From positions 62,001 through 126,000 of the forward strand of contig JAOQAG010000007.1 in assembly GCA_025963715.1 (NCBI GenBank): DNA of 64,000 nucleotides. The letters are read 5' to 3'. The notes beneath the pieces are model-generated. The model made no database searches and was not told where the DNA came from. It saw nothing but the letters and a program-made list of their open reading frames with translations. Position numbers and translations under genes: made by a program. This document shows positions 1 through 64,000 of the stretch, one piece after another. Position 1 is the stretch's first letter. Every line of letters begins with the position of its first letter. The DNA is from Bacteroidota bacterium (GTDB lineage Bacteria; Bacteroidota; Bacteroidia; 2-12-FULL-35-15).

Positions 1-142
1 TCGCAAGCAAAATAAAAAATCCAAGAGGAGTAAGGCGTAAGGAAAAGTTTTCTTCAAACGTATCGTCATTCATTACAACCAAACGGTAGCGGTGACGAAT
101 CCGATCAATGAATTTTCTTTTATTTTCTTTTTCCGATGCCAT
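1..142 (-). CDS. M23-family metallopeptidase, N-terminal fragment
   Basis: Only the first 47 codons lie in the window; the gene continues beyond base 1. The translation starts MASEKENKRKF and continues through RIRHRYRLVV, a MNDDTFEE motif and then the start of a hydrophobic stretch (LGFFILLA). This basic N-terminus, the N-D-D-T-F-E-E block and the following membrane anchor resemble the start of Bacteroidota membrane-anchored murein endopeptidases of family M23. The catalytic domain is not in view. In many Bacteroidota this gene is divergent from the sprE-like gene, as here. The family is inferred from a short N-terminus plus neighbourhood, so confidence is moderate. Confidence 0.65.
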   Translation of the reverse strand, partial: MASEKENKRKFIDRIRHRYRLVVMNDDTFEENFSLRLTPLGFFILLA

Positions 143-296
143 TTTTAAAGATTCGGTTCAAAAAACAGCTTCACAAAGCATAAAACCGTGATAAGCTGCA
201 AATATCGCATTTATTTTTGCAAAAATGTGATAAAAAATAGCGCTCCCCAACAAAGGAATAATTAGCTTTATGCTGTAATTATTAAAAAAAATAAAA

Positions 297-304
297 TATT
301 TTTG
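297..304 (+). promoter_or_regulatory. Candidate -7 box for sprE
   Basis: TATTTTTG matches the Bacteroidota sigma-factor -7 consensus TAnnTTTG. It lies in the 295-bp divergent region between the M23 peptidase and sprE, about 130 bp upstream of the sprE start. I did not see a convincing -33 TTTG at the right spacing. Confidence 0.35.
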
Positions 305-437
305 CGTTTCGGGAGTTACTAAAAAGCAATTTCCGCTTTTTGCAATCCGTAGATGATTGGATCGGGGGAAAACAGGCAACGGATTTGCGTATCCAACGAC
401 TTATATATTAGAAGGAGCATTTGTTTTGAGAAGAATA

Positions 438-3092
438 ATGAAAAAGAAGAATATCGGTTTTTTAAAATATATCCCGTTTGTACTGCTCATGCTGTTATTA
501 TCAGCTTGTGCTACAAATAAAAACACCCTGCTGCGCCGCGGCTGGCACAATATGAATGCCCGCTACAATGGTTATTTCTATTCAAGGGAAAATTTTAAAG
601 ATGTTACCAAAAAAGTAGAGAAAAGTAACAAGGACGATTTTACCAAGATCGTTCCCATGTTCATTTACCCCGACAATACCACCGCCAAAAACTATTATTC
701 TGATTACGATAAAACCATCAAAAAATCGTCCGTCGTTATTCAGCGTCATGCCATTACTACCAAAAAAACAAAAGAAGAGATTCCCAATGCCTGCCGATGG
801 ATCGACGAAAACTATGTACTGATCGGGAAAGCGCATTTTTACAAACGCGATTTTTTCTCCGCCCTCGAAGCATTCGAATACGTTTCTAAAAAATACCCGA
901 AACCCGAAGCCAAATACACCGGCATGCTTTGGATGGTGCGCACCAACAACGAGATCGGAAGCTATTCCCAGTCCGAACCCATCATTGATCAGCTCCGTAC
1001 TGCAAAGGATTTTCCGCAGGAGCGCGCTTTTCAGCAGGAATTAGCTGCCGTAACCGCCGATTATTACATCAAAACCGCCGATTACGGCCCGGCCATTAAA
1101 AGCCTTACCAAAGCGCTCACACTTACAAAAAACCGGAAGGTAAAAGCGCGCTTTACCTTTGTGCTGGCGCAATTGTATGAAAAGGAAGGCGACAATAAAA
1201 AAGCATCCATGTATTACGGAATGGTGCCAAAGCTGCATCCGCAAAGTTATGATATGGAGTTTAATGCCAGGATCAACCGCGCACGTTTATACGATGTGGA
1301 ATCCCCTGATATTGCCGCCATTAAAAAGGAGCTCAGTAAAATGCTCCGCGATGATAAAAATAACGAGTACCAGGATCAGATCTATTACGTGCTGGCCGAT
1401 ATCGCTTACCGCGAAAAGCAGGTTCCCGATGCGCTTGTGCTCTTAGGTAAATCCGTTCGCACCAGCACCATAAATACCACTCAAAAAGCACTTTCGTATT
1501 TAAAGCGCGCCGATATTTATTTTGAACAAGTGAATTACCCGGCAGCAGAAGCCAATTACGACAGTACAATGAGCATTCTGCCGAAAGAATATCCCGATTA
1601 TAAAATTATCTCTGAAAAGAAAAAAAGCCTTACCGCGCTGGTAAACAACCTGAAAACCATTGCTATGGAAGACAGCTTGCAGCGCCTGGCGGCAATGAGC
1701 GAAAGTGAGCGTAATAAAAGCATCGATAAGCTGATGGCGCAAATTGAAGAGAACGAGAAAAAAGCGGAAGAACAAAGACAACAGGAACAAAGCAACGTGC
1801 AGTTGCTCGGGCAGGGAACTCCTACCACCACAAGTACCACCAATACTGGGTTGTGGTATTTTTACAATCCGGCAACCATCAGTTTCGGTATCGCCGATTT
1901 TACAAAAAAATGGGGAAACCGCAAACTTGAGGATAACTGGAGAAGAGCGCAGAAAGACCAGGTATTGGCCGCAGCAACCACCGATGATAACGATACGCCA
2001 AAAGATACGGTTAGCACAAAAGACAAGGAAGCAGCATCCAAAAACTCCAAAAATAAAAAGGACCGTAGCTTCTACCTGAAAAACGTTCCACTTACCCCGG
2101 AAGCGCTTGCAAAATCAAATGACAAGGTTATAGAAGCCTATTATAATGTAGGTTCCATCTATAAAGAGCAATTACAGAACAATACCAAATCTGTGCAGGC
2201 ACTCGAAGAACTTGTAAAACGCTACCCGGAAAATAAATACAAGCTGTCGTCCTACTACCAACTCTACCGCACTTACCTGGTGATGAAAGAACAAGCCAAA
2301 TCCGATTATTATAAAAACCTGTTACTGGATAAATATCCGGAGTCGGAATACGCCAAGATCATCAAAAATCCGGATGCCGCAAAAGACATTGCAGCCAGCA
2401 GAAACGTAGTGGAACGCTTTTATTCCGAAACCTACCAGTTGTATTCCGAAGCTAAATACAACGAAGCGCTTGTGAATTGCCAGCAGGCAGATACAATGTA
2501 TTCAAAAAGCTATCTCATGCCGCAGTTTGCATTCCTGAAAGCATTGTGTATTGGCCGCACGCAGGACATTAATGCATTTGAAGGCGCATTGGTGCAGGTA
2601 ACCATCAAATATCCGAAAGAACCGGTAAAAGAAAAAGCGCAGCAATTACTCGACCTGATCAAAAAACAAAAAAATCCGGGAACAGCCACCGCCGATGTAC
2701 CGAAAGATACTGTTGTGAAAGCTAAATTTGTATTTAACGAAACCGGTGAATATTACTGGGTAACCATCGTGGAAAACGGCAAAGGCGATATCAATAAATT
2801 CAAAACGGGGCTTTCCGATCTTAATGAGCAATCGTTCAGTTTGCAGGATCTGACCATAAATAGTGTTTTTCTTGATATTACGCACCAGCTCATCAGCGTA
2901 AAAACATTTGATGGAAAAAGCAAAGCCATGGATTATTACAATTTTATGAAAGGCAGTTCGGCACTTGTTTTTAAAGACCTGCTTCCCGGAACCTATCAGT
3001 CGTTCATCATCTCGGCAGAAAACTACCCCGCCTTTTACAAAGACAAAAACGTACAGGAATACCAGACGTTTTTCACACAGAATTTCAAATAA
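438..3092 (+). CDS. sprE: SprE/PorW-type T9SS and gliding-motility lipoprotein
   Basis: An 884-residue outer-membrane lipoprotein. The chosen start (438) gives MKKKNIGFLKYIPF, a hydrophobic core and the lipobox LSAC; an upstream in-frame ATG at 357 would bury this signal and is rejected. After the lipid Cys the motif NTLLRRGWHNMNARYNGYF is the hallmark N-terminus of SprE/PorW. The body is TPR-like helical repeats (roughly residues 130-420 and 590-770), with a Lys/Gln-rich linker around 430-560. SprE/PorW is needed for T9SS and couples the inner-membrane motor to outer-membrane translocon parts. Its presence fits the T9SS sorting-domain protein found later in the window. The assignment rests on the N-terminal motif, architecture and the M23/bactofilin neighbourhood. 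Confidence 0.85.
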   Translation: MKKKNIGFLKYIPFVLLMLLLSACATNKNTLLRRGWHNMNARYNGYFYSRENFKDVTKKVEKSNKDDFTKIVPMFIYPDNTTAKNYYSDYDKTIKKSSVVIQRHAITTKKTKEEIPNACRWIDENYVLIGKAHFYKRDFFSALEAFEYVSKKYPKPEAKYTGMLWMVRTNNEIGSYSQSEPIIDQLRTAKDFPQERAFQQELAAVTADYYIKTADYGPAIKSLTKALTLTKNRKVKARFTFVLAQLYEKEGDNKKASMYYGMVPKLHPQSYDMEFNARINRARLYDVESPDIAAIKKELSKMLRDDKNNEYQDQIYYVLADIAYREKQVPDALVLLGKSVRTSTINTTQKALSYLKRADIYFEQVNYPAAEANYDSTMSILPKEYPDYKIISEKKKSLTALVNNLKTIAMEDSLQRLAAMSESERNKSIDKLMAQIEENEKKAEEQRQQEQSNVQLLGQGTPTTTSTTNTGLWYFYNPATISFGIADFTKKWGNRKLEDNWRRAQKDQVLAAATTDDNDTPKDTVSTKDKEAASKNSKNKKDRSFYLKNVPLTPEALAKSNDKVIEAYYNVGSIYKEQLQNNTKSVQALEELVKRYPENKYKLSSYYQLYRTYLVMKEQAKSDYYKNLLLDKYPESEYAKIIKNPDAAKDIAASRNVVERFYSETYQLYSEAKYNEALVNCQQADTMYSKSYLMPQFAFLKALCIGRTQDINAFEGALVQVTIKYPKEPVKEKAQQLLDLIKKQKNPGTATADVPKDTVVKAKFVFNETGEYYWVTIVENGKGDINKFKTGLSDLNEQSFSLQDLTINSVFLDITHQLISVKTFDGKSKAMDYYNFMKGSSALVFKDLLPGTYQSFIISAENYPAFYKDKNVQEYQTFFTQNFK

Positions 3093-3154
3093 TTGGTTGT
3101 TTTTTATTCAAAAAACGACTATTTTTACAAAAAATCAGCATAAAACGATCAAAA

Positions 3155-3571
3155 ATGTTTAACAGGAATATGGCAAAAAACAACACCTCAGAAACAGCCT
3201 CGGTAAATATCATTGGCGCCGGAACTTCCCTCGAGGGAGATGTAACTACCAACGGCGACATGCGCATCGATGGTTCATTAACAGGCACCATCAATGTAAA
3301 AGGAAAACTGGTGGTTGGCCCTTCCGGATCCGTTCAGGGAGAAATTATTTGCCAGAATGCCGATGTGTTTGGAACCATCAAAGGAAAAATAGGAGTAGCC
3401 GAATTGTTATCGCTGAAATCATCCGCCAAACTAACGGGAGACATTATTACCAACAAGATCGCCATTGAGCCAGGCGCCATTTTCTCCGGATCATGCAGCA
3501 TGGGCGGCGTTATAAAAGATATAAAAAGTGGAACAGCCGAAAAAGCCCAGCTTACCGAAAAAACAGCTTAA
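3155..3571 (+). CDS. Bactofilin (polymer-forming cytoskeletal protein)
   Basis: A 138-residue bactofilin. After a short disordered N-terminus come NIIGAGTSLEGDVTTNGDMR and then a series of beta-helix rungs with the typical G-D-I-x-x-x-G / G-x-I-x-G rhythm (for example IDGSLTGTINVKGKLVVG, and VFGTIKGKIG). Members self-assemble without nucleotides into cytoplasmic filaments that position cell-wall or polar machineries. The start at 3155 keeps MFNRN; ATG at 3170 is a possible alternative. The 3' end overlaps the next gene by 44 nt, so the two are probably co-transcribed. It lies between sprE and the ATP synthase genes, a common Bacteroidota arrangement. Confidence 0.88.
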   Translation: MFNRNMAKNNTSETASVNIIGAGTSLEGDVTTNGDMRIDGSLTGTINVKGKLVVGPSGSVQGEIICQNADVFGTIKGKIGVAELLSLKSSAKLTGDIITNKIAIEPGAIFSGSCSMGGVIKDIKSGTAEKAQLTEKTA

Positions 3572-3755
3572 CGGCTATGCAAAATATTCGGGAATGGCAG
3601 TCCAGATGGCTGCCATCATCGTGGGCGGTGTATTGGGCGGCATAGAGCTCGATAAATGGCTTAAGCTCAAATTTCCCATTTTTACCCTCGTATTAACATT
3701 ACTCTCCGTTTTTTTAGCCATCTATTATTTTATTAAAGACGTTATTAAAAAATAA
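3528..3755 (+). CDS. AtpZ/AtpI-like small ATP synthase accessory membrane protein
   Basis: A 75-residue protein with two membrane segments (about residues 23-42 and 48-69) joined by the loop GIELDKWLKLKFPIF. The conserved KKQLNGYAKYSGMAVQM block precedes helix 1, which is typical of the AtpZ/AtpI-like family that sits in front of F0F1 operons and is thought to aid c-ring assembly or Mg2+ handling. Keeping that block requires the start at 3528, which lies 44 nt inside the bactofilin gene in another frame. An internal ATG at 3594 would avoid the overlap but would remove the conserved N-terminus. Function is by family and context. Confidence 0.75.
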   Translation: MEQPKKPSLPKKQLNGYAKYSGMAVQMAAIIVGGVLGGIELDKWLKLKFPIFTLVLTLLSVFLAIYYFIKDVIKK

Positions 3756-3761
3756 TAATCC

Positions 3762-3769
3762 TACTTTTG
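3762..3769 (+). promoter_or_regulatory. Candidate -7 box upstream of the 3906 gene
   Basis: TACTTTTG fits TAnnTTTG and is followed by GCG. It lies 7 bp after the stop of the AtpZ-like gene and about 135 bp before the next start. The same TACTTTTGCGC string recurs before the gene at 30547. Confidence 0.3.
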
Positions 3770-3803
3770 CGCAAAATCCGGCTCAATAATCACAATTATG
3801 AGC

Positions 3804-3830
3804 TGTCATCCCGTGCTTGACACGGGATCT
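3804..3830. repeat. TCATCCCG...CGGGATC palindromic repeat, copy 1
   Basis: The sequence TGTCATCCCGTG, then CTTGA, then CACGGGATCT forms a short imperfect palindrome. Four relatives occur in other intergenic gaps of this window (18856, 40603, 45527, 49903), in both orientations and with the CCCG/CGGG arms conserved. It is a REP-like dispersed element. Here it falls inside an artificial N-terminal extension of the following open frame, which is why that extension is not accepted as coding. Confidence 0.75.
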
Positions 3831-3905
3831 GCCAAATGTATAGCAGCATCAGCATTCAATGCGATTTGGCCAGCCGGATCTAACGTAACAAATCATAATC
3901 AAACA

Positions 3906-4283
3906 ATGCCTTTCCTGAAATCATTTTACGCCAAACTCGCCATTTTTTCCATCTTCATACTTGCGCTCCTTTTCATTTGGAAAATGTATGCAAGCGAGCG
4001 TTTCCAAAACGATCTGATGTGGGTATTGTGGGCATTTTTTATACTCAGCACCGGTTTTATTCATTACGTACTCGTAAAAATTTCTGAAAATAATCCCAAA
4101 CGTTTTGTCGGTTATTTTATGGGAATTACCGGTATCAAATTATTCGGTTACCTCATCATCATCACCATCTATGCCTTGCTCAAACGCGAAGCAGCCCTGG
4201 GCTTCACATTGCAGTTTTTAGTATTGTATTTATTATACAGTGGTTTTGAGGTAGTTATGTTGCTCAAACATTTCAAAAAATAA
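3906..4283 (+). CDS. Small four-helix membrane protein of the ATP synthase locus
   Basis: I do not recognise a named family. The accepted start (ATG 3906) gives a 125-residue protein beginning MPFLKSFYAKLAIF with four hydrophobic segments (about residues 5-26, 36-57, 68-92 and 97-119) and a basic C-terminus LLKHFKK. An open frame extends upstream to 3798, but that stretch is a dispersed palindromic repeat and reads as low-quality protein. Position between the AtpZ-like gene and atpB is where Bacteroidota often carry a small AtpI-like or hypothetical membrane protein, so a role in F0 assembly is plausible but only inferred from context. Confidence 0.65.
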   Translation: MPFLKSFYAKLAIFSIFILALLFIWKMYASERFQNDLMWVLWAFFILSTGFIHYVLVKISENNPKRFVGYFMGITGIKLFGYLIIITIYALLKREAALGFTLQFLVLYLLYSGFEVVMLLKHFKK

Positions 4284-4385
4284 TATTTGTCGTTCAGAAT
4301 CAGGCCTTTGTATTCCCGATCTTTCAGCTCACAGAAAACAGTAAAAAAACACCCCCGAATTCTTTTAAATATTGGTTTAATTGTC

Positions 4386-4393
4386 TAAATTTG
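4386..4393 (+). promoter_or_regulatory. Candidate -7 box of the atpB operon
   Basis: TAAATTTG matches TAnnTTTG, with a weak TTTT at -33 spacing (4363-4366). It is followed by CACCC, as are the -7 boxes of panD and acpP in this window. The atpB start is 38 bp downstream of the box. This would give atpBEFHAG its own promoter, separate from the upstream bactofilin unit. Confidence 0.5.
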
Positions 4394-4430
4394 CACCCGA
4401 ATTAAAAAAACGGAGCAACCCTTTTGTGAA

Positions 4431-5600
4431 ATGACCAATAAAATCAACATATTCAAGCCATTTTTGTTTATCGTAGCATTGCTTTTCTCTGCAAACACCG
4501 CTTGGGCCTACGATCCTTCAGTTGCAGATACCAACAAGACAGCACCGGCGGAAACCCCGGCCCCGGTACAAAAGCAGGAAACAAAAGGTTTTGATGCCGG
4601 TAAAATGATCATGGAACACGTTTCCGATAATCACTCCTGGCATTTATTCGGGCATTATTCCATTTCATTGCCGGTGATCTTAAAAACCGATAAAGGAATT
4701 GAAGTATTCTCTTCTTCCCGTTTCGGACACGAAGGCGAAGAAAAAGCAGAAGGAAAATATTATGCATATGAGCTGAAAGAAGGAAGTGTGGTTGTAGTGG
4801 ATGAGGTGTCCGACACTGTAGACGAAGCTGCAACAGCAAGCCTTACCGATCTTTCCATTACCAAAAATGTTGCTTCCATGTTCATCACCATGCTTCTCAT
4901 GTTGTGGGTGTTCATTTCCGTTGCAAAAGCATACAAAAGAAACCCCGGCAAAGCACCAAAAGGATTACAATCATTTGTAGAGCCTTTGATCATGTTCGTA
5001 CGTGATGATGTAGCAAAACCAAGCATCGGCGAAAAACGTTACGAGCGTTTCATGCCCTTCCTGCTTACTGTATTTTTCTTTGTTTTATTTAGCAATTACA
5101 TGGGCCTGGTTCCATTCTTCCCGGGTGGTGTTAACTTAACAGGAAGCATTTCCATCGCCATGGTACTGGCTGCATTTACATTGGTCATCACTTTCTTTGT
5201 AGCCAACAAACATTACTGGCTGCACGTAATTGCAATGCCGGGCGTTCCAATTCCCGTGTTGCTGATCCTTACCCCGATCGAGATCTTAGGTTTGTTCTTA
5301 CGTCCTTTCGTATTGATGATTCGTTTGTTCGCAAACATTACCGCAGGCCACATCATCGCATTAGCATTTTTCAGCTTGATCTTTATCTTCGGCGAAATGA
5401 ACACTGGTTTAGGACTAGGCGTTTCGCTTTTCTCATTGGTATTTACAGTATTCATGGGCTTCCTGGAATTGCTGGTAGCATTCCTGCAGGCTTACGTTTT
5501 CACCTTATTATCAGCAATTTATTTTGGTTCCGCAGTAGACGAAGGGCACGATGTTCACAATCATGCAGATGATCACCTGCCGGAGCGCACAACAAATTAA
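4431..5600 (+). CDS. atpB: ATP synthase F0 subunit a
   Basis: Membrane stator subunit a of the F0 proton channel, 389 residues. It is longer than the usual 240-280 because, as in other Bacteroidota, it has a cleavable-looking signal peptide (hydrophobic core then NTAWA) and a periplasmic N-terminal domain to about residue 140. The C-terminal part has the family's membrane helices and the signature LRPFVLMIRLFANITAGH, which carries the essential Arg facing the c-ring. The tail is His/Asp rich (DEGHDVHNHADDH). It is the first gene of atpB-E-F-H-A-G. Subunits beta and epsilon are not in this cluster, which is normal for the phylum. Confidence 0.95.
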   Translation: MTNKINIFKPFLFIVALLFSANTAWAYDPSVADTNKTAPAETPAPVQKQETKGFDAGKMIMEHVSDNHSWHLFGHYSISLPVILKTDKGIEVFSSSRFGHEGEEKAEGKYYAYELKEGSVVVVDEVSDTVDEAATASLTDLSITKNVASMFITMLLMLWVFISVAKAYKRNPGKAPKGLQSFVEPLIMFVRDDVAKPSIGEKRYERFMPFLLTVFFFVLFSNYMGLVPFFPGGVNLTGSISIAMVLAAFTLVITFFVANKHYWLHVIAMPGVPIPVLLILTPIEILGLFLRPFVLMIRLFANITAGHIIALAFFSLIFIFGEMNTGLGLGVSLFSLVFTVFMGFLELLVAFLQAYVFTLLSAIYFGSAVDEGHDVHNHADDHLPERTTN

Positions 5601-5608
5601 TTAATAAC

Positions 5609-5640
5609 GTTCTGAAGGAGAGCTTTACCGGCTTCAGAAC
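5609..5640 (+). promoter_or_regulatory. Stem-loop between atpB and atpE
   Basis: GTTCTGAAG (5609-5617) pairs perfectly with CTTCAGAAC (5632-5640) around a 14-nt loop. No T-tract follows, so it is not an obvious terminator; an mRNA-stability or processing structure is more likely. It lies 9 nt after the atpB stop and 46 nt before the atpE start. Confidence 0.6.
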
Positions 5641-5673
5641 ATTCATACTTTTTCCGGGAAGGCAAAAACTTAA

Positions 5674-5946
<273 letters not shown>

Positions 5947-5955
5947 GAAAAATTA

Positions 5956-5988
5956 AAGATTGTCTGCAGGGTTGCTGCAGACAATCTT
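5956..5988 (+). terminator. Strong hairpin between atpE and atpF (attenuator or processing site)
   Basis: A 14-bp perfect stem: AAGATTGTCTGCAG (5956-5969) with CTGCAGACAATCTT (5975-5988), 5-nt loop GGTTG, followed by ATTTTAAAA. It has the shape of a weak intrinsic terminator but sits inside the atp operon, so partial termination or 3' end protection of atpE mRNA is the likely role. Confidence 0.6.
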
Positions 5989-6021
5989 ATTTTAAAACCG
6001 AATTGTAATTAAAAATGGTGG

Positions 6022-6046
6022 TCATCCTGAGCTTGTCGAAGGGTCA
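6022..6046. repeat. CCTGAGCTTGTCGAAGGG dispersed repeat, copy 1
   Basis: The string CCTGAGCTTGTCGAAGGGT occurs here between atpE and atpF and again at 63712-63731 near the window end. It is a short dispersed intergenic repeat of the kind found in many bacterial genomes. Confidence 0.6.
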
Positions 6047-6104
6047 TCTCACAAAAAATAAATAAAGGTCTAAAACTTTATACTAACATCTAAATACTAA
6101 AATA

Positions 6105-6599
6105 ATGGAATTAGTAAAACCCTCGATCGGCTTAATATTCTGGATGGTTGTTTCCTTCTCGATCATACTTTTCTTATTGAAAAAATTTGCATGGAAACCA
6201 ATCCTTGGAATGATCAAAGAACGTGAGCAATCTATTGAAAATGCACTGGCATCAGCAGAAAAAGCAAAAGAAGAAATGAAATTGCTTCAGTCAAGCAACG
6301 AGCGCATTTTAGCAGAAGCAAGATCAGAGCGTGATGCTATGTTAAAAGAAGCACGCGAGATCAGAGAAAAAATGATCGCCGATTCAAAAGGCATCGCAAG
6401 CAAAGAAGGAGAACGTTTACTGGCTTCTGCCCGTGAGAACATCCAGAACGAAAAAAATGCAGCCATCACCGAATTGAAAAATCAGGTAGCTGCATTATCG
6501 ATCGAGATCGCAGAGAAAATTTTGAAATCGGAATTGTCTTCCGACGAAAAACAAAAAACATTGGTAAGCACGTTATTGAAAGACGTTAACCTTAATTAG
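6105..6599 (+). CDS. atpF: ATP synthase F0 subunit b
   Basis: Peripheral stalk subunit b, 164 residues. One N-terminal membrane helix (about residues 8-26, LIFWMVVSFSIILFLLKKFAW) is followed by a long charged amphipathic helix (residues 35-160) rich in Glu, Lys and Ala that forms the stator coiled coil contacting delta and alpha. Length and layout fit the family. The start at 6105 is followed by the typical short N-terminus MELVKPSIGL. The upstream leader contains repeated TACTAA-like words but no Shine-Dalgarno sequence. Confidence 0.94.
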   Translation: MELVKPSIGLIFWMVVSFSIILFLLKKFAWKPILGMIKEREQSIENALASAEKAKEEMKLLQSSNERILAEARSERDAMLKEAREIREKMIADSKGIASKEGERLLASARENIQNEKNAAITELKNQVAALSIEIAEKILKSELSSDEKQKTLVSTLLKDVNLN

Positions 6600-6677
6600 T
6601 AAAAAGTAATTAGTCGTTAGTACTTAGAGTGTGTAAGCAACTAACGACTCAAGACTAACGACTCAAGACTAAAAAAA

Positions 6678-7235
6678 ATGAAAGGCACAAGAGCAGCAGC
6701 GCGTTACGCAAAATCATTCATCGACCTGGCACTGGAGCAAGGCACGTTGGAAAAAGCGTATACCGATATGAAATATATTTCGGATGTATGTAAAGCAAAC
6801 CACGACCTTGTTAGCTTTTTGAAAAGCCCGATCATTAAAACCGATAAAAAACAAAGTGTTTTAAAAGCTGTTTTTGAAGGCAAGCTGGATAAAGTAACAG
6901 ATGCATACATTCACCTCATCACCGATAAAAAACGCGAAATGTTTTTACCGCAGATCGCAGAAGAATTTATCAATCAGTACAAAGAGAAAAAACAGATCCT
7001 GACCGCAGTGGTAACAACTGCAAACGGAATTGATGATACCACACGCAAACAGATCCTGTCGCTTGTAAAAGGAACCGGAAACAACGAAGTGGTATTGGAA
7101 GAAAAAATTAACAAAGACATCATCGGTGGTTTTATTATCCGTGTAGGCGATAAACAAGTAGACGCAAGCATTGCACGTAAACTGAATAATTTAAGACGCG
7201 ATTTTAAAGAAAATCCGTTTGTAAAACAATCTTAA
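6678..7235 (+). CDS. atpH: ATP synthase F1 subunit delta
   Basis: The stator subunit that links the b-subunit stalk to the top of the alpha3beta3 head, 185 residues. The N-terminus MKGTRAAARYAKSFIDLALEQG matches the six-helix OSCP/delta N-terminal domain, and the C-terminal half has the conserved VVLEEKINKDIIGGFIIRVGDKQVDAS type motif. The leader contains an almost exact direct repeat of AACGACTCAAGACT (two copies just before the ATG), a low-complexity intergenic word rather than a recognised site. Confidence 0.93.
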   Translation: MKGTRAAARYAKSFIDLALEQGTLEKAYTDMKYISDVCKANHDLVSFLKSPIIKTDKKQSVLKAVFEGKLDKVTDAYIHLITDKKREMFLPQIAEEFINQYKEKKQILTAVVTTANGIDDTTRKQILSLVKGTGNNEVVLEEKINKDIIGGFIIRVGDKQVDASIARKLNNLRRDFKENPFVKQS

Positions 7236-7310
7236 TACCATCAAAGAACAAGTACACAATACTTCAACTTTGAACTTTATAACTTTTTAAACTTTATAAC
7301 TATTTAAAAA

Positions 7311-8891
7311 ATGGCAGAAGTAAAACCAGCAGAAGTATCTGCAATATTGAGACAACAATTATCCGGATTCAAATCCGAACAGGAACTGGAAGAAGTAGGA
7401 ACTGTGCTGGAAGTTGGAGATGGTATCGCTCGGATCTACGGACTTTCTAAAGTTCAGTCAGGTGAGCTGATCGAATTTGCAAATGGTCTGAAAGGAATTG
7501 TAATGAACCTCGAGGAAGATAACGTGGGTGCCGTAACATTGGGTTCGTCAAATAATATTAAAGAAGGTGATATCGTAAAACGTACCGGTAGAATTGCTTC
7601 CCTGCAGGTAGGTGAAGGAATGCTGGGCCGTGTTGTAGATACAATGGGTCACCCGATCGATGGTAAAGGACCGATCACAGGAACAACGTACGAAATGCCA
7701 TTGGAGCGTAAAGCACCAGGGGTAATTTACCGTCAGCCTGTTACAGAGCCGTTGCAAACCGGCTTAAAAGCGGTAGATGCGATGATCCCTATCGGACGCG
7801 GACAACGTGAGTTGATCATTGGCGACCGCCAAACCGGAAAAACTGCCGTAGCGATCGATACCATCATCAATCAAAAAGAATTTTACGAAGCAGGTCAGCC
7901 TGTATTCTGTATCTATGTAGCGATCGGACAAAAAGGTTCTACCGTTGCAAATATTCAGCGTGTATTAGAAGAAAACGGTGCAATGGCATACACAGTGATC
8001 GTAGCTGCAACCGCTTCCGATCCTGCCCCAATGCAATTTTACGCTCCCTTTGCAGGTGCTGCAATCGGCGAGTTTTTCCGCGATTCAGGACGCCCGGCAT
8101 TGATCGTTTATGATGATCTTTCCAAACAGGCAGTTGCTTACCGCGAGGTTTCCCTGTTGTTACGCCGCCCTCCGGGACGTGAAGCGTATCCTGGCGACGT
8201 ATTTTACTTACACAGCCGTTTATTAGAGCGTGCCGCTAAGATCAACTCCAACGACGAGATCGCAAAAAATATGAACGATCTTCCTGATTCCATCAAAGGA
8301 ATTGTAAAAGGCGGCGGATCATTAACCGCTTTACCAATCATCGAAACACAAGCGGGTGACGTTTCTGCATACATTCCTACAAACGTGATCTCCATCACTG
8401 ATGGACAGATCTTCTTAGAGGTAAACCTGTTCAACGCCGGTGTTCGCCCGGCGATCAACGTAGGGATCTCTGTATCCCGCGTAGGTGGTAACGCACAGAT
8501 CAAATCAATGAAAAAAGTAGCAGGTACGTTGAAATTAGACCAGGCACAATACCGCGAGTTAGAGGCGTTCTCTAAATTCGGTTCCGACCTGGATGCTGCT
8601 ACAAAATCAGTATTGGATAAAGGTTCACGTAACGTGGAGATCCTGAAACAAGGACAGTTTTCACCATTACGCGTAGAACAGCAGATCGCTATCATTTACC
8701 TTGGAACAAAAGGTTTGTTGCGCGATGTGCCTGTAAATAAAGTAAGAGAATTTGAAGCAGAATTTTTAGCATTCCTGGAAGCAAAACACAAAGCAACGTT
8801 GAATGACTTAAAAGCTGGTAAATACACCGACGAGATTACAGATGTATTGGAAGCTACTGCGAAAGATTTAACTAAAAAATACAGCGCTTAA
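7311..8891 (+). CDS. atpA: ATP synthase F1 subunit alpha
   Basis: Regulatory nucleotide-binding subunit of the F1 head, 526 residues. The N-terminal beta barrel (about 25-95) contains [11 protein letters not shown]; the nucleotide-binding domain has Walker A GDRQTGKT at 171-178 and a Walker B-like strand ending [11 protein letters not shown]; the alpha signature [14 protein letters not shown] is present. The C-terminal helical domain is complete. It is the fifth gene of the operon. The upstream leader holds the repeated phrase AACTTTGAACTTTATAACTTT, also seen near 19025. Confidence 0.97.
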
Positions 8892-8936
8892 GTCCATCTT
8901 TAAAAATTTAAAAGGTCCGTTAACCAACGAAAAAAA

Positions 8937-9815
8937 ATGGCAAATTTAAAAGAGGTACGTAATAGGATTGTTTCTGTAAGCTCCACACAACAGATCACAA
9001 GCGCCATGAAAATGGTGAGTGCTGCAAAGTTGCGCAGGGCACAGGATGCCGTTACACAAATGCGTCCGTATGCAACTAAGCTGAAAGAGATTTTAGAGAA
9101 CTTAAGTGCAAGTTTGGATAGCTCCGAAGGTGTTTTTTCCACACAGCGCGATGTAAAAAATGTATTGCTGGTAGTGATTACCTCCAACCGTGGGTTGTGC
9201 GGCGGGTTTAACGCAAACGTGATCAAAGCAACACTTCGCCTGATCGATGAAAAATACAAAGGCTGCAAAGTAAGTGTATTGTGCATCGGTAAAAAAGGCG
9301 CGGATTTTTTCAGAAAAACAGATTTCGGTATCGTTGGTTCCGATATGCCACGCGGATTAAATGAATTGTTCGACAAGCTTACATTTTCCAACACAGCACC
9401 TGTTGCTGAAAAAATAATGGAAGCATTTGCTGCAGCACAATTTGACAAAATAGACCTGGTCTACAATCAATTTAAAAACGCAGCGGTGCAAATCACAACA
9501 GTAGAGCAGTTTTTACCGGTACAGGCACCGGCTGTTGATAAAGCAGCACCGGCAGTGGATTATATTTTTGAGCCGAACAAACAATTCATTGTTGAAGATC
9601 TGATCCCGCGTTCATTAAAAACACAACTGTTCAAAGCATTATTGGATTCATTGGCTGCAGAACACGGAGCACGTATGACCGCAATGCACAAAGCAACCGA
9701 TAACGCAGGAGCATTGATCAAAGAATTAAAATTAATGTACAACAAAGCCCGTCAGGCTGCCATTACAAACGAGATCCTCGAGATCGTTGGTGGTGCCGAA
9801 GCATTGAACGGATAA
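8937..9815 (+). CDS. atpG: ATP synthase F1 subunit gamma
   Basis: Central rotor shaft, 292 residues. The N-terminus MANLKEVRNRIVSVSSTQQI begins the long coiled-coil helix that penetrates the alpha3beta3 head; the globular domain contains VVITSNRGLCGGFNANV, and the C-terminal helix has the family signature ending ITNEILEIVGGAEAL. Spacing from atpA is 45 nt. It is the last gene of the cluster and is followed directly by a strong terminator, so the operon ends here without atpD or atpC. Confidence 0.96.
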   Translation: MANLKEVRNRIVSVSSTQQITSAMKMVSAAKLRRAQDAVTQMRPYATKLKEILENLSASLDSSEGVFSTQRDVKNVLLVVITSNRGLCGGFNANVIKATLRLIDEKYKGCKVSVLCIGKKGADFFRKTDFGIVGSDMPRGLNELFDKLTFSNTAPVAEKIMEAFAAAQFDKIDLVYNQFKNAAVQITTVEQFLPVQAPAVDKAAPAVDYIFEPNKQFIVEDLIPRSLKTQLFKALLDSLAAEHGARMTAMHKATDNAGALIKELKLMYNKARQAAITNEILEIVGGAEALNG

Positions 9816-9837
9816 TAAAAATTTAGTATAAAAGATA

Positions 9838-9874
9838 AAAACACCTCAGCTTCATTGTTGAGGTGTTTTTTGTT
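9838..9874 (+). terminator. Rho-independent terminator of the atp operon
   Basis: Stem AAAACACCTCA (9838-9848) with TGAGGTGTTTT (9859-9869), 10-nt loop, and a T-rich tail. A textbook terminator 23 nt after the atpG stop. Confidence 0.85.
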
Positions 9875-9894
9875 TTGTGCTACTCCTGGCTTTA

Positions 9895-9983
9895 AGCCAC
9901 AGATTCACAGATAAAAATCGCAACGCGATTTTTATCATCGGTGTAATTTTTTAATTACTTTTTAATCCGTGAATCTGTGGCAA
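9895..9983. repeat. Inverted-arm repeat, CACAGATTCACAGAT family
   Basis: The left arm GCCACAGATTCACAGAT faces the right arm ATCCGTGAATCTGTGGC, with an inner hairpin AAAAATCGC/GCGATTTTT between them. The same arms bracket the gap at about 43970-44069, and a half-copy occurs at 12060-12080. Together with the following half element it fills the 290-bp gap between atpG and the symporter gene. Confidence 0.65.
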
Positions 9984-10012
9984 ACCTGCTCAGCAAAAAC
10001 AATAGACACCCA

Positions 10013-10045
10013 GCCTTATGTGTTTCTTTGTGCCTTATGTGGTGG
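10013..10045 (-). repeat. CCTTATGTGGTGG repeat, half element (copy 1)
   Basis: This 33-bp string is an exact reverse complement of 18745-18777 and a near match to both arms of the inverted pair at 45612-45706. It is a short mobile or recombining intergenic word; no coding potential. Confidence 0.7.
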
Positions 10046-10078
10046 ATTTTTGTTTTACCGCATCTTCAAATCAAACCG

Positions 10079-10086
10079 TATATTTG
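10079..10086 (+). promoter_or_regulatory. Candidate -7 box for the symporter gene
   Basis: TATATTTG matches TAnnTTTG 20 bp upstream of the ATG at 10106. No clear -33 TTTG at the usual spacing. Confidence 0.4.
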
Positions 10087-10105
10087 TTTTCCTTAAAAGC
10101 CACAC

Positions 10106-11323
10106 ATGAAATTTAAAAAACCATCGCTCATTGTTCAGATCTTTTCCGGAATGCTCCTGGGAATCGTCGTCGGGTATTTCTGGAAAGATGCCGCACCGGG
10201 CTTACATTTACTAAGCGACATTTTCATGCGCCTGATTAAAATGATCATTGCGCCGCTGGTCTTTTCCGTATTGGTAGTGGGCATTGCAAAGGTGGGCGAT
10301 TTTAAATCCGTTGGCCGTATCGGGATCAAAACACTCCTTTATTTTACCACACTGGCAGTTGTATCCTTGCTGCTGGGATTATTGGTAGTTGATATTTTCA
10401 AACCCGGCGAACACATGTTGCTTGAATTACCAAAAGCAGGAACTGACACAGGAGTTGCGGTATCAAAAGGCTTTGAGCTCAAAACATTTATAGAACATGT
10501 AATTCCTTCCAGCATTGCAGATGCGATGGCTCAAAACGAAATTCTTCCCATTGTTGTTTTTGCTTTATTCTTTGGTGTGGCAGCAGCGTCAATCGGTAAA
10601 AAAGGCGAGGCAGTTGTCAGTTTTTTTGATTCTGTATCGCACATCATGTTCAAAATAACCGGTTATGTAATGTCATTTGCACCGTTCGCGGTGTTTGGTG
10701 CATTGGCAGCCGTAGTGGCCAAGCAGGGAATTGGCGTTCTCAGCGGATATGGGTATCTCATCGGCACATTTTATCTGGGTTTGTTCCTTTTTATTTTTGG
10801 CATCCTGTTCCTGATCTGTTTAGTGTTAAAAATTAATTTTTTCAGTCTTTTAAAACATATAAAAGAAGCTGTACTGCTTGCATTCAGCACAGCAAGCTCC
10901 GAAGCGGCCATGCCTAAAACCATTGAAGCGCTGGAAAAATTCGGCTGTGGAAAACGCATCGTCAGCTTTGTGATCCCACTCGGTTATTCCTTTAACCTCG
11001 ATGGTTCCATGATGTACATGACCTTTGCCACCGTTTTTATTGCACAGGCATATCGTATTCCTATGAGTGTACCCGAACAGATCACCATGCTGCTTATTTT
11101 GCTGGTGACCAGTAAGGGAATTGCAGGCATCCCGCGTGCATCACTGGTGATCATTGGTGGAATGCTCACTTATTTTAAAATCCCGTTCGAAGGATTAGCA
11201 TTGCTGCTGGGAATCGATCAGTTGCTGGATATGGGCCGTACCGCTACCAATGTGGTGGGAAATGCAGTAGCAACCGTGGTTATTTCCAAATGGGAAGGGG
11301 AGTTGCAGCCCCCGGACAAATAA
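10106..11323 (+). CDS. Dicarboxylate/amino acid:cation symporter (DAACS family)
   Basis: A 405-residue inner-membrane transporter. It begins MKFKKPSLIVQIFSGMLLGI and shows the eight membrane helices plus two re-entrant loops of the GltP/DctA family: the HP1 serine-rich segment AFSTASSEAAMPKTIEAL (about residues 259-276), the TM7 motif SFNLDGSMMYMTFA (NxDGT-like, here N-L-D-G-S) and the HP2 segment SKGIAGIPRASL. It imports glutamate, aspartate or C4-dicarboxylates with Na+ or H+. The ending DMGRTATNVVGNAVATVVISKWEG is typical. It is followed 33 bp later by a DedA-family gene. Substrate cannot be fixed from sequence. Confidence 0.9.
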   Translation: MKFKKPSLIVQIFSGMLLGIVVGYFWKDAAPGLHLLSDIFMRLIKMIIAPLVFSVLVVGIAKVGDFKSVGRIGIKTLLYFTTLAVVSLLLGLLVVDIFKPGEHMLLELPKAGTDTGVAVSKGFELKTFIEHVIPSSIADAMAQNEILPIVVFALFFGVAAASIGKKGEAVVSFFDSVSHIMFKITGYVMSFAPFAVFGALAAVVAKQGIGVLSGYGYLIGTFYLGLFLFIFGILFLICLVLKINFFSLLKHIKEAVLLAFSTASSEAAMPKTIEALEKFGCGKRIVSFVIPLGYSFNLDGSMMYMTFATVFIAQAYRIPMSVPEQITMLLILLVTSKGIAGIPRASLVIIGGMLTYFKIPFEGLALLLGIDQLLDMGRTATNVVGNAVATVVISKWEGELQPPDK

Positions 11324-11355
11324 ACACAGATTCGTAAAGATTCGTTATCCATACC

Positions 11356-11982
11356 ATGATAGAATTCCTGAAACAGCTCACCGATCCTCAATCCATTATT
11401 GAATATGGAGGCCTGGCGCTGCTTTTATTTGTTGTTTTTGCCGAAACCGGCCTGTTGATCGGTTTTTTCCTTCCGGGAGATTCGCTTATTTTCCTTTCCG
11501 GGATGATCTGCGTGTCCAGGCCCGAATTATTACAGATTTCCCTGCCCTTACTTATCGGATTACTCACTGCTGCTGCGGTTTTAGGCAATTGCGCCGGTTA
11601 TTGGTTTGGCTACAAAGTAGGTCCGCCGCTTTTTAAGCGGGAAGATTCCCTTATTTTCAAAAAACGCTACCTCGAAATGACCCGCAGCTTCTACGAAAAA
11701 TACGGTGGTGCCGCATTGATACTCGGCCGCTTTTTTCCCATCATCCGTACCTTTGCGCCCATTTTGGCCGGAGTCATCAAAATCGATTTTAAACGCTTCA
11801 TGCTTTTTAACATTGCCGGGGCATTGGCCTGGATCGGGGCACTCTGCAGCATTGGCTATTACCTCGGAACGTATGAATGGGTGCAAAAAAACGTTGGTTA
11901 CATCATCATCGGGCTCATCGTAGTTACCCTGATTCCCCTCATAATTACCTGGCTCAAAACACGTAAAAATACATCCGCCTGA
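11356..11982 (+). CDS. DedA-family membrane protein
   Basis: A 208-residue inner-membrane protein. The family signature GFFLPGDSLIFLSG appears around residue 36, followed by GYWFGYKVGPPLFKRED and FYEKYGGAALILGRFFPIIRTFAPILAG, the conserved G-x-x-x-R-F/x-P-x-x-R-T segment. DedA proteins belong to the SNARE-associated/VTT superfamily and act in phospholipid (undecaprenyl phosphate or PE) recycling and envelope homeostasis. The C-terminus is basic (KTRKNTSA). Family is clear; which lipid it handles is not. Confidence 0.88.
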   Translation: MIEFLKQLTDPQSIIEYGGLALLLFVVFAETGLLIGFFLPGDSLIFLSGMICVSRPELLQISLPLLIGLLTAAAVLGNCAGYWFGYKVGPPLFKREDSLIFKKRYLEMTRSFYEKYGGAALILGRFFPIIRTFAPILAGVIKIDFKRFMLFNIAGALAWIGALCSIGYYLGTYEWVQKNVGYIIIGLIVVTLIPLIITWLKTRKNTSA

Positions 11983-12420
11983 GCGATCCAATTAACGCGC
12001 TCCTCCTGCGTTCTTTGTGCCTTTGCGTTCTCCGCGGCAAAACCTTTTAAATACCCTTATAATCTGTGAATCTGTGGCTAAACCACTAAATCTCCGTGTT
12101 TCCTCTGTTCTCTCCGTGCCCTCTGTGTTAAAACTTCCGCCATTAAAACCCCTTTTCAGCCTTTTATTTACCGAAAACAACCACTTAGTAAATAGGGCAA
12201 AAAGCAGGCAATATATCTCCGTATTTCGTGGTTCTTATTGGGGCCAGTTTTATTAAAATATTAAGTTGAATGATAAATTTTCCAATTCAAAATAGATTTA
12301 GTATGTTTGGTGCCCTGTTGTGTAAAAACAGCAGAATAAAAACAATTAAAATTATTTCAAAATTCAGTTTGTATTAACATTTCAAAAATTAATAATTAAA
12401 AAACCAAAAATCAAATCAAT
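11983..12420. other. 438-bp intergenic region with GTG/GCG-type repeats
   Basis: The first 150 bases are built from words of the CTTTGTGCCTTTGCG family plus a half AATCTGTGAATCTGTGGC element and a CTCCGTGCCCTCTGTGTTAAAAC element. The rest is AT-rich leader of exbB with one -7-like box. I see no gene here; short open frames through it are repeat artefacts. Confidence 0.6.
12302..12309 (+). promoter_or_regulatory. Candidate -7 box for the exbB operon
   Basis: TATGTTTG matches TAnnTTTG and lies 111 bp before the exbB-like start, implying a long AT-rich leader. No clear -33 element. Confidence 0.35.
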
Positions 12421-13215
12421 ATGAGTAACAAAAAATCAACATCGGGCGGATTTACTTTTATGTCTGCGTTTGTAGCTATCTTGGCAGCAGTAGTTTTAGG
12501 AGAACTTATTTTTCATTTAATTTGCGGTAACCCGGCAAATTTTGATGCAGAAAATCATCCGATAAACGGAAACTTTTTAGGAACAATGTACAAAGGAGGT
12601 TTTGTCGTTCCACTTTTGATCGCTATTTTAATTACAATTGTTACTTTTTCTATTGAGCGCTTGATCACTATCGCAAGAGCAAAAGGAAAAGGAAATGTAA
12701 CTGCATTTGTTAGAAACATCCAGACAATGGTTGCAAACAACCAATTTGCTGAAGCAATTGCTGCTTGTGATAAACAACAAGGTTCTTTAGCAAACGTTGT
12801 ACGTGCAGGTGTTGAAAAATTACAATACATCAACAACGATTCTTCTATGGATAAAGAAAGCAAAGTTGCTGCGATCCAAAAAGAAATTGAAGAAGCGACC
12901 GCTCTTGAATTACCAATGTTATCAAAAAACTTAGTGATCATTTCTACCTGCGCTACAATTGCAACATTAGGTGGTTTGATCGGAACAGTATTGGGGATGA
13001 TCCGTTCATTTGCCGCACTTGCTAACGCAGGTGCTCCAGATACAACTGCTCTTGCAACAGGTATCTCTGAGGCCCTGATCAATACATTGATCGGGATCCT
13101 TTCTTCCGTGATCGGGATCGTAATGTACAATTACTTCTCTACACGTGTGGATGCGATCACTTACAGCATGGACGAAGCAGGTTACAGCATCATCCAGTCA
13201 GTAAACTCTAAATAA
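12421..13215 (+). CDS. exbB: MotA/TolQ/ExbB proton channel family protein
   Basis: A 264-residue inner-membrane channel subunit. It has an N-terminal membrane helix (about 12-30), a second near 56-75 (GGFVVPLLIAILITIVTF), a cytoplasmic domain, and the conserved C-terminal pair with LIGTVLGMIRSFAAL and ALINTLIGILSSVIGIVMYNYF. These helices form the pentameric pore that, with ExbD, turns proton flow into torque for TonB. It is the first gene of exbB-exbD-exbD-tonB with spacings of 38, 90 and 1 nt. Codon use is noticeably AT-rich at the third position, consistent with high expression. Confidence 0.9.
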   Translation: MSNKKSTSGGFTFMSAFVAILAAVVLGELIFHLICGNPANFDAENHPINGNFLGTMYKGGFVVPLLIAILITIVTFSIERLITIARAKGKGNVTAFVRNIQTMVANNQFAEAIAACDKQQGSLANVVRAGVEKLQYINNDSSMDKESKVAAIQKEIEEATALELPMLSKNLVIISTCATIATLGGLIGTVLGMIRSFAALANAGAPDTTALATGISEALINTLIGILSSVIGIVMYNYFSTRVDAITYSMDEAGYSIIQSVNSK

Positions 13216-13253
13216 GATTTTTAACTAAAATTTTAACTCAAAAATTATAAGAT

Positions 13254-13907
13254 ATGCCTAAAATTAAGATGCCCAGAGGCAATCCATCGCTCGATATGAC
13301 TCCAATGGTGGATTTGGCGTTCCTTTTGGTTACATTCTTTATGCTTACGGCTTCTGTAAGGGTTTCTGAACCTGTTGTGGTAGATGCACCATCATCAACA
13401 TCCGATAAATTATTACCGGATAACGTGATTCTGATCACGGTGGATGATAAAGGGAAAGCGTTCTATAACATCAATAACTTTGATGTAAGAAAGAACACCC
13501 TTCTGCAAATGGGGAAACAATACAAGATTACGTTTACAGATAAAGAAGTGGAACGTTTTGGTAAAATGACCAGCTTTGGTGTTCCGATCGTACAATTGAA
13601 ACAATACATCGATATGGACGATCCGCAACGCTTAAAAGTGAAATCACCCGGAATTCCATTGGATTCATTACATCCTGAATTAGGTGACTGGATCCGTTTT
13701 GGCCGTATTGAAGCAGCACGACAAGCAAAAACACAGAAGGATAAAGCCGAAACAGCAGGACGCGATTTCAAATACGAACCAATGCGTTTTGCCATTAAAG
13801 CAGATGGAGAAGCCAGCTACATAGCGGTAAAAGATGTGATTAAAGTATTTACCGATATGGAAATTTACCGATTTAATTTGATTACCAACCTGGAACAGGA
13901 TAAGTAA
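13254..13907 (+). CDS. exbD: ExbD/TolR-family biopolymer transport protein (first copy)
   Basis: A 217-residue protein. MPKIKMPRGNPSLDMTPMVD gives the family's D-M-T-P-M-V-D-L-A-F motif, whose second Asp (in MVDLAF) is the protonatable residue of the single membrane helix (about 21-40). The periplasmic domain is longer than the 140 residues of E. coli ExbD and ends FAIKADGEASYIAVKDVIKVFTDMEIYRFNLIT, the ExbD fold. The second copy follows 90 nt later. Paired, non-identical ExbD proteins are common in Bacteroidota and suggest a hetero-ExbD motor. Confidence 0.9.
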   Translation: MPKIKMPRGNPSLDMTPMVDLAFLLVTFFMLTASVRVSEPVVVDAPSSTSDKLLPDNVILITVDDKGKAFYNINNFDVRKNTLLQMGKQYKITFTDKEVERFGKMTSFGVPIVQLKQYIDMDDPQRLKVKSPGIPLDSLHPELGDWIRFGRIEAARQAKTQKDKAETAGRDFKYEPMRFAIKADGEASYIAVKDVIKVFTDMEIYRFNLITNLEQDK

Positions 13908-13997
13908 AAAAATAAATCAAAAAGGTTTATGGAAAGATAGCACCCGCTGCATCTTATCAAAGCCTCTAAAAATTAACAGCATAATTATAGAAAAAAT

Positions 13998-14657
13998 ATG
14001 GCAGAAGTAAATACCGGTGATGGTGGCGGTGGTCATGGCAAACATGAAAAGAAACGCGCCAAAAAAGCATCGACACGAATAGATATGACACCTATGGTGG
14101 ATTTGGCATTCCTCCTTCTTACGTTCTTTGTACTTACGTCTACTTTTAACAAGGCGAAAACAATGGAAATCAATTTTCCTGCGAAGCCAAAAGATCCGAA
14201 AGATTTGCCTAAGATCAATAATGCGCTTACATTCCTTCTTACAAGAGAAGGGAAAGACGGTAAGGAAAACGGCATTTATTATTATTACGGTGAGTTTTAC
14301 GGACCGGGTAACAAAGACGGAAAACCTGTAACAATATTTAACAAAACCGATTTTTCCAAAGAAGGCCTGCACAAGCTCCTGCTGGATAAAAATAAACCAA
14401 CTGTTGACGCGCTGAATGCCCTGGAAGAAAGGTATGTAAAAAAAGAAATTGCAGATACTACTTATAAACGCCTGGCGCTTGCAGAAAAAGGCAAAAGAGA
14501 AGCTTTAACCGTATTGATCAAAGCTGACGATAAAGCCGTTTATAAAAACATTGTGGATGCAGTAGACGAATTAAATATCTGCAACGTTGGTAAATACGCC
14601 ATTGTGGATATGGGCAAAGGCGAACTGGATATTTTAAACTCAATAAAGAAAAAATAA
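13998..14657 (+). CDS. exbD: ExbD/TolR-family biopolymer transport protein (second copy)
   Basis: A 219-residue paralogue of the preceding gene. A glycine/histidine-rich cytosolic start (GDGGGGHGKHEKKRAKK) precedes RIDMTPMVDLAFLLLTFFVL, which has the same membrane helix and essential Asp. The periplasmic domain ends LTVLIKADDKAVYKNIVDAVDELNICNVGKYAIVD, matching the ExbD fold. It diverges strongly from copy one outside the D-M-T-P-M-V-D-L block, so the two probably hold different positions in one complex. The tonB-like gene starts 1 nt after its stop, a sign of translational coupling. Confidence 0.9.
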   Translation: MAEVNTGDGGGGHGKHEKKRAKKASTRIDMTPMVDLAFLLLTFFVLTSTFNKAKTMEINFPAKPKDPKDLPKINNALTFLLTREGKDGKENGIYYYYGEFYGPGNKDGKPVTIFNKTDFSKEGLHKLLLDKNKPTVDALNALEERYVKKEIADTTYKRLALAEKGKREALTVLIKADDKAVYKNIVDAVDELNICNVGKYAIVDMGKGELDILNSIKKK

Positions 14658-14658
14658 A

Positions 14659-15480
14659 ATGGCAGAAAAAACATTATTTAACCAATGGACTAATGTTGTA
14701 GCCGAAGGCCGTAATGACCTTGTGTTTGAATACAAGCACAAAGATTACGGTGCTTATCAGATACGCAGAACCTACAACCGTACGGTATTTATTGCGCTGA
14801 TCATCACCTCTGTAGGATTTGCAGTTGGTTTGAGCGTGCCTGCTATCTTAGAATGGCTGGACCGTGCAAAAGATGAGAAAGTAGTTGCAGTAGATATTAC
14901 ATCGCAGGATTTGACGGCACCACCGCCAATCGATGAGTCAACACCACCGCCACCACCGCCGCCGCCGCCACCGGTAATGGAAACAGTAAAATTTGTACCT
15001 CCTGTGGTAGAAGATGAAAAAGTGGATGATGAGCCGCCTCCCGTACAAAGCGAGGAAACACCGCAGATCAGTACTGAAACGCATGAAGGAGATGGCAGCA
15101 ATGACATCGTGATCCCGGATGCAGGTACAGGTAACCAGGTAGTAGAAGCTGCAGTAGAAGCGCCATTAACGATTGTTGAGCAAATGCCGACATTCCCGGG
15201 TGGAGAAGCGGAGATGATGAAATACATTCAAAAAAATGTACAATATCCTCAGGTAGAAAAAGAAGCCGGAATTTCAGGAACATGTTACGTAACATTTGTT
15301 GTTGAAAAAGACGGTAGCATCACGGATGTAAAAGTATTAAGAGGTGTTTCCGGCGGGCCCGGTTGCGACAGAGAAGCAATCCGCGTTGTTAAATCAATGC
15401 CAGGCTGGAAAGCAGGTAAACAAAATGGTAGAGAAGTGCGTGTGCAGTTTAACCTTCCAATCAAGTTTACTTTAAGATAA
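14659..15480 (+). CDS. tonB: TonB-family energy transducer
   Basis: A 273-residue periplasm-spanning protein. The cytoplasmic start contains FEYKHKDYGAYQIRRTYNRT, a motif common to Bacteroidota TonB proteins, then one membrane helix (about 44-66), a proline-rich region with a run of ten Pro near residue 100, and a C-terminal TonB domain (about 180-273) with QYPQVEKEAGISGTCYVTFV and VRVQFNLPIKFTL. It transmits ExbB-ExbD energy to outer-membrane SusC/TonB-dependent receptors. It is fourth in the cluster and is followed by a strong terminator. Confidence 0.93.
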   Translation: MAEKTLFNQWTNVVAEGRNDLVFEYKHKDYGAYQIRRTYNRTVFIALIITSVGFAVGLSVPAILEWLDRAKDEKVVAVDITSQDLTAPPPIDESTPPPPPPPPPPVMETVKFVPPVVEDEKVDDEPPPVQSEETPQISTETHEGDGSNDIVIPDAGTGNQVVEAAVEAPLTIVEQMPTFPGGEAEMMKYIQKNVQYPQVEKEAGISGTCYVTFVVEKDGSITDVKVLRGVSGGPGCDREAIRVVKSMPGWKAGKQNGREVRVQFNLPIKFTLR

Positions 15481-15499
15481 GATAATTAGCAAAAAAACA

Positions 15500-15530
15500 A
15501 AGCACGATCCTTCAAAAAAGGATCGTGCTT
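15500..15530 (+). terminator. Hairpin terminator after tonB
   Basis: AAGCACGATCCTT (15500-15512) pairs with AAGGATCGTGCTT (15518-15530). The T-tail is short (TTGTTAT), but the stem is long and it lies 20 nt after the tonB stop. Confidence 0.7.
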
Positions 15531-15569
15531 GTTATAAAGTAGAACGGTTATTTTTTAAAAATAATTTTC

Positions 15570-15794
15570 GTGATATCTGACAGTAATCCATCGGCGAATA
15601 AATTACGTTACTATGTAAATTTTATAATGGTAGCGGTTTATTTGGCCTTAGGGTTACTGTTTTTATTTACAGATATTGCAGAAGAAACATTTCCGGCAAA
15701 CAGGAAAGCGGTAGGAACGGTATTGCTGGTTTACGGATGTTTCAGAATGATCATTACCATACAGAAATTAAAAAGACGGGACCAGGATCAATGA
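15570..15794 (+). CDS. Small two-helix membrane protein (paralogue A)
   Basis: I do not recognise a named family. The 74-residue product starts at a GTG codon and has two hydrophobic helices (about residues 17-34 and 46-62) joined by FTDIAEETFPANRKAVG, with a basic end KLKRRDQDQ. It is a clear paralogue of the next gene: both have Y-L-(A/V)-(L/V)-G-(L/V)-L-F-L-F-T-D in helix 1 and a similar second helix. The stop TGA overlaps the next ATG by 4 nt (ATGA), indicating translational coupling. The unusual start leaves some doubt about the exact N-terminus. Confidence 0.6.
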   Translation: MISDSNPSANKLRYYVNFIMVAVYLALGLLFLFTDIAEETFPANRKAVGTVLLVYGCFRMIITIQKLKRRDQDQ

Positions 15795-16048
15795 GTTTCA
15801 AAAAAAACTATAATACGATACGTTTTTATTTAAGCTTTTTGCTGCTGGCGTTTTACCTGGTAGTGGGCGTATTATTTTTATTTACCGATACCTGGGCAGA
15901 TTTATTGCCTCAAAGCCGTTTTGCAATAGGGATAATATTAATTTTGTTCGGTATTTTACGTTTTTACATTTCTTATCGCAGGTATGTAAATAAGAACATC
16001 CGCATCAATACACAAATAAAAAAGAAGGAAGAAGTTACAAATGAATAA
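15791..16048 (+). CDS. Small two-helix membrane protein (paralogue B)
   Basis: An 85-residue product beginning MSFKKNYNTIRFY. It has two membrane helices (about 11-28 and 41-57) around FTDTWADLLPQSRFAIG and a Lys-rich C-terminus (NTQIKKKEEVTNE). It is paralogous to the preceding gene and overlaps it by 4 nt; it overlaps the following PstS-like gene by 8 nt. The longer frame opening at 15737 would lie inside the upstream gene and is not used. No function is known to me; the conserved linkage suggests a role with the PstS-like lipoprotein or the TonB motor. Confidence 0.65.
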   Translation: MSFKKNYNTIRFYLSFLLLAFYLVVGVLFLFTDTWADLLPQSRFAIGIILILFGILRFYISYRRYVNKNIRINTQIKKKEEVTNE

Positions 16049-17012
16049 GTACTTAAACCGGGCGATCATACTATTGAGAGAAAATGCAGCACTGTTGGTG
16101 ATTGCGATTTTCTTTTCTTCATTTTTTTTTAGTTGCGGTGGCCCGAATGCCAATGAGCCAACGGATACACCTACATCCGGAGAAGTAAGAGTGGTAGTGG
16201 ATGAATCTTTTCAGCAATTATTCGATACGCAGATCTATACATTTCAATCGTTGTATGACAAAGCCAAAGTAGATGCAAAATACCTTCCTGAAAATGAAGC
16301 ATTGCAGCGCCTGATCAACGATTCCTGCAAAGTAGTGGTCATGTGCCGCGATCTTACACCGGCAGAGCGTAAACAATTTGAACAGGCTAACCTTTTTCCG
16401 ATCTCTACCAAAATTGCGGAAGATGCCATTGCGATTGTCGTGAATCCGGAAAATCCAGATAGTACGCTAACAGTGGAAAAAGTAAAAGCCATACTGCTTG
16501 GGATCGATACCTTGTGGAGCCAGGTGGATAAAAACGGGAGACCGGAAAAAATTCAAATCGTGTTTGACAATGCCGGTTCGGCAAATGCGCGCTACATGCA
16601 GGATACATTGCTGCAGGGAAAAAAATTCTCTTCCGGCGCGTCTGCTGTAAAATCAAATCCGGAAGTGATCGACTATGTGAGTAAAAATAAAAATGCAATA
16701 GGGATTCTTAGTGTTAACTGGATCAGCGATCGCGACGATTCAACCACCACAAATTTTCTGAAAAAAATAAAAGTGCTGGCCATCTCTAAAGATACCGCTA
16801 CCGAAGCTGTAAAACCTTACCAGGCGTATATTAAAACAAAGGATTATCCGTTTACAAGGGACGTTTATATGATCAACCGACAAACCCGTGCCGGGCTTGG
16901 TATGGGATTTGTATCCTTTGTGGCAGGCGAAAAAGGCCAGCTGATGATTTTAAAAGCAGGACTGATCCCGGCCATTGCGCCAGTAAGACTTGTACATATT
17001 AATACCAATTAA
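16041..17012 (+). CDS. PstS-like substrate-binding lipoprotein
   Basis: A 323-residue lipoprotein. The N-terminal hydrophobic stretch ends in SFFFSC followed by GG, a lipobox-like site. The mature part has the type II periplasmic-binding fold of the PstS family (VVVDESFQQLFDTQIYTF; QIVFDNAGSANARYMQDTLL; NRQTRAGLGMGFVSFVAGEKGQLMILKAGLIP). No pstC, pstA or pstB follows, so it is not part of an ordinary phosphate ABC transporter here. Its position after tonB and before a TPR gene is a recurrent Bacteroidota arrangement, and it may serve as a phosphate or anion sensor. Function beyond the fold is inference. Confidence 0.8.
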   Translation: MNKYLNRAIILLRENAALLVIAIFFSSFFFSCGGPNANEPTDTPTSGEVRVVVDESFQQLFDTQIYTFQSLYDKAKVDAKYLPENEALQRLINDSCKVVVMCRDLTPAERKQFEQANLFPISTKIAEDAIAIVVNPENPDSTLTVEKVKAILLGIDTLWSQVDKNGRPEKIQIVFDNAGSANARYMQDTLLQGKKFSSGASAVKSNPEVIDYVSKNKNAIGILSVNWISDRDDSTTTNFLKKIKVLAISKDTATEAVKPYQAYIKTKDYPFTRDVYMINRQTRAGLGMGFVSFVAGEKGQLMILKAGLIPAIAPVRLVHINTN

Positions 17013-17020
17013 AAACCGTT

Positions 17021-18616
17021 ATGAAAAAAACAAAATTATCGATTGTAATGTTGTTGCTTGCTTCTGCAGGTACTTTTGCTCAAACATTAAATGATGCGAT
17101 TAAATTAACGACTAACGAACAATTCGAAAAAGCAGATGCTGCTTTTAAAACCCTGATACAAGGCCAGCCGAACAATGGCGAATATTATTTTTACTACGGC
17201 GAAAATTATTTTAAAAACGGAAACCTGGAAATGGCCAATACTATGTACCAGAAAGGTGCCGATGTAAATGCTACGAATGCGCTTCCGTATGTTGGACTTG
17301 GGAAAGTGCAATGGGAAAAAGGGAAACAGGCAGACGCAAAAGGAAATTTCTTTAAAGCAACCACATTGGCTGCGGGTAAAAATGCGACCGTATTGTATAA
17401 AATTGCTGAAGAGTATATCAGTGCTGATACAAAAAATTTACCGGATGCATTCACTCTGCTAGCGCAGGCAGCAAAGCTGGAGCCTAAAAATCCGGAGATC
17501 TCCATCTTAACCGGAGATGCATTCCTGGAACAAAATGATGGTTCCAAAGCAGTAGAAAATTATGAGAAAGCCGGAACGCTGGATCCTAAATCACCACGTG
17601 CGCTGATCAAACAGGGGCAGTTGTATAACCGTGCTAAAAATTACCCTTTGGCATTGGACTTTTATAAAAAAGCAGCATTGATTGATTCTACATTTGCCCC
17701 GGCATATCGCGAAAAGGCAGAGATTTATTTCCGTGCCGGACAATTTAAAAATGCGGTGAGCAATTACAAAAAATATTTAGAGCTAAACAATAACGATTGT
17801 GATGCACTTATACGTTACGCCGGTTTTCTGAACCAGGCAAAAGAATACGATGAATCCATTAAATCGGCTTTGGAAGCATTAAAATGCGCACCGGACAATG
17901 TGTACCTGTACCGTTATTTAGCGTACGACTATTATGACTCTCCAACTCCAAACTACCCGGCAGGATTGGATAACAGCAATATCTTTTTTACAAAAGCAGC
18001 AACAAACCCTGATACGAAGATCATTCCGCAGGATTACGATTACCAGGCAAAATTGCTTTCGAAAAACGGAAAAGATTCATTGGCGATCATCTCTTATAAA
18101 AAGGAATTGGAATTATCGCCGGAAAAAGTGGAGCTGAACGGTGATATTGCAAATGGGTATATTAAAATGAAAAAATATGCAGAAGCAATTGCTGCTTACA
18201 AAGATAAAATGCAAAAAACAAAACCGAATGTGAATGACTATTACGGAATCGGACGTGCATATTATTATTCAAAAGATTTTAATAATGCTGATTCCTCTTT
18301 TAGCCAGATCATCATACAACAACCGGATTTAACGATCGGGTATTTGTGGAATGCAAAAGCCAAAGTACAAAAGGAAGTAATTGATAAAACTGACAACTGG
18401 AGTGCAAAACCATTTTATGAGCAGTTTATCGCGAAAATGAAACCGGAAGATGTGGAAAAAAACAAACGTGACCTGGTGGATGCTTACACTTACTTAGCAG
18501 CATATTATGCAAAAAAGAAAGATTGCGAGAATACAAAAATAAATTTCCAGAAAGTACTTGACCTGGATCCGGCAAACGCACAGGCGAAAAAATTTATGGC
18601 AACGCCTTGTAAATAA
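17021..18616 (+). CDS. Exported tetratricopeptide-repeat protein
   Basis: A 531-residue protein with a signal peptide (MKKTKLSIVMLLLASAGTFAQ, cleavage after AQ) and about a dozen TPR units across nearly the whole chain, for example NPEISILTGDAFLEQNDGSK and PRALIKQGQLYNRAKNYPLA. TPR solenoids mediate protein-protein contacts; being exported, this one acts in the periplasm. It starts 9 nt after the PstS-like gene and is the last gene before a terminator, so the four genes from 15570 are one unit. The partner is unknown. Confidence 0.85.
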   Translation: MKKTKLSIVMLLLASAGTFAQTLNDAIKLTTNEQFEKADAAFKTLIQGQPNNGEYYFYYGENYFKNGNLEMANTMYQKGADVNATNALPYVGLGKVQWEKGKQADAKGNFFKATTLAAGKNATVLYKIAEEYISADTKNLPDAFTLLAQAAKLEPKNPEISILTGDAFLEQNDGSKAVENYEKAGTLDPKSPRALIKQGQLYNRAKNYPLALDFYKKAALIDSTFAPAYREKAEIYFRAGQFKNAVSNYKKYLELNNNDCDALIRYAGFLNQAKEYDESIKSALEALKCAPDNVYLYRYLAYDYYDSPTPNYPAGLDNSNIFFTKAATNPDTKIIPQDYDYQAKLLSKNGKDSLAIISYKKELELSPEKVELNGDIANGYIKMKKYAEAIAAYKDKMQKTKPNVNDYYGIGRAYYYSKDFNNADSSFSQIIIQQPDLTIGYLWNAKAKVQKEVIDKTDNWSAKPFYEQFIAKMKPEDVEKNKRDLVDAYTYLAAYYAKKKDCENTKINFQKVLDLDPANAQAKKFMATPCK

Positions 18617-18635
18617 AAAATTTAACAAAAAATTA

Positions 18636-18672
18636 AAAATCCCGGGATGAATTACATCTCGGGATTTTTTGT
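18636..18672 (+). terminator. Terminator after the TPR gene
   Basis: AAATCCCG-GGATG faces CATCTCGGGATTTTTT (18636-18670), with a TTTTTTG tail, 20 nt after the stop. Confidence 0.8.
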
Positions 18673-18744
18673 TTAAAGCCAAACCATGGCAAGATGCCAT
18701 TAAATAAATTGGCACGTTGAGACAACGTGCCTGCAGATAAAAAA

Positions 18745-18777
18745 CCACCACATAAGGCACAAAGAAACACATAAGGC
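18745..18777 (+). repeat. CCACCACATAAGGC repeat, half element (copy 2)
   Basis: Exact 33-bp reverse-complement match to 10013-10045; near match to both arms at 45612-45706. Confidence 0.7.
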
Positions 18778-18855
18778 GAACCGTAAAATGTCGAAGCCGG
18801 GTTTAATTGAGCCTGGCGAAGTATGGAAAAGTATGTAAGTCTGTTTTTAATTAAC

Positions 18856-18882
18856 AGATCCCGTGTCAGGCACGGGATGACA
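18856..18882. repeat. TCATCCCG palindromic repeat, copy 2
   Basis: AGATCCCGTG-TCAGG-CACGGGATGACA; reverse orientation relative to copy 1 at 3804. Confidence 0.7.
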
Positions 18883-19057
18883 GGATGAATGGGCTTTGTT
18901 CTCCGATTTAGCAACGCAGTATTAGCGCGCAGCAAACTTTAAAGCTAAGAGTTTAGTTTGTGATGAACAACTCACACACCGATTCGTAGTTTCGTTCCTG
19001 TTCGCTATCTGTACAGCAAAACTTTGAACTTTCCAACCTTGAACTTTGAACTGATTT

Positions 19058-21007
19058 TTACTCCGTACGCTTCATATTAAGCTCTTTTGGCGGCGCAATG
19101 ATCAATGGCACCATCTCAACGGTTACCGAGCTGGTATCGAGCCCGAATGCCTTCTCTTCGGATAAGCTTAAATGTTTCAGGAAAGCATAAATGTCGAGGA
19201 TGATTTTTTCATGTACCGGTAATTCGTTTTCATAGGAAAGGAATTTTTCGATCACGATAAAACGGAAATCGCCGATGATGTTATTCTTATTTAAAGACAT
19301 GTAACGGCTGGTAATGTCCACTTCTTTGTTGCGCACCATGTCTTCCACCACTTTGCGGAACATCAGGTTAACGCGCGGCGCTACACGGAATCCCAGGCGG
19401 AAATCGATGCGGATCACATCATCATGAATGAACTCGCTCACTTTGTATTCCATGCGGTAAGGCTCATCCACTACGTCTACGTGCACAAACCAATAAATAT
19501 CGGCACGTTTCGGTTGTTTTTGCATGATGGAATAAATGATCTTCGATTCGATCTCTTCGCGGTTATCGGCGCTGGTAAGGTAAACCAAATGTGTTGCGTA
19601 TTTCGGAACGCTTAAATCCCTGCTCAGATCTTCCAGTACCGGCAAATGATCCGACAATTTTACAAACTCCACGTAACGGTTCCTGATCTTGCGTGCGTAA
19701 TACCACACAAGCATTACGGTGATCAGCACACAGGCGATCATGAGCGTGATCCAGCCGCCATGTGTGAATTTGCTAAGATTAGCGATCAGGAAACTGGACT
19801 CGATCACGGAATACACAATGAAACAGGTAGCAATAAAGATCTTATTATAGCGCTTCAGGATCATGTAATACGTGAGCAGCATGGTAGTCATGATCATGGT
19901 AAGTACAATGGCCAATCCGTAAGCGGCTTCCATTTTTGATGATTCCTGGAAATAAATGGTAATTCCTAAACAGCCCGCCCACAACATCCAGTTAATGGAA
20001 GGAATGTATAACTGTCCTTTGAGATCTGTCGGGTATTTGATCTTTACTTTTGGCCAGAAATTCAGGCGGATGGCTTCGTTGATAAGTGTGAACGAACCGC
20101 TGATCAATGCCTGGCTGGCAACGATGGTAGCCATTGTGGAAATAATGATGCCGGTTGGTACAAACCATTCGGGCATGATGGAATAAAACGGATTGGCTTT
20201 GCCTAATACTTCGCCCTGGTGAGCGATAAGCCATGCACCCTGCCCGAAATAATTAAGGATCAAGGCGGTTTTTACAAAGATCCAGCTGACACGGATATTG
20301 CCTTTTCCGCAATGTCCGAGATCGGAGTATAATGCTTCTGCCCCGGTAGTACAAAGGAACACGGCGCCCAGTACTAAAAATCCCTGCGGATGTCCGAACA
20401 ATAATTTGTACGCATAATAAGGATTTACAGCGCCCAGCACACTTACATTGGTGATCATCTGCGCAAAGCCCAACACGGCCAGCATGGAAAACCACACCAG
20501 CATCATTGGCCCGAAAAAGCGCCCGATGAATTTTGTTCCGAATTGCTGGATAATGAATAAGGCAGTGATAATGGCGATCACGTACGGAACCACCGTTTTG
20601 ATCTCGGGGTTAAGTTCGCGCAGGCCTTCAATAGCAGCAGAAACAGAGATCGGCGGTGTGATGATCCCATCTGCCAGCAGCGTACTTCCGCCAATGATGG
20701 CAGGGAATAACAGCCATTTTATTTTGGCGCGGCGTACCAGTGTATACAGGGAGAAAATTCCGCCTTCGCCTTTGTTATCGGCACGAAGCGTAAGAATAAC
20801 GTATTTTAATGTGGTTTGGAGCGTAAGTGTCCAGAAAATGCAGGAAATGCCACCTTTAACGGCGTCGGCATCAATGGCGGTATGGTCGCCAACAATGGCT
20901 TTTAAAACATAGAGTGGAGATGTTCCAATATCTCCAAAAATGATTCCGAGCGTTACAAGTAAGCCTGCGGCAGTTACTTTGTTAATATGATGATGGTCTT
21001 TGCCCAT
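19058..21007 (-). CDS. kup: Kup/Trk-type potassium uptake transporter
   Basis: A 649-residue inner-membrane K+:H+ symporter of the KUP/HAK family. The N-terminal signature is ALGIIFGDIGTSPLYVLKAI-like (here LGIIFGDIGTSPLYVLKAI, about residues 18-36). Around twelve membrane helices fill residues 14-440 with TTGAEALYSDLGHCGKGNI in the middle, and a cytoplasmic C-terminal domain follows (about 450-649). Length is close to the E. coli protein (622). It is a single-gene unit on the minus strand, convergent with the TPR gene. Its promoter would lie in the AT-rich stretch at 21008-21081. Confidence 0.93.
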   Translation of the reverse strand: MGKDHHHINKVTAAGLLVTLGIIFGDIGTSPLYVLKAIVGDHTAIDADAVKGGISCIFWTLTLQTTLKYVILTLRADNKGEGGIFSLYTLVRRAKIKWLLFPAIIGGSTLLADGIITPPISVSAAIEGLRELNPEIKTVVPYVIAIITALFIIQQFGTKFIGRFFGPMMLVWFSMLAVLGFAQMITNVSVLGAVNPYYAYKLLFGHPQGFLVLGAVFLCTTGAEALYSDLGHCGKGNIRVSWIFVKTALILNYFGQGAWLIAHQGEVLGKANPFYSIMPEWFVPTGIIISTMATIVASQALISGSFTLINEAIRLNFWPKVKIKYPTDLKGQLYIPSINWMLWAGCLGITIYFQESSKMEAAYGLAIVLTMIMTTMLLTYYMILKRYNKIFIATCFIVYSVIESSFLIANLSKFTHGGWITLMIACVLITVMLVWYYARKIRNRYVEFVKLSDHLPVLEDLSRDLSVPKYATHLVYLTSADNREEIESKIIYSIMQKQPKRADIYWFVHVDVVDEPYRMEYKVSEFIHDDVIRIDFRLGFRVAPRVNLMFRKVVEDMVRNKEVDITSRYMSLNKNNIIGDFRFIVIEKFLSYENELPVHEKIILDIYAFLKHLSLSEEKAFGLDTSSVTVEMVPLIIAPPKELNMKRTE

Positions 21008-21081
21008 ACGAAGGATAAATAAAAAGCGTGCAAAACTACAAAATATTAAAGCATCCGGGCTTAAAAATCGACAAATATCAC

Positions 21082-21575
21082 TTATTGTACAATGAGCCGC
21101 TGTGCAGGAGAATCTAAATTATTGGCAATTACGGCAACACTGTAAATACCGGGCGAAAGCTGCAGGTTGAGACGGATGGAATTTTTTCCGTTTTTGAGTG
21201 CTGTTTGCTGCTGTAATACGGTGCGGCCAAGCTTATCAATAATCCTGATAAAGCAGGGATTGTGATCTGCGTTTGTGTTTACCTGGATATTGAGTTCGTT
21301 GGTTGCAGGGTTGGGTGCCAGTTTGATTTCTGTGGTTTGAACGGAACAATCGGTGCTGCTGATGTCGAATGTTTTGGTGCTGCCGTCGTAATCGGTTTGT
21401 GATAAGCGGTAATAGACCGTTTGCCGGAATATGCGGTTGTAAGGCCGGTTTCGTAGGTGGTGGTTAATGCGGTAACGGTGGTGTTAACATTGGTGCCGGT
21501 GCCAAGTGTATATACCTGGGCATAAAAAGGAAGAGAAAGCAATAAAATAAAGCAAAGAAGTGTACTCTTTTTCAT
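21082..21575 (-). pseudogene. Frameshifted remnant of a T9SS-secreted protein
   Basis: The minus strand from ATG 21575 encodes a good signal peptide (MKKSTLLCFILLLSLPFYAQ) and about 30 Thr-rich residues. In a different frame, starting near 21430, it then encodes YYRLSQTDYDGSTKTFDI and a T9SS C-terminal sorting domain (LAPNPATNELNIQV ... SPGIYSVAVIANN ... RLIVQ, stop at 21082). Both halves are typical of Bacteroidota secreted proteins, but no frame joins them, and the usual large functional domain between them is missing. I interpret this as a gene that lost its middle by deletion and is frameshifted. A sequencing error could explain the shift but not the missing domain. Confidence 0.7.
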
Positions 21576-21796
21576 CAGATCAAAAAATAGATTGGCAAAA
21601 GTATAAAAAGACACACAAAAATTGCCATCAGAGTAATTTAATAAATCAGATATGCCGCTCCAATAGTGATTTTTGCAACCGATGTATCATTTTACGAAAA
21701 ATACATTATGGGAATGGCAATGCATTAAAAAAAATAAAATAACAGCGGTGCTTTTTCGTTTTTCGGGAAAAGAAAGGAATATCCGAAGTGTAAAAA

Positions 21797-21814
21797 CTAC
21801 ACCTTTTGGTGTAG
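21797..21814 (+). promoter_or_regulatory. CTACACC-TTTT-GGTGTAG palindrome
   Basis: Perfect 7-bp inverted repeat with a 4-nt centre, about 50 bp upstream of a weak -7-like TATCTTTA (21866-21873) and about 100 bp upstream of the exported MORN-repeat gene. It could be an operator or an mRNA hairpin. Confidence 0.4.
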
Positions 21815-21865
21815 CTGCAATCCTTCAAAATCTTTAGTCATGCTGCGGTTTTTAATTAATTTTAG

Positions 21866-21873
21866 TATCTTTA
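21866..21873 (+). promoter_or_regulatory. Weak -7-like box before the MORN-repeat operon
   Basis: TATCTTTA matches TAnnTTTG at seven of eight positions, 26 bp before the accepted start at 21900. The same variant occurs at 50001-50008 before the SDR gene. Confidence 0.3.
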
Positions 21874-21899
21874 TCACTTACAAACTACTACTTAAATCC

Positions 21900-24800
21900 A
21901 TGACCAAAACAAAACTCCTTGCAGGCATTTTATGCGCTACATTATCATTGTCGTATGTGCATGCTCAGACTCCGGAAGTCGATTCAAAAAAAATCATTCA
22001 GAAAGGTGTAGACCTTCACGATGCTGAAAAATACGACGAGGCGATCGCTGAGTTTAAAAAGGTAAATAAAAACGATACCAACTTTGTGCTTGCGAGCATA
22101 GAGCTTGCCAACAGCTATATTGCCAACAAGCAGGATTCACTTGCGGTGATCGTGATCGACCAGGCTTCGGTATTGCCATCATCCTATTCTCCTACATTGC
22201 TTTTGTACAAAGCAAATGCATTGGATAATATGAAAAAAAGTGATGATGCAATGAAATTGTACCAGGAAGGAATAAAAAAATATCCGCTTAATAATTCGTT
22301 TTACTACGAGTTGGGTGTGTTGAAATTCAAGCAGGAAAAATATGTGGAAGCGCAGGATTATTTTGAGCAATCGATCAAGATCAATCCTTATCACGCAGCC
22401 AGCCATCACCAGATGGCAATGCTGGCGCTGAAGCAGGGAAAATTAATTCCGGCAATGCTGGCATGGCAATTTTATTTGCTGGTGGATAATTCATCGGACC
22501 GTGCAAAAGCGATCATCGGCGAATTGGAAAAAATGGCGAAGAACGAATATGAGTTTACAGATGTGGTGAAAGTGGAAGCATTGGGCGAGCAGGATGATTT
22601 TTCGGAGCTGGAAGCATTGGTACGCTCGAAAGTTGCGCTGAGCACAAAATACAAATCGAAGCTGAGTGTAAAATTCAACATTACAAAACAATTGCAATTG
22701 ATCTGTGAAAAGATCACAACGGTAAAAAGCGATAAAGGTTTTTACATGCGTTTTTATGCACCGATCTATGAAGGGATCCAGAAAAAAGATTATTTCGAAC
22801 CGTTTGCATACAACATCCTGTCGGGTGTAGGAAATTCGGATGTGGATTCCTGGATGAAAAAACACAAAAAAGATTCGGACGAATTTGCAGAATGGCTGGT
22901 GGATTATATCGGCGTAAATGTATCGACCTACGAAACAGACCTGGGTGGAAAAAAAGTGGTGGCGCGCCACTGGTATTCCAACAATAAAATTAACGGGGTA
23001 GGTAACCGCAATGCAGCAGGAACGAATATTGGCTACTGGAATTTTTATTATTCAACCGGTATTTTACGCACGGAAGGAATATACAATGATAACGGAAAAC
23101 GTGAAGGCGTTTGGAAATTTTATTATTCATCCGGGATCATTAAAAACACAGAAAATTACAAAGACGGTGTGGTGCAGGGAGCGGTGGATAATTACTATAC
23201 GAACGGAAATATTCAAACACACAAAAATTTTGTGAACGATCAGCTGGATGGTTTACAATCGGTTTATTATTCAACCGGTGGCAAGCACAACACGTATGAA
23301 TACAAAGCCGGAAAACAGGATGGGAAAGAATCGAGCTACTGGAAAAACGGAACGCTTAAATATGAGGCGAATGTGATCAACGGGAAATACGAAGGCCCGC
23401 TGGATCAGTTTTACAACGATAGCCACATCATGGAATCATCGACGTTTAAAGACAACAACCGCGTTGGTAAATTTACCAGCTATTACGATTACCCGGCAAA
23501 AACACTAAAAGAGGAAGCGAATTATGAAAAAGGAACTCCTGTAGGCGATTACAAAGAATATTACAGGAATGGGAAATTAAGCGAAGTGGGTGTGTACAGT
23601 AAATCCGGCGAAAAGGATGGTACCTGGAAAGATTATTACGAGGACGGTACATTGAGCTCGGAAGAAACGTACAACGATGGCAAAAGGAATGAATCGTCAA
23701 AATACTATGATAAATCGGGCAAGCTGATTGAAGAATACATTTACAAAAATGATATTTTACAGGAATACAAAGCGTATGACCTGACCGGAAAAATTGTGTA
23801 TCAGAATAAAAAAGACGGCCGCAATAATTACGATGCAACGTTGTATTATTCGAATGCAAATAAAAAACGCGAAGGAAAAGTATTGGGCGGAAAGCTTACC
23901 GGCCAATGGAAAGATTATGACCGCGATGGTTTTGTAACTTCCGTGGATAATTATACCGAAGGAAGAAGAGATGGAAAATCAGTGACGTATTATGATAACG
24001 GACAGATCAAAGCAGAGACTGACTACGAAGCAGGAGAAACAAACGGGTATTACCACAAGTATTATAAGAACGGAAAAGTGGAAACCGAAGGCGCTTACAT
24101 CAAAGACAAAGAAATTGATGTGTGGAATACCAATTACCTGAATGGAACATTACAGGCAATTAATTTTTACAACGATGGAAACCTGGACGGATGGCAGGAA
24201 TATTATGCGATCAACGGGAAGATCGATTACGAAGAATTTATTGAATTGGGTTATGTGAAAAAACGTGTGTTTTACGATACGATCGGAAGAGTGCGCCAGG
24301 AATGTGTATTCAATACCGGATCGGGCGACCTGGAAACAAAATACGCGAATGGAAAAACCAATATGAAATGCACCTATAAAAACAATTTACTGGAAGGTGC
24401 GTATGCTTCTTTTTATCCTGATGGAAAACCATTTAATACAAAAACATTTGTGGGCGGTGAGGCAGAAGGCGAAGCAAAAGCATATTATCCGAATGGTAAG
24501 CTGATGTTGCTGTATAATTTTGTGGATGGCGACAGACATGGAAAACAAACGAAGTATTACGAAGACGGCTCGGTAGAAAGCGAACTGGAATACGTATACG
24601 GACAGGAAGAAGGTAAAAGCACCATCTATTACCCGAACAAACAGATAGAGCGCCAGTACGATTATAAGAACAATGACATTGATGGAAATGCAAGCATTTA
24701 TTGCGAAACCGGGGATCTTGCGATTGAGCGCCATTACAAACAAGGCTACATGGTTTCGTACAGTTACATGGATAAAACGGGTGCTATGGTTCCGGCAATC

Positions 24801-25190
24801 GAAGTAAAAAATGAAACCGGTGACATTAAAACGTTTTACAAAACCGGAACACCGGCAATTGAATATACACTGAAACAAGGCGCGCTCGAAGGTAAACGTA
24901 TACTGTATTTTACTACCGGCAAAGTACAGAAAGAGGAAATGTACAAAAACAATGAGCTGAACGGAGCGACCAAAATTTATTATGCATCCGGTAAATTAAA
25001 ATCGGAGGAAAATTACGCGGACGACGAAAAAAACGGGAAGTGTACTGATTATTACGAGAATGGAAAAATTAAAAGTGAAGAGTATTACGTGGCCGGAAAA
25101 CAGCACGGGGTCTGCAAATATTACGATGCAACCGGTAAGCTTACCAATACGTATGTTTATTATAATGATGAGATGATCGATGAAAAATAA
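21900..25190 (+). CDS. Exported TPR and MORN-repeat protein
   Basis: A 1096-residue protein. The start at 21900 gives a clean signal peptide (MTKTKLLAGILCATLSLSYV then HAQ); the frame opening 60 nt earlier is rejected because it would hide it. Residues about 25-215 are TPR units (FYYELGVLKFKQEKYVEAQD is one). From about residue 370 to the end run more than 25 MORN-type repeats of about 23 residues with the pattern G-x-W/x-x-Y-Y-x-x-G-x-(L/I)-x-x-E-x-x-Y (for example YYDNGQIKAETDYEAGETNG). Such YwqK/MORN arrays form elongated beta sheets. It overlaps the next gene by 11 nt. Its partner is unknown; linkage to two exported transglutaminase-fold proteins suggests a shared envelope function. Confidence 0.85.
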   Translation: MTKTKLLAGILCATLSLSYVHAQTPEVDSKKIIQKGVDLHDAEKYDEAIAEFKKVNKNDTNFVLASIELANSYIANKQDSLAVIVIDQASVLPSSYSPTLLLYKANALDNMKKSDDAMKLYQEGIKKYPLNNSFYYELGVLKFKQEKYVEAQDYFEQSIKINPYHAASHHQMAMLALKQGKLIPAMLAWQFYLLVDNSSDRAKAIIGELEKMAKNEYEFTDVVKVEALGEQDDFSELEALVRSKVALSTKYKSKLSVKFNITKQLQLICEKITTVKSDKGFYMRFYAPIYEGIQKKDYFEPFAYNILSGVGNSDVDSWMKKHKKDSDEFAEWLVDYIGVNVSTYETDLGGKKVVARHWYSNNKINGVGNRNAAGTNIGYWNFYYSTGILRTEGIYNDNGKREGVWKFYYSSGIIKNTENYKDGVVQGAVDNYYTNGNIQTHKNFVNDQLDGLQSVYYSTGGKHNTYEYKAGKQDGKESSYWKNGTLKYEANVINGKYEGPLDQFYNDSHIMESSTFKDNNRVGKFTSYYDYPAKTLKEEANYEKGTPVGDYKEYYRNGKLSEVGVYSKSGEKDGTWKDYYEDGTLSSEETYNDGKRNESSKYYDKSGKLIEEYIYKNDILQEYKAYDLTGKIVYQNKKDGRNNYDATLYYSNANKKREGKVLGGKLTGQWKDYDRDGFVTSVDNYTEGRRDGKSVTYYDNGQIKAETDYEAGETNGYYHKYYKNGKVETEGAYIKDKEIDVWNTNYLNGTLQAINFYNDGNLDGWQEYYAINGKIDYEEFIELGYVKKRVFYDTIGRVRQECVFNTGSGDLETKYANGKTNMKCTYKNNLLEGAYASFYPDGKPFNTKTFVGGEAEGEAKAYYPNGKLMLLYNFVDGDRHGKQTKYYEDGSVESELEYVYGQEEGKSTIYYPNKQIERQYDYKNNDIDGNASIYCETGDLAIERHYKQGYMVSYSYMDKTGAMVPAIEVKNETGDIKTFYKTGTPAIEYTLKQGALEGKRILYFTTGKVQKEEMYKNNELNGATKIYYASGKLKSEENYADDEKNGKCTDYYENGKIKSEEYYVAGKQHGVCKYYDATGKLTNTYVYYNDEMIDEK

Positions 25191-27120
25191 CAATTGTGTA
25201 AAAACGTTTTTTCTTTTTTTTACTTCCTGCCTGTTTGTACAAACACTGCAAGCGCAATTGCCGGGAGTGGAGGATGCGCGCACTAAATATCCGGATGTAA
25301 GCGCGGTGTATCTTAACAAATCGCAGCAGTACCGCGTGTTTATGGATAAAGGTGTTTTGTCGGGTGTATGCGATGTACACGAGCAGATCTATATCAACAA
25401 GGAATCGGGTTTGGTATTCCAGTCGCGTTCCGTTGGCACGAATAAATTTGTGGAAGCATCCAACATCAAGGCATTTACGATGGTGCCTAAAAATAAAAAG
25501 TATGAAAAGCAGGTAGTGGATAAGATCGATCTGAAAGCAGATCCCGGCAAATATTCTTTTTACGACGATCAGAAATCCTACGAAATTGTTTTTCCTGCGG
25601 TACAACCCGGCGCAGTGCTGGATCTTTCGTACCAGCTGAAATACCTGGAACCACGCTTTATGGGAAGTTATTACTGGATGGATTATGTGCCGGATATGGA
25701 AAGTGAATTGGTGGTTTCGGTAGAAAAAAACATTCACATTGCCTACAAGCTTTTTAATTGCGATGAGCAGAACATTGTGTTTACAACGGAAGAAAAAAAG
25801 AATGAAACGGTGTATCACTGGAAAATGAAAGATGGAAAAGCGGGAACGTATTACGGAGATGCACCTAATTTCAGGTATTTTGAGCCGCACATGATCTTTT
25901 ACGTGACGGATTATCCCGGTGCGGATGGGAAACAGAAACAATTATTGGGTACGCCAAAAGAATTGTATACGTGGTATTCCGACTTGCAAAAAAATGTAAA
26001 CAAAACAGAAGACAGTGGCCTGAAAAAAGTTACCGACAGTTTGGTTGCAGGCGTAACATCCGAAGATGAAAAGATAAAAAAGATCTTTTACTGGGTGCAG
26101 GATAATATTTCGTACGTGGCGTTTGAAGACGGTTTGGGCGGATTTATTCCACGCGATGCCGGATTGGTTTGCACACGTAAATTCGGTGATTGCAAGGACA
26201 TGGCCAGCATTATCCATGAAATGCTGCGCATTGCAGGCATTCCTTCTTACCTTACCTGGATCGGCTCGCGCGACATTCCATATACGTATGATGATGTACC
26301 CACGCCTTCGGTAGACAATCACATGATCACTACGTACAAGGATAAAAACGGAAAATGGAATTTCCTGGATGGCACCGGGAAACATGCGCCGGAGGAATTG
26401 TATACATCGTTCATACAGGGAAAACAAGGGCTTGTAAGCATTACACCGGATAGTTTTTTACTGGTTACCGTTCCTGTAAGAGATACAAGTGTGAGTCAAA
26501 CGGTGGATTCGATCGCTATTGATATCAATGATAATAACGTGGTTACCGGAAAAGGAAAAGCAAAACTGACGGGTTACGATCAGCTGGAATATTCGTACAG
26601 TGTGGAGAATTTAGGAAAAGAGGAACGCCAGGATTATTTCAAGGATTATTTTGCAAAAGGAAATAATAAAGTATCGTTCACTGATATTACCGAAAATCCG
26701 GCAGACCGTACACAACCGCTGCTGTTCACTTATAATTTTAATGTATCCGATTATGCGCGCAGAAACCAGGATGAGGTGTACATTAACCTGAACATGGATG
26801 GCGGGCTTGGGCTGGAGCAAATCCTGGATACACGCAAGGTGCCGGTAGAATTTAAGCACATCACTAAAAAAGTGAACATCACCACGCTGAATGTTCCTGT
26901 GGGTTATAAACCTGAATACATTCCGCAAAGCACCAGCTATGGCAATGATGTAGCCGGTTACAGCAGCACGTATACGTTAAAAGGAAACAAGATCGTTCAC
27001 ACCAGCAGCTTTTACATCAATACACTGATCTTGAAAGTAGCTGATTTTGAAAAATACAACAAGGTACTTTCCGAGCAGACCAAAGCAAACAAACAGACCG
27101 TTTCATTAAAAAAATCCTAA
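25180..27120 (+). CDS. Exported DUF3857/transglutaminase-fold protein, active site intact
   Basis: A 646-residue protein with a signal peptide (FFLFFTSCLFVQTLQAQ). Residues about 40-230 form the DUF3857 beta domain, followed by a transglutaminase-like domain with the full catalytic triad: Cys338 in KFGDCKDMA, His381 in VDNHMITT and Asp397 in NFLDGTGK. The C-terminal region (about 440-640) is beta-rich. Enzymes of this fold are cysteine peptidases or amide-bond-forming enzymes; the substrate is unknown. It overlaps the MORN gene by 11 nt and lies 2 nt before a paralogue that lacks the triad. Confidence 0.85.
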   Translation: MKNNNCVKTFFLFFTSCLFVQTLQAQLPGVEDARTKYPDVSAVYLNKSQQYRVFMDKGVLSGVCDVHEQIYINKESGLVFQSRSVGTNKFVEASNIKAFTMVPKNKKYEKQVVDKIDLKADPGKYSFYDDQKSYEIVFPAVQPGAVLDLSYQLKYLEPRFMGSYYWMDYVPDMESELVVSVEKNIHIAYKLFNCDEQNIVFTTEEKKNETVYHWKMKDGKAGTYYGDAPNFRYFEPHMIFYVTDYPGADGKQKQLLGTPKELYTWYSDLQKNVNKTEDSGLKKVTDSLVAGVTSEDEKIKKIFYWVQDNISYVAFEDGLGGFIPRDAGLVCTRKFGDCKDMASIIHEMLRIAGIPSYLTWIGSRDIPYTYDDVPTPSVDNHMITTYKDKNGKWNFLDGTGKHAPEELYTSFIQGKQGLVSITPDSFLLVTVPVRDTSVSQTVDSIAIDINDNNVVTGKGKAKLTGYDQLEYSYSVENLGKEERQDYFKDYFAKGNNKVSFTDITENPADRTQPLLFTYNFNVSDYARRNQDEVYINLNMDGGLGLEQILDTRKVPVEFKHITKKVNITTLNVPVGYKPEYIPQSTSYGNDVAGYSSTYTLKGNKIVHTSSFYINTLILKVADFEKYNKVLSEQTKANKQTVSLKKS

Positions 27121-27122
27121 CC

Positions 27123-29090
27123 ATGTCATTAAAAACAAAACTACTCGTACTGATCTCTTTTTTAACGATCGGCTTTTTGAATGCACAAACCGTTAACACC
27201 GATTTTGTATATAAAAAATATACCTGGGATCCGTCGCCGAAGCTGCACGTACTTACGGATAAAGAGAAAGAAGGCAATTACGTGATCCTGAAAGACAAAG
27301 TGATCGTGGAATTTGCTTATGAATCATCCGGGCAATTGGTGGAATATTCCACACGGCATACCATCATCCATTTCAATAACGAAAAAGGGATCGAAGAAAT
27401 GAATAAGATCTATGTTTCTTATTCCCGGATTTTGGAAGAAATGGACCTGAAAGGAAGAACCATTACATCCGAAGGAAAAGTGATCCCGCTGAGCAAAAGC
27501 TCGGTAAAAAAAGTGGACAATGTGGAGAACAAAGGCCCGTTTTTGATCTTTGCGATGGAAGGGATTGACAAAGGCGGAGAGATCGAATATGTTTACACCA
27601 ACAAAAAAAGCTCGAGCACCAATGCATCCTGGACCATGCAGGACGATGTGATCCACAAAGATGTGAGCATTGATGTATATTCTCCAAAAAATTTAATTTT
27701 TGAAGGAAAAGGCTACAACGGTTTCTCTGATTTTGCAACGGATACAACGCTTGCGGAAAAAAATCACATTTCTTCTTCTGTTGCATCTATGGATGCATTA
27801 ACGGAAGAAAAATATTCGGCATACGATGCCAACAAAATGCGTTTTGATTACCAGTTAACTTACAACACATCGCGCAGCAAATCACGTTTATATTCTTGGG
27901 AATATTGCGGAAACGACCTTTACACGGCTTTGTTCAGTTTTGAAAAAGCAGAAACCAAAGCGATGGATAAGCTGATCTCGAAACAGGGATTGAACAGCAT
28001 GAAAACGGATGAGGAAAAATTGCGGGCACTGGAGATCTATGTAAAAACGAGTATCAACCTTACGGAGGATGCCGTCTCGATCGACAAGATGCTGGATGCC
28101 AAATATGGAAATGATTTTGCAATGCAGCGCTTGTACATTGGCGTGGCAAAAGCGCTGAATATCCCTGTGGAAGCAGTGCTTACAACGGATCGTATGAACC
28201 GGAAATTCGATAGTAATTTTGCTTCTTGGAATAATTTGCAGGAATATTTATTGTATTACCCGAGCATCGATAAATATTTATCCAGCTCTAATTACTCCAG
28301 CAGACTTGGTTTTCCGCCGCCGGAACTTACCAATAACAAAGGTTTATTTGTGAAAGAAACAGGATTAGGCGATATTAAAACAGGCGTTTCAAAAATTAAA
28401 AGTATTGCTGCGCCGGTGTACACATTATCGTACAATAACTTAACGGAATCGGTGGTATTTAATTCTGAAACATTTACACCAACGATCAATATCAAACAGG
28501 AATACATGGGTTATCCGGCATACTACATTCAGCCTGCTGTATATTACATGGAAGCCAGTCAGAAAACAGAGCTAATGGATGGATTATCGAAATTTATCGG
28601 AAAAGAATGTGTGGTAAAATCCAGCAAATATTCGGGAGCGGACAAAGCAGATATCCTTGTGAATCCGTTTGTAGTGGAAAGCGTAGTGGAAACACCACAG
28701 CTGATTGAAAATGCAGGGAACAAATATTTGTTTAAAGTGGGTGACCTGATCGGGCCGCAGGAAGAGCTTTACCAGGATAAAGCGCGTCAGTCGGATGGTG
28801 AAATTCCATACGCGCATAGTTTTACACGTAACATTGAGATCAAGATCCCGGATGGTTATAAAATTAAAAATCCGGAAACGATCAACATCGATAAAAAATA
28901 CACAGCCGATGGGAAAGTGCTTTCCAGCTTTGTTTCCAGCTATACAATGGAAGGAAATGTATTGAAGATAAAAGTATATGAAGATTATGAAGCGATCGTT
29001 TATCCGAAAGCAAATTATGAAGAGTTCCGGAATGTGATCAATGCTTCCGCCGATTTTAATAAAGTGGTTTTAATCCTTGAAAAAATATGA
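27123..29090 (+). CDS. Exported DUF3857/transglutaminase-fold paralogue, active site lost
   Basis: A 655-residue protein with a signal peptide (LLVLISFLTIGFLNAQ). It shows the same order as the upstream gene: DUF3857-like domain (about 45-230), transglutaminase-like region (about 270-390) and beta-rich C-terminus ending KVYEDYEAIVYPKANYEEF. The equivalent of the catalytic G-D-C-K-D is KYGNDFAMQ (328-335), with no Cys, and the D-N-H-M segment is replaced by WNNLQEY, with no His. It is therefore probably a non-catalytic partner or regulator of the upstream enzyme. The stop overlaps the next ATG by 4 nt (ATGA). Confidence 0.75.
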   Translation: MSLKTKLLVLISFLTIGFLNAQTVNTDFVYKKYTWDPSPKLHVLTDKEKEGNYVILKDKVIVEFAYESSGQLVEYSTRHTIIHFNNEKGIEEMNKIYVSYSRILEEMDLKGRTITSEGKVIPLSKSSVKKVDNVENKGPFLIFAMEGIDKGGEIEYVYTNKKSSSTNASWTMQDDVIHKDVSIDVYSPKNLIFEGKGYNGFSDFATDTTLAEKNHISSSVASMDALTEEKYSAYDANKMRFDYQLTYNTSRSKSRLYSWEYCGNDLYTALFSFEKAETKAMDKLISKQGLNSMKTDEEKLRALEIYVKTSINLTEDAVSIDKMLDAKYGNDFAMQRLYIGVAKALNIPVEAVLTTDRMNRKFDSNFASWNNLQEYLLYYPSIDKYLSSSNYSSRLGFPPPELTNNKGLFVKETGLGDIKTGVSKIKSIAAPVYTLSYNNLTESVVFNSETFTPTINIKQEYMGYPAYYIQPAVYYMEASQKTELMDGLSKFIGKECVVKSSKYSGADKADILVNPFVVESVVETPQLIENAGNKYLFKVGDLIGPQEELYQDKARQSDGEIPYAHSFTRNIEIKIPDGYKIKNPETINIDKKYTADGKVLSSFVSSYTMEGNVLKIKVYEDYEAIVYPKANYEEFRNVINASADFNKVVLILEKI

Positions 29091-30142
29091 GAATACGGAT
29101 CTTAATAGTGCTGCTGAGCCTTGGCACATTTGTGCAGGCGCAAAATGATTTCAGTGATTATTACAATCGCGGGGAAGAAAAATATGCAAAAGGTGATTTT
29201 AACAATGCGGTAGGCGAGTTTAGCAATGCGCTGAACAACCGTAAAACGGCAAAAAATGATTACCAGGTGGCGAATGCATTGATGGCACGGGCAATGTGCA
29301 GGATGAACCTGAAAAATTACAACGGCGCGATCGGCGATATTTCGGAAGCGATTAAATTAAAACCGGAATATTCGGATCTGTACTATGCGCGCAGTGTGAT
29401 CCATTTGCAAAACAAACAGTATGATGACTGCGTGTTTTGGGCCAACAAAGGACTGGAATTAAAACCACAGTTTGAAGATCTGATCCTGCTGAAAGGACAT
29501 GCGCGTTTTGCACAGAAAAAATATACGGAAGCATTAACCTACGTTGATACCGTATTGCAGAGTATTAATCCTGTGAACATTGAAGCCTGGAATATGAAAG
29601 GCGAGAACAAAGAACATTTGAAAGATTTTCAGGGCGGGATCGATGCATTCAGTAAAGCGATCGAAATTGATGTACAAAATTTTGCAGCATTTTATGATCG
29701 CGGGATCTGTTACGCGCACATGAAAAATTTTGATGCAGCATTGGTGGATATCAACAAAGCAATGGCGATTGACACGGCGGAAAAATGGATCGGGTATAAC
29801 AACATTGCGTACTTTATTAAATTCGAACAAAAGGATTACAAAGGTGCAATCGAACTTTTTGATAAAGCGATCAAAGCAAATCCGGAATTTGCGTATGCTT
29901 ATGGGAACCGCGCTTACGCGAAGATCCAGCTGAACGACCTGAAAGGCGCACGTGAAGATATTACCAAATCGCTGGAGCTGGATGATCAGAATTCGTATGC
30001 GTATAAAACGTATGCACAATTGCTGATCGCGGAGAAAAAAGAAAAGCAGGCCTGCGATAAATTAAAAAAAGCGCTCGACCTTGGCTATACTGCAGAGTAT
30101 GATGAAGATGTGAATGACCTGATGAAACAGTATTGTAAATAA
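29087..30142 (+). CDS. Exported tetratricopeptide-repeat protein
   Basis: A 351-residue protein with a short signal peptide (LIVLLSLGTFVQAQ) and about eight TPR units, such as YYNRGEEKYAKGDFNNAVGE, YDRGICYAHMKNFDAALVDI and AYGNRAYAKIQLNDLKGARE. The C-terminus EKQACDKLKKALDLGYTAEYDEDVNDLMKQYC is a Sel1/TPR-like ending with two Cys. It is translationally coupled (4-nt overlap) to the transglutaminase-fold paralogue and is the last of four linked exported proteins. A scaffold role is inferred. Confidence 0.85.
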   Translation: MRIRILIVLLSLGTFVQAQNDFSDYYNRGEEKYAKGDFNNAVGEFSNALNNRKTAKNDYQVANALMARAMCRMNLKNYNGAIGDISEAIKLKPEYSDLYYARSVIHLQNKQYDDCVFWANKGLELKPQFEDLILLKGHARFAQKKYTEALTYVDTVLQSINPVNIEAWNMKGENKEHLKDFQGGIDAFSKAIEIDVQNFAAFYDRGICYAHMKNFDAALVDINKAMAIDTAEKWIGYNNIAYFIKFEQKDYKGAIELFDKAIKANPEFAYAYGNRAYAKIQLNDLKGAREDITKSLELDDQNSYAYKTYAQLLIAEKKEKQACDKLKKALDLGYTAEYDEDVNDLMKQYCK

Positions 30143-30212
30143 AGTTTTTGACTATCGGAAAGTTTATACCAGGCTTATACTATTTTAATTGAAAAAATCT
30201 TAATTTGTGCCT

Positions 30213-30298
30213 CATTGCGAGGGCTTTTCGCCCGAAGCAATCTCATTCTGGTTCATAATCTGGTGTGAGATTGCTTCGGGCGAAAAGCCCTTGCAATG
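30213..30298. repeat. Long inverted repeat, CATTGCGAGGGC family
   Basis: Two 33-nt arms (30213-30245 and 30266-30298) are reverse complements with one mismatch, separated by 20 nt. The arm contains an inner palindrome GGGCTTTTCGCCC and GAAGCAATCTCA. This is a dispersed bacterial palindromic element of the CATTGCGAG...GAAGCAATCT type, able to form a very stable hairpin. It lies in the 404-bp gap between the TPR gene and the next gene. Confidence 0.8.
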
Positions 30299-30370
30299 AC
30301 GTTCTTAAAATAATTTCTTTTCATGGTACAAAGTTCCGGATACTCAATAAAGTTTTAATAGCACATAAAA

Positions 30371-30416
30371 AAAGCAGGAATAACGGATGTTGTTCCTGCT
30401 TTTTTGTTGCAATAAA
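30371..30416 (+). terminator. Terminator with AAAGCAGGAA stem
   Basis: AAAGCAGGAA (30371-30380) pairs with TTCCTGCTTT (30393-30402) and is followed by a T-run. The same stem is reused by the terminator at 50827. Confidence 0.75.
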
Positions 30417-30504
30417 TTACTTCCTGCAACATCTCTTAACTCCACAACAATTACAACATTCACCGCATTTTCAATTATTCTCAGCGGCAATTGCTTTATA
30501 GTGC

Positions 30505-30512
30505 TACTTTTG
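30505..30512 (+). promoter_or_regulatory. Candidate -7 box for the 30547 gene
   Basis: TACTTTTG followed by CGCG, 34 bp upstream of the ATG; matches TAnnTTTG and the box at 3762. Confidence 0.4.
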
Positions 30513-30546
30513 CGCGCTTAAACATTAACCATTTAAAACCACTATT

Positions 30547-31218
30547 ATGAATTTTAAAAAATTAGTTGCAAGTGTTGTTGTCTGCTCCTTATTTGTGAAT
30601 GCAGCAAATGCCCAGTTTAACATTGGTGCGCAGGGTACGATCGGTGCTTTTTCGGGAGGCGTTGGTTTCCTTAAAGGCGGCGGGATTGAGGCCGGTTACG
30701 GACTTATAAAATCAAGAAAACACAAGGATGCAGGCTCAAAACTGTTTGTTTGCGGAAGTTTTAATTATTATGCAGGAACGGGTTCCGGCTCTTTTGATTC
30801 GTATGCCTTAAGCAGCAGTTACTCGGTATATAGCATTACCGTTCCATATACCTGGAAACTGCATTTGATCCAGGTAAATGTAGGTGCTAAATATTATATT
30901 GCAGGAGGCATGGCGGCTCCGTTTAGTTTTTACGGGCAGGTAGGGTTAACCATTGAGGACATGCCGGTGAAATATACAATAGCTTCTTACAATCGCAACA
31001 ATTATGATACCTCACAAGAGCCACAAAACGAAAATGCTGTGGGTGTTGCATTCCATGCCGGTGTGGGTATAGATGTAAAAGCAGGTCCTGTACACATTTA
31101 TCTTGCCACGCGATTGATCATTCCTGCCAATGAAGTAAATGGAGAAGAGATCGAAATTGTGATCCCTTTCGCTGCTGTTGCAGATCTTGGCGTTCGTATT
31201 CCTATCGGCGGAAAATAA
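30547..31218 (+). CDS. Outer-membrane beta-barrel-like protein
   Basis: A 223-residue exported protein with signal peptide MNFKKLVASVVVCSLFVNAA ending NAQ. The mature chain is Gly- and aromatic-rich with alternating strands (IGAFSGGVGFLKGGGIEAGY; YFICGSFNYYAG-like; VAFHAGVGIDVKAGPVHIYL) and ends VADLGVRIPIGGK, as expected for a small 8-10 strand outer-membrane barrel. I do not recognise a specific family. It is a single-gene unit with its own -7 box and a strong terminator. Confidence 0.7.
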   Translation: MNFKKLVASVVVCSLFVNAANAQFNIGAQGTIGAFSGGVGFLKGGGIEAGYGLIKSRKHKDAGSKLFVCGSFNYYAGTGSGSFDSYALSSSYSVYSITVPYTWKLHLIQVNVGAKYYIAGGMAAPFSFYGQVGLTIEDMPVKYTIASYNRNNYDTSQEPQNENAVGVAFHAGVGIDVKAGPVHIYLATRLIIPANEVNGEEIEIVIPFAAVADLGVRIPIGGK

Positions 31219-31239
31219 TTTCAGTACCAAATAAAAAAT

Positions 31240-31275
31240 AACCCCCTGTAACGCTTATGTTACAGGGGGTTTGTT
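31240..31275 (+). terminator. Strong terminator after the barrel gene
   Basis: AACCCCCTGTAAC (31240-31252) pairs with GTTACAGGGGGTT (31259-31271), 6-nt loop, T-rich tail. It may also stop transcription from the convergent gene at 31322. Confidence 0.85.
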
Positions 31276-31321
31276 GTATGCATGTAGGCGCCAGGCTCCG
31301 CCTAGTGACAAGCGCCCATAT

Positions 31322-33406
31322 CTACTGAACGATCACTTTCTTTTTAGCTGTTCCTTTTTCCGTTTGCAGATCAAGAACATAAATTCCTTTTGCAGCGTTG
31401 GAAAGATCAATATCGTAACGGTCAGAAACGGCGCCTTCATAGCTGTATACCACATCGCCGGAAACATTGTAAAGCGTGATGATCACTTTTTGGTTATCCG
31501 GTAGGGTTACGTGTAATACACCTGCAGCGGGATTCGGATATACATTTACATTTTCCAGTTCATAGCCTGCAATGTTCAGGATCACCAACGGCGCTTTGTA
31601 TACGCCAGCATCGGTTGCTGCGTAAAGTGCAGTACTGCCGTCGGTGCAGATCTTATTTACATACAGATCATTCAATCCGCCGTTATAAGTCGCCCAGGAT
31701 GCGCCCGCCGTGTTGGATACAAATGCCCCGCCGCCCCAGGTAACAGCGTACAGGTAGCCGTCTTTTTCCTGTATATCATTCACGTATAAATTGCTGATGC
31801 CTGTATTTACTAAATTCCAGGTAGCTCCGTTATTGCTTGATTTATAAATACCCGAACCTTCCGTTGCAGCATATAGATCAGCTCCGCTGATCAAAACAGA
31901 ATTAATTTTAACATCCGGCAATGTGCTGCCAATGTTGGTCCAGGTAAGTGCATGATCGTTGGAATAATAAATACTGCCATCCCAGGTACCGATGTATAAT
32001 TTGGTTCCTGCAACACTAAGCATGTTCATAGATTCGGTAAAGCCGGTAGGAAGCTCCGTCCAGGTGGCGCCGCTATCCGTAGTTTCAAACAAGCCGGGAA
32101 CCGCTGCCGGTGCACCGTTGGTAAGTGCAAACACATTGGTGCTATCGGCTTTTAATTCCGTTACTTCACTGGTAATGCCGGTGGATGCCGGAACCCAGGT
32201 GATGCCACCGTCGCCCGAGCGGAATACATGCTGATAACCTGCAGATAAATAGGTGTTGCTTCCGTTTATTAAAATGCTGTTGATGTCCGGCGTGGTAAGC
32301 CCTGCATTTCCACGGTTCCAGGTGCTGCCATTATCGGTTGAGAGGTATACGCCGTTTTTTGCAGTACCAATAATGGTTACAGCGCCCGTTGCCGAAATGC
32401 CGGTAACATCGGTCCCGGAAATTCCCTGGTTGGATTCCGTCCAGGATGTACCATTGTTCGCGGAGCTGTATACTCCGTCAAGCGTGGATGCAATGAGCCC
32501 GGAACCGCTGATGAGCAATGCGCCAACAGAAGGAAAAACATTTATGGTATCCACATAGTGCGGAACCTGTGCAAGGCCGTTATTGGAACTGTTCCAGGAA
32601 GCAGCGTTATCAGTGGAAACAAAAATTCCACCGGCATCGGTACCGGCAAAAACATATCCCGGTTTTACCGCGAGTGCTGTTGCCGTTGTATTTGCGGGAA
32701 AACCAATATTTGATGAAACCCAGGAAACACCGCGGTTTCCCGATTTATAAATTCCGGTATTGGTAGCAGCGTAAATGGTATTGCCGGTAGTGCAAAGCGT
32801 GTATACAAATGCACTGTCGGGAAAGCCGTTTCCGGAGATGTGGTTCCAGTGTGCGCCATCGTCGTATGTTTCAAACAATCCGACAAGGTAGGAGCCTGCA
32901 AAAACGGTATCGCCCATTTCGGTATGTGAATGAATAGTGTAGCTTGCAGGAATACCCGTGTTACGTAGCATCCAGCTGGTACCCGAGTTGTTAGAATAAA
33001 ATTCGCCGTAAGCGGTAGCCGCATAAATGCCGTTGGAAGAAACAAAAATGGAATTGATAAACAGGTTGGAAAGCCCGGTGTTACGTGCCAGCCATGTAGC
33101 GCCGCCATTTGAGGAAAAAAATACGCCATCGGCTTCAGCGCCTGCAAAAAGATTGGTGCCGTCGGTTGTGAGCGCTACGATAGGAATGCGTTCCATGCCG
33201 GTGTTGGCTGCTACCCAGGTTGTGCCATTATCAATTGAGGAAAACACGCCATTATCGGTACCTATGAAAATTTTTCCGGCTGCTGTAACAGATGAGTAGA
33301 TCCGTCCGCCATACGGGCCGTTTGTTTGCCATTGTGCAGTTGCAATGTTGCTTGCTGCAAGGAGTAAGATAATGGCAATCGAGAGTTTTTTATAAATTTT
33401 TTGCAT
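31322..33406 (-). CDS. T9SS-secreted BNR/sortilin-like repeat protein
   Basis: A 694-residue secreted protein. A signal peptide (LSIAIILLLAASNIATAQ) is followed by more than ten beta-propeller repeats of about 45 residues carrying the Asp-box-like motif S-x-D-x-G-x-T-W (for example SSIDNGTTWVAANTG, STDNGSTWNRGNAG, KSSNNGATWNLVNTG). The C-terminal about 75 residues are a T9SS type A sorting domain (VNVYPNPAAGVLHVTLPDN ... GIYVLDLQTEKGTAKKKVIV). The protein is exported by the T9SS, to which SprE belongs, and is likely anchored or released at the surface. Ligand unknown. Confidence 0.9.
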   Translation of the reverse strand: MQKIYKKLSIAIILLLAASNIATAQWQTNGPYGGRIYSSVTAAGKIFIGTDNGVFSSIDNGTTWVAANTGMERIPIVALTTDGTNLFAGAEADGVFFSSNGGATWLARNTGLSNLFINSIFVSSNGIYAATAYGEFYSNNSGTSWMLRNTGIPASYTIHSHTEMGDTVFAGSYLVGLFETYDDGAHWNHISGNGFPDSAFVYTLCTTGNTIYAATNTGIYKSGNRGVSWVSSNIGFPANTTATALAVKPGYVFAGTDAGGIFVSTDNAASWNSSNNGLAQVPHYVDTINVFPSVGALLISGSGLIASTLDGVYSSANNGTSWTESNQGISGTDVTGISATGAVTIIGTAKNGVYLSTDNGSTWNRGNAGLTTPDINSILINGSNTYLSAGYQHVFRSGDGGITWVPASTGITSEVTELKADSTNVFALTNGAPAAVPGLFETTDSGATWTELPTGFTESMNMLSVAGTKLYIGTWDGSIYYSNDHALTWTNIGSTLPDVKINSVLISGADLYAATEGSGIYKSSNNGATWNLVNTGISNLYVNDIQEKDGYLYAVTWGGGAFVSNTAGASWATYNGGLNDLYVNKICTDGSTALYAATDAGVYKAPLVILNIAGYELENVNVYPNPAAGVLHVTLPDNQKVIITLYNVSGDVVYSYEGAVSDRYDIDLSNAAKGIYVLDLQTEKGTAKKKVIVQ

Positions 33407-33475
33407 GACATAAAAAGTTTAGTTACCGGGGTAATTAAAATTTTTGTGCCAGTGGAGGGAACATTTTTTATGGGA

Positions 33476-33931
33476 TTACACTTTTATCCTGGGATCAAAA
33501 AAGAAGGGTTCTGTTTCTAACAGCTTAACGGATTTAAAGCCCGGATGATTAACATTAATTAAAAAATTAAACTCACTTTTTACTAATGCAGAAGGAATTT
33601 TTAATATGGCAGAAGACCCACTGTTAACCCAGGCATCGCCAAAAGGCTGACACAGACTGTATGACGTTAAATCGGGTTTGTGCCAATCTAATGGCAGTGC
33701 CGGAACATTTAAATTTTCGATATATAAATCATCCGGAACATGAATTACCATTGTTCTAAAAGTATCTTTTAAGCTTATACCGTTATTATGAACAACATTT
33801 TCCAAACAGGCTAATGACCTTGACGCCGAAGTGTATATTACCTTAAATCCATTAGAATTCCACCTGGCAGCCCGTCCGGAAGCATACAGGTCATTTGACC
33901 ATTTTTCTAAAACAATTCGGAATAATTCCAT
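33476..33931 (-). CDS. RES-domain toxin
   Basis: A 151-residue RES-family protein. Features of the fold are LFRIVLEKW at the start, SGRAARWNSNGFKVIYTS (Arg20/Arg23 and Tyr33), ACLENVV with Glu44, and the late segment SSAILKIPSALVKSEFNFLINVNHPGF. Characterised RES toxins deplete NAD+ and are paired with Xre/MbcA/ParS antitoxins. Its ATG shares one base with the stop of the antitoxin gene (TAATG), giving the usual antitoxin-first, translationally coupled order. Length is typical. The pair is compact and free of other genes. Activity is inferred from the family. Confidence 0.88.
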   Translation of the reverse strand: MELFRIVLEKWSNDLYASGRAARWNSNGFKVIYTSASRSLACLENVVHNNGISLKDTFRTMVIHVPDDLYIENLNVPALPLDWHKPDLTSYSLCQPFGDAWVNSGSSAILKIPSALVKSEFNFLINVNHPGFKSVKLLETEPFFFDPRIKV

Positions 33932-34617
33932 TATGCAGTGGCGCCAAATTCGATTCTTATAAGTTCTTCAAAAATCAAATCGATGCCAGTAGAGGAACTA
34001 ATATATGATATAGGGATCTTATTCCCGAGACCATATGCAGGAGTACTAAGCCATGAGTTAAACTTTTCGGTAGACTCAAAAATTTCTATTCCTTTATTAT
34101 ACAGTTCTTTGATCTTAATATAAACCTCAACCGTTCGTTTAGTAACAGGTTTATTCTGGGTCTTATAGGAAGTAAGTGTTTTAGGAGTCATTTCGAACAC
34201 ATGTTCAGCCAATACTTTTAAAGGTAAATTTGATACCTCTGACAGGTCATTCACAATAGATCTTGAATCTATTGCGGTATCTAATTCATTTAACAGTTCG
34301 ATCTTTGAAATAGGTGACTGGACATCAGAAAATGCGGAAGAATAATTTGGCTCCGAAATAGTTGAAGCAGCTTCAAACATTGCCTTGAATTTACCTATTT
34401 TTGCGGAAGAAATCTTTATAGCCTTTCCCGTTTGTGGATTAGTAGCAATTCTACTTTTAGAAATGGAGAAAGATCCAAATCCAACCAAAGCAACTTTATC
34501 ACCCTTTTTAAGTGCTTTTGTAGTGGCTTTTACAAAAGCATCCAATGCTTTTTGTGAATCAGCTTTGGTAAGCTTCGACTCTTCAGCCATTTTTTTAATT
34601 AATTCTTGTTTGTTCAT
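33931..34617 (-). CDS. HU domain fused to Xre/MbcA/ParS antitoxin
   Basis: A 228-residue antitoxin with an extra DNA-binding domain. Residues 1-83 are a complete HU/IHF fold: MNKQELIKKMAEESKLTKAD, VALVGFGSFSISKSRIATNP (the G-F-G-x-F block) and the beta-arm NPQTGKAIKISSAKIGKF. A linker (84-115) leads to an Xre-like helical region (about 118-165), then the ParS/DUF2384 toxin-binding domain (about 172-228) with FNSWLSTPAYGLGNKIPISY and the ending EELIRIEFGATA. Ordinary RES antitoxins have only the Xre plus ParS parts. The HU module probably adds DNA bending or a second contact. A perfect inverted repeat lies just upstream of the start. Confidence 0.88.
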   Translation of the reverse strand: MNKQELIKKMAEESKLTKADSQKALDAFVKATTKALKKGDKVALVGFGSFSISKSRIATNPQTGKAIKISSAKIGKFKAMFEAASTISEPNYSSAFSDVQSPISKIELLNELDTAIDSRSIVNDLSEVSNLPLKVLAEHVFEMTPKTLTSYKTQNKPVTKRTVEVYIKIKELYNKGIEIFESTEKFNSWLSTPAYGLGNKIPISYISSSTGIDLIFEELIRIEFGATA

Positions 34618-34623
34618 CTTAAT

Positions 34624-34655
34624 GTAATTTTACACTTCATATAACGTAAAATTAC
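34624..34655 (-). promoter_or_regulatory. Inverted repeat operator candidate for the toxin-antitoxin pair
   Basis: GTAATTTTAC (34624-34633) and GTAAAATTAC (34646-34655) are exact reverse complements separated by 12 bp. The proximal arm is 6 bp from the antitoxin start codon, and the spacer holds a TATATGAA stretch that could be a degenerate -7 box. Autorepression by the antitoxin or complex is usual for such pairs; binding here is inferred. Confidence 0.6.
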
Positions 34656-34809
34656 CTTTTTTGTTTCAAATAGAGAAGACATAATTGAAAATCTGGGTAC
34701 CTCCGGTTGTCATAAAATTGATTTATTGCTAAACAACATGCAAGTTATATGTAAGTTGGAGAGGTAAAATGTACCTTTTAAGGTCATTTTGAATAAGAGA
34801 GGCATAAAA

Positions 34810-34847
34810 TGCAAAAATCCTCACAACCTAATGGTTATGAGGATTTG
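34810..34847 (-). terminator. Terminator of tRNA-Asn
   Basis: AAATCCTCA-TAACC and GGTTG-TGAGGATTT pair on the minus strand (34814-34845) and are followed by a short T-run, immediately 3' of the tRNA. Confidence 0.75.
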
Positions 34848-34849
34848 CC

Positions 34850-34926
34850 TGGCTCCCTCTGCTGGACTTGAACCAGCGACCCTCTGATTAACAGTCAGAT
34901 GCTCTAACCAGCTGAGCTAAGAAGGA
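34850..34926 (-). tRNA. tRNA-Asn (GTT)
   Basis: A 77-nt cloverleaf on the minus strand. The acceptor stem is TCCTTCT with AGAGGGA (one G-T pair), followed by G and an encoded CCA. The D arm contains GCTCAGCTGGTTAGAGC, the anticodon stem TCTGA/TCAGA has the loop CTGTTAA (anticodon GTT), and the T arm is GCTGG/CCAGC with loop TTCAAGT. Anticodon GTT reads Asn AAC/AAU. Confidence 0.95.
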
Positions 34927-34999
34927 ATTTATCCTGGTTAATGAAGAATTTTTCCTTAAAAAGGAGTGCAATATTAGTATCTTCAAAGCAAATATGCAA

Positions 35000-35007
35000 T
35001 ATATTTG
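35000..35007 (+). promoter_or_regulatory. Candidate -7 box for the PfkB kinase gene
   Basis: TATATTTG matches TAnnTTTG, 26 bp upstream of the ATG at 35034. Confidence 0.4.
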
Positions 35008-35033
35008 TCGAAAATTTTATAAAAAACTTAAAT

Positions 35034-35957
35034 ATGAGCTTATTAGTTGTTGGTACAGTTGCATTTGATGCCATTGAAACTCCTTTCGGGAAAACCGATA
35101 AAATCCTTGGTGGTGCTGCCACTTACATTTCTTTAGCCGCTTCTTATTTTACCAAAAACATCAATTTGGTGTCGGTTGTAGGCGAAGATTTTCCGGCTGC
35201 AAATATTGAAATGTTACAGAAACACAATGTAAATACCGATGGTTTACAGGTTTTAAAAGGTCAAAAAACCTTTTTCTGGGCCGGAAAGTACCACAACGAC
35301 ATGAATACCCGTGATACCATCACAACGGAACTGAACGTACTGGAAACATTTAACCCGGTTGTTCCGGAAGCATACCAGGATTGCGAATTTTTAATGCTGG
35401 GTAACTTAATGCCCAAAGTTCAGCAACAAGTATTGTCACAGCTGAAAAGCCGCCCGAAATTAATCGTTTTGGATACGATGAATTTCTGGATGGACATCGC
35501 TATGCCGGAATTAATGGAAACATTAAAGCAGATAGATGTATTAACGATCAACGATTCGGAAGCACGCCAGCTTTCCGGCGAATATTCATTGGTAAAGGCA
35601 GCACAAAAAATCCTGGCAATGGGGCCAAAATACCTGATCATTAAAAAAGGCGAGCACGGTGCATTGCTGTTCAATAAAGAACAAGTGTTTTTTGCTCCTG
35701 CATTGCCTTTGGAAGATGTATTTGATCCAACCGGTGCAGGCGACAGCTTTGCAGGTGGATTTATCGGTTATATTGCTGCTACAAAAGATATTTCCTTTGA
35801 GAATATGAAACGCGCTATCATTTTTGGTTCGGCCACAGCTTCTTTCTGCGTGGAGAAATTCGGGACAGAAAACCTGGTGGGCTTAACACAGGAAGAAGTG
35901 GATGCACGGGTGCAGGAATTTGTGGATTTGGTGCAGTTTGATATTGCGCTGGTGTAG
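35034..35957 (+). CDS. PfkB-family carbohydrate kinase
   Basis: A 307-residue ribokinase-fold kinase. The start at 35034 (MSLLVVGTVAFDAIETPFGK) fits the family's first strand; the open frame upstream contains the -7 box and is not coding. Motifs are LGGAATYISLAASYF (GG near the N-terminus) and the ATP/catalytic signature FDPTGAGDSFAGGFIG (about residues 240-255), with the Asp base in G-A-G-D. It phosphorylates a sugar or nucleoside; the substrate cannot be told. It is convergent with the SOD gene across a shared terminator. Confidence 0.88.
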   Translation: MSLLVVGTVAFDAIETPFGKTDKILGGAATYISLAASYFTKNINLVSVVGEDFPAANIEMLQKHNVNTDGLQVLKGQKTFFWAGKYHNDMNTRDTITTELNVLETFNPVVPEAYQDCEFLMLGNLMPKVQQQVLSQLKSRPKLIVLDTMNFWMDIAMPELMETLKQIDVLTINDSEARQLSGEYSLVKAAQKILAMGPKYLIIKKGEHGALLFNKEQVFFAPALPLEDVFDPTGAGDSFAGGFIGYIAATKDISFENMKRAIIFGSATASFCVEKFGTENLVGLTQEEVDARVQEFVDLVQFDIALV

Positions 35958-36145
35958 TTTTACCACTAAGGCACTGAGAGCACTAAGCTATTTTCTCGCA
36001 GAGACGCAGAGGTTAAACCGCTTAAAGGTTTTCTCGCAAAGGCGCAAAGCCCGCAAAGAATAAAATAAAAATGCCCGGCTTTAATTAAGCCGGGCATTTT
36101 TTGTTTTTTTATAAATCTCAGTGGCCTTAGTGCCTTAGTGGTAAA
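35958..36145. repeat. Inverted arms TTTACCACTAAGGCACTGAG around a terminator
   Basis: The left arm (35958-35979) TTTACCACTAAGGCACTGAG faces a right arm ending GCCTTAGTGGTAAA (36127-36145, preceded by CTCAGTGGCCTTAGT). Between them are further TCTCGCAGAGACGCAGAGG and TCTCGCAAAGGCGCAAAG words and the PfkB/SOD terminator. It follows the inverted-arm pattern seen elsewhere in the window. Confidence 0.6.
36069..36101. terminator. Bidirectional terminator between PfkB kinase and SOD genes
   Basis: AAATGCCCGGCTT and AAGCCGGGCATTT pair around TAATT, with an A-rich left flank and T-rich right flank, so it can serve both convergent genes. Confidence 0.85.
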
Positions 36146-36148
36146 AAG

Positions 36149-36922
36149 CTATTTCGTGGCAGCGTACAAACTTTCCGCAGTTTCCCAATTCACTACATTC
36201 CAAAAGGAAGCAATGTAATCGGCGCGGCGGTTTTGATTTTTCAGGTAATAGGCATGTTCCCATACATCCAGCGCCAGCACAGGCGTTCCTTTTACTTCAA
36301 CTGAATCTAAATTCATTAAAGGATTATCCTGGTTAGCGGTAGAGCCAATTACCAATTTGCCATCGCTTGTTTTTACCAGCCATGCCCAACCCGAGCCGAA
36401 ACGTTTGGTGGCAGCATCCCCAAATTGTTTTTTAAATTCATCCATGGAGCCGAATGTTTTTGTGATCGCGTCCGTCAGTTTGCCTGAAGGAGCAGCAGCA
36501 CCTGCTTTTGGCGGCGTCATCAGCGTCCAGAAAAGCGAGTGATTGTAATGTCCGCCTCCATTGTTACGGAGAGCCGGTGGTAATTTACCAGCATTGTTGA
36601 ACATGTTCTCAAATGTAGGAGAACCGCCAATGGTACTTACATCAAATGTTTCCAGCGCTTTGTTCAAATTGGTAACATAGGCCTGGTGATGTTTATCGTG
36701 GTGGATCTCCATCGTCATTTTGTCGATGTGTGGTTCCAACGCATCATATCCGTAAGGTAAAGCGGGCAATGTAAATTTTCCGCCATCCGGTTCTATGAAA
36801 ATAGTTTCAGCAAAATTGCCCGATGCAAATGCTTTGTTTAAAATAGAGGAAGCCGTAATGCTTCCAATAACGAGTGCCGCTGATTTTATTAAAAAATCTC
36901 TGCGTGAATTTTCTTTTTCCAT
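36149..36922 (-). CDS. Exported Fe/Mn superoxide dismutase
   Basis: A 257-residue SOD that converts superoxide to H2O2 and O2. The N-terminal 35 residues are a twin-arginine-type signal ([16 protein letters not shown]), so it is exported folded with its metal. The mature enzyme has the metal ligands and motifs of the family: [20 protein letters not shown] (His), [11 protein letters not shown] (His) and [10 protein letters not shown] (Asp, His). Whether Fe or Mn is used cannot be decided. The leader just upstream of the ATG is a repeat shared with two other genes in this window. Confidence 0.92.
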
Positions 36923-36966
36923 AATCTACTAAATACTAATGAATACCAATATACTAATCTGTGTGG
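36923..36966 (-). repeat. TACTAAAT leader repeat before SOD
   Basis: Read on the minus strand it is CCACACAGATTAGTATATTGG followed by TATTCATTAGTATTTAGTAGATT, ending at the SOD start codon. Very similar sequences abut the starts at 60258 and 63905. Confidence 0.65.
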
Positions 36967-37242
36967 TCAATCAACGAAAAACGAAATTTTGCGAAATGAA
37001 CGAAATTGTGTGTTAGAAATACATTATCAATTAATCAGCATTTCCCGCACAAAATCCTAAATCCCAATTCCTAAATCCTTATTTATTTCATTGTCAATAT
37101 ACTAATCGTGTGGTCAATCAACGAAAAACGAAATTTTGCGAAATGAACGAAATTGTGTGTTAGAAATACATTATCAATTAATCAGCATTCCCCGCGCAAA
37201 ATTCTAAATCTCAATTCCTAAATCCTTATTTATTTCATTGTC
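36948..37242. repeat. Direct tandem repeat, 2 copies of about 148 bp
   Basis: Copies at 36948-37095 and 37096-37242 are nearly identical, beginning AATATACTAATC and containing CAATCAACGAAAAACGAAATT and AATCAGCATT. They fill the gap between the SOD and biotin-carrier genes. No coding frame. The repeat unit begins inside the SOD leader element. Confidence 0.85.
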
Positions 37243-37270
37243 AATTATCAACTCTCCATTATCAATTAAC

Positions 37271-37774
37271 TTAAGCGAAATTGATCAGCACCTGATTTTT
37301 CTCCACCGCAACGCCTTTTTTTACATTGATCTTTTTAATGATGCCATCGGTAGGCGATTTTAAAATGTTCTCCATCTTCATCGCTTCGAGCACCAAAATA
37401 GGATCGCCTTTTTTTACTTCATCGCCTTCTGCAATACGGATATCCAATACTAATCCCGGCATCGGCGCTTTTATCTCATTTACTTTTGCAGAAGCCATGT
37501 TATCCAAACCAAGGCTTTTCAGCAGCTCATCAAACTTGTCCTTTACACTCAGCTGGTATTTATTTCCATTTACGGAAATGGTAAAACTCTTTTCTGCAAT
37601 GTCTGCTTTTATCACTTCCACGGAGTAGGATTTATTGTTCCTGATCACATGAAAACTGCCATTCTTCACTTCGATCACATCCCATAAAAATTGTGTGCCA
37701 TCAAGCGTTCCGCCTGCATTGTTTTCGAACACCACGGTGTGTTCCTTTTTATTATTGACATTTACTTTTAGCAT
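37271..37774 (-). CDS. Biotin carboxyl carrier protein subunit
   Basis: A 167-residue biotin carrier. The C-terminal 70 residues form the biotinyl domain with the modification motif EAMKMEN (Lys133) inside GDPILVLEAMKMENILKSP, and IKAPMPGLVLDIRIAEGDEV at its start. The N-terminal part (about 1-90) is a separate beta-rich domain. This architecture matches the carrier subunit of acetyl/propionyl-CoA carboxylase complexes in Bacteroidota. The start at 37774 (MLKVNVNN) is preferred over an upstream ATG at 37807. No carboxylase or carboxyltransferase gene is adjacent. Confidence 0.88.
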   Translation of the reverse strand: MLKVNVNNKKEHTVVFENNAGGTLDGTQFLWDVIEVKNGSFHVIRNNKSYSVEVIKADIAEKSFTISVNGNKYQLSVKDKFDELLKSLGLDNMASAKVNEIKAPMPGLVLDIRIAEGDEVKKGDPILVLEAMKMENILKSPTDGIIKKINVKKGVAVEKNQVLINFA

Positions 37775-37885
37775 AAAACAAATGTATTGTTTCTTTATTG
37801 TTTTCACAAATAAAACCGTCCGTCAAATTTAATTTGAAATGAACAATATTTTCGCAACCTTTGGTTCCTTAAAAAAAATAAAAGG

Positions 37886-40549
37886 ATGAAACTTCACATA
37901 CCCGTTTTTGTACTCGCTACAGCGATCACATTCAGCTCCTGCAATGTGTTTAAAAAATCGAAAAAGGATAACGATCTGGCAGTTGTTAACCTCGATACTG
38001 TTAACGCTGTCGCGAAAGCGCCCGAGCCGGTTCAGTACCAGGCATCCGCAACGCGCCTCAACGACATTGTACACACCAAGCTGGATGTAAGCTTCGACTG
38101 GACAAAACAGTATATGTACGGAAAAGCAACGATCACCGCAAAACCGCATTTTTACCCGCAATCAACGCTGGTGCTGGATGCGCGCGGAATGGAGATCAAA
38201 GATGTGATGCTGGCACCAAAAACTACCAAAACATCGGACAACGCCGGAGCAATTTATAACCAAACGCCGTACATGGTTTTAAAATATACGTATGCGGATG
38301 ATGTACTGACGATCCAGCTGGACAAGGAATACAAGAACACGGATGAATATACTGTTTTTATCAATTACGTTTCCAAGCCGAATGAATTAAAAAAGAAAGG
38401 CGGAAGCGCTGCGATTACGGATGATAAAGGATTGTATTTTATTAATCCCGATGGAAAAGAAAAAAACAAACCGATGGAGATCTGGACACAGGGCGAAACA
38501 CAATCCAGCTCGGTATGGTATCCTACTATCGACCGCCCCAACCAGCGCATGACGCAGGAAATTTACATGACGGTGGAAAATAAATACGTGACACTTTCCA
38601 ATGGTGAATTGGTTTCGTCGATTGATAACGGTGATGGTACCCGCACCGATTACTGGAAAATGGAATTGCCGTTTGCACCGTATTTATCGATGATGGCAGT
38701 GGGCGATTTTGCTGTGATCAAAGACAATAAATGGCGCGGCAAAGAAGTAAATTATTACGTGGAAAAAGAGTTTGCGCCTTATGCAAAAGATATTTTCGGG
38801 AACACGCCGGAGATGCTTGAATTTTTCTCGAACAAATTAGGAGTTGAATTCCCCTGGAATAAATATTCCCAGATAGTAGTGCGGGATTATGTTTCCGGCG
38901 CGATGGAAAATGTAACGGCAACGCTGCATGGCGAATTTTTGAATCGTACCGCGCGTGAGATGATCGATAAAGACAACGAAGATGTGATCTCGCATGAATT
39001 ATTCCACCAATGGTTTGGCGATTATGTGACTTGCGAATCCTGGAGCAATTTGCCATTGAATGAATCCTTTGCTACTTACGGCGAATATTTGTGGGAAGAA
39101 TATAAATACGGTTTGGATGCTGCCGATGCGCACAGTGCGGAATCCCGTGCAGGCTATCTTGCAGAAGCAGCGCGCAAGCAGGTGGACCTGATCCGTTTCC
39201 AGTATGATGATAAGGAAGACATGTTTGACGGACACAGCTACAACAAAGGCGGGCAGGTACTGCACATGCTGCGTAAATACGTGGGCGATGATGCATTTTT
39301 TGCTTCCCTGAAACTGTACCTGGAAACAAATAAATTTACTCCTGTGGAGATCGATAATTTACGTTTGGCATTTGAAAAAGTAACAGGCGAGGATCTCAAC
39401 TGGTTTTTCAATCAATGGTTTTTATCGCCGGGGCATCCGGAATTAGTGATCCGTACAACGTATGACGCGATCAATAAAAAAGAAACGGTACAGATCAAAC
39501 AAACGCAAAATTTTGCAAAAATTCCGTTGTTTAAATTGCCGATGTACGTGGATCTGTATTTCGGGAAAACCGTACAACGAATGAGAATTACAGTTACGAA
39601 GGCAGAAGAAACGTTTGCTTTTGATGCGCCTGCCAAACCGGACCTGGTAAATGTGGATGCGGAAAAACAATTGTTGTGTACAAAAGATGAGGTGAAATCG
39701 CCGGAAGAATTAGTATTCCAGTATGCAAACGGACCGCTGTATTTAGATCGCTCCGAAGCGCTTACAAAACTGGCGGAAAAAGCACACGATGCTATTTCTA
39801 CACAAGTGATCATTTCCGCTTTGAGCGATAAATTCTGGGGGTTGAGAAGCGATGCGATCGGGATGCTGAAAGACATTGCGCCGGGACATGAAGCGGAGAT
39901 CAAAACCAAAATGCTGGACATTGCGAAGAATGATCCGAAATCAATTGTACGTTCTGCCGCCATTGATTATTTAGTGGCAAATTACAAAGATGCAGACCTG
40001 CAGGAATTATACAAAAATGGATTGAATGATAAATCGTATGCGGTTTTGGGTTCTTCGCTGGGTGGCATTGCCAAAGCAAACCCGGAAGAAGGAATGAAGC
40101 TGGCAAAACAATATGAAAGTGAAAAAAGTGTGGAGGTGTTGTACGCGATCGCTGATCTGTATTCGAAATACGGAAATGACGATAACAGCGATTTTTTTGT
40201 GAGATCGCAGGAGAATTTCTCCGGATTTGAAAAGATCGGCTACATCACACAGTATGCAGCATTTTTAAAACGTGCGAAAAAAGATGAAACCGTTGACAAG
40301 GGCGTTTCCATTATGGAAGCCATTGCAAAAGATGAAAACAACAGTAAATGGGTGGCGTATTATGCGAAGAAATCCATCAAGGACCTGATCACAATGTATG
40401 ACGATCGCGAAAGCGTGGCGGAAATGAAGCTGAAAAACATCAAAGAAGGCAACCCAAATGCAGCCGGAACACAGGAATTGCAAAGCCAGGCAGATGATGC
40501 CAAACAACAAAAACAAAAATTAACAGCTGTTTTTAACGGTCTGAAATAA
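37886..40549 (+). CDS. M1-family aminopeptidase lipoprotein
   Basis: An 887-residue zinc aminopeptidase. A lipoprotein signal (MKLHIPVFVLATAITFSSC) places it on the membrane. Family motifs are GAMEN (338-342, substrate N-terminus recognition) and HELFH-x18-E (His370, His374, Glu393 bind Zn; Glu371 is the base). The C-terminal region from about 630 is HEAT/ARM-like helical repeats. It releases N-terminal amino acids from peptides in the periplasm. Length and architecture are normal for Bacteroidota M1 enzymes. Confidence 0.93.
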   Translation: MKLHIPVFVLATAITFSSCNVFKKSKKDNDLAVVNLDTVNAVAKAPEPVQYQASATRLNDIVHTKLDVSFDWTKQYMYGKATITAKPHFYPQSTLVLDARGMEIKDVMLAPKTTKTSDNAGAIYNQTPYMVLKYTYADDVLTIQLDKEYKNTDEYTVFINYVSKPNELKKKGGSAAITDDKGLYFINPDGKEKNKPMEIWTQGETQSSSVWYPTIDRPNQRMTQEIYMTVENKYVTLSNGELVSSIDNGDGTRTDYWKMELPFAPYLSMMAVGDFAVIKDNKWRGKEVNYYVEKEFAPYAKDIFGNTPEMLEFFSNKLGVEFPWNKYSQIVVRDYVSGAMENVTATLHGEFLNRTAREMIDKDNEDVISHELFHQWFGDYVTCESWSNLPLNESFATYGEYLWEEYKYGLDAADAHSAESRAGYLAEAARKQVDLIRFQYDDKEDMFDGHSYNKGGQVLHMLRKYVGDDAFFASLKLYLETNKFTPVEIDNLRLAFEKVTGEDLNWFFNQWFLSPGHPELVIRTTYDAINKKETVQIKQTQNFAKIPLFKLPMYVDLYFGKTVQRMRITVTKAEETFAFDAPAKPDLVNVDAEKQLLCTKDEVKSPEELVFQYANGPLYLDRSEALTKLAEKAHDAISTQVIISALSDKFWGLRSDAIGMLKDIAPGHEAEIKTKMLDIAKNDPKSIVRSAAIDYLVANYKDADLQELYKNGLNDKSYAVLGSSLGGIAKANPEEGMKLAKQYESEKSVEVLYAIADLYSKYGNDDNSDFFVRSQENFSGFEKIGYITQYAAFLKRAKKDETVDKGVSIMEAIAKDENNSKWVAYYAKKSIKDLITMYDDRESVAEMKLKNIKEGNPNAAGTQELQSQADDAKQQKQKLTAVFNGLK

Positions 40550-40602
40550 AAAGATGCTGTTATATGGAAATGTTGGTTTTTTATAATAGTCACAAATAAC
40601 TC

Positions 40603-40630
40603 TGTCATCCCGGGTCAGGCCCGGGATGAC
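40603..40630. repeat. TCATCCCG palindromic repeat, copy 3
   Basis: GTCATCCCGGG-TCAGG-CCCGGGATGAC, a near-perfect palindrome in the gap before panD. Confidence 0.75.
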
Positions 40631-40779
40631 AGCTCAGGAAGATATTTTTGTTTCCATAGAAACATTTTATAATAAACAGGGTACGGTTTAAGAGCCTTTT
40701 TTATACCTGAAATTATCCGCTTTATTGTCCGTGATGGAGGTTTAAATAGAATCCGCAAGGTCAGGTCATTAAATTTATT

Positions 40780-40787
40780 TAATTTTG
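40780..40787 (+). promoter_or_regulatory. -7 box abutting the panD start
   Basis: TAATTTTG followed by CACCC, only 8 bp before the panD ATG. The mRNA would begin within a few bases of the start codon, meaning leaderless or nearly so. Confidence 0.5.
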
Positions 40788-40795
40788 CACCCGTT

Positions 40796-41146
40796 ATGCA
40801 AATAGAAGTTTTAAAATCGAAGATCCACCGCGTTACAGTAACGCAAGCCGATTTGGATTATATAGGTTCGGTAACCATTGACGAAGACCTGATGGATGCA
40901 GCGAACATGATTGAAAATGAAAAAGTAGACATTTTTAATTACAACAACGGCGAGCGTTTTACAACGTATGTGATCAAAGGCGAGCGTGGCTCCAAAGTGA
41001 TCTGCCTGAACGGCCCGGCGTCCTTAAAAGTAAAAGTTGGGCACGAAGTAATTATTGTTTCTTATGCCGTAATGGATTTTGAAGAAGCAAAAACGCACAA
41101 GCCTACCGTAATTTTCCCGGATACAAAAACAAACTCATTAAGATAG
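40796..41146 (+). CDS. panD: Aspartate 1-decarboxylase
   Basis: A 116-residue pyruvoyl enzyme that makes beta-alanine from aspartate for pantothenate and CoA synthesis. It is made as a proenzyme that self-cleaves at Gly24-Ser25 in [17 protein letters not shown], turning Ser25 into the pyruvoyl group. Other family marks are [17 protein letters not shown] and [21 protein letters not shown]. Length equals the usual 115-127. The TTG-start gene for a flippase-like membrane protein begins 2 nt after its stop, so the two are likely coupled. Confidence 0.96.
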
Positions 41147-41148
41147 TT

Positions 41149-42180
41149 TTGAAAAAACAACTAACCAACGTCGTAAAGTTCCTTTTTTTCCTTGGAATAG
41201 GAGCTTTACTGATCTGGTTAGCGGTTAGGAACAAAACGGCTGAAGAGCTGAACAACATCAAACTGGCGATCCAAAAAGCCAATTATTTCTGGATCGTTCT
41301 CTCGATCGTTGTCAGCGGATTGAGCCATTATTTCCGTGCTGCACGCTGGAAAATTTTACTGGCACCGCTCGGTCACAAACCCAAAACCAGCAATGCATTT
41401 TTTTCGGTCATGTCGGGTTACCTTGCCAACCTTGCCGTTCCGCGCTTGGGCGAAGTGACGCGCTGCGGATTGCTCAACGAATATGAGAAAGTTCCATTCG
41501 TACAAGGTTTCGGTACAGTGATCGCCGAACGTGCTATTGATGTGGTGTGTTTGCTGATCCTTTTCTTCCTGACACTCGGCATCGAATTCAAAAAAATATC
41601 CGGGATCGCCAATGATTTAATCTTTGCGAATGTTGCTGCAAAATTCAATTCATTAACGCAAAAATCAATGTTCATGACCGTTGCCTTAACGGTTTTAATA
41701 CTTGCCGTTGCCGGATTTTTCTATTTCCGCAAAAAAATTCAGGCGCTGATGTCCGGAAAAATAAAAGGATTTATTGGTGGTTTGTGGGATGGATTACTGA
41801 GCGTAAAAAAAGTGGATCGCCCTATCGCTTTTATTGTTTATACCGTACTGATCTGGCTGATGTATATCCTGCAGGTGTACGTTTGTTTTTTCGCGTTCAG
41901 CGAATTATCCCATCTTTCTTTCATCGTGGGGATCGTGATCACTGTTTTCGGAAGCATTGCCATTATTGTGGTTCCGGGCGGAACAGGCATGTACCAGATC
42001 ATTGTTATCCAAATTTTAACCACCGTTTATTTTATTTCCGAACCATCTTCCTTCGCATTTGCATGGGCGGTATGGGCATCACAGATCTTTTTAATTCTTT
42101 GTGCGGGATTGATCTCGCTGATATTGCTTCCCTTGCTGAATAAAAATACGGAAGAAGAAACCGAAGTTCCGATCACTTAA
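41149..42180 (+). CDS. Lysylphosphatidylglycerol synthetase/UPF0104-like membrane protein
   Basis: A 343-residue inner-membrane protein with about eight helices. The motif [20 protein letters not shown] (about residues 97-116) with [16 protein letters not shown] is the hallmark of the UPF0104/LPG-flippase-like family. Late segments include [17 protein letters not shown]. Members are linked to lipid flipping or glycolipid handling; the substrate here is unknown. It starts with TTG, 2 nt after panD, and is followed 16 nt later by an rfaE2 homologue. Confidence 0.85.
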
Positions 42181-42196
42181 TCAAATCAATAATTGT

Positions 42197-42739
42197 ATGG
42201 TACCTTATACACACAAATTACCGGCACTCGACATTGTACAATCCAAGATCTACACGCTTGAAACGTTGCGCAAGCCGCTGATCGTCTGGCGTTTTTTTGG
42301 TAAACGAATTGTTTTTACAAACGGCTGTTTTGATATTATCCACCGTGGCCACATCGATTATCTGGCAAAGGCAAGCGACCTTGGCGGATCACTGGTAGTT
42401 GGGATCAACAGCGATGCATCTGTAAAACGCCAGGGCAAATCGGCAGCACGCCCTTTACAGGATGAGCAAACCCGCGCGATGATTTTAGCATCACTGCATT
42501 TTGTAAGCGGTGTGATCATTTTTGATGAAGATACCCCGAAAGACCTGATCGAATTTGTAAGCCCCGATGTATTGGTGAAAGGCGCTGATTACGATGCAAA
42601 CGAAAAAGATCCCTCAAGCAAAAAATACATTGTTGGTTCCGATTACGTAAAAGCAAATGGTGGCGAAGTAAAAACCATTGAATTTTTAGAAGGATTTTCG
42701 ACGACAGCAATTGAGAAGAAAATCAAAGAAATGCAGTAG
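42197..42739 (+). CDS. rfaE2: D-glycero-beta-D-manno-heptose 1-phosphate adenylyltransferase
   Basis: A 180-residue nucleotidyltransferase. The motif [20 protein letters not shown] contains the HxGH nucleotide-binding signature (HRGH), and [19 protein letters not shown] the second conserved region; VLVKGADY and [11 protein letters not shown] complete the RfaE C-terminal-domain family. It makes ADP-heptose for LPS core assembly from heptose-1-phosphate and ATP. It is the stand-alone adenylyltransferase form, without the fused kinase of E. coli HldE. No other heptose gene is nearby. Confidence 0.93.
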
Positions 42740-43169
42740 ACACAAATAAAAAGTAGACAGTCGACAAGCAAGCAGGAAGTAGACAAATGAAAAGTAGACA
42801 ATCAACAAGAAAAGAAAAAAGTAAACAAATAAGGGAAAAGGAAAAAAACCAATAGGCAAATCCTATCAATTATTAAAAATAAAAAACGCAGCTCAATGGA
42901 GTTGCGTTTTTTTATTTGTTTTTTATTTACAAAGTGCGTCCTTGTTTACTGCCAAACTGTCTACTGCTTTTTCTTTTTCATACACAGTACTTTTTGTCTA
43001 TTGTCTACTTCTTTTAATTGTCTACTCTCAACACAGTGCGTCCTTGTTTACTGCCAACTGTCTACTGCTTTTTCTTTTTCATACAGTACATTTGCCTTTT
43101 GCCAATTGCTCTTTGCCAATTTTCTCCACACAGTACGTCCTTGTCTACTGCCAATTGTCCATTTCCTTC
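42740..43169. repeat. GTAGAC/GTCTAC low-complexity repeat field around a terminator
   Basis: Left of the terminator the phrases AAAAGTAGACAATCAACAAG and AAGTAGACAAATG recur; right of it three copies of ACACAGTGCGTCCTTGTTTA followed by CTGCCAACTGTCTACTGC occur (about 42929, 43032 and 43131). The left and right words are reverse complements in their GTAGAC/GTCTAC core. The apparent open frames here are artefacts of this repetition. Confidence 0.7.
42883..42914 (+). terminator. Terminator after rfaE2
   Basis: AAAACGCAGCTC pairs with GAGTTGCGTTTT around AATG (one G-T pair), with a T-run. Confidence 0.75.
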
Positions 43170-43805
43170 CTATTCTTTCTTCTTGAACAAATCAAACTTT
43201 CCTGCAATACCGATCTCAAAATAAACACCACCCATTTTCCAGGTCGCACCATCGGCTTCGGTGTAAACCTTACCGTTCGAAACCGCTTCGATATGACCTA
43301 AAACATGTTTGTTATATCCAAGCGTGGCTGTCATCCCAATGTATTTCCCAAAATAAATATGCGGTGATACATGCACATTGATCAGTGTTCCTTTGCCTTT
43401 AAAATAATCCGTGGTGTTTACCGGTGCATACAATGTTGTTCCGCCAATGGCTACACCGATTGGCAGATCAAATTTGTCTTTTTTGTTTGCAAGGTGAAAA
43501 TTCACGTTCAGGCCGATATCATTTCCTCTTGCTTTGCCACCGCTGCTTTTACCGTAAGTTCCCCTGCGATAATGCACGCCTACACCTAAAAATTTCAAAA
43601 TGCCAAACTCTGCATTGATCTCCGGAAGTGTTCCTATAAATGCAATCCCGCTTACATCATCGCCATTTACGGGCGAGTGCGCTTTGATCCCGTAGGTCCC
43701 AAAACCGGCATTAACATCCGCTGCGATGGTCCCGAATTTAAATGATTGTGCATGTGCGCTCATCGCAGTAATGCAGATGACAATAAGTGTTAAAATTTTT
43801 CTCAT
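43170..43805 (-). CDS. Exported beta-barrel-like hypothetical protein
   Basis: I do not recognise a family. The 211-residue product has a signal peptide (ILTLIVICITAMSAHAQ) and alternating strand pattern with Gly/aromatic residues (AADVNAGFGTYGIKAHS; GVGVHYRRGTYGK; TLGYNKHVLGHIEAVS), ending VYFEIGIAGKFDLFKKKE. It resembles small outer-membrane barrels such as the one at 30547. It stands alone on the minus strand. Its upstream region (43806-44082) contains an inverted CACAGATTCACAGAT pair before radA. Confidence 0.65.
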   Translation of the reverse strand: MRKILTLIVICITAMSAHAQSFKFGTIAADVNAGFGTYGIKAHSPVNGDDVSGIAFIGTLPEINAEFGILKFLGVGVHYRRGTYGKSSGGKARGNDIGLNVNFHLANKKDKFDLPIGVAIGGTTLYAPVNTTDYFKGKGTLINVHVSPHIYFGKYIGMTATLGYNKHVLGHIEAVSNGKVYTEADGATWKMGGVYFEIGIAGKFDLFKKKE

Positions 43806-43966
43806 ATGTTGGTTTGATTAATTTTGATTAACGATGCAAAGATGAACCAACAGTAATTCCTGTGAAAACCGAAAAATTCAAAATCTTACTGTTTTTGTTT
43901 ATGAACAAATGCAAATCAAGACATTGAAATTTTTAATTTCGTAGAAAGATTCATGAAGGATCGGAG

Positions 43967-44070
43967 CCACAGATTCACAGATTTAAAAAGGGAAAAAATG
44001 ACTACAGGATTTTAACTGCATTAATTTTCGGTATAAGAAATCAAAAAATAATCTGTGAATCTGTGGCAAA
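43967..44070. repeat. Inverted CACAGATTCACAGAT arms before radA
   Basis: GCCACAGATTCACAGATTT (about 43967) faces AATCTGTGAATCTGTGGC (about 44049-44066). Same family as 9895-9983. Confidence 0.65.
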
Positions 44071-44082
44071 AAAACATAGATA

Positions 44083-45456
44083 ATGGCTAAAACAAAAACA
44101 TCCTTCTTTTGTCAGAATTGCGGCACACAATCCGCAAAATGGATCGGGCGTTGCCCTTCCTGTGGCGAATGGAATACATACGTAGAAGAAGTAGTATCAA
44201 AAGGCAATGATGCAAAAACGCCGGGCATTGCAAGTACCAGCCAGCAGCGCGCTTCCAAGCCGCAGCTGGTTACCGATATTAATTTAGCAGAACACAACCG
44301 CATTGCCATTTACGATCAGGAATTATCGCGTGTATTGGGCGGCGGACTTGTTCCGGGCTCACTTACTTTATTTGGCGGCGAACCGGGAATCGGAAAATCC
44401 ACGCTGATGCTGCAGATTGCTGTGAACATGAAAGGTCTGAAAGTACTGTATGTTTCAGGTGAGGAAAGCGAGCAGCAGATCCGCATGCGTGCAGAGCGCA
44501 TTGGGATGGAAAATCCGAATTGTTATATTTTAACTGAAACATCCACACAAAATATTTTCAAGCAGATCGAAATGCTGGAACCCAATTTTGTGATCATCGA
44601 TTCCATTCAAACATTGCATTCGGCACACATCGAATCATCGCCCGGAAGCGTTTCGCAGATCCGCGAATGCACTGCTGAATTACTTCGTTTTGCAAAGGAA
44701 AGCGGCACACCGGTATTTCTGATCGGCCACATTACCAAGGATGGCAGCCTTGCCGGACCAAAAGTACTGGAGCACATGGTGGATACCGTATTGCAATTCG
44801 AAGGTGACCGCAATCATGTGTACCGTTTGTTGCGCACAGCAAAAAACCGTTTCGGCTCCACCAACGAATTAGGAATTTATGAAATGCTTGGCAGCGGCTT
44901 GCGCGAAGTAAGCAATCCCTCTGAAATATTGATCACCAACCGCGAAGAACTGGTAAGCGGCGTTGCCATTGCCGCAACCATGGAAGGCATGCGGCCGATG
45001 CTGATTGAAACACAGGCATTGGTAAGCAGCGCCGCGTACGGTACGCCGCAACGTTCATCTACCGGTTTTGATCTGCGCAGATTAGCAATGTTACTGGCCG
45101 TATTGGAAAAACGCTGTGGGTTCCGCCTTGGAGTAAAAGATGTATTCCTCAACATTGCCGGTGGTATTAAAGTGGAAGATCCGGGGATTGACCTGGCATT
45201 GGTATGTGCTGTGTTATCAAGTAACGAGGACATGCCTATTTCTCCGAAAACCTGTTTTGCCGGCGAAGTTGGCTTGAGCGGTGAGATCCGCCCGGTAAAC
45301 CGCATTGATCAACGCATTTCAGAAGCAGAAAAATTAGGCTTTGAACATATTTTTATTTCCAAATACAACAAAAAAGGATTGGATCTTAATAGTTATAAAA
45401 TCAAGATCACGATGGTGGGGAAAATTGAGGAAGTGTTTGGGCTTTTGTTTGGGTAG
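44083..45456 (+). CDS. radA: DNA repair protein RadA (Sms)
   Basis: A 457-residue RecA-like helicase that acts in recombination branch migration. The N-terminal zinc finger has Cys10, Cys13, Cys24 and Cys27 (FCQNCG ... GRCPSCG). Walker A is GEPGIGKST (99-107), Walker B ends FVIIDSIQT, and the RadA-specific TAKNRFGSTNE motif is present. The C-terminal Lon-protease-like domain (about 290-457) includes CGFRLGVKDVFLNIAGGIKV and lacks a protease site, as in all RadA. Length is normal. The start is preceded by the dispersed AATCTGTGAATCTGTGGC repeat. Confidence 0.96.
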   Translation: MAKTKTSFFCQNCGTQSAKWIGRCPSCGEWNTYVEEVVSKGNDAKTPGIASTSQQRASKPQLVTDINLAEHNRIAIYDQELSRVLGGGLVPGSLTLFGGEPGIGKSTLMLQIAVNMKGLKVLYVSGEESEQQIRMRAERIGMENPNCYILTETSTQNIFKQIEMLEPNFVIIDSIQTLHSAHIESSPGSVSQIRECTAELLRFAKESGTPVFLIGHITKDGSLAGPKVLEHMVDTVLQFEGDRNHVYRLLRTAKNRFGSTNELGIYEMLGSGLREVSNPSEILITNREELVSGVAIAATMEGMRPMLIETQALVSSAAYGTPQRSSTGFDLRRLAMLLAVLEKRCGFRLGVKDVFLNIAGGIKVEDPGIDLALVCAVLSSNEDMPISPKTCFAGEVGLSGEIRPVNRIDQRISEAEKLGFEHIFISKYNKKGLDLNSYKIKITMVGKIEEVFGLLFG

Positions 45457-45526
45457 GAGTTCAAAGTTTAAAGTTTGCTGCGCGCAGATGCTGTGTTTAA
45501 TTCGGAGTGGCCTCTTCTTCTTTATC

Positions 45527-45555
45527 GTCATCCCGGGCGCCGACCCGGGATCTGT
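45527..45555. repeat. TCATCCCG palindromic repeat, copy 4
   Basis: GTCATCCCGGG-CGCCGA-CCCGGGATCTGT, a variant of the element at 40603. Confidence 0.7.
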
Positions 45556-45611
45556 CAATTAAAAGCCAGTTCGAAATTTGCTACGTACTAATCAAATAAC
45601 ACGCTTTTTTT

Positions 45612-45706
45612 CCACCACATAAGGCACAAAGAAACACATAAGTTCTGCGTGTTAAATACTATATTTTACGCCTCGCCTTATGTTTTCTTTTGTGTCTTAT
45701 GTGGTG
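45612..45706. repeat. Inverted CCACCACATAAGG arms
   Basis: The left arm (45612-45642) contains CACCACATAAGGCACAAAG and the right arm (45677-45706) its reverse complement with about four differences. Half elements exist at 10013 and 18745. Confidence 0.75.
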
Positions 45707-45767
45707 AAATTTTTTTGCAATTGCGAGCAAAGCGAAGCAATTTCCAAAAGTGTAACTACGCTTCTCC

Positions 45768-45795
45768 AAAATTAAATGTATATACATTTAATTTT
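45768..45795. promoter_or_regulatory. 28-bp perfect palindrome, operator candidate
   Basis: Each 14-bp half is AAAATTAAATGTAT and its exact reverse complement; the core is ATGTATATACAT. It sits 3 bp before the -7 box TATATTTG of the UbiA-PKS cluster, covering the -33 region, so a bound dimer would control initiation. Winged-helix dimers such as MarR types bind similar AT-rich palindromes; no regulator gene is adjacent. Confidence 0.7.
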
Positions 45796-45798
45796 CTA

Positions 45799-45806
45799 TA
45801 TATTTG
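45799..45806 (+). promoter_or_regulatory. -7 box abutting the UbiA start
   Basis: TATATTTG matches TAnnTTTG, 5 bp before the ATG at 45812; the transcript would be almost leaderless. Confidence 0.55.
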
Positions 45807-45811
45807 TGAGT

Positions 45812-46717
45812 ATGCCAAATCTGAACATCATATCCTTGTTTGATAAGAACACCGTAAAGCATTTGCGCTTGCCGTTTTCCTACCATTTAATGCCCGTGTT
45901 TTTATTTGCATGGAGCCAGGCTGTGAATGTAAATATGCAGCATACGCTCATCGCATTCCTGATCCTGCATTTGCTCATTTACCCATCCAGCAATGGTTAC
46001 AACAGTTACCAGGATAAGGATGAAACCAGCATCGGCGGCTTGAAAAACCCACCGAAAGTTTCCGAAAATTTATTTTACGCCACGTTATTGCTCGATTTTA
46101 TAGGCGTATTGCTGGCATTGTTTGTTTCCGTTTATTTTTCCGTTTTCGTTTTGTTGTATGTATTGATCTCGCGTGCATACAGTTACCGTAACCTGCGGTT
46201 GAAAAAATATGCACTCATTGGGTTTTTAACCGTGTTCCTTTTCCAGGGCGCATTTACGTATTTAATGGTTTCTTCCGCGCTCAGCGATTTTAATCCCCGA
46301 AACTTTTTTACTCCCGGCAACGTAATTTGTATGAGTGTGGCAAGTTTGTTCATCGGCAGCGTTTACCCGCTTACGCAGATCTATCAGCATGCGGCAGATA
46401 AAAAGGACGGTGTAACCACCATCAGCTACAAGCTGGGGTATGTTGGCACGTTTATTTTCTCGGCTCTTATGTTCACGCTCGCTACCGTACTGCTTTTATA
46501 TTATTTTGACATGAAGCACCAGCGGATGTCGTTGGTCTTGTTCTTTACCATGATGCTGCCGGTAGTGATCCGATTGTTCATGTGGTTTTCAAAAGTGCGG
46601 GAGAACAGCAGCAATGCTAATTTTGAAAATACCATGAGCATGAATTTACTCGCATCCACCTGCATGAATGCTTATTTTGCAATTTTAATTTTAAATAATT
46701 CCTACTGTTGGTTTTAG
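45812..46717 (+). CDS. UbiA-family prenyltransferase-like membrane protein
   Basis: A 301-residue membrane protein with about eight helices. The first Asp-rich motif is NGYNSYQDKDE (about residues 71-81) and the second YQHAADKKDG, matching the N-x-x-x-D-x-x-x-D style sites of the UbiA superfamily that bind Mg-prenyl diphosphate. UbiA enzymes attach prenyl chains to aromatic rings. It opens the cluster with a type III PKS, which makes phenolic or pyrone rings, so prenylation of the PKS product is an attractive guess. The start at 45812 follows the palindrome and -7 box; the longer frame from 45776 would run through them. Confidence 0.8.
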   Translation: MPNLNIISLFDKNTVKHLRLPFSYHLMPVFLFAWSQAVNVNMQHTLIAFLILHLLIYPSSNGYNSYQDKDETSIGGLKNPPKVSENLFYATLLLDFIGVLLALFVSVYFSVFVLLYVLISRAYSYRNLRLKKYALIGFLTVFLFQGAFTYLMVSSALSDFNPRNFFTPGNVICMSVASLFIGSVYPLTQIYQHAADKKDGVTTISYKLGYVGTFIFSALMFTLATVLLLYYFDMKHQRMSLVLFFTMMLPVVIRLFMWFSKVRENSSNANFENTMSMNLLASTCMNAYFAILILNNSYCWF

Positions 46718-46741
46718 TGATGCTGATACAATAAAAAATGA

Positions 46742-47827
46742 ATGAGTAAGATAATTTCGATAGGAACAGCAGTACCAATCCATCGCAGCAAGCAAACCGC
46801 GATCCTGGAGTTTATGCATGCCGCGTATAACAACGATGTGGCATCGCGTAAATTAAATGCGCTGTTTCATCACAGCGGAATAGAAGCACGTTATTCCGTG
46901 ATCCCCGATTTTGATAAGAACCGCCACGAACATATTTTTTTTAATGGAACACCCAGCACAGCCAACGTGGCCAATCGCCTGGATGTATTTAAAGAACGCG
47001 CCATTCCGTTGACAACACAAGCGATCCACGCTGCCTGCGAAAAAATAAATACCACGTTAGCAGAACTGGATGTAACACATTTGATTACCGTTACCTGCAC
47101 CGGTTTATCCGCACCGGGAATTGATGCAGAGCTGATCGAACAGCTGCATTTACGTAACGATATTTACCGCACTTCCGTTAATTTTTTAGGTTGTAACGCA
47201 GCCTTTCATGCGTTGAAAATTGCCGACATGATCTGCAAAACAGATCCGGATGCACGTGTGTTGATCGTATCTGTAGAGCTTTGTACATTGCATTTTCAAC
47301 CAAAAAACAATCACGATAATTTATTATCCAATACCATTTTTGGAGATGGTGCAGCAGCCGTGATCGTAACACCGGAGAGCTCCAAACAACGTGGAATTAT
47401 TATGAACGGTTTTTATTCCATCTTATTAAATAAAGGAAAAAACCTGATGGGCTGGGACATTACACCTGTTAATTTTGAAATGATCCTGGATGCGAAGATC
47501 CCTGAATTTATTGGCGAAGCGGTAGATGCAATTGTTGTGAACGCATTATCAAAATACAAAACAAATCTTTCCAGCATTAACAACTGGGCCATTCATCCGG
47601 GTGGAAAAAAAATAGTGGACACCATCAAAAAGCAGCTGGGATTAAGTGATGCCGACACTGCCGCTTCCTACAAAATTTTGAATGAATACGGGAATATGTC
47701 GTCGCCCACCATTTTATTTGTATTGAATGAATTGATGGAGCAGCAATACACAACCGGCGAAACCATTTTCTCCATTGGTTTTGGACCGGGATTAAGCATC
47801 GAAACAGCATTGTTCAGCTATGAATAA
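46742..47827 (+). CDS. Type III polyketide synthase
   Basis: A 361-residue chalcone/stilbene-synthase-like enzyme. The catalytic triad is Cys151 in NFLGCNAAFHAL, His285 in NWAIHPGGKK and Asn318 in NEYGNMSSPT; the C-terminal GFGPG loop is SIGFGPGLSIE. Such enzymes condense a fatty acyl-CoA starter with malonyl-CoA to alkylresorcinols or alkylpyrones. The gene starts 24 nt after the UbiA stop and precedes a methyltransferase and flavin oxidase, similar in content to the Streptomyces srsABC resorcinol set. Product class is inferred. Confidence 0.92.
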   Translation: MSKIISIGTAVPIHRSKQTAILEFMHAAYNNDVASRKLNALFHHSGIEARYSVIPDFDKNRHEHIFFNGTPSTANVANRLDVFKERAIPLTTQAIHAACEKINTTLAELDVTHLITVTCTGLSAPGIDAELIEQLHLRNDIYRTSVNFLGCNAAFHALKIADMICKTDPDARVLIVSVELCTLHFQPKNNHDNLLSNTIFGDGAAAVIVTPESSKQRGIIMNGFYSILLNKGKNLMGWDITPVNFEMILDAKIPEFIGEAVDAIVVNALSKYKTNLSSINNWAIHPGGKKIVDTIKKQLGLSDADTAASYKILNEYGNMSSPTILFVLNELMEQQYTTGETIFSIGFGPGLSIETALFSYE

Positions 47828-47849
47828 CAATCCTGTAATTTAAACCGAA

Positions 47850-48578
47850 ATGTCCGCTAAATTTTCACACCGCTCCTACGAAGCCGAATTACTGGATGCT
47901 CCCGACATTCCAAAGGAATTATTATTTCAAAACCTCCGTGAATTAGATCTTGTAAATAAAACACTCGGCGGCCACGCGATCACATTAGCAGGAATAAAAA
48001 AATTACTGACCGATAAAACAAAAACATACACCATCATTGATATTGGCTGTGGCGGCGGCGATGCGATGAAACACATGGCGAGATGGGCGCGGAAAAATGC
48101 ATACAAAATAAAACTCATCGGTGTGGACATGAACGCCGATTGCATTGCATTTATGAAAAATGCCTGCAGCGAATTTCCGGAGATAGATGGCGTAGTGATG
48201 GATTATCGCGATTATTTAAAACAAAATACTTCCGTAGACATTGTTCATTGCTCCTTGTTTTGCCATCATTTAAAAGACAATGAGCTGTTGGAATTATTCG
48301 GTTACATGAGCCAATATGCCCGCGTTGGCTTTATCATCAATGATTTGCAGCGGCATTGGTTTGCATATTACAGCATTAAATTTCTGACGCGTTTATTGAA
48401 CGGCTCCACATTGGTAAAAAATGATGCGCCGCTTTCCGTATTGCGCGGATTTAAAAAAACGGAATTATTGCAATTAATGAAAACAGCAAACGTAAAGAAT
48501 GCAAGCGTTACCTGGCGTTGGGCATTCCGTTATCTAATAGTAGCTCAACACAGAGTAACAGAGAAGAAAGGAGAGTAG
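47850..48578 (+). CDS. Class I SAM-dependent methyltransferase
   Basis: A 242-residue methyltransferase. Motif I is TIIDIGCGGGDAMKHMARWA (about residues 63-82), the acidic strand-2 end is LIGVDMNADC, and motif IV-like VDIVHCSLFCHHLKDNE follows. In the PKS cluster it probably O- or C-methylates the aromatic product, as SrsB does. The last ten residues (QHRVTEKKGE) and the stop codon are encoded by the first copy of a 94-bp intergenic repeat, so the natural C-terminus may have been replaced. Spacing to the PKS is 22 nt. Confidence 0.88.
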   Translation: MSAKFSHRSYEAELLDAPDIPKELLFQNLRELDLVNKTLGGHAITLAGIKKLLTDKTKTYTIIDIGCGGGDAMKHMARWARKNAYKIKLIGVDMNADCIAFMKNACSEFPEIDGVVMDYRDYLKQNTSVDIVHCSLFCHHLKDNELLELFGYMSQYARVGFIINDLQRHWFAYYSIKFLTRLLNGSTLVKNDAPLSVLRGFKKTELLQLMKTANVKNASVTWRWAFRYLIVAQHRVTEKKGE

Positions 48579-48733
48579 CACGGAGAAAAGAAAAAACCTC
48601 TGTGAGCCTCTGTAATCTCAGTGACCTTTGTGTTAAAATCAACACAGGGTAATAGAGAAGAAAGGAGAGTGGCACGGAGAAAAGAAAAAACCTCTGTGAG
48701 CCTCTGAAACCTCCGTGCCCTCTGTGTTAAAAA
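48546..48733. repeat. Tandem repeat of two 94-bp units, CTCTGTG family
   Basis: Units at 48546-48639 and 48640-48733 share AACACAG-GTAA-AGAGAAG, GGAGAGT-GCACGGAGAAAAG and CCTCTGTGAGCCTCTG, ending TGTGTTAAAA. Each unit begins AACACAG and ends with its near reverse complement, so each is itself an inverted-arm element. Unit 1 begins inside the methyltransferase gene; unit 2 ends 2 bp before the next ATG. Confidence 0.85.
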
Positions 48734-48735
48734 GT

Positions 48736-49863
48736 ATGGAGAAATATCAGATAGCAATCATCGGCGGCGGTTTGGCCGGATTAACATTGGCGATCCAAAT
48801 GGCCGATGCAGGTTATTCCTGTGTGCTGTTCGAAAAAAATAATTACCCTTTTCATAAAGTTTGCGGCGAATACATTTCCATGGAATCCTGGAATTTTCTG
48901 GAACGTTGCGGATTAAATTTATCAGCAATGGATTTGCCGCGCATTAACCGTTTGCAGGTTTCATCACCATCAGGTAAGCTTTTAAAACACAAACTGGATT
49001 TAGGCGGATTTGGGATCAGCAGGCATTTGCTGGATTTTAAGCTGGCCGAAATTGCCCGCAACAAAGGTGTTCGTTTGTTTGAAGGCTGCAAAGTAAACGA
49101 TGTAAAATTTGAGAATGATCAATTCATAATTCAAACATCCGCCGGAAATTACACGGCAGAAATATGCGCCGGTGCCTGGGGCAAAAAAAGCAATCTCGAC
49201 CCGAAATTAGCACGCAAACATACGCAGCGCAAGCACGATGAAAAAAATTATGTTGGCATTAAATACCACATCCAGCTTGATTTTCCCGAGGATCTCATAG
49301 AGCTGCACAATTTTGAAAATGGCTATTGCGGCATTTCAAAAATAGAAAACAATAAATACTGTTTGTGTTATTTATCCGATTCGGAAAACCTTAAAAAATA
49401 CAATGGCGATATTAAAAAAATGGAAGCGGGAGTATTGATGAAAAATCCGTTTTTGAAGAATTATTTTACAAATGCTCAATTTTTATTCGGGCAGCCGGTT
49501 GTTATTTCCAATATTAAGATCGGCTATAAAGCCGCCGTTGAAAATCATGTGCTGATGCTGGGAGATGCTGCCGGAAACATTGCGCCGTTGAGCGGAAACG
49601 GAATGAGCATGGCCATGAGAAGCGCATTCGTGCTCAGTAATTTATTGAAAAATTATTTTAATACAAAAATGGATCGCACACAACTGGAGAATAAATACGA
49701 ACATTTTTGGAAATCTTCCTTTAAAAAGCGCATTGAGCTTTCGCGCTTTTTACAAAAATTATTGAAAAATAAGACAATGACCAACCTGGCAATCTCGGTA
49801 TTAAAAAACATTCCGTTTTTAAGAAATGCGGTCATAAGATCAACACATGGCAGACCGTTTTAA
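48736..49863 (+). CDS. FAD-dependent oxidoreductase of the geranylgeranyl reductase/monooxygenase class
   Basis: A 375-residue flavoprotein. The start at 48736 gives MEKYQIAIIGGGLAGLTLAI with the Rossmann G-G-G-L-A-G-L motif; the second FAD motif is LMLGDAAGNIAPLSGNGMSM (about residues 277-296). Members hydroxylate or reduce aromatic or prenyl substrates. In this cluster it may hydroxylate the polyketide ring, making a quinone as SrsC does, or reduce the prenyl chain. The 94-bp tandem repeat forms its entire upstream spacer. Role within the pathway is inferred. Confidence 0.87.
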   Translation: MEKYQIAIIGGGLAGLTLAIQMADAGYSCVLFEKNNYPFHKVCGEYISMESWNFLERCGLNLSAMDLPRINRLQVSSPSGKLLKHKLDLGGFGISRHLLDFKLAEIARNKGVRLFEGCKVNDVKFENDQFIIQTSAGNYTAEICAGAWGKKSNLDPKLARKHTQRKHDEKNYVGIKYHIQLDFPEDLIELHNFENGYCGISKIENNKYCLCYLSDSENLKKYNGDIKKMEAGVLMKNPFLKNYFTNAQFLFGQPVVISNIKIGYKAAVENHVLMLGDAAGNIAPLSGNGMSMAMRSAFVLSNLLKNYFNTKMDRTQLENKYEHFWKSSFKKRIELSRFLQKLLKNKTMTNLAISVLKNIPFLRNAVIRSTHGRPF

Positions 49864-49902
49864 ATAATAAGCATTATTTTATTTAATAATCATTAAAAGA
49901 AC

Positions 49903-49929
49903 TGTCATCCCGGGCTTGACCCGGGATCT
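49903..49929. repeat. TCATCCCG palindromic repeat, copy 5
   Basis: TGTCATCCCGGG-CTTGA-CCCGGGATCT. Confidence 0.75.
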
Positions 49930-50000
49930 TACAAAACGAAACAGGATCTTGTAAAAATGATCCATGTCGCCTCACAAATTATCAATCACTATAATTTTAA

Positions 50001-50008
50001 TATCTTTA
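50001..50008 (+). promoter_or_regulatory. Weak -7-like box before the SDR gene
   Basis: TATCTTTA (seven of eight matches to TAnnTTTG), 4 bp before the ATG at 50013. Confidence 0.3.
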
Positions 50009-50012
50009 CTCC

Positions 50013-50801
50013 ATGAACTTAGACCTATCAGGAAAAACAGCGCTTGTCTGCGGAAGCACACAAGGCATTGGAAAAGCATCTGCCGCCGAGCTTGCATCGC
50101 TTGGCGCAAATGTAATATTAGTGGCACGCAATGAAGATGCATTGAAAGAAGCACTAAAAGATCTCGATATTTCCAAAGGACAAAAACATGATTTTTTAGC
50201 GGTTGATTTTCAAACGCCTACCATCCTGAAAGAAAAAGTAGAAAATTTTATCGCCACTCACGGCGCCATTCACATCCTGGTAAACAATACCGGCGGGCCA
50301 CCCAGCGGCCTGATCCAGAATGCAAAAGTAGACGAATTTTTACAGGCATTCAACAATCATTTGGTGTGCAATCACATTTTAGTACAGGCATTGTTGCAGG
50401 GAATGAAGGATGAAAAATACGGTCGAATTGTTAACATTATCAGTACTTCTGTGAAAATCCCATTGAAAAATTTAGGCGTTTCCAATACCATTCGTGCAGC
50501 AGTTGCCAACTGGAGCAAAACGCTGGCAAATGAAGTGGCATCCTACGGAATTACTGTAAACAATGTGCTTCCGGGCGCAACGTTAACAGGCAGATTAACC
50601 GCCATCATCGAAAATAAATCTAAAAATACCGGTGAATCACTCAACGAAATTAAAAATGAAATGGAAAGCGAAATTCCATTGGGCCGTTTTGCCGAGCCTT
50701 CCGAAATTGCCAATGCAGTTGCGTTTTTAGCATCACCGGCAGCGTCGTATATTACAGGAATTAACGTTCCGGTAGATGGCGGAAGAACAGGGTGTTTGTA
50801 A
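50013..50801 (+). CDS. SDR-family oxidoreductase with atypical active site
   Basis: A 262-residue short-chain dehydrogenase/reductase. The NAD(P)-binding motif GSTQGIGKASA (residues 14-24) and NNTGGPPSG (the NNAG equivalent) are clear, as is Ser144 in RIVNIIS. The usual catalytic YxxxK is absent: the aligned segment is VSNTIRAAV, with Ser157 and Arg161 where Tyr and Lys belong. A recognised subset of SDRs has this S-N-x-x-R form and unknown or altered chemistry. It lies 150 bp after the PKS cluster with its own weak promoter, so membership of the pathway is uncertain. Confidence 0.85.
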   Translation: MNLDLSGKTALVCGSTQGIGKASAAELASLGANVILVARNEDALKEALKDLDISKGQKHDFLAVDFQTPTILKEKVENFIATHGAIHILVNNTGGPPSGLIQNAKVDEFLQAFNNHLVCNHILVQALLQGMKDEKYGRIVNIISTSVKIPLKNLGVSNTIRAAVANWSKTLANEVASYGITVNNVLPGATLTGRLTAIIENKSKNTGESLNEIKNEMESEIPLGRFAEPSEIANAVAFLASPAASYITGINVPVDGGRTGCL

Positions 50802-50826
50802 AAATCATTTCAAGAATTATAAAAAC

Positions 50827-50864
50827 AAAAAGCAGGAATACAATGTTCCTGCTTTTCTTTTTTT
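50827..50864 (+). terminator. Terminator after the SDR gene
   Basis: AAAAGCAGGAA pairs with TTCCTGCTTTT, with a TCTTTTTTT tail. The stem core is the same as at 30371. Confidence 0.8.
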
Positions 50865-50918
50865 ATGAATGTCAATGATTACAATTAGTAAAAATAATAG
50901 GATACTCATTCTGTGGAC

Positions 50919-51084
50919 TCTTTCGGCCTGTTCAGTAATAGCGGGAATGAGCGACCGCAAATTAAAGCTGCGGAGTGATTAGGCGGATCCGCGAAATTAA
51001 CCGCGGTTTTCCTGTAGCGTTAGCGAAAGGAAAAATTACCTTACAGGCGGAAAAGGTTTTTGTTACTTTTTGCCTTCAAAAAGT
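50919..51084. repeat. Shared 150-200 bp intergenic element, copy A
   Basis: It contains CAGTAATAGCGGGAATGA, CCGCGGTT, AATTACCTTACAGG and a 3' end AAAAGGTTTTTGTTACTTTT followed by the hairpin ACTTTTTG-CCTT-CAAAAAGT. Copy B is at 55945-56148. It fills the gap before rnhA. Confidence 0.65.
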
Positions 51085-51143
51085 AAAAGTGCAGTGTGAA
51101 ATGCCGATTTAAAATATCTGTATTTTCGTACAAGGAAGTCTCA

Positions 51144-51605
51144 CTACTCAATACTGGCTACTGCTTCGTATCCATGATCGATCTTTAAGCCGCCGCCCAT
51201 CGCAGCAGCAACGGCCAATTCATCGCAACGGTTATTTTCCTTGTTGGAAGCATGGCCTTTTACCCACACAAATTTTACAGCATGTTTGCGATACACACGT
51301 AAGAACCGTTTCCACAGATCTTCATTTTTTTTATCCTTGAAGTATTTCTTCTCCCAGCCAAACACCCATTTTTTTTCTACGGAATCCACCACGTATTTTG
51401 AATCAGAATAAATAGTAACCGCCGTTCCTTCTTTTTTTAACGCCTCCAGCGCCACGATCACACTCAGCAATTCCATGCGGTTATTGGTCGTTAAGCGAAA
51501 GCCTTCCGAAAGTTCCTTGCGCAATGCGCCTGCGAGCATTACCACACCATATCCGCCCGGGCCGGGATTTCCACGTGAAGCGCCATCTGTAAAAACTGTG
51601 ATCAT
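51144..51605 (-). CDS. rnhA: Ribonuclease HI
   Basis: A 153-residue enzyme that degrades RNA in RNA-DNA hybrids. The DEDD active site is present: Asp in VFTDGASRGNPGPGGYG, Glu in NNRMELLSVIVAL, Asp in TIYSDSKYVVDS and Asp in NNRCDELAVAAA. The basic handle is WVFGWEKKYFKDKKNEDLW. The length is normal. It is preceded on its strand by GTAGAC repeats. Confidence 0.95.
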   Translation of the reverse strand: MITVFTDGASRGNPGPGGYGVVMLAGALRKELSEGFRLTTNNRMELLSVIVALEALKKEGTAVTIYSDSKYVVDSVEKKWVFGWEKKYFKDKKNEDLWKRFLRVYRKHAVKFVWVKGHASNKENNRCDELAVAAAMGGGLKIDHGYEAVASIE

Positions 51606-51640
51606 AAAATTTAGTAGACAATTTTAAAAAGTAGACAATA
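51601..51640. repeat. GTAGAC repeat field, left of four-helix gene
   Basis: AGTAGACAATTTTAAAAAGT and AGTAGACAATAAACAATT, similar words to those at 42760-42830. Confidence 0.55.
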
Positions 51641-51686
51641 AACAATTAAAAAAATAAAAACAAAAGGCACAGAACACTTATTAATT

Positions 51687-52076
51687 TTAATTACGATTAT
51701 ATTTTTCAGGGTTTTCCATCATGTGATTTAACAATCTCCCTACTTCAGCAGCTTTATCATTCAACGTATTTTTAGTAATTTCATTAATATAACCACACTC
51801 AAAAGCAAAATCAACCCAAACGCTTGTTTCGCTGTTTTCCATGTCAGCATCACTTGTTTTGCTTACAAAGTGTGCTTCGTATCTTCTTTTTCGATAGCCT
51901 TCCCCAATAGAAGAGCAAACCGATCGTGAAGATCTTCTGATCTGGCTTGTTAATCCATACTTTTCTTCTCCCGGAAATTGTTTTGAAAGTGTAAATATTT
52001 CCATTGATAAAGCAAACGCCTTTTTGTAAACAGTCAAATCTTTAAACTTAAAAGAAGAATTATTTTGCTCGCCCAT
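51687..52076 (-). CDS. Four-helix-bundle protein (S23/IVP family)
   Basis: A 129-residue protein of the four-helix-bundle family first found in 23S rRNA intervening sequences. Typical blocks are FKDLTVYKKAFALSMEIF, GLTSQIRRSSRSVCSSIGEG and YRKRRYEAHFVSKTSDADMENS with a C-terminal helix LNDKAAEVGRLLNHMMENP. Its biochemical role is unknown; relatives bind nucleic acid. The gene is flanked on both sides by GTAGAC/GTCTAC repeat fields in opposite orientation, as if it were a cassette. There is no reverse transcriptase nearby, so it is not an Avd protein of a diversity-generating element. Confidence 0.85.
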   Translation of the reverse strand: MGEQNNSSFKFKDLTVYKKAFALSMEIFTLSKQFPGEEKYGLTSQIRRSSRSVCSSIGEGYRKRRYEAHFVSKTSDADMENSETSVWVDFAFECGYINEITKNTLNDKAAEVGRLLNHMMENPEKYNRN

Positions 52077-52080
52077 ATTT

Positions 52081-52193
52081 ATCTGTCTATTCTGTTTCCT
52101 TTTATTTAAATTTTGTTTACTTTTTTCTTTTCTTGTTAACTGTCGACTATTTTTTAATTGTCTACTTTTTTCCCTTGTCTACTGTCTACTTCT
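52081..52193. repeat. GTCTAC repeat field, right of four-helix gene
   Basis: TGTCTATTCTG, AACTGTCGACTATTTTTTAA, TTGTCTACTTTTTTCCC and TTGTCTACTGTCTACTTC; the reverse complement of the left-hand field. Confidence 0.6.
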
Positions 52194-52760
52194 TTATATA
52201 CCAGCGTGAGTACGAAACAACTTCACCGCAATCGCCAGCAAGATCACACCAAACACTTTTCTCAAAATATTAATTCCGCCCACACCCAAAATATGCTCCA
52301 GGCGATACGTGTTTCTCAATACCACATAAATAAAAACTAAATTGATCAGGATCGCCACAATAATGTTTTCCATTTTGTATTCCGCACGCATCGAAAGCAA
52401 CGTCGTCAGCGTTCCCGTTCCGGCGATCAGTGGAAACGCTATCGGTACAACCGAAGCTGTTGCCGCTGTTTCTTCCTTATAAAATTTAATTCCCAGGATC
52501 ATTTCCAACGCTAAAAAGAAAATAATGAACGACCCCGCAATTGCAAACGAGCTTACATCGATCCCGATCAAACTCAGGATCTGTTGCCCGATGAACATAA
52601 ACACCACCATGATCACGCCCGATACCAGCGTGGCTTTTTCCGACTGGATCTTGCCATGTTTGCTTTGCAAATCCAGCAGCACCGGCAGCGATCCTACCAC
52701 GTCGATCACCGCGAACAGGATCATCGTAATTGTGGCTATTTCTTTGAAATTAAATTCCAT
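52194..52760 (-). CDS. MarC-family (UPF0056) membrane protein
   Basis: A 188-residue inner-membrane protein with six helices. Conserved features are FAVIDVVGSLPVLLDL near the start, FIIFFLALEMILG, and the family motif PIAFPLIAGTGTLTTLLSM (about residues 106-124). MarC proteins were once linked to multiple antibiotic resistance, but their transport function is not established. It is the distal gene of a minus-strand stretch that also contains purN 61 bp upstream. Confidence 0.9.
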   Translation of the reverse strand: MEFNFKEIATITMILFAVIDVVGSLPVLLDLQSKHGKIQSEKATLVSGVIMVVFMFIGQQILSLIGIDVSSFAIAGSFIIFFLALEMILGIKFYKEETAATASVVPIAFPLIAGTGTLTTLLSMRAEYKMENIIVAILINLVFIYVVLRNTYRLEHILGVGGINILRKVFGVILLAIAVKLFRTHAGI

Positions 52761-52821
52761 GGGTTTTAAATTTAGATGTTAAGATACAAAATTCAGGAAA
52801 TTGCATGCCTTCCGGAGATGC

Positions 52822-53388
52822 TTACAAAAGCGCTTTTTCAATTGCAGCCGGAAAAAATTCGTATTCCAGCCGGTGGATCTTCTCCGCCAGCAATTCCGGC
52901 GTATCGTTTTCCGAGATCGTGCAGGAATGCTGAGAGATGATCCTGCCTTCGTCGTAATGCTCATTCACATAATGGATGGAAATGCCGCTTTCTTTTTCCT
53001 TTGCCCCAATCACCGCCCGGTGTACATGCATCCCGTACATGCCTTTTCCGCCAAATTTCGGCAGCAGCGCCGGGTGAATGTTAATGATCTTGTCCGGGAA
53101 GGCTTTTACCAGGCTTTCCGGGATCATCCATAAAAATCCCGCGAGTACGATGAGGTCGGTCCCGGCCGATTTTAATGCAGTAATTGTTTGATCACTATCG
53201 TAAAACGAAGCACGGTCGATCAGCAGCGTAGAAATTCCGGCAGCTTTTGCCCGGTTCAGTACATTGGCTCCCGCTTTATTGGAAACTACCAGCGTTACCG
53301 CGATCTGATCCGACGTTTTAAAATAATCAATGATCCGTTGCGCATTGGTGCCTTCACCCGAAGCAAAAAGGACGATCTTCTTTTTCAT
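52822..53388 (-). CDS. purN: Phosphoribosylglycinamide formyltransferase
   Basis: A 188-residue enzyme of purine synthesis that formylates GAR using 10-formyl-THF. It starts MKKKIVLFASGEGTNAQRII with the phosphate loop GEGTN, and has the catalytic Asn-His in KIINIHPALLPKFGGKGMYG and the catalytic Asp in NEHYDEGRIISQH. Length is typical. It is divergent from acpP, with about 235 bp between them. Confidence 0.95.
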   Translation of the reverse strand: MKKKIVLFASGEGTNAQRIIDYFKTSDQIAVTLVVSNKAGANVLNRAKAAGISTLLIDRASFYDSDQTITALKSAGTDLIVLAGFLWMIPESLVKAFPDKIINIHPALLPKFGGKGMYGMHVHRAVIGAKEKESGISIHYVNEHYDEGRIISQHSCTISENDTPELLAEKIHRLEYEFFPAAIEKALL

Positions 53389-53563
53389 TCTGGCCGCAAA
53401 ATTAATTTTAATACCCTATATATATCGTATTTTGTGGGGAATAATTGTTTTTAGGAAGCGGAAATCCGTTTTAACGCCTTCTCAAAACGGAGTGTATCTC
53501 TCTGAATATGAAGGTGAAATGATTCTAAAACAGTTAAATTTTAGTGAATAGTTGGCATATTTT

Positions 53564-53593
53564 TTTGTAATTATGCATATAACTATATCTTTG
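53564..53593 (+). promoter_or_regulatory. acpP promoter
   Basis: -33 TTTG (53564-53567), 18-bp spacer, -7 TATCTTTG (53586-53593), then CACCC. This is the best complete Bacteroidota promoter in the window. The acpP ATG follows 31 bp after the -7 box. Confidence 0.65.
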
Positions 53594-53624
53594 CACCCAA
53601 ATTAACCCAAAAACATTTAAAAAA

Positions 53625-53861
53625 ATGTCAGACATTGCAACAAAAGTAAAAGCTATCATCGTTGATAAACTAGGTGTTGACGAAAAAGAAGTAACACCAG
53701 CAGCAAGCTTTACAAATGATCTAGGAGCAGATTCTTTAGATACTGTAGAATTGATCATGGAATTTGAAAAAGAATTTAACATTGCTATTCCTGATGACCA
53801 GGCTGAAAAAATCGGTACAGTTGGAGAAGCTATTTCTTACATTGAAGCAAACGCAAAATAA
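53625..53861 (+). CDS. acpP: Acyl carrier protein
   Basis: A 78-residue acidic carrier. The phosphopantetheine site is Ser37 in [16 protein letters not shown]. The four-helix fold and length are standard. It carries growing acyl chains in fatty acid synthesis and directly precedes fabF (21 nt) and rnc (9 nt further), the conserved acpP-fabF-rnc order. It could also supply acyl groups indirectly to the type III PKS 6 kb upstream, but that is speculation. Confidence 0.97.
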
Positions 53862-53882
53862 TTCCCTAAAAGATTTATTTGA

Positions 53883-55139
53883 ATGGAGTTAAGACGAGTA
53901 GTAGTTACAGGCCTTGGCGCGATTACACCTTTGGGTAATAACGTTTCTGATTATTGGAATAACCTTTTAAACGGGGTTAGCGGAGCCGCACCTATTACTC
54001 GTTTTGATGCTTCAAAGTTTAAAACACAATTCGCCTGCGAAGTAAAAGGATTTAACCCCGAAGACTACTTAGACCGCAAAGAAGCACGCAAACTCGATCC
54101 TTTTTCCCAATACGGCTTATGCTCGGCAATCCAAGCCGTTAAAGATGCAGGACTGGATGGCGAAAATGCTTTTGATCCTGATAGAGCAGGTGTGATCTGG
54201 GGTTCGGGTATCGGTGGTTTACAAACCTTCCAGGACGAATGTTTCGGTTTTGCAAAAGGCGATGGAACACCCCGTTTCAACCCTTTCTTTATCCCTAAAA
54301 TGATCGCTGATATTTGTTCAGGACACATTTCCATCCGTTTTGGAATGCGTGGTCCTAACTTTACAACCGTATCAGCTTGTGCATCCTCTACCAACGCTTT
54401 AATTGACGCGGCTACTTATATTAAATTAGGTAAAGCCGACATCATCGTTACCGGTGGCTCCGAAGCTGCTGTGTGCGAAGCAGGTATCGGTGGTTTTAAC
54501 GCCATGCACGCACTTTCTACCCGTAATGATTCTCCTGAAACAGCTTCCCGCCCGTTTGATGTAGACCGCGATGGTTTTGTATTAGGTGAAGGCGCCGGTT
54601 GTTTGATCCTTGAAGATCTGAACCACGCCTTAAAACGCGGAGCAAAAATTTATGCGGAAGTAGTGGGCGGCGGAATGACAGCAGATGCAAATCACATTAC
54701 AGCGCCACATCCCGAAGGATTAGGAGCATTGAATGTAATGCGCAATGCTTTGCAGGATGCTGAAATGAAACCAGAAGAGATCGATTATGTAAATGTTCAC
54801 GGTACCTCCACGCCTCTGGGCGATGTGGCCGAAACAAAAGCCATCCTTGGCGTTTTTGGTGAACATGCTTATAAATTAAATATCAGCTCTACAAAATCAA
54901 TGACCGGGCATTTGCTTGGTGCAGCCGGTGCAATTGAAGCCATTGCCTGCGTATTGGCTTGTCAGAATGATATTATTCCTCCTACCATTAACCACTTTAC
55001 CGACGATCCTGCGTTGGATAATAAGCTCAACCTGACATTCAACAAAGCAGAAAAACGCGTTGTACGTGCTGCATTAAGTAATACATTTGGCTTTGGCGGA
55101 CACAATGCATCTGTTATTGTTAAAAAATATACTGCTTAA
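53883..55139 (+). CDS. fabF: 3-oxoacyl-ACP synthase II
   Basis: A 418-residue condensing enzyme that elongates acyl-ACP with malonyl-ACP. The active site has Cys166 in TTVSACASSTNAL, His in VNVHGTSTPLGD and His in STKSMTGHLLGAAG, the Cys-His-His triad of the KAS I/II class. It starts MELRRVVVTGLGAITPLGNN. Full length. It is the middle gene of acpP-fabF-rnc. Confidence 0.97.
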   Translation: MELRRVVVTGLGAITPLGNNVSDYWNNLLNGVSGAAPITRFDASKFKTQFACEVKGFNPEDYLDRKEARKLDPFSQYGLCSAIQAVKDAGLDGENAFDPDRAGVIWGSGIGGLQTFQDECFGFAKGDGTPRFNPFFIPKMIADICSGHISIRFGMRGPNFTTVSACASSTNALIDAATYIKLGKADIIVTGGSEAAVCEAGIGGFNAMHALSTRNDSPETASRPFDVDRDGFVLGEGAGCLILEDLNHALKRGAKIYAEVVGGGMTADANHITAPHPEGLGALNVMRNALQDAEMKPEEIDYVNVHGTSTPLGDVAETKAILGVFGEHAYKLNISSTKSMTGHLLGAAGAIEAIACVLACQNDIIPPTINHFTDDPALDNKLNLTFNKAEKRVVRAALSNTFGFGGHNASVIVKKYTA

Positions 55140-55148
55140 TTTACTGTA

Positions 55149-55874
55149 TTGCCGTCGTTCTCAAAACAAATAAGGGTGTATTTCTCACCCGAAAAAAAGC
55201 TACATGATTCCTTGCGGAACATACTCGGATTTTATCCCGGTAACATCTCGCTATACAAGCTGGCATTCCGCCATAGCTCTGCCGCTCAGCAAATTAAAAA
55301 AGGAGTGAAAGATAGTAACGAGCGGTTGGAATTTTTGGGCGATTCGGTGATCGGAACCGTGGTGGCAGATTACCTGTTTAAAAAATTCCCTTATAAAGAC
55401 GAAGGCTTTCTTACAAAAATGCGCTCCAAAATGGTGAGCCGCGCCAAACATAACCAGATCGCTGTAAAGCTGGGATTAAATAATTTTATTGAAGCCAATA
55501 ACGACCGTTTTGGCACCAAACCAAGCTCCATTAACGGCGATGCATACGAGGCGCTCATTGGCGCCATTTACCTCGATAAAGGCTATAAATTTGCCCAAAA
55601 ATTCATTCTCACGCGCATCATCAACGTACACATTGATATGGATGAAGTGGAAACCAAAGAAGTGGATTTTAAAAGCAAATTTATTGAATGGGCGCAAAAA
55701 GAGCGAAAGGAATTTAAGTTTGAAACCCTGGTGGACGGCACCACCGTGCCTGATAAACAATTTGTGCTGCAGCTGACCGTAGATAACGAAGTAGTAGGTA
55801 CCGCACAGCACATTTCCAAAAAACGGGCAGAGCAAATGATCGCGGAGCAAGCCTGCGCCCTGTTGGAAATATAA
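55149..55874 (+). CDS. rnc: Ribonuclease III
   Basis: A 241-residue double-strand-specific RNase. The catalytic domain (about 25-155) has the signature NERLEFLGDSVIGTVVADYL with the acidic residues of the active site, and a second acidic cluster in NGDAYEALIGAIYLDKG. A dsRNA-binding domain follows (about 175-241, ending KKRAEQMIAEQACALLEI). It starts with TTG, 9 nt after fabF. Its processing of rRNA and mRNA could act on the many hairpin repeats in this genome. Confidence 0.94.
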   Translation: MPSFSKQIRVYFSPEKKLHDSLRNILGFYPGNISLYKLAFRHSSAAQQIKKGVKDSNERLEFLGDSVIGTVVADYLFKKFPYKDEGFLTKMRSKMVSRAKHNQIAVKLGLNNFIEANNDRFGTKPSSINGDAYEALIGAIYLDKGYKFAQKFILTRIINVHIDMDEVETKEVDFKSKFIEWAQKERKEFKFETLVDGTTVPDKQFVLQLTVDNEVVGTAQHISKKRAEQMIAEQACALLEI

Positions 55875-55944
55875 ATAGGGAAAGAATGAACCCCGCTGAT
55901 AAGACAGGTATAGATTTATAATTTAAAACCAGGATCTTCGGGCT

Positions 55945-56148
55945 TCGCCTTTTTGAGCTTGTCAGTAATAGCCGGTAATGATCGCCGGACGAATGAAAAA
56001 GAGAACTAAAATTGTTTTTGAATATATCAGATCAGTGCTGAGAATCAATTGGCGATCATTATCCGCGGTTGGTCTTCGCGCCAGCAGAAGAGCAAATTAC
56101 ATTACAAGATCGAAAAAGGTTTTTGTAACTTTTTGCCTTCAAAAAGTT
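55945..56148. repeat. Shared 150-200 bp intergenic element, copy B
   Basis: It contains CAGTAATAGCCGGTAATGA, ATCCGCGGTTGG, AATTACATTACAAG and the 3' end AAAAAGGTTTTTGTAACTTTT with the same hairpin as copy A. It occupies most of the 425-bp gap between rnc and the next gene; I see no gene there. Confidence 0.65.
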
Positions 56149-56299
56149 AGAATATAAATTTTAAAACAATCCTTAACGAATTGTACAGTTAAAAACAGAT
56201 CCATAAAGTACAAAGTTTCCAAAAGTCACATAAATTTAACCCGTTTTGCTTACTATTCTTTAATTTAGATTCCTAATTTTACATTGATTTAAAACCAAC

Positions 56300-56779
56300 G
56301 TGGTAAAGCATACGCTTGAAATAGAACATGATTATGATTTTGTGCTGATCGGAATTTCGTCGCACGAAAAAGACTACCGTTTTTGCTGGGCGCTCAATAA
56401 CAAATTGAAGCTGGAATTGGTGAAGCAGGATTCACTGGAGATCAAAGGGAAAAAGCAAACCACACCTTCTTATTTTTCTTTCTTTACATTTGATGACGAG
56501 GATCAGTACACGGAATATTCCGTGATCGCTAATTTTAGCGAAAGCAAAGCGCTGGCCGCGAATGAAAATACCTTGTTTGGCGCGCAGGACGCAACGGAAG
56601 AGAACGAATTTTTGATCCCCGAGCATAAACAAATGAATTACTTTTTTGTAATACGGGGAGAGCTGGAAGACGAGGAAGTGGAAGAGCTCATGAAGCAGAT
56701 CAGGGAAATTGATATGGTGCTGACCACGATCCGCATTGATGCAAAAAGCTTAAAATCAAAGCAGAATTTGATTTTTTAA
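56300..56779 (+). CDS. IPExxxVDY-family protein
   Basis: A 159-residue protein of the uncharacterised Bacteroidota IPExxxVDY family, recognised by its start (LEIEHDYDFVLIGISSHEKDYRFCW), the Asp/Glu-rich middle and the late signature. Here the signature reads LIPEHKQMNYFFVI, so V-D-Y has become M-N-Y. It starts with GTG. The gene typically stands next to pyk, as here (60 nt spacing). No function is established. The changed signature residues are worth noting but probably tolerated. Confidence 0.82.
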   Translation: MVKHTLEIEHDYDFVLIGISSHEKDYRFCWALNNKLKLELVKQDSLEIKGKKQTTPSYFSFFTFDDEDQYTEYSVIANFSESKALAANENTLFGAQDATEENEFLIPEHKQMNYFFVIRGELEDEEVEELMKQIREIDMVLTTIRIDAKSLKSKQNLIF

Positions 56780-56821
56780 TACGTTGCAGCAACAATTTAA
56801 ACACGCTGTAATTTGGATAAA

Positions 56822-58273
56822 ATGATTAATAATAAAAATATGAAAAGAACAAAAATAGTAGCAACACTCGGGCCTGCATCCTCTTCCCCGGAAGTAATTG
56901 AAGGAATGATCAAAGCGGGAGCGGATGTTTGCCGGATCAATTTTTCGCATGGTGCGTACGATAAAGTAGAAGAACAGATCAAAACCATTCGCGAGATCAA
57001 TAAGAAATTAGGAACGCACACCGCCATCCTTGCCGATTTGCAAGGCCCGAAACTGCGCATTGGCGTGGTTGAAAATAACCATGTGGAGCTGGTAGACGGC
57101 AAAGAAGTGATCATCACAACAGTAGAGTGCATGGGTACTGCAGAGCGTTTGTACATTACGTACCCGCAATTTCCGAAAGATGTGCGCGTAGGAGAAAATA
57201 TCCTGATCGATGATGGAAAATTATTACTCGAAACAGTTTCAACAAACGGAACAGATGAGGTGCGTGCCATCGTTCGTCACGGCGGCATTCTTTCTTCCAA
57301 AAAAGGTGTGAACCTGCCAAACACAAAAGTATCGTTGCCGTGTTTGACCGAAAAAGATTTGAAGGACCTTGATTTTGCATTGCGCCAGAAAGTAGACTGG
57401 ATAGGACTTTCCTTCGTTCGTTCGGCGGCTGATATCATTGAATTAAAACATCTGATCAAAAATTTTGATCCGAATATTCGCTCACGCGTGGTGGCAAAAA
57501 TCGAAAAGCCGGAAGCAATTCTGGACATTGATAACATCATCCGGGAAACCGATGCATTGATGGTTGCCCGCGGCGATTTGGGTGTGGAAGTGCCGATGCA
57601 GGAAGTGCCGGTATTGCAAAAAATGATGGTAAAAAAATGTCTGGAGCATTCCAAACCCGTGATCATTGCCACACAAATGATGGAAAGCATGATCACCAAC
57701 ATCAGTCCTTCGCGTGCCGAAGTGAACGATGTGGCCAACAGTGTAATGGATGGCGCCGATGCAGTGATGCTGAGCGGTGAAACTTCGGTTGGAAATCACC
57801 CGATCAAAGTGGTGGAAGCCATGACCAAGATCATTGACCACGTGGAAGCCAACAGCGATATTTATAACCGCGATTCGGAAGCACCGGAAGTGGATCTGCG
57901 CAACGAACGTTTTTTATCGGATTCCATTTGTTTTACCGCCGCAAAAATGGCACAGCGCACAAAAGCAGCAGCTGTAGTTACGATGACACACTCGGGTTAC
58001 ACCGCATTTAAATTAGCGAGCCACCGCCCCAAAGCCGATATTTTTGTATTTACCGATAATTACGACATTCTTACCACGCTCAACCTGGTATGGGGCGTTC
58101 GCGGTTTTTATTACGATAAGAACATCAGCACCGATCATACGATTGCCGACATCAAACACATTTTGAAAAAAAGCGGAATGGTGAAAATAAACGACCTGGT
58201 GATCAACATTGCCAGTATTCCGTTAAGCGAGATGGGCAAAGCAAACATGATCAAATTATCGGCAGTAGAATAA
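56822..58273 (+). CDS. pyk: Pyruvate kinase
   Basis: A 483-residue glycolytic enzyme that makes ATP and pyruvate from PEP. The start is uncertain: ATG 56822 (MINNKNMKRTKIVATLGPAS) is chosen; ATG 56840 is possible. Conserved sites include NFSHGAYDKVEEQI, VAKIEKPEAI (catalytic Lys region), VARGDLGVEVP (Mg-binding) and ATQMMESMITN. The C-terminal domain (about 355-483) is complete. It follows the IPExxxVDY gene and is followed by a weak AGGTTG/CAACCT hairpin at 58284-58302. Confidence 0.95.
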   Translation: MINNKNMKRTKIVATLGPASSSPEVIEGMIKAGADVCRINFSHGAYDKVEEQIKTIREINKKLGTHTAILADLQGPKLRIGVVENNHVELVDGKEVIITTVECMGTAERLYITYPQFPKDVRVGENILIDDGKLLLETVSTNGTDEVRAIVRHGGILSSKKGVNLPNTKVSLPCLTEKDLKDLDFALRQKVDWIGLSFVRSAADIIELKHLIKNFDPNIRSRVVAKIEKPEAILDIDNIIRETDALMVARGDLGVEVPMQEVPVLQKMMVKKCLEHSKPVIIATQMMESMITNISPSRAEVNDVANSVMDGADAVMLSGETSVGNHPIKVVEAMTKIIDHVEANSDIYNRDSEAPEVDLRNERFLSDSICFTAAKMAQRTKAAAVVTMTHSGYTAFKLASHRPKADIFVFTDNYDILTTLNLVWGVRGFYYDKNISTDHTIADIKHILKKSGMVKINDLVINIASIPLSEMGKANMIKLSAVE

Positions 58274-58329
58274 ATTATTAAAAAGGTTGTTCGCACCAAC
58301 CTGCAATCAAACAAACAAAACACTAACCA

Positions 58330-59409
58330 ATGAGCATTAACGTAAAACTTTTAAAAGAGATCTGTGAAGTGGCGGGAGCGCCAGGACACGAGCAGCGTGT
58401 GAGAGAAATTGTGATCCGCGAAACTAAAAAATTAGTGGATAAGATCTCCATCGATAACATGGGAAATGTTACGGCGTTTAAGAAAGGGACTGCGTCCACC
58501 AAAGGCAAAGCCGACGGTGGAAAAAAAAATAAAAAAGTGATGATCGCCGCTCACATGGATGAGATCGGTTTTATTGTAACGCACATTGATGAACATGGTT
58601 TTTTAAGATTTATCCCGCTTGGCGGTTTTGATCCGAAAACATTAACCGCACAGCGCGTAAAAGTACACGGGAAAAAAGACATCATTGGGGTAATGGGATC
58701 AAAACCAATTCACATGATGAGCCCGGGCGAACGCGATAAAGTGGTTCCGATCAGCGATTATTTTATTGACCTGGGGATGAATAAAAAAGACGTGGAAAAG
58801 ATCGTAACCGTTGGAGATACGATCACACGTGAGCGCGAACTGATCGAGATGGGAAATTGTGTGAATTGCAAATCCATCGATAACCGTGTTTCTGTTTTTA
58901 TTTTAATTGAAACATTGCGCGAACTGAAAAATTCGCCCTACGATGTATACGCAGTATTTACAGTGCAGGAAGAAGTTGGCATCCGCGGAGCAAATGTATC
59001 GGCGCTGCAAATTCAGCCCGATTTTGGTTTTGGCCTGGATACCACCATTGCTTTTGACGTTCCGGGTGCAGCCAAACACGAAATGATCACCAAATTAGGC
59101 GATGGCGCTGCCATCAAGATCATGGATTCATCCACCATCTGCGATTACCGCATGGTGAAATACATGAAAGAAACAGCAATTAAACACAAGATCAAACACC
59201 AGGTGGAAATTTTACCTGCAGGCGGAACAGATACAGCAGGCATTCAGCGCATGACAGCAGGTGGTTCTATTTCCGGCGCTGTTTCGATTCCAACGCGGCA
59301 CATCCACCAGGTAATTGAAATGGCCGATAAATCGGATATCCGCGCAAGTATTGATCTGTTGAAAAGTTGCATCCAGGATTTGGATAAATTTGACTGGAGC
59401 TTCAAGTAA
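58330..59409 (+). CDS. M42-family metallopeptidase (glutamyl aminopeptidase/endoglucanase family)
   Basis: A 359-residue dinuclear-metal aminopeptidase. Metal and catalytic motifs are IAAHMDEIGFIVTHI (His, Asp), CKSIDNRVSVFILIE (Asp), TVQEEVGIRGANVSAL (Glu pair) and ILPAGGTDTAGIQ, ending ISIPTRHIHQVIEMAD-like (VSIPTRHIHQVIEMAD, His). These enzymes form large tetrahedral particles that degrade peptides in the cytoplasm. A Lys/Gly-rich insert (KKGTASTKGKADGGKKNKK, about residues 55-73) near the N-terminus is unusual but looks like a surface loop. Single gene between repeat-rich gaps. Confidence 0.92.
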   Translation: MSINVKLLKEICEVAGAPGHEQRVREIVIRETKKLVDKISIDNMGNVTAFKKGTASTKGKADGGKKNKKVMIAAHMDEIGFIVTHIDEHGFLRFIPLGGFDPKTLTAQRVKVHGKKDIIGVMGSKPIHMMSPGERDKVVPISDYFIDLGMNKKDVEKIVTVGDTITRERELIEMGNCVNCKSIDNRVSVFILIETLRELKNSPYDVYAVFTVQEEVGIRGANVSALQIQPDFGFGLDTTIAFDVPGAAKHEMITKLGDGAAIKIMDSSTICDYRMVKYMKETAIKHKIKHQVEILPAGGTDTAGIQRMTAGGSISGAVSIPTRHIHQVIEMADKSDIRASIDLLKSCIQDLDKFDWSFK

Positions 59410-59781
59410 ATACGGATAACGAACAGAAACGAATTTTACGAATCTGGGTGGTTACAAATTACGAATAAATACAAATTTACAAATCTATGTTTGGGTAAAA
59501 TAAAACACAGCGTCTCTGCGAAAGCGAAGCCTCAAAAACACACAGAAAAAACACAGCATAAGTATAACCTCTGCGAGATCTGCGTCTCTGCGAGAAAAAA
59601 TACACAGCATAACAAACACAGCTTTGCGAACTTTGCGCCTTTGCGAGAAAAACACACAGCTCTGCGAGAAACAAAACACACAGCACTTTTGAATTTTAAC
59701 TTTCAGCTTTTGACTTTAAAATAACTTCCGCGAACTCTGCGCCTCCTCCGCGCCCTTTGCGGTTAAACCCACACAGCACAC
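59410..59781. repeat. CTCTGCGAG / CTTTGCGCC repeat field
   Basis: A 372-bp gap without a gene. It is composed of words such as CCTCTGCGAGATCTGCGTCT, CTTTGCGAACTTTGCGCC, CTCTGCGCCTCCTCCGCGCC and repeated ACACAGC. The words recur with a spacing near 9 nt. Short open frames here are artefacts. Confidence 0.65.
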
Positions 59782-60132
59782 ATGAAAAAAATCTACTACC
59801 TCAGCTCTTGCTCCACCTGCGCACGCATCATTGACGAACTGGATCTTAAAAAGAAAAAATTCGAATTCCAGGATATCAAAACCGAAAAAATAACCGCAGC
59901 ACAATTGGCCGAAATGAAAAAAATGGCAGGCAGCTACGAAGCATTGTTCAGCCGTGTAGCATTAAAATACCGCGCATTAGGGTTGGATAAGAAAACACTG
60001 ACCGAAGACGATTATAAAAATTACATCCTCGAAGAATATACCTTCCTGAAACGTCCGGTAATCATTATCGATAAAAAAATATTTATCGGAAATTCCAAAA
60101 ATAACGTCGCAGCAGCAAAAGCAGAATTATAA
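59782..60132 (+). CDS. ArsC/Spx-like thioredoxin-fold protein
   Basis: A 116-residue protein of the arsenate reductase/Spx family. It begins MKKIYYLSSCSTCARIIDEL with the C-S-T-C motif (Cys10, Cys13), followed by the KFEFQDIKTEKITAAQLAEM segment and the cis-Pro block FLKRPVIIIDKKIFIG. Arsenate reductases of this class use a single Cys with Arg residues; the C-x-x-C may instead indicate a general thiol or regulatory role. No ars genes are nearby, so arsenic function is not supported. Confidence 0.85.
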   Translation: MKKIYYLSSCSTCARIIDELDLKKKKFEFQDIKTEKITAAQLAEMKKMAGSYEALFSRVALKYRALGLDKKTLTEDDYKNYILEEYTFLKRPVIIIDKKIFIGNSKNNVAAAKAEL

Positions 60133-60208
60133 TTTGCTTTTTCAGCATGTTTTTTCACACACAGGAAACACACAAATTTGTATATTGGTATTTATTTGTA
60201 ATTTGTAA

Positions 60209-60252
60209 CCACACAGATTAGTATATTGGTACAAATTGGTATTTAGTAGATA
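60209..60252 (+). repeat. TACTAAAT leader repeat before EamA gene
   Basis: CCACACAGATTAGTATATTG, GTACAAATTGG and TATTTAGTAGATA; homologous to 36923-36966 (minus) and 63864-63904. It ends 5 bp before the TTG start. Confidence 0.65.
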
Positions 60253-60257
60253 ATAGA

Positions 60258-61154
60258 TTGAACAAAACACTCCAGGCGCATCTTTCCTTAGTGATCGTAA
60301 ACATTATTTACGCGGCAAATTTTTCCATTGCCAAAGAAGTAATGCCTGCGTATGTGCATCCCTTTGCGTTTGTATTGATGCGGGTTACCGGTGCATTAAT
60401 TTTATTCTGGCTCGTGAGCGCTATTTTCATCAGGGAAAAAGTCGATAAAAAAGACCTGCCCTACATGGCCATGCTTGCATTGTTTGGCGTTGCGCTCAAT
60501 CAGTTGTTGTTCCTCAAAGGATTGAGCATCACCAAACCAATTAACGGCGCCATTATCATGACGTCCAATCCCATCATTGTCATCATTATTGCAGCATTTT
60601 TTTTGAAAGAAAAGATCTCCCTGCAAAAAATCATTGGCATCCTCATCGGGGTTACCGGCGCTTTAATTATGCTATTGTATAGCAAAAAATTTACGTTCGG
60701 GTCAGATACTATTTTAGGTGATGTATTGATCCTTATCAATTCTTTTTCCTGGGCATTATATGTGGTGTTGGTAAAGCCGCTGATGAAAAAATACAACACC
60801 TTTACCGTGGTAAAATGGGTGTTCCTGTTCGGTTTTATATACGTACTTCCTTTCGGTTGGCCCGAATTAAAACAAGTCGATTGGCAATCCTTCACACCCG
60901 GTATCTGGCGCGATGTATTGTTTGTGGTGCTGGGAACCACATTCCTCGCTTACATTTTAAACACCTATGCACTCAAAGCATTAAGCCCCTCCGTAGTGAG
61001 CATTTATATTTACCTGCAACCGTTTATGGCTACGCTTATCGCGATTTTTATTTACAGGAACGATGAGCTGGATCAACGCACAATTGTTGCCGGAACGCTC
61101 ATAATATTTGGCGTTTACCTCGTAAGTGTTCCGCTGAAGAGAGCTAAAACGTAA
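60258..61154 (+). CDS. EamA/DMT-family transporter
   Basis: A 298-residue inner-membrane protein with ten predicted helices in two EamA repeats (about 5-140 and 150-295). Features include IIYAANFSIAKEVMPAYVHP at the start, LKGLSITKPINGAIIMTSNP, and in repeat two LNTYALKALSPSVVSIYIYL. Members of the drug/metabolite transporter superfamily export amino acids or other small metabolites; the substrate is unknown. It starts with TTG. Its last 11 bases overlap the end of the convergent barrel gene, so both stops lie in shared DNA. Confidence 0.88.
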   Translation: MNKTLQAHLSLVIVNIIYAANFSIAKEVMPAYVHPFAFVLMRVTGALILFWLVSAIFIREKVDKKDLPYMAMLALFGVALNQLLFLKGLSITKPINGAIIMTSNPIIVIIIAAFFLKEKISLQKIIGILIGVTGALIMLLYSKKFTFGSDTILGDVLILINSFSWALYVVLVKPLMKKYNTFTVVKWVFLFGFIYVLPFGWPELKQVDWQSFTPGIWRDVLFVVLGTTFLAYILNTYALKALSPSVVSIYIYLQPFMATLIAIFIYRNDELDQRTIVAGTLIIFGVYLVSVPLKRAKT

Positions 61155-62049
61155 CGCGTAATCCAACTCCGTTTTGCATTCCTGCGGAAGTAACCATCCC
61201 GAGATCGCCGATCGTGGAAACGTTTACAAAAAATTTTCCTTCATAAAATAAATGCAACCGTTTCCAGAACTCGCTTTTGTTTGCCATCCGGTAATCCAAA
61301 CCTATTGGCAAATAAGCCGAGTAGCCCATCCCGTTTTTATGTACATGCCGCTCGGATCCCGGCTCATAAGAAGCAGAATTATTGTTGTAGGACGAACTTG
61401 TAACAGTATTTCCGTACGTCGTTTCCAATTGAGTATCATCGCTGTAAGTAATATCAGAAAATGCATTTATTGAAGCGCCCACAGTAAATCCGATTCCGCC
61501 GTACAATCCCCAGCGTGCTTCCGGTTTTGTGCGGAACACGATTGAAAGGTCCGCTCTCAGGTCATTACTCCTGTAGTTCATACCAACATGTTGGCTTCTC
61601 ACCGAATCAACGTAGGCGGAAGCTCCGCCGCCGGTTGAAACCAAAGTATCGAAACGGGTAGTTGTATTTTTACTTAAAGAGGACGAAAAGCCCGATGTCA
61701 GATAGCTTACACCGATCCGCAGCGTTATGTTGCGGTAGTTATTCGTTTTCTTATTTAAAAATGAGATCCCGATATTTCCCGATAATACAGCGTCTCCATT
61801 TATAGCATTGTACCTGTTCTGCGTGTATGAGCTGTAATCCCTGCTCAGGATCGTCGATCCCGGCGCAAGCTTCCTGAAATCCTCCAATGTTCCTGTTGGC
61901 TCCATTTGTAAAATAAAAGAAGGATAAAGTGCGGCTTCGCTTACGCGGATACTTTTTTTAGGGACATTCGCTGTTTCATCAACATATTGTGTCTGCGCAG
62001 ATTGAATGATCGGTATCAGGGAGAAAATAAGAATGGCTTTTAATTTCAT
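61144..62049 (-). CDS. Exported beta-barrel-like hypothetical protein
   Basis: I do not recognise a family. The 301-residue product has a signal peptide (LKAILIFSLIPIIQSAQ) and a strand-rich mature chain with aromatic-terminated strands (ITLRIGVSYLTSGFSSSL; GLYGGIGFTVGASINAFSD; HLFYEGKFFVNVSTIG), ending MQNGVGLRVTF, the C-terminal Phe expected of an outer-membrane barrel. It converges with and overlaps the EamA gene by 11 nt. Role unknown. Confidence 0.7.
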   Translation of the reverse strand: MKLKAILIFSLIPIIQSAQTQYVDETANVPKKSIRVSEAALYPSFILQMEPTGTLEDFRKLAPGSTILSRDYSSYTQNRYNAINGDAVLSGNIGISFLNKKTNNYRNITLRIGVSYLTSGFSSSLSKNTTTRFDTLVSTGGGASAYVDSVRSQHVGMNYRSNDLRADLSIVFRTKPEARWGLYGGIGFTVGASINAFSDITYSDDTQLETTYGNTVTSSSYNNNSASYEPGSERHVHKNGMGYSAYLPIGLDYRMANKSEFWKRLHLFYEGKFFVNVSTIGDLGMVTSAGMQNGVGLRVTF

Positions 62050-62190
62050 GTGGAAGAGTTTTGATTCAGTATGGAGACGCGTGTAAATTTTTTGGTTGCC
62101 TGGTTTTAACAGCTTGTTTCGCCAACGTTTTAATGTTGTTTTTATTATAGAAGGTATAAAAATCTCTATCTGTTCACTTGAAAAAAACGG

Positions 62191-62198
62191 TATCTTTG
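62191..62198 (+). promoter_or_regulatory. -7 box for yicC-gmk
   Basis: TATCTTTG, 19 bp before the ATG at 62218, with TCTG at -33 spacing (62169-62172). Confidence 0.5.
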
Positions 62199-62217
62199 TT
62201 TACCTATAACTCCAAGT

Positions 62218-63096
62218 ATGACACTTAAATCAATGACCGGCTTTGGGAAAGCTGCTAATGAAATTCCCGGAAAAAAAGTAACAGTCGAAATTCGCTCACT
62301 CAACAGCAAACAGTTGGATTTGAACCTGAGAATGCCTTATTTTTATAAAGAAAAAGAGCTGGAATTGCGCACAGAGATTGCAAAACAGCTGGAACGTGGA
62401 AAAGTAGACGTAAGCATTTATACCGAATCCACTGCCGAAACATTGCCCGTTGCACTCAACAAAGAACTGGCAAAAACATATTACAAAGAGCTGAAAGCAT
62501 TATCCGATGAATTAAAAGAAACCAACAACGATTTGTTATCGCTTGCGCTCAAAATGCCCGATGTAATGAAAGCCGAACGCGAAGTGGTGGATTTTGACGA
62601 AGCAGAATGGAAGCTCGTAAAAACAGTTGTAGATAAAGCAATTGAAGATTTTCAAAAATTCAGGGACGACGAAGGAAAAACATTGTTAAATGAATTTAAC
62701 AACCGCATTGGCATCATCAATAAATTGCTGGAAGAAGTGCTGGCACTGGATGCCGGACGCGTTGCAAACATCAAAAAGCGTATCAAAGGAAATCTCGAAG
62801 AAGTGATCGAACAAAATAAAATTGATCAGAACCGCTTTGAACAGGAATTGATCTATTACATCGAGAAGCTCGACATTACCGAAGAAAAATTGCGCCTGAA
62901 AACGCACCTCGATTATTTTATGACCACCATGCAGGAGCCTGCAAGCGGAAGAAAGCTCGGTTTTATTTCACAGGAAATTGGCCGCGAAATAAATACCATC
63001 GGCTCAAAAGCAAATGATGCAGGCATTCAAAAATTAGTAGTTCAGATGAAAGATGAACTCGAAAAAATTAAAGAACAAATGTTGAACGTATTGTAG
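62218..63096 (+). CDS. YicC/YloC-family endoribonuclease
   Basis: A 292-residue protein of the YicC family (endoribonuclease; E. coli RnlA-independent YicC targets RyhB). It begins MTLKSMTGFGKAANEIPGKK, has VEIRSLNSKQLDLNLRMPY, and ends with the conserved GFISQEIGREINTIGSKAND and VVQMKDELEKIKEQMLNVL. It starts from its own -7 box and is followed 9 nt later by gmk, the conserved yicC-gmk pair. Confidence 0.92.
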   Translation: MTLKSMTGFGKAANEIPGKKVTVEIRSLNSKQLDLNLRMPYFYKEKELELRTEIAKQLERGKVDVSIYTESTAETLPVALNKELAKTYYKELKALSDELKETNNDLLSLALKMPDVMKAEREVVDFDEAEWKLVKTVVDKAIEDFQKFRDDEGKTLLNEFNNRIGIINKLLEEVLALDAGRVANIKKRIKGNLEEVIEQNKIDQNRFEQELIYYIEKLDITEEKLRLKTHLDYFMTTMQEPASGRKLGFISQEIGREINTIGSKANDAGIQKLVVQMKDELEKIKEQMLNVL

Positions 63097-63105
63097 TATC
63101 AAAGC

Positions 63106-63672
63106 ATGCAAGGAAAACTCGTCATCTTTTCAGCACCATCCGGCGCAGGTAAAACAACCATCGTGCAACACCTGCTAAAAGTATTTCCCGATCTGGAATT
63201 CTCCATTTCTGCATGTAGCAGGGAGATCCGCAGGGGCGAAACATTTGGTGTCGACTATTATTTTTTATCCATCGAAGAGTTCAAAGAAAAAATTGCGAAC
63301 AACGAATTCGTTGAATGGGAAGAAGTATACACCGATAATTTTTACGGAACATTACGCTCCGAGATCGAACGCATCTGGCGCAAAGGAAATCACATTATTT
63401 TTGATATGGATGTAGTAGGAGGTTTGAATTTAAAAAAACAATTCGGCGATCAGGCACTGGCTATTTTTGTAATGCCGCCCAGCATCGATCACCTCGAAAG
63501 CCGTTTAAAAATGCGCGAAACAGAAACCCCCGAAAGCATTGCACGCAGGATCGGCAAAGCAGAAAAAGAACTGGAAACCGCCAGTCAGTTCGATAAAATT
63601 ATCCTCAATGATAATCTCGAACGCGCACTGGAAGAAGCTGAAAACATCGTCGGCGAATTTTTAAAATTGTAA
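63106..63672 (+). CDS. gmk: Guanylate kinase
   Basis: A 188-residue kinase that converts GMP to GDP. Walker A is SAPSGAGKTTIVQHL (P-loop, about residues 10-18), and the GMP-binding region is SACSREIRRGETFGVDYYFL and FVEWEEVYTDNFYGTLRSEI. The lid region with ETPESIARRIGKAEKEL is complete. Length is normal. It ends the yicC-gmk unit. Confidence 0.95.
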   Translation: MQGKLVIFSAPSGAGKTTIVQHLLKVFPDLEFSISACSREIRRGETFGVDYYFLSIEEFKEKIANNEFVEWEEVYTDNFYGTLRSEIERIWRKGNHIIFDMDVVGGLNLKKQFGDQALAIFVMPPSIDHLESRLKMRETETPESIARRIGKAEKELETASQFDKIILNDNLERALEEAENIVGEFLKL

Positions 63673-63710
63673 TTTTTTCGTTCTTATAAAATTGTATTTC
63701 AAACACAGTT

Positions 63711-63732
63711 ACCCTGAGCTTGTCGAAGGGTT
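63711..63732. repeat. CCTGAGCTTGTCGAAGGG dispersed repeat, copy 2
   Basis: CCCTGAGCTTGTCGAAGGGT, as at 6022. Confidence 0.6.
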
Positions 63733-63863
63733 TTATTTTATACACAGAAATTTGCAAGCAGTACTTCACACACAGCCCCCTCTCTTGCGGAGAGGTTTCA
63801 CACAGCATTTGCCTGGCATACCAATGAACCAGTGAACGAATAAACCAGTGAACACATAGTATT

Positions 63864-63904
63864 ACACAGATTAGTATATTCGTACAAATTAGTATTTAGT
63901 AGAT
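63864..63904 (+). repeat. TACTAAAT leader repeat before ACMSD-like gene
   Basis: ACACAGATTAGTATATTCG, TACAAATTAG and TATTTAGTAGAT ending at the ATG. Third copy of the leader element (see 36923, 60209). Confidence 0.7.
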
Positions 63905-64000
63905 ATGGCAAAGATCCTCACCATCGACATCCACACACACATTTTACCAGAGCACATTCCAGACTGGAAAGAAAGATTCGGCTATGGCGGTTTCATTCAG
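63905..64000 (+). CDS. ACMSD-like amidohydrolase, N-terminal fragment
   Basis: The first 32 codons of a gene that continues past the window: MAKILTIDIHTHILPEHIP then DWKERFGYGGFIQ. The D-I-H-T-H pair of His ligands and the H-I-L-P-E-H-I-P and G-Y-G-G-F blocks match 2-amino-3-carboxymuconate-6-semialdehyde decarboxylase, a zinc enzyme of the kynurenine and 3-hydroxyanthranilate route. Only the start is visible, so other amidohydrolase members are possible. The leader repeat ends directly at its ATG. Confidence 0.7.
   Translation, partial: MAKILTIDIHTHILPEHIPDWKERFGYGGFIQ

Follow-up and report, generated by a model that had tools for sequence, protein, structure and literature searches.

A perfect palindrome before a UbiA/type III polyketide synthase cluster of Bacteroidota, a predicted operator of a distant MarR-family regulator

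The MarR-type repressors MhqR and YodB/QsrR govern quinone regulons in Bacillus subtilis and Staphylococcus aureus, and the MhqR operator has the sequence TATCTCGAA-aTCGAaATA (PMC6798810). The operators of these repressors are palindromic, overlap the core promoter and precede genes for nitroreductases or quinone reductases and for ring-cleavage dioxygenases, the regulator's own operon included. The locus described here lies in a 64,000-nt stretch of Bacteroidota DNA (the window) and appears to be part of a regulon of similar make-up, in which nitro and FMN reductases and a ring-cleavage dioxygenase are found. However, the Bacteroidota operator is AWTATATGTATATACATATAWT and not that of MhqR, and the proposed regulator, which has no cysteine in its first 30 residues, lacks the N-terminal Cys5-7 of YodB, CatR and QsrR. 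The gene set also adds YceI proteins, pirin and an ABC exporter, to which some lineages join a cluster of UbiA and type III polyketide synthase (PKS) genes. This is a regulon that resembles the MhqR and YodB/QsrR systems but is different from them and has an unusual biosynthetic member.

BmoR of Bacteroides fragilis is also a MarR-type regulator of the Bacteroidota and tied to redox balance, but the inverted repeat reported for it contains TTTCC and not ATGTATATACAT, and its targets are thiol/disulfide genes (PMC6158253). The operator, the repressor class and the type of target are all known in kind. The Bacteroidia regulon and its tie to a type III PKS/prenyltransferase cluster seem to be new, within the limits of the open literature searched; searches of open-licence papers brought up no Bacteroidota match to a MarR/YceI regulon or to a UbiA/type III PKS cluster.

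The palindrome is very probably the operator of an autoregulated MarR factor encoded at a distance (C5), which would repress the UbiA-PKS cluster together with detoxification and export genes until released by a ligand of phenolic or quinone-like type or by its own oxidation. A 22-bp palindromic site is common to the promoters of the MarR gene, the YceI gene next to it (with one mismatch), a secreted YceI, a nitroreductase, an ABC exporter and the UbiA-type III PKS-methyltransferase-FAD oxidoreductase cluster.

The earlier note on this DNA described a 28-bp perfect palindrome before UbiA, and this is borne out: AAAATTAAATGTATATACATTTAATTTT, at positions 45768-45795 with no strand assigned, is an inverted repeat with 14-nt arms and zero spacer. 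Positions 45776-45787 form its 12-bp core, ATGTATATACAT. The box TATATTTG (45799-45806, plus strand), of the form TAnnTTTG, follows 3 bp downstream and ends 5 bp before the UbiA ATG at 45812, which is precisely the spacing given in the note; 16 bp separate the palindrome end from the ATG. In related sites the conserved unit is about 22 bp, with AWTATATGTATATACATATAWT (here about 45771-45792) as the common operator, and therefore the outermost AT-only pairs of the 28 bp may be incidental.

The surroundings are AT-rich (23% GC over 61 bp around the palindrome), and one may ask whether such a sequence has arisen by chance and is functionless at this locus. This can practically be discounted, as the earlier note had anticipated. 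With a first-order Markov null for the 355-bp intergenic region, arms of 12 bp appeared in 1 of 20,000 simulations and arms of 13 or 14 bp in none, and the 64,000-nt window has no other perfect palindrome with arms longer than 8 bp. Besides its length, the exact identity with four other promoter sites and the conserved position in five related clusters speak against chance.

The cluster that follows is encoded on the plus strand. Its first gene, for a UbiA-family prenyltransferase (45812-46717; PF01040, E 4.6e-14), is followed by those for a type III PKS of the chalcone/stilbene synthase family (46742-47827), a class I SAM-dependent methyltransferase (47850-48578) and an FAD-dependent oxidoreductase of the geranylgeranyl reductase/aromatic hydroxylase superfamily (48736-49863). 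A short-chain dehydrogenase gene (SDR; 50013-50801), a syntenic neighbour in the genus, lies beyond a gap of about 150 bp and is a candidate member of the transcript. Upstream is radA (44083-45456, plus strand), which is conserved beside the site-bearing clusters examined and is outside the regulon. With radA and the SDR gene as flanks, no regulator gene adjoins the cluster, as had been noted before. The order UbiA-PKS-methyltransferase is kept in nearly all relatives fetched, and the FAD enzyme and dehydrogenase are present in the closer ones. All relatives of the PKS that have a name come from Bacteroidota genomes assembled from metagenomes. Its best NCBIfam match is DpgA, the 3,5-dihydroxyphenylacetyl-CoA synthase (NF042429), but the score of 187 bits is well below the equivalog cut-off of 425. 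Because the PKS is linked to UbiA and the FAD enzyme, the product of the cluster probably differs from that of DpgA.

The box before UbiA matches the TAnnTTTG element of Bacteroidota sigma-A promoters. A sigma-70 scan of the region gave nothing useful, as expected for this phylum. The flavobacterial -7 box is at -12 to -5 (PMC9723704), which would put the UbiA start at about 45811, one base before the ATG, and would make the mRNA leaderless; the 22-bp operator would then span about -40 to -19. Most of the genus clusters have a TAnnTTTG box some 5 bp ahead of the UbiA start codon (45799-45814 here; orthologs L011-L021), and this sequence pattern implies a conserved leaderless UbiA mRNA with or without the operator.

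At the secreted YceI, ABC exporter, nitroreductase and UbiA promoters the -7 box is 6-16 bp after the core or overlaps the core end. For UbiA and the majority of the other targets, the operator covers the spacer or reaches the -7 box, which is the position of a steric repressor. At the MarR gene the site is farther upstream of the -7 box (22-27 bp in most), and repression there is accordingly less obvious. Some sites, among them most of those at the dioxygenase and cytosolic YceI genes, lack a clear TAnnTTTG box downstream.

A palindrome behind radA might also act in RNA, as a hairpin or as the radA transcription terminator. RNA of the region does fold slightly better than shuffled sequences (z -1.91), but the stem is entirely A-U and a terminator-like site was not found in the region. 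With this weak fold and no terminator, the reading was rejected as extremely improbable; moreover, relatives conserve a 22-bp site whose distance from the -7 box is fixed, and the start predicted above would leave the palindrome outside the UbiA transcript.

Genome-wide counts by pattern searches bear on the distribution of the predicted operator. The exact core is found five times in 4.91 Mb versus 0.3-0.6 expected from the window composition (Poisson P 2e-5 to 4e-4), and a reversed-sequence control gave one match. All five copies are in promoters, each closely preceding a gene and followed by a TAnnTTTG box: those of the UbiA/type III PKS cluster, the MarR regulator (C5), the nitroreductase (C16), the ABC exporter (C4) and the secreted YceI (C46). 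The site is thus not a widespread repeat, a possibility the earlier note had raised against itself. One-mismatch cores are near background (20 versus 16 in the control), and most of those inspected are intragenic; the sole one counted as a regulon site is ATGTATCTACAT, between the MarR gene and the next YceI gene (C5). Another one-mismatch core, ATGTAGATACAT, with TAAATTTG downstream, precedes a beta-ketoacyl-synthase-like gene (L104, C28:4731) and is possibly a weak further promoter of the regulon.

The MarR family gene is the only transcription factor gene with an exact site in this genome. It is located at C5:128557-129003, in the order MarR, YceI, LigB-type extradiol dioxygenase. The product, of 149 aa, belongs to the MarR family by its winged-helix domain (PF12802, 39.3 bits; curated cut-off 27), and MarR structures in the PDB match it, the best being 3u2r (E 2.7e-12). 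Its best NCBIfam match is HpaR, the regulator of the homoprotocatechuate operon (TIGR02337), also of the MarR family and with an aromatic signal, but the score of 37 bits is far under the family cut-off of 121 and the gene context is other. MarR-family operators are palindromes or pseudopalindromes of 16-20 bp in the regulator's own and its target promoters; by sequence, the palindromic site of about 22 bp is of this kind. A cysteine near the DRR motif of the wing, Cys96 (L164, C5), is conserved in 21 of 22 genus orthologs and is a possible redox switch. The earlier note had predicted a dimeric-repressor operator under the control of a factor encoded elsewhere ('MarR or similar'). The presence of the exact core upstream of an unlinked MarR gene and in three further promoters, and its presence before the same gene set in relatives, support the former and strongly support the latter.

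Among 59 related genomes, this one included, the core is present in 35. Of 74 distinct exact sites, 53 are before MarR, two YceI types, the ABC exporter, the nitroreductase, the dioxygenase, its small neighbour or UbiA; one further site precedes a pirin gene, and many of the rest are intragenic. Nearly all genus orthologs of MarR have an exact or near-exact site before their own start, often repeated before the next gene. Within the genus, at a genome completeness of 95% or more, 14 of 14 genomes with the MarR ortholog have regulon sites, against 0 of 7 without it (Fisher 8.6e-6). Five genomes of 64-93% completeness have regulon sites and no MarR match, and the missing gene is taken for an assembly gap.

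In a survey of 295 genomes of the class, the 14-mer TATGTATATACATA is rare and occurs in 21. Outside the genus it is mostly before homologs of the same MarR, in several families, and before YceI, pirin and FMN reductase genes; the 12-mer core is also found there before a nitroreductase. The same operator precedes pirin genes (L206, L211 and L140) of other genomes, which suggests that pirin belongs to the wider regulon.

AT-rich palindromes of the TGTATATACA type are not unique to MarR proteins, and GntR/HutC sites can look similar. The site might then be read by a transcription factor of another family such as GntR/HutC, the MarR gene being only one of its targets, and the 12-mer does appear in an article about NagR, a GntR/HutC regulator from Bacillus thuringiensis (PMC6141813). 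This is nonetheless quite improbable: inside and outside the genus it is this MarR gene that is most consistently found with the site, regulon sites vanish where the gene is absent, and no GntR gene was seen adjoining the sites. Autoregulation, moreover, is typical of MarR proteins.

The UbiA promoter was compared across 18 clusters, 17 of the genus and one of another family, with scores from a weight matrix whose training set was the other promoters, UbiA being left out. The scores are bimodal: six clusters have 10.8-30.7 and twelve have -0.4 or lower. In all six (this genome, G003, G011, G029, G010 and G009) the site is located 32-36 bp ahead of the aligned start. The eighteenth genus cluster, G018, has no site. 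Orthologous clusters without the palindrome, which the earlier note had named as a refutation, are frequent: the operator is in the same place in 6 of 18 genus clusters but is absent from the other 12 and from all clusters checked outside the genus. Taken with the rarity of the site in this genome, the outcome for the two refuting conditions of the note is mixed, though on the whole favourable. Five of the genus clusters without it are from regulator-less genomes and form one group, and seven lack it despite the regulator in the genome. UbiA sites show no more than a suggestive association with regulon presence (one-sided Fisher 0.09). Mapped onto the UbiA tree, the site label requires three changes, and therefore the operator was gained or lost more than once; its absence from 12 of 18 genus clusters indicates that it is not essential to the cluster. 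From these comparisons the operator at UbiA is real but patchy, and the predicted control of the PKS cluster is lineage-restricted.

It should be pointed out that some MarR proteins activate transcription. The MarR protein may bind here and activate, or the UbiA site may be bound with no regulatory effect, and the distance of the MarR-gene site from its -7 box and the many orthologous clusters that manage without a site would agree with this. Yet the position of the operator over the spacer or against the -7 box, as described above, fits steric repression, and activation or binding without effect is considered unlikely.

Under repression, a MarR dimer would bind the site over the -33/-7 spacer of the UbiA promoter and block RNA polymerase. 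Its release, by ligand or oxidation, would induce the detoxification and export genes along with the PKS cluster, whose predicted product is a prenylated, methylated polyketide phenol. The site-linked genes include the nitroreductase (this genome and G039), an FMN reductase (L205) and the LigB-type dioxygenase; by analogy with the MhqR and YodB/QsrR regulons, which share such targets, a quinone or phenolic signal is suggested (PMC6798810). A small polyketide/prenyl cluster thus appears to belong to a regulon that answers phenol or quinone stress.

A wider reading is offered more tentatively, with slightly less than even confidence. A class-wide, undescribed MarR regulon of Bacteroidia, with MarR, YceI, pirin, nitro and FMN reductases, extradiol dioxygenase and ABC exporter, would have captured the type III PKS-UbiA cluster in some lineages, and quinone or phenol stress would call up synthesis of the prenylated phenol or quinone, unless this compound is itself the ligand, opening the regulon to protect its producer. 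A silent cluster of an uncultured branch of the phylum gains by this work a named candidate regulator, a predicted operator and a probable type of inducer. The work also defines a recurrent MarR regulon of the Bacteroidia whose core members include YceI and pirin, and their co-regulation with aromatic-ring and quinone enzymes suggests a role for these proteins. The turnover of the operator in the genus shows a stress regulon gaining or losing a biosynthetic cluster.

The intergenic region upstream of the palindrome contains another inverted repeat, of 100 bp with 33-nt arms, at 45610-45709. Its end, CCACATAAGGCACAAAGAAAC, is also found at 10022-10042 and 18748-18768 and, as far as translated frames indicate, also ahead of the MarR gene, and the repeats form a dispersed family.
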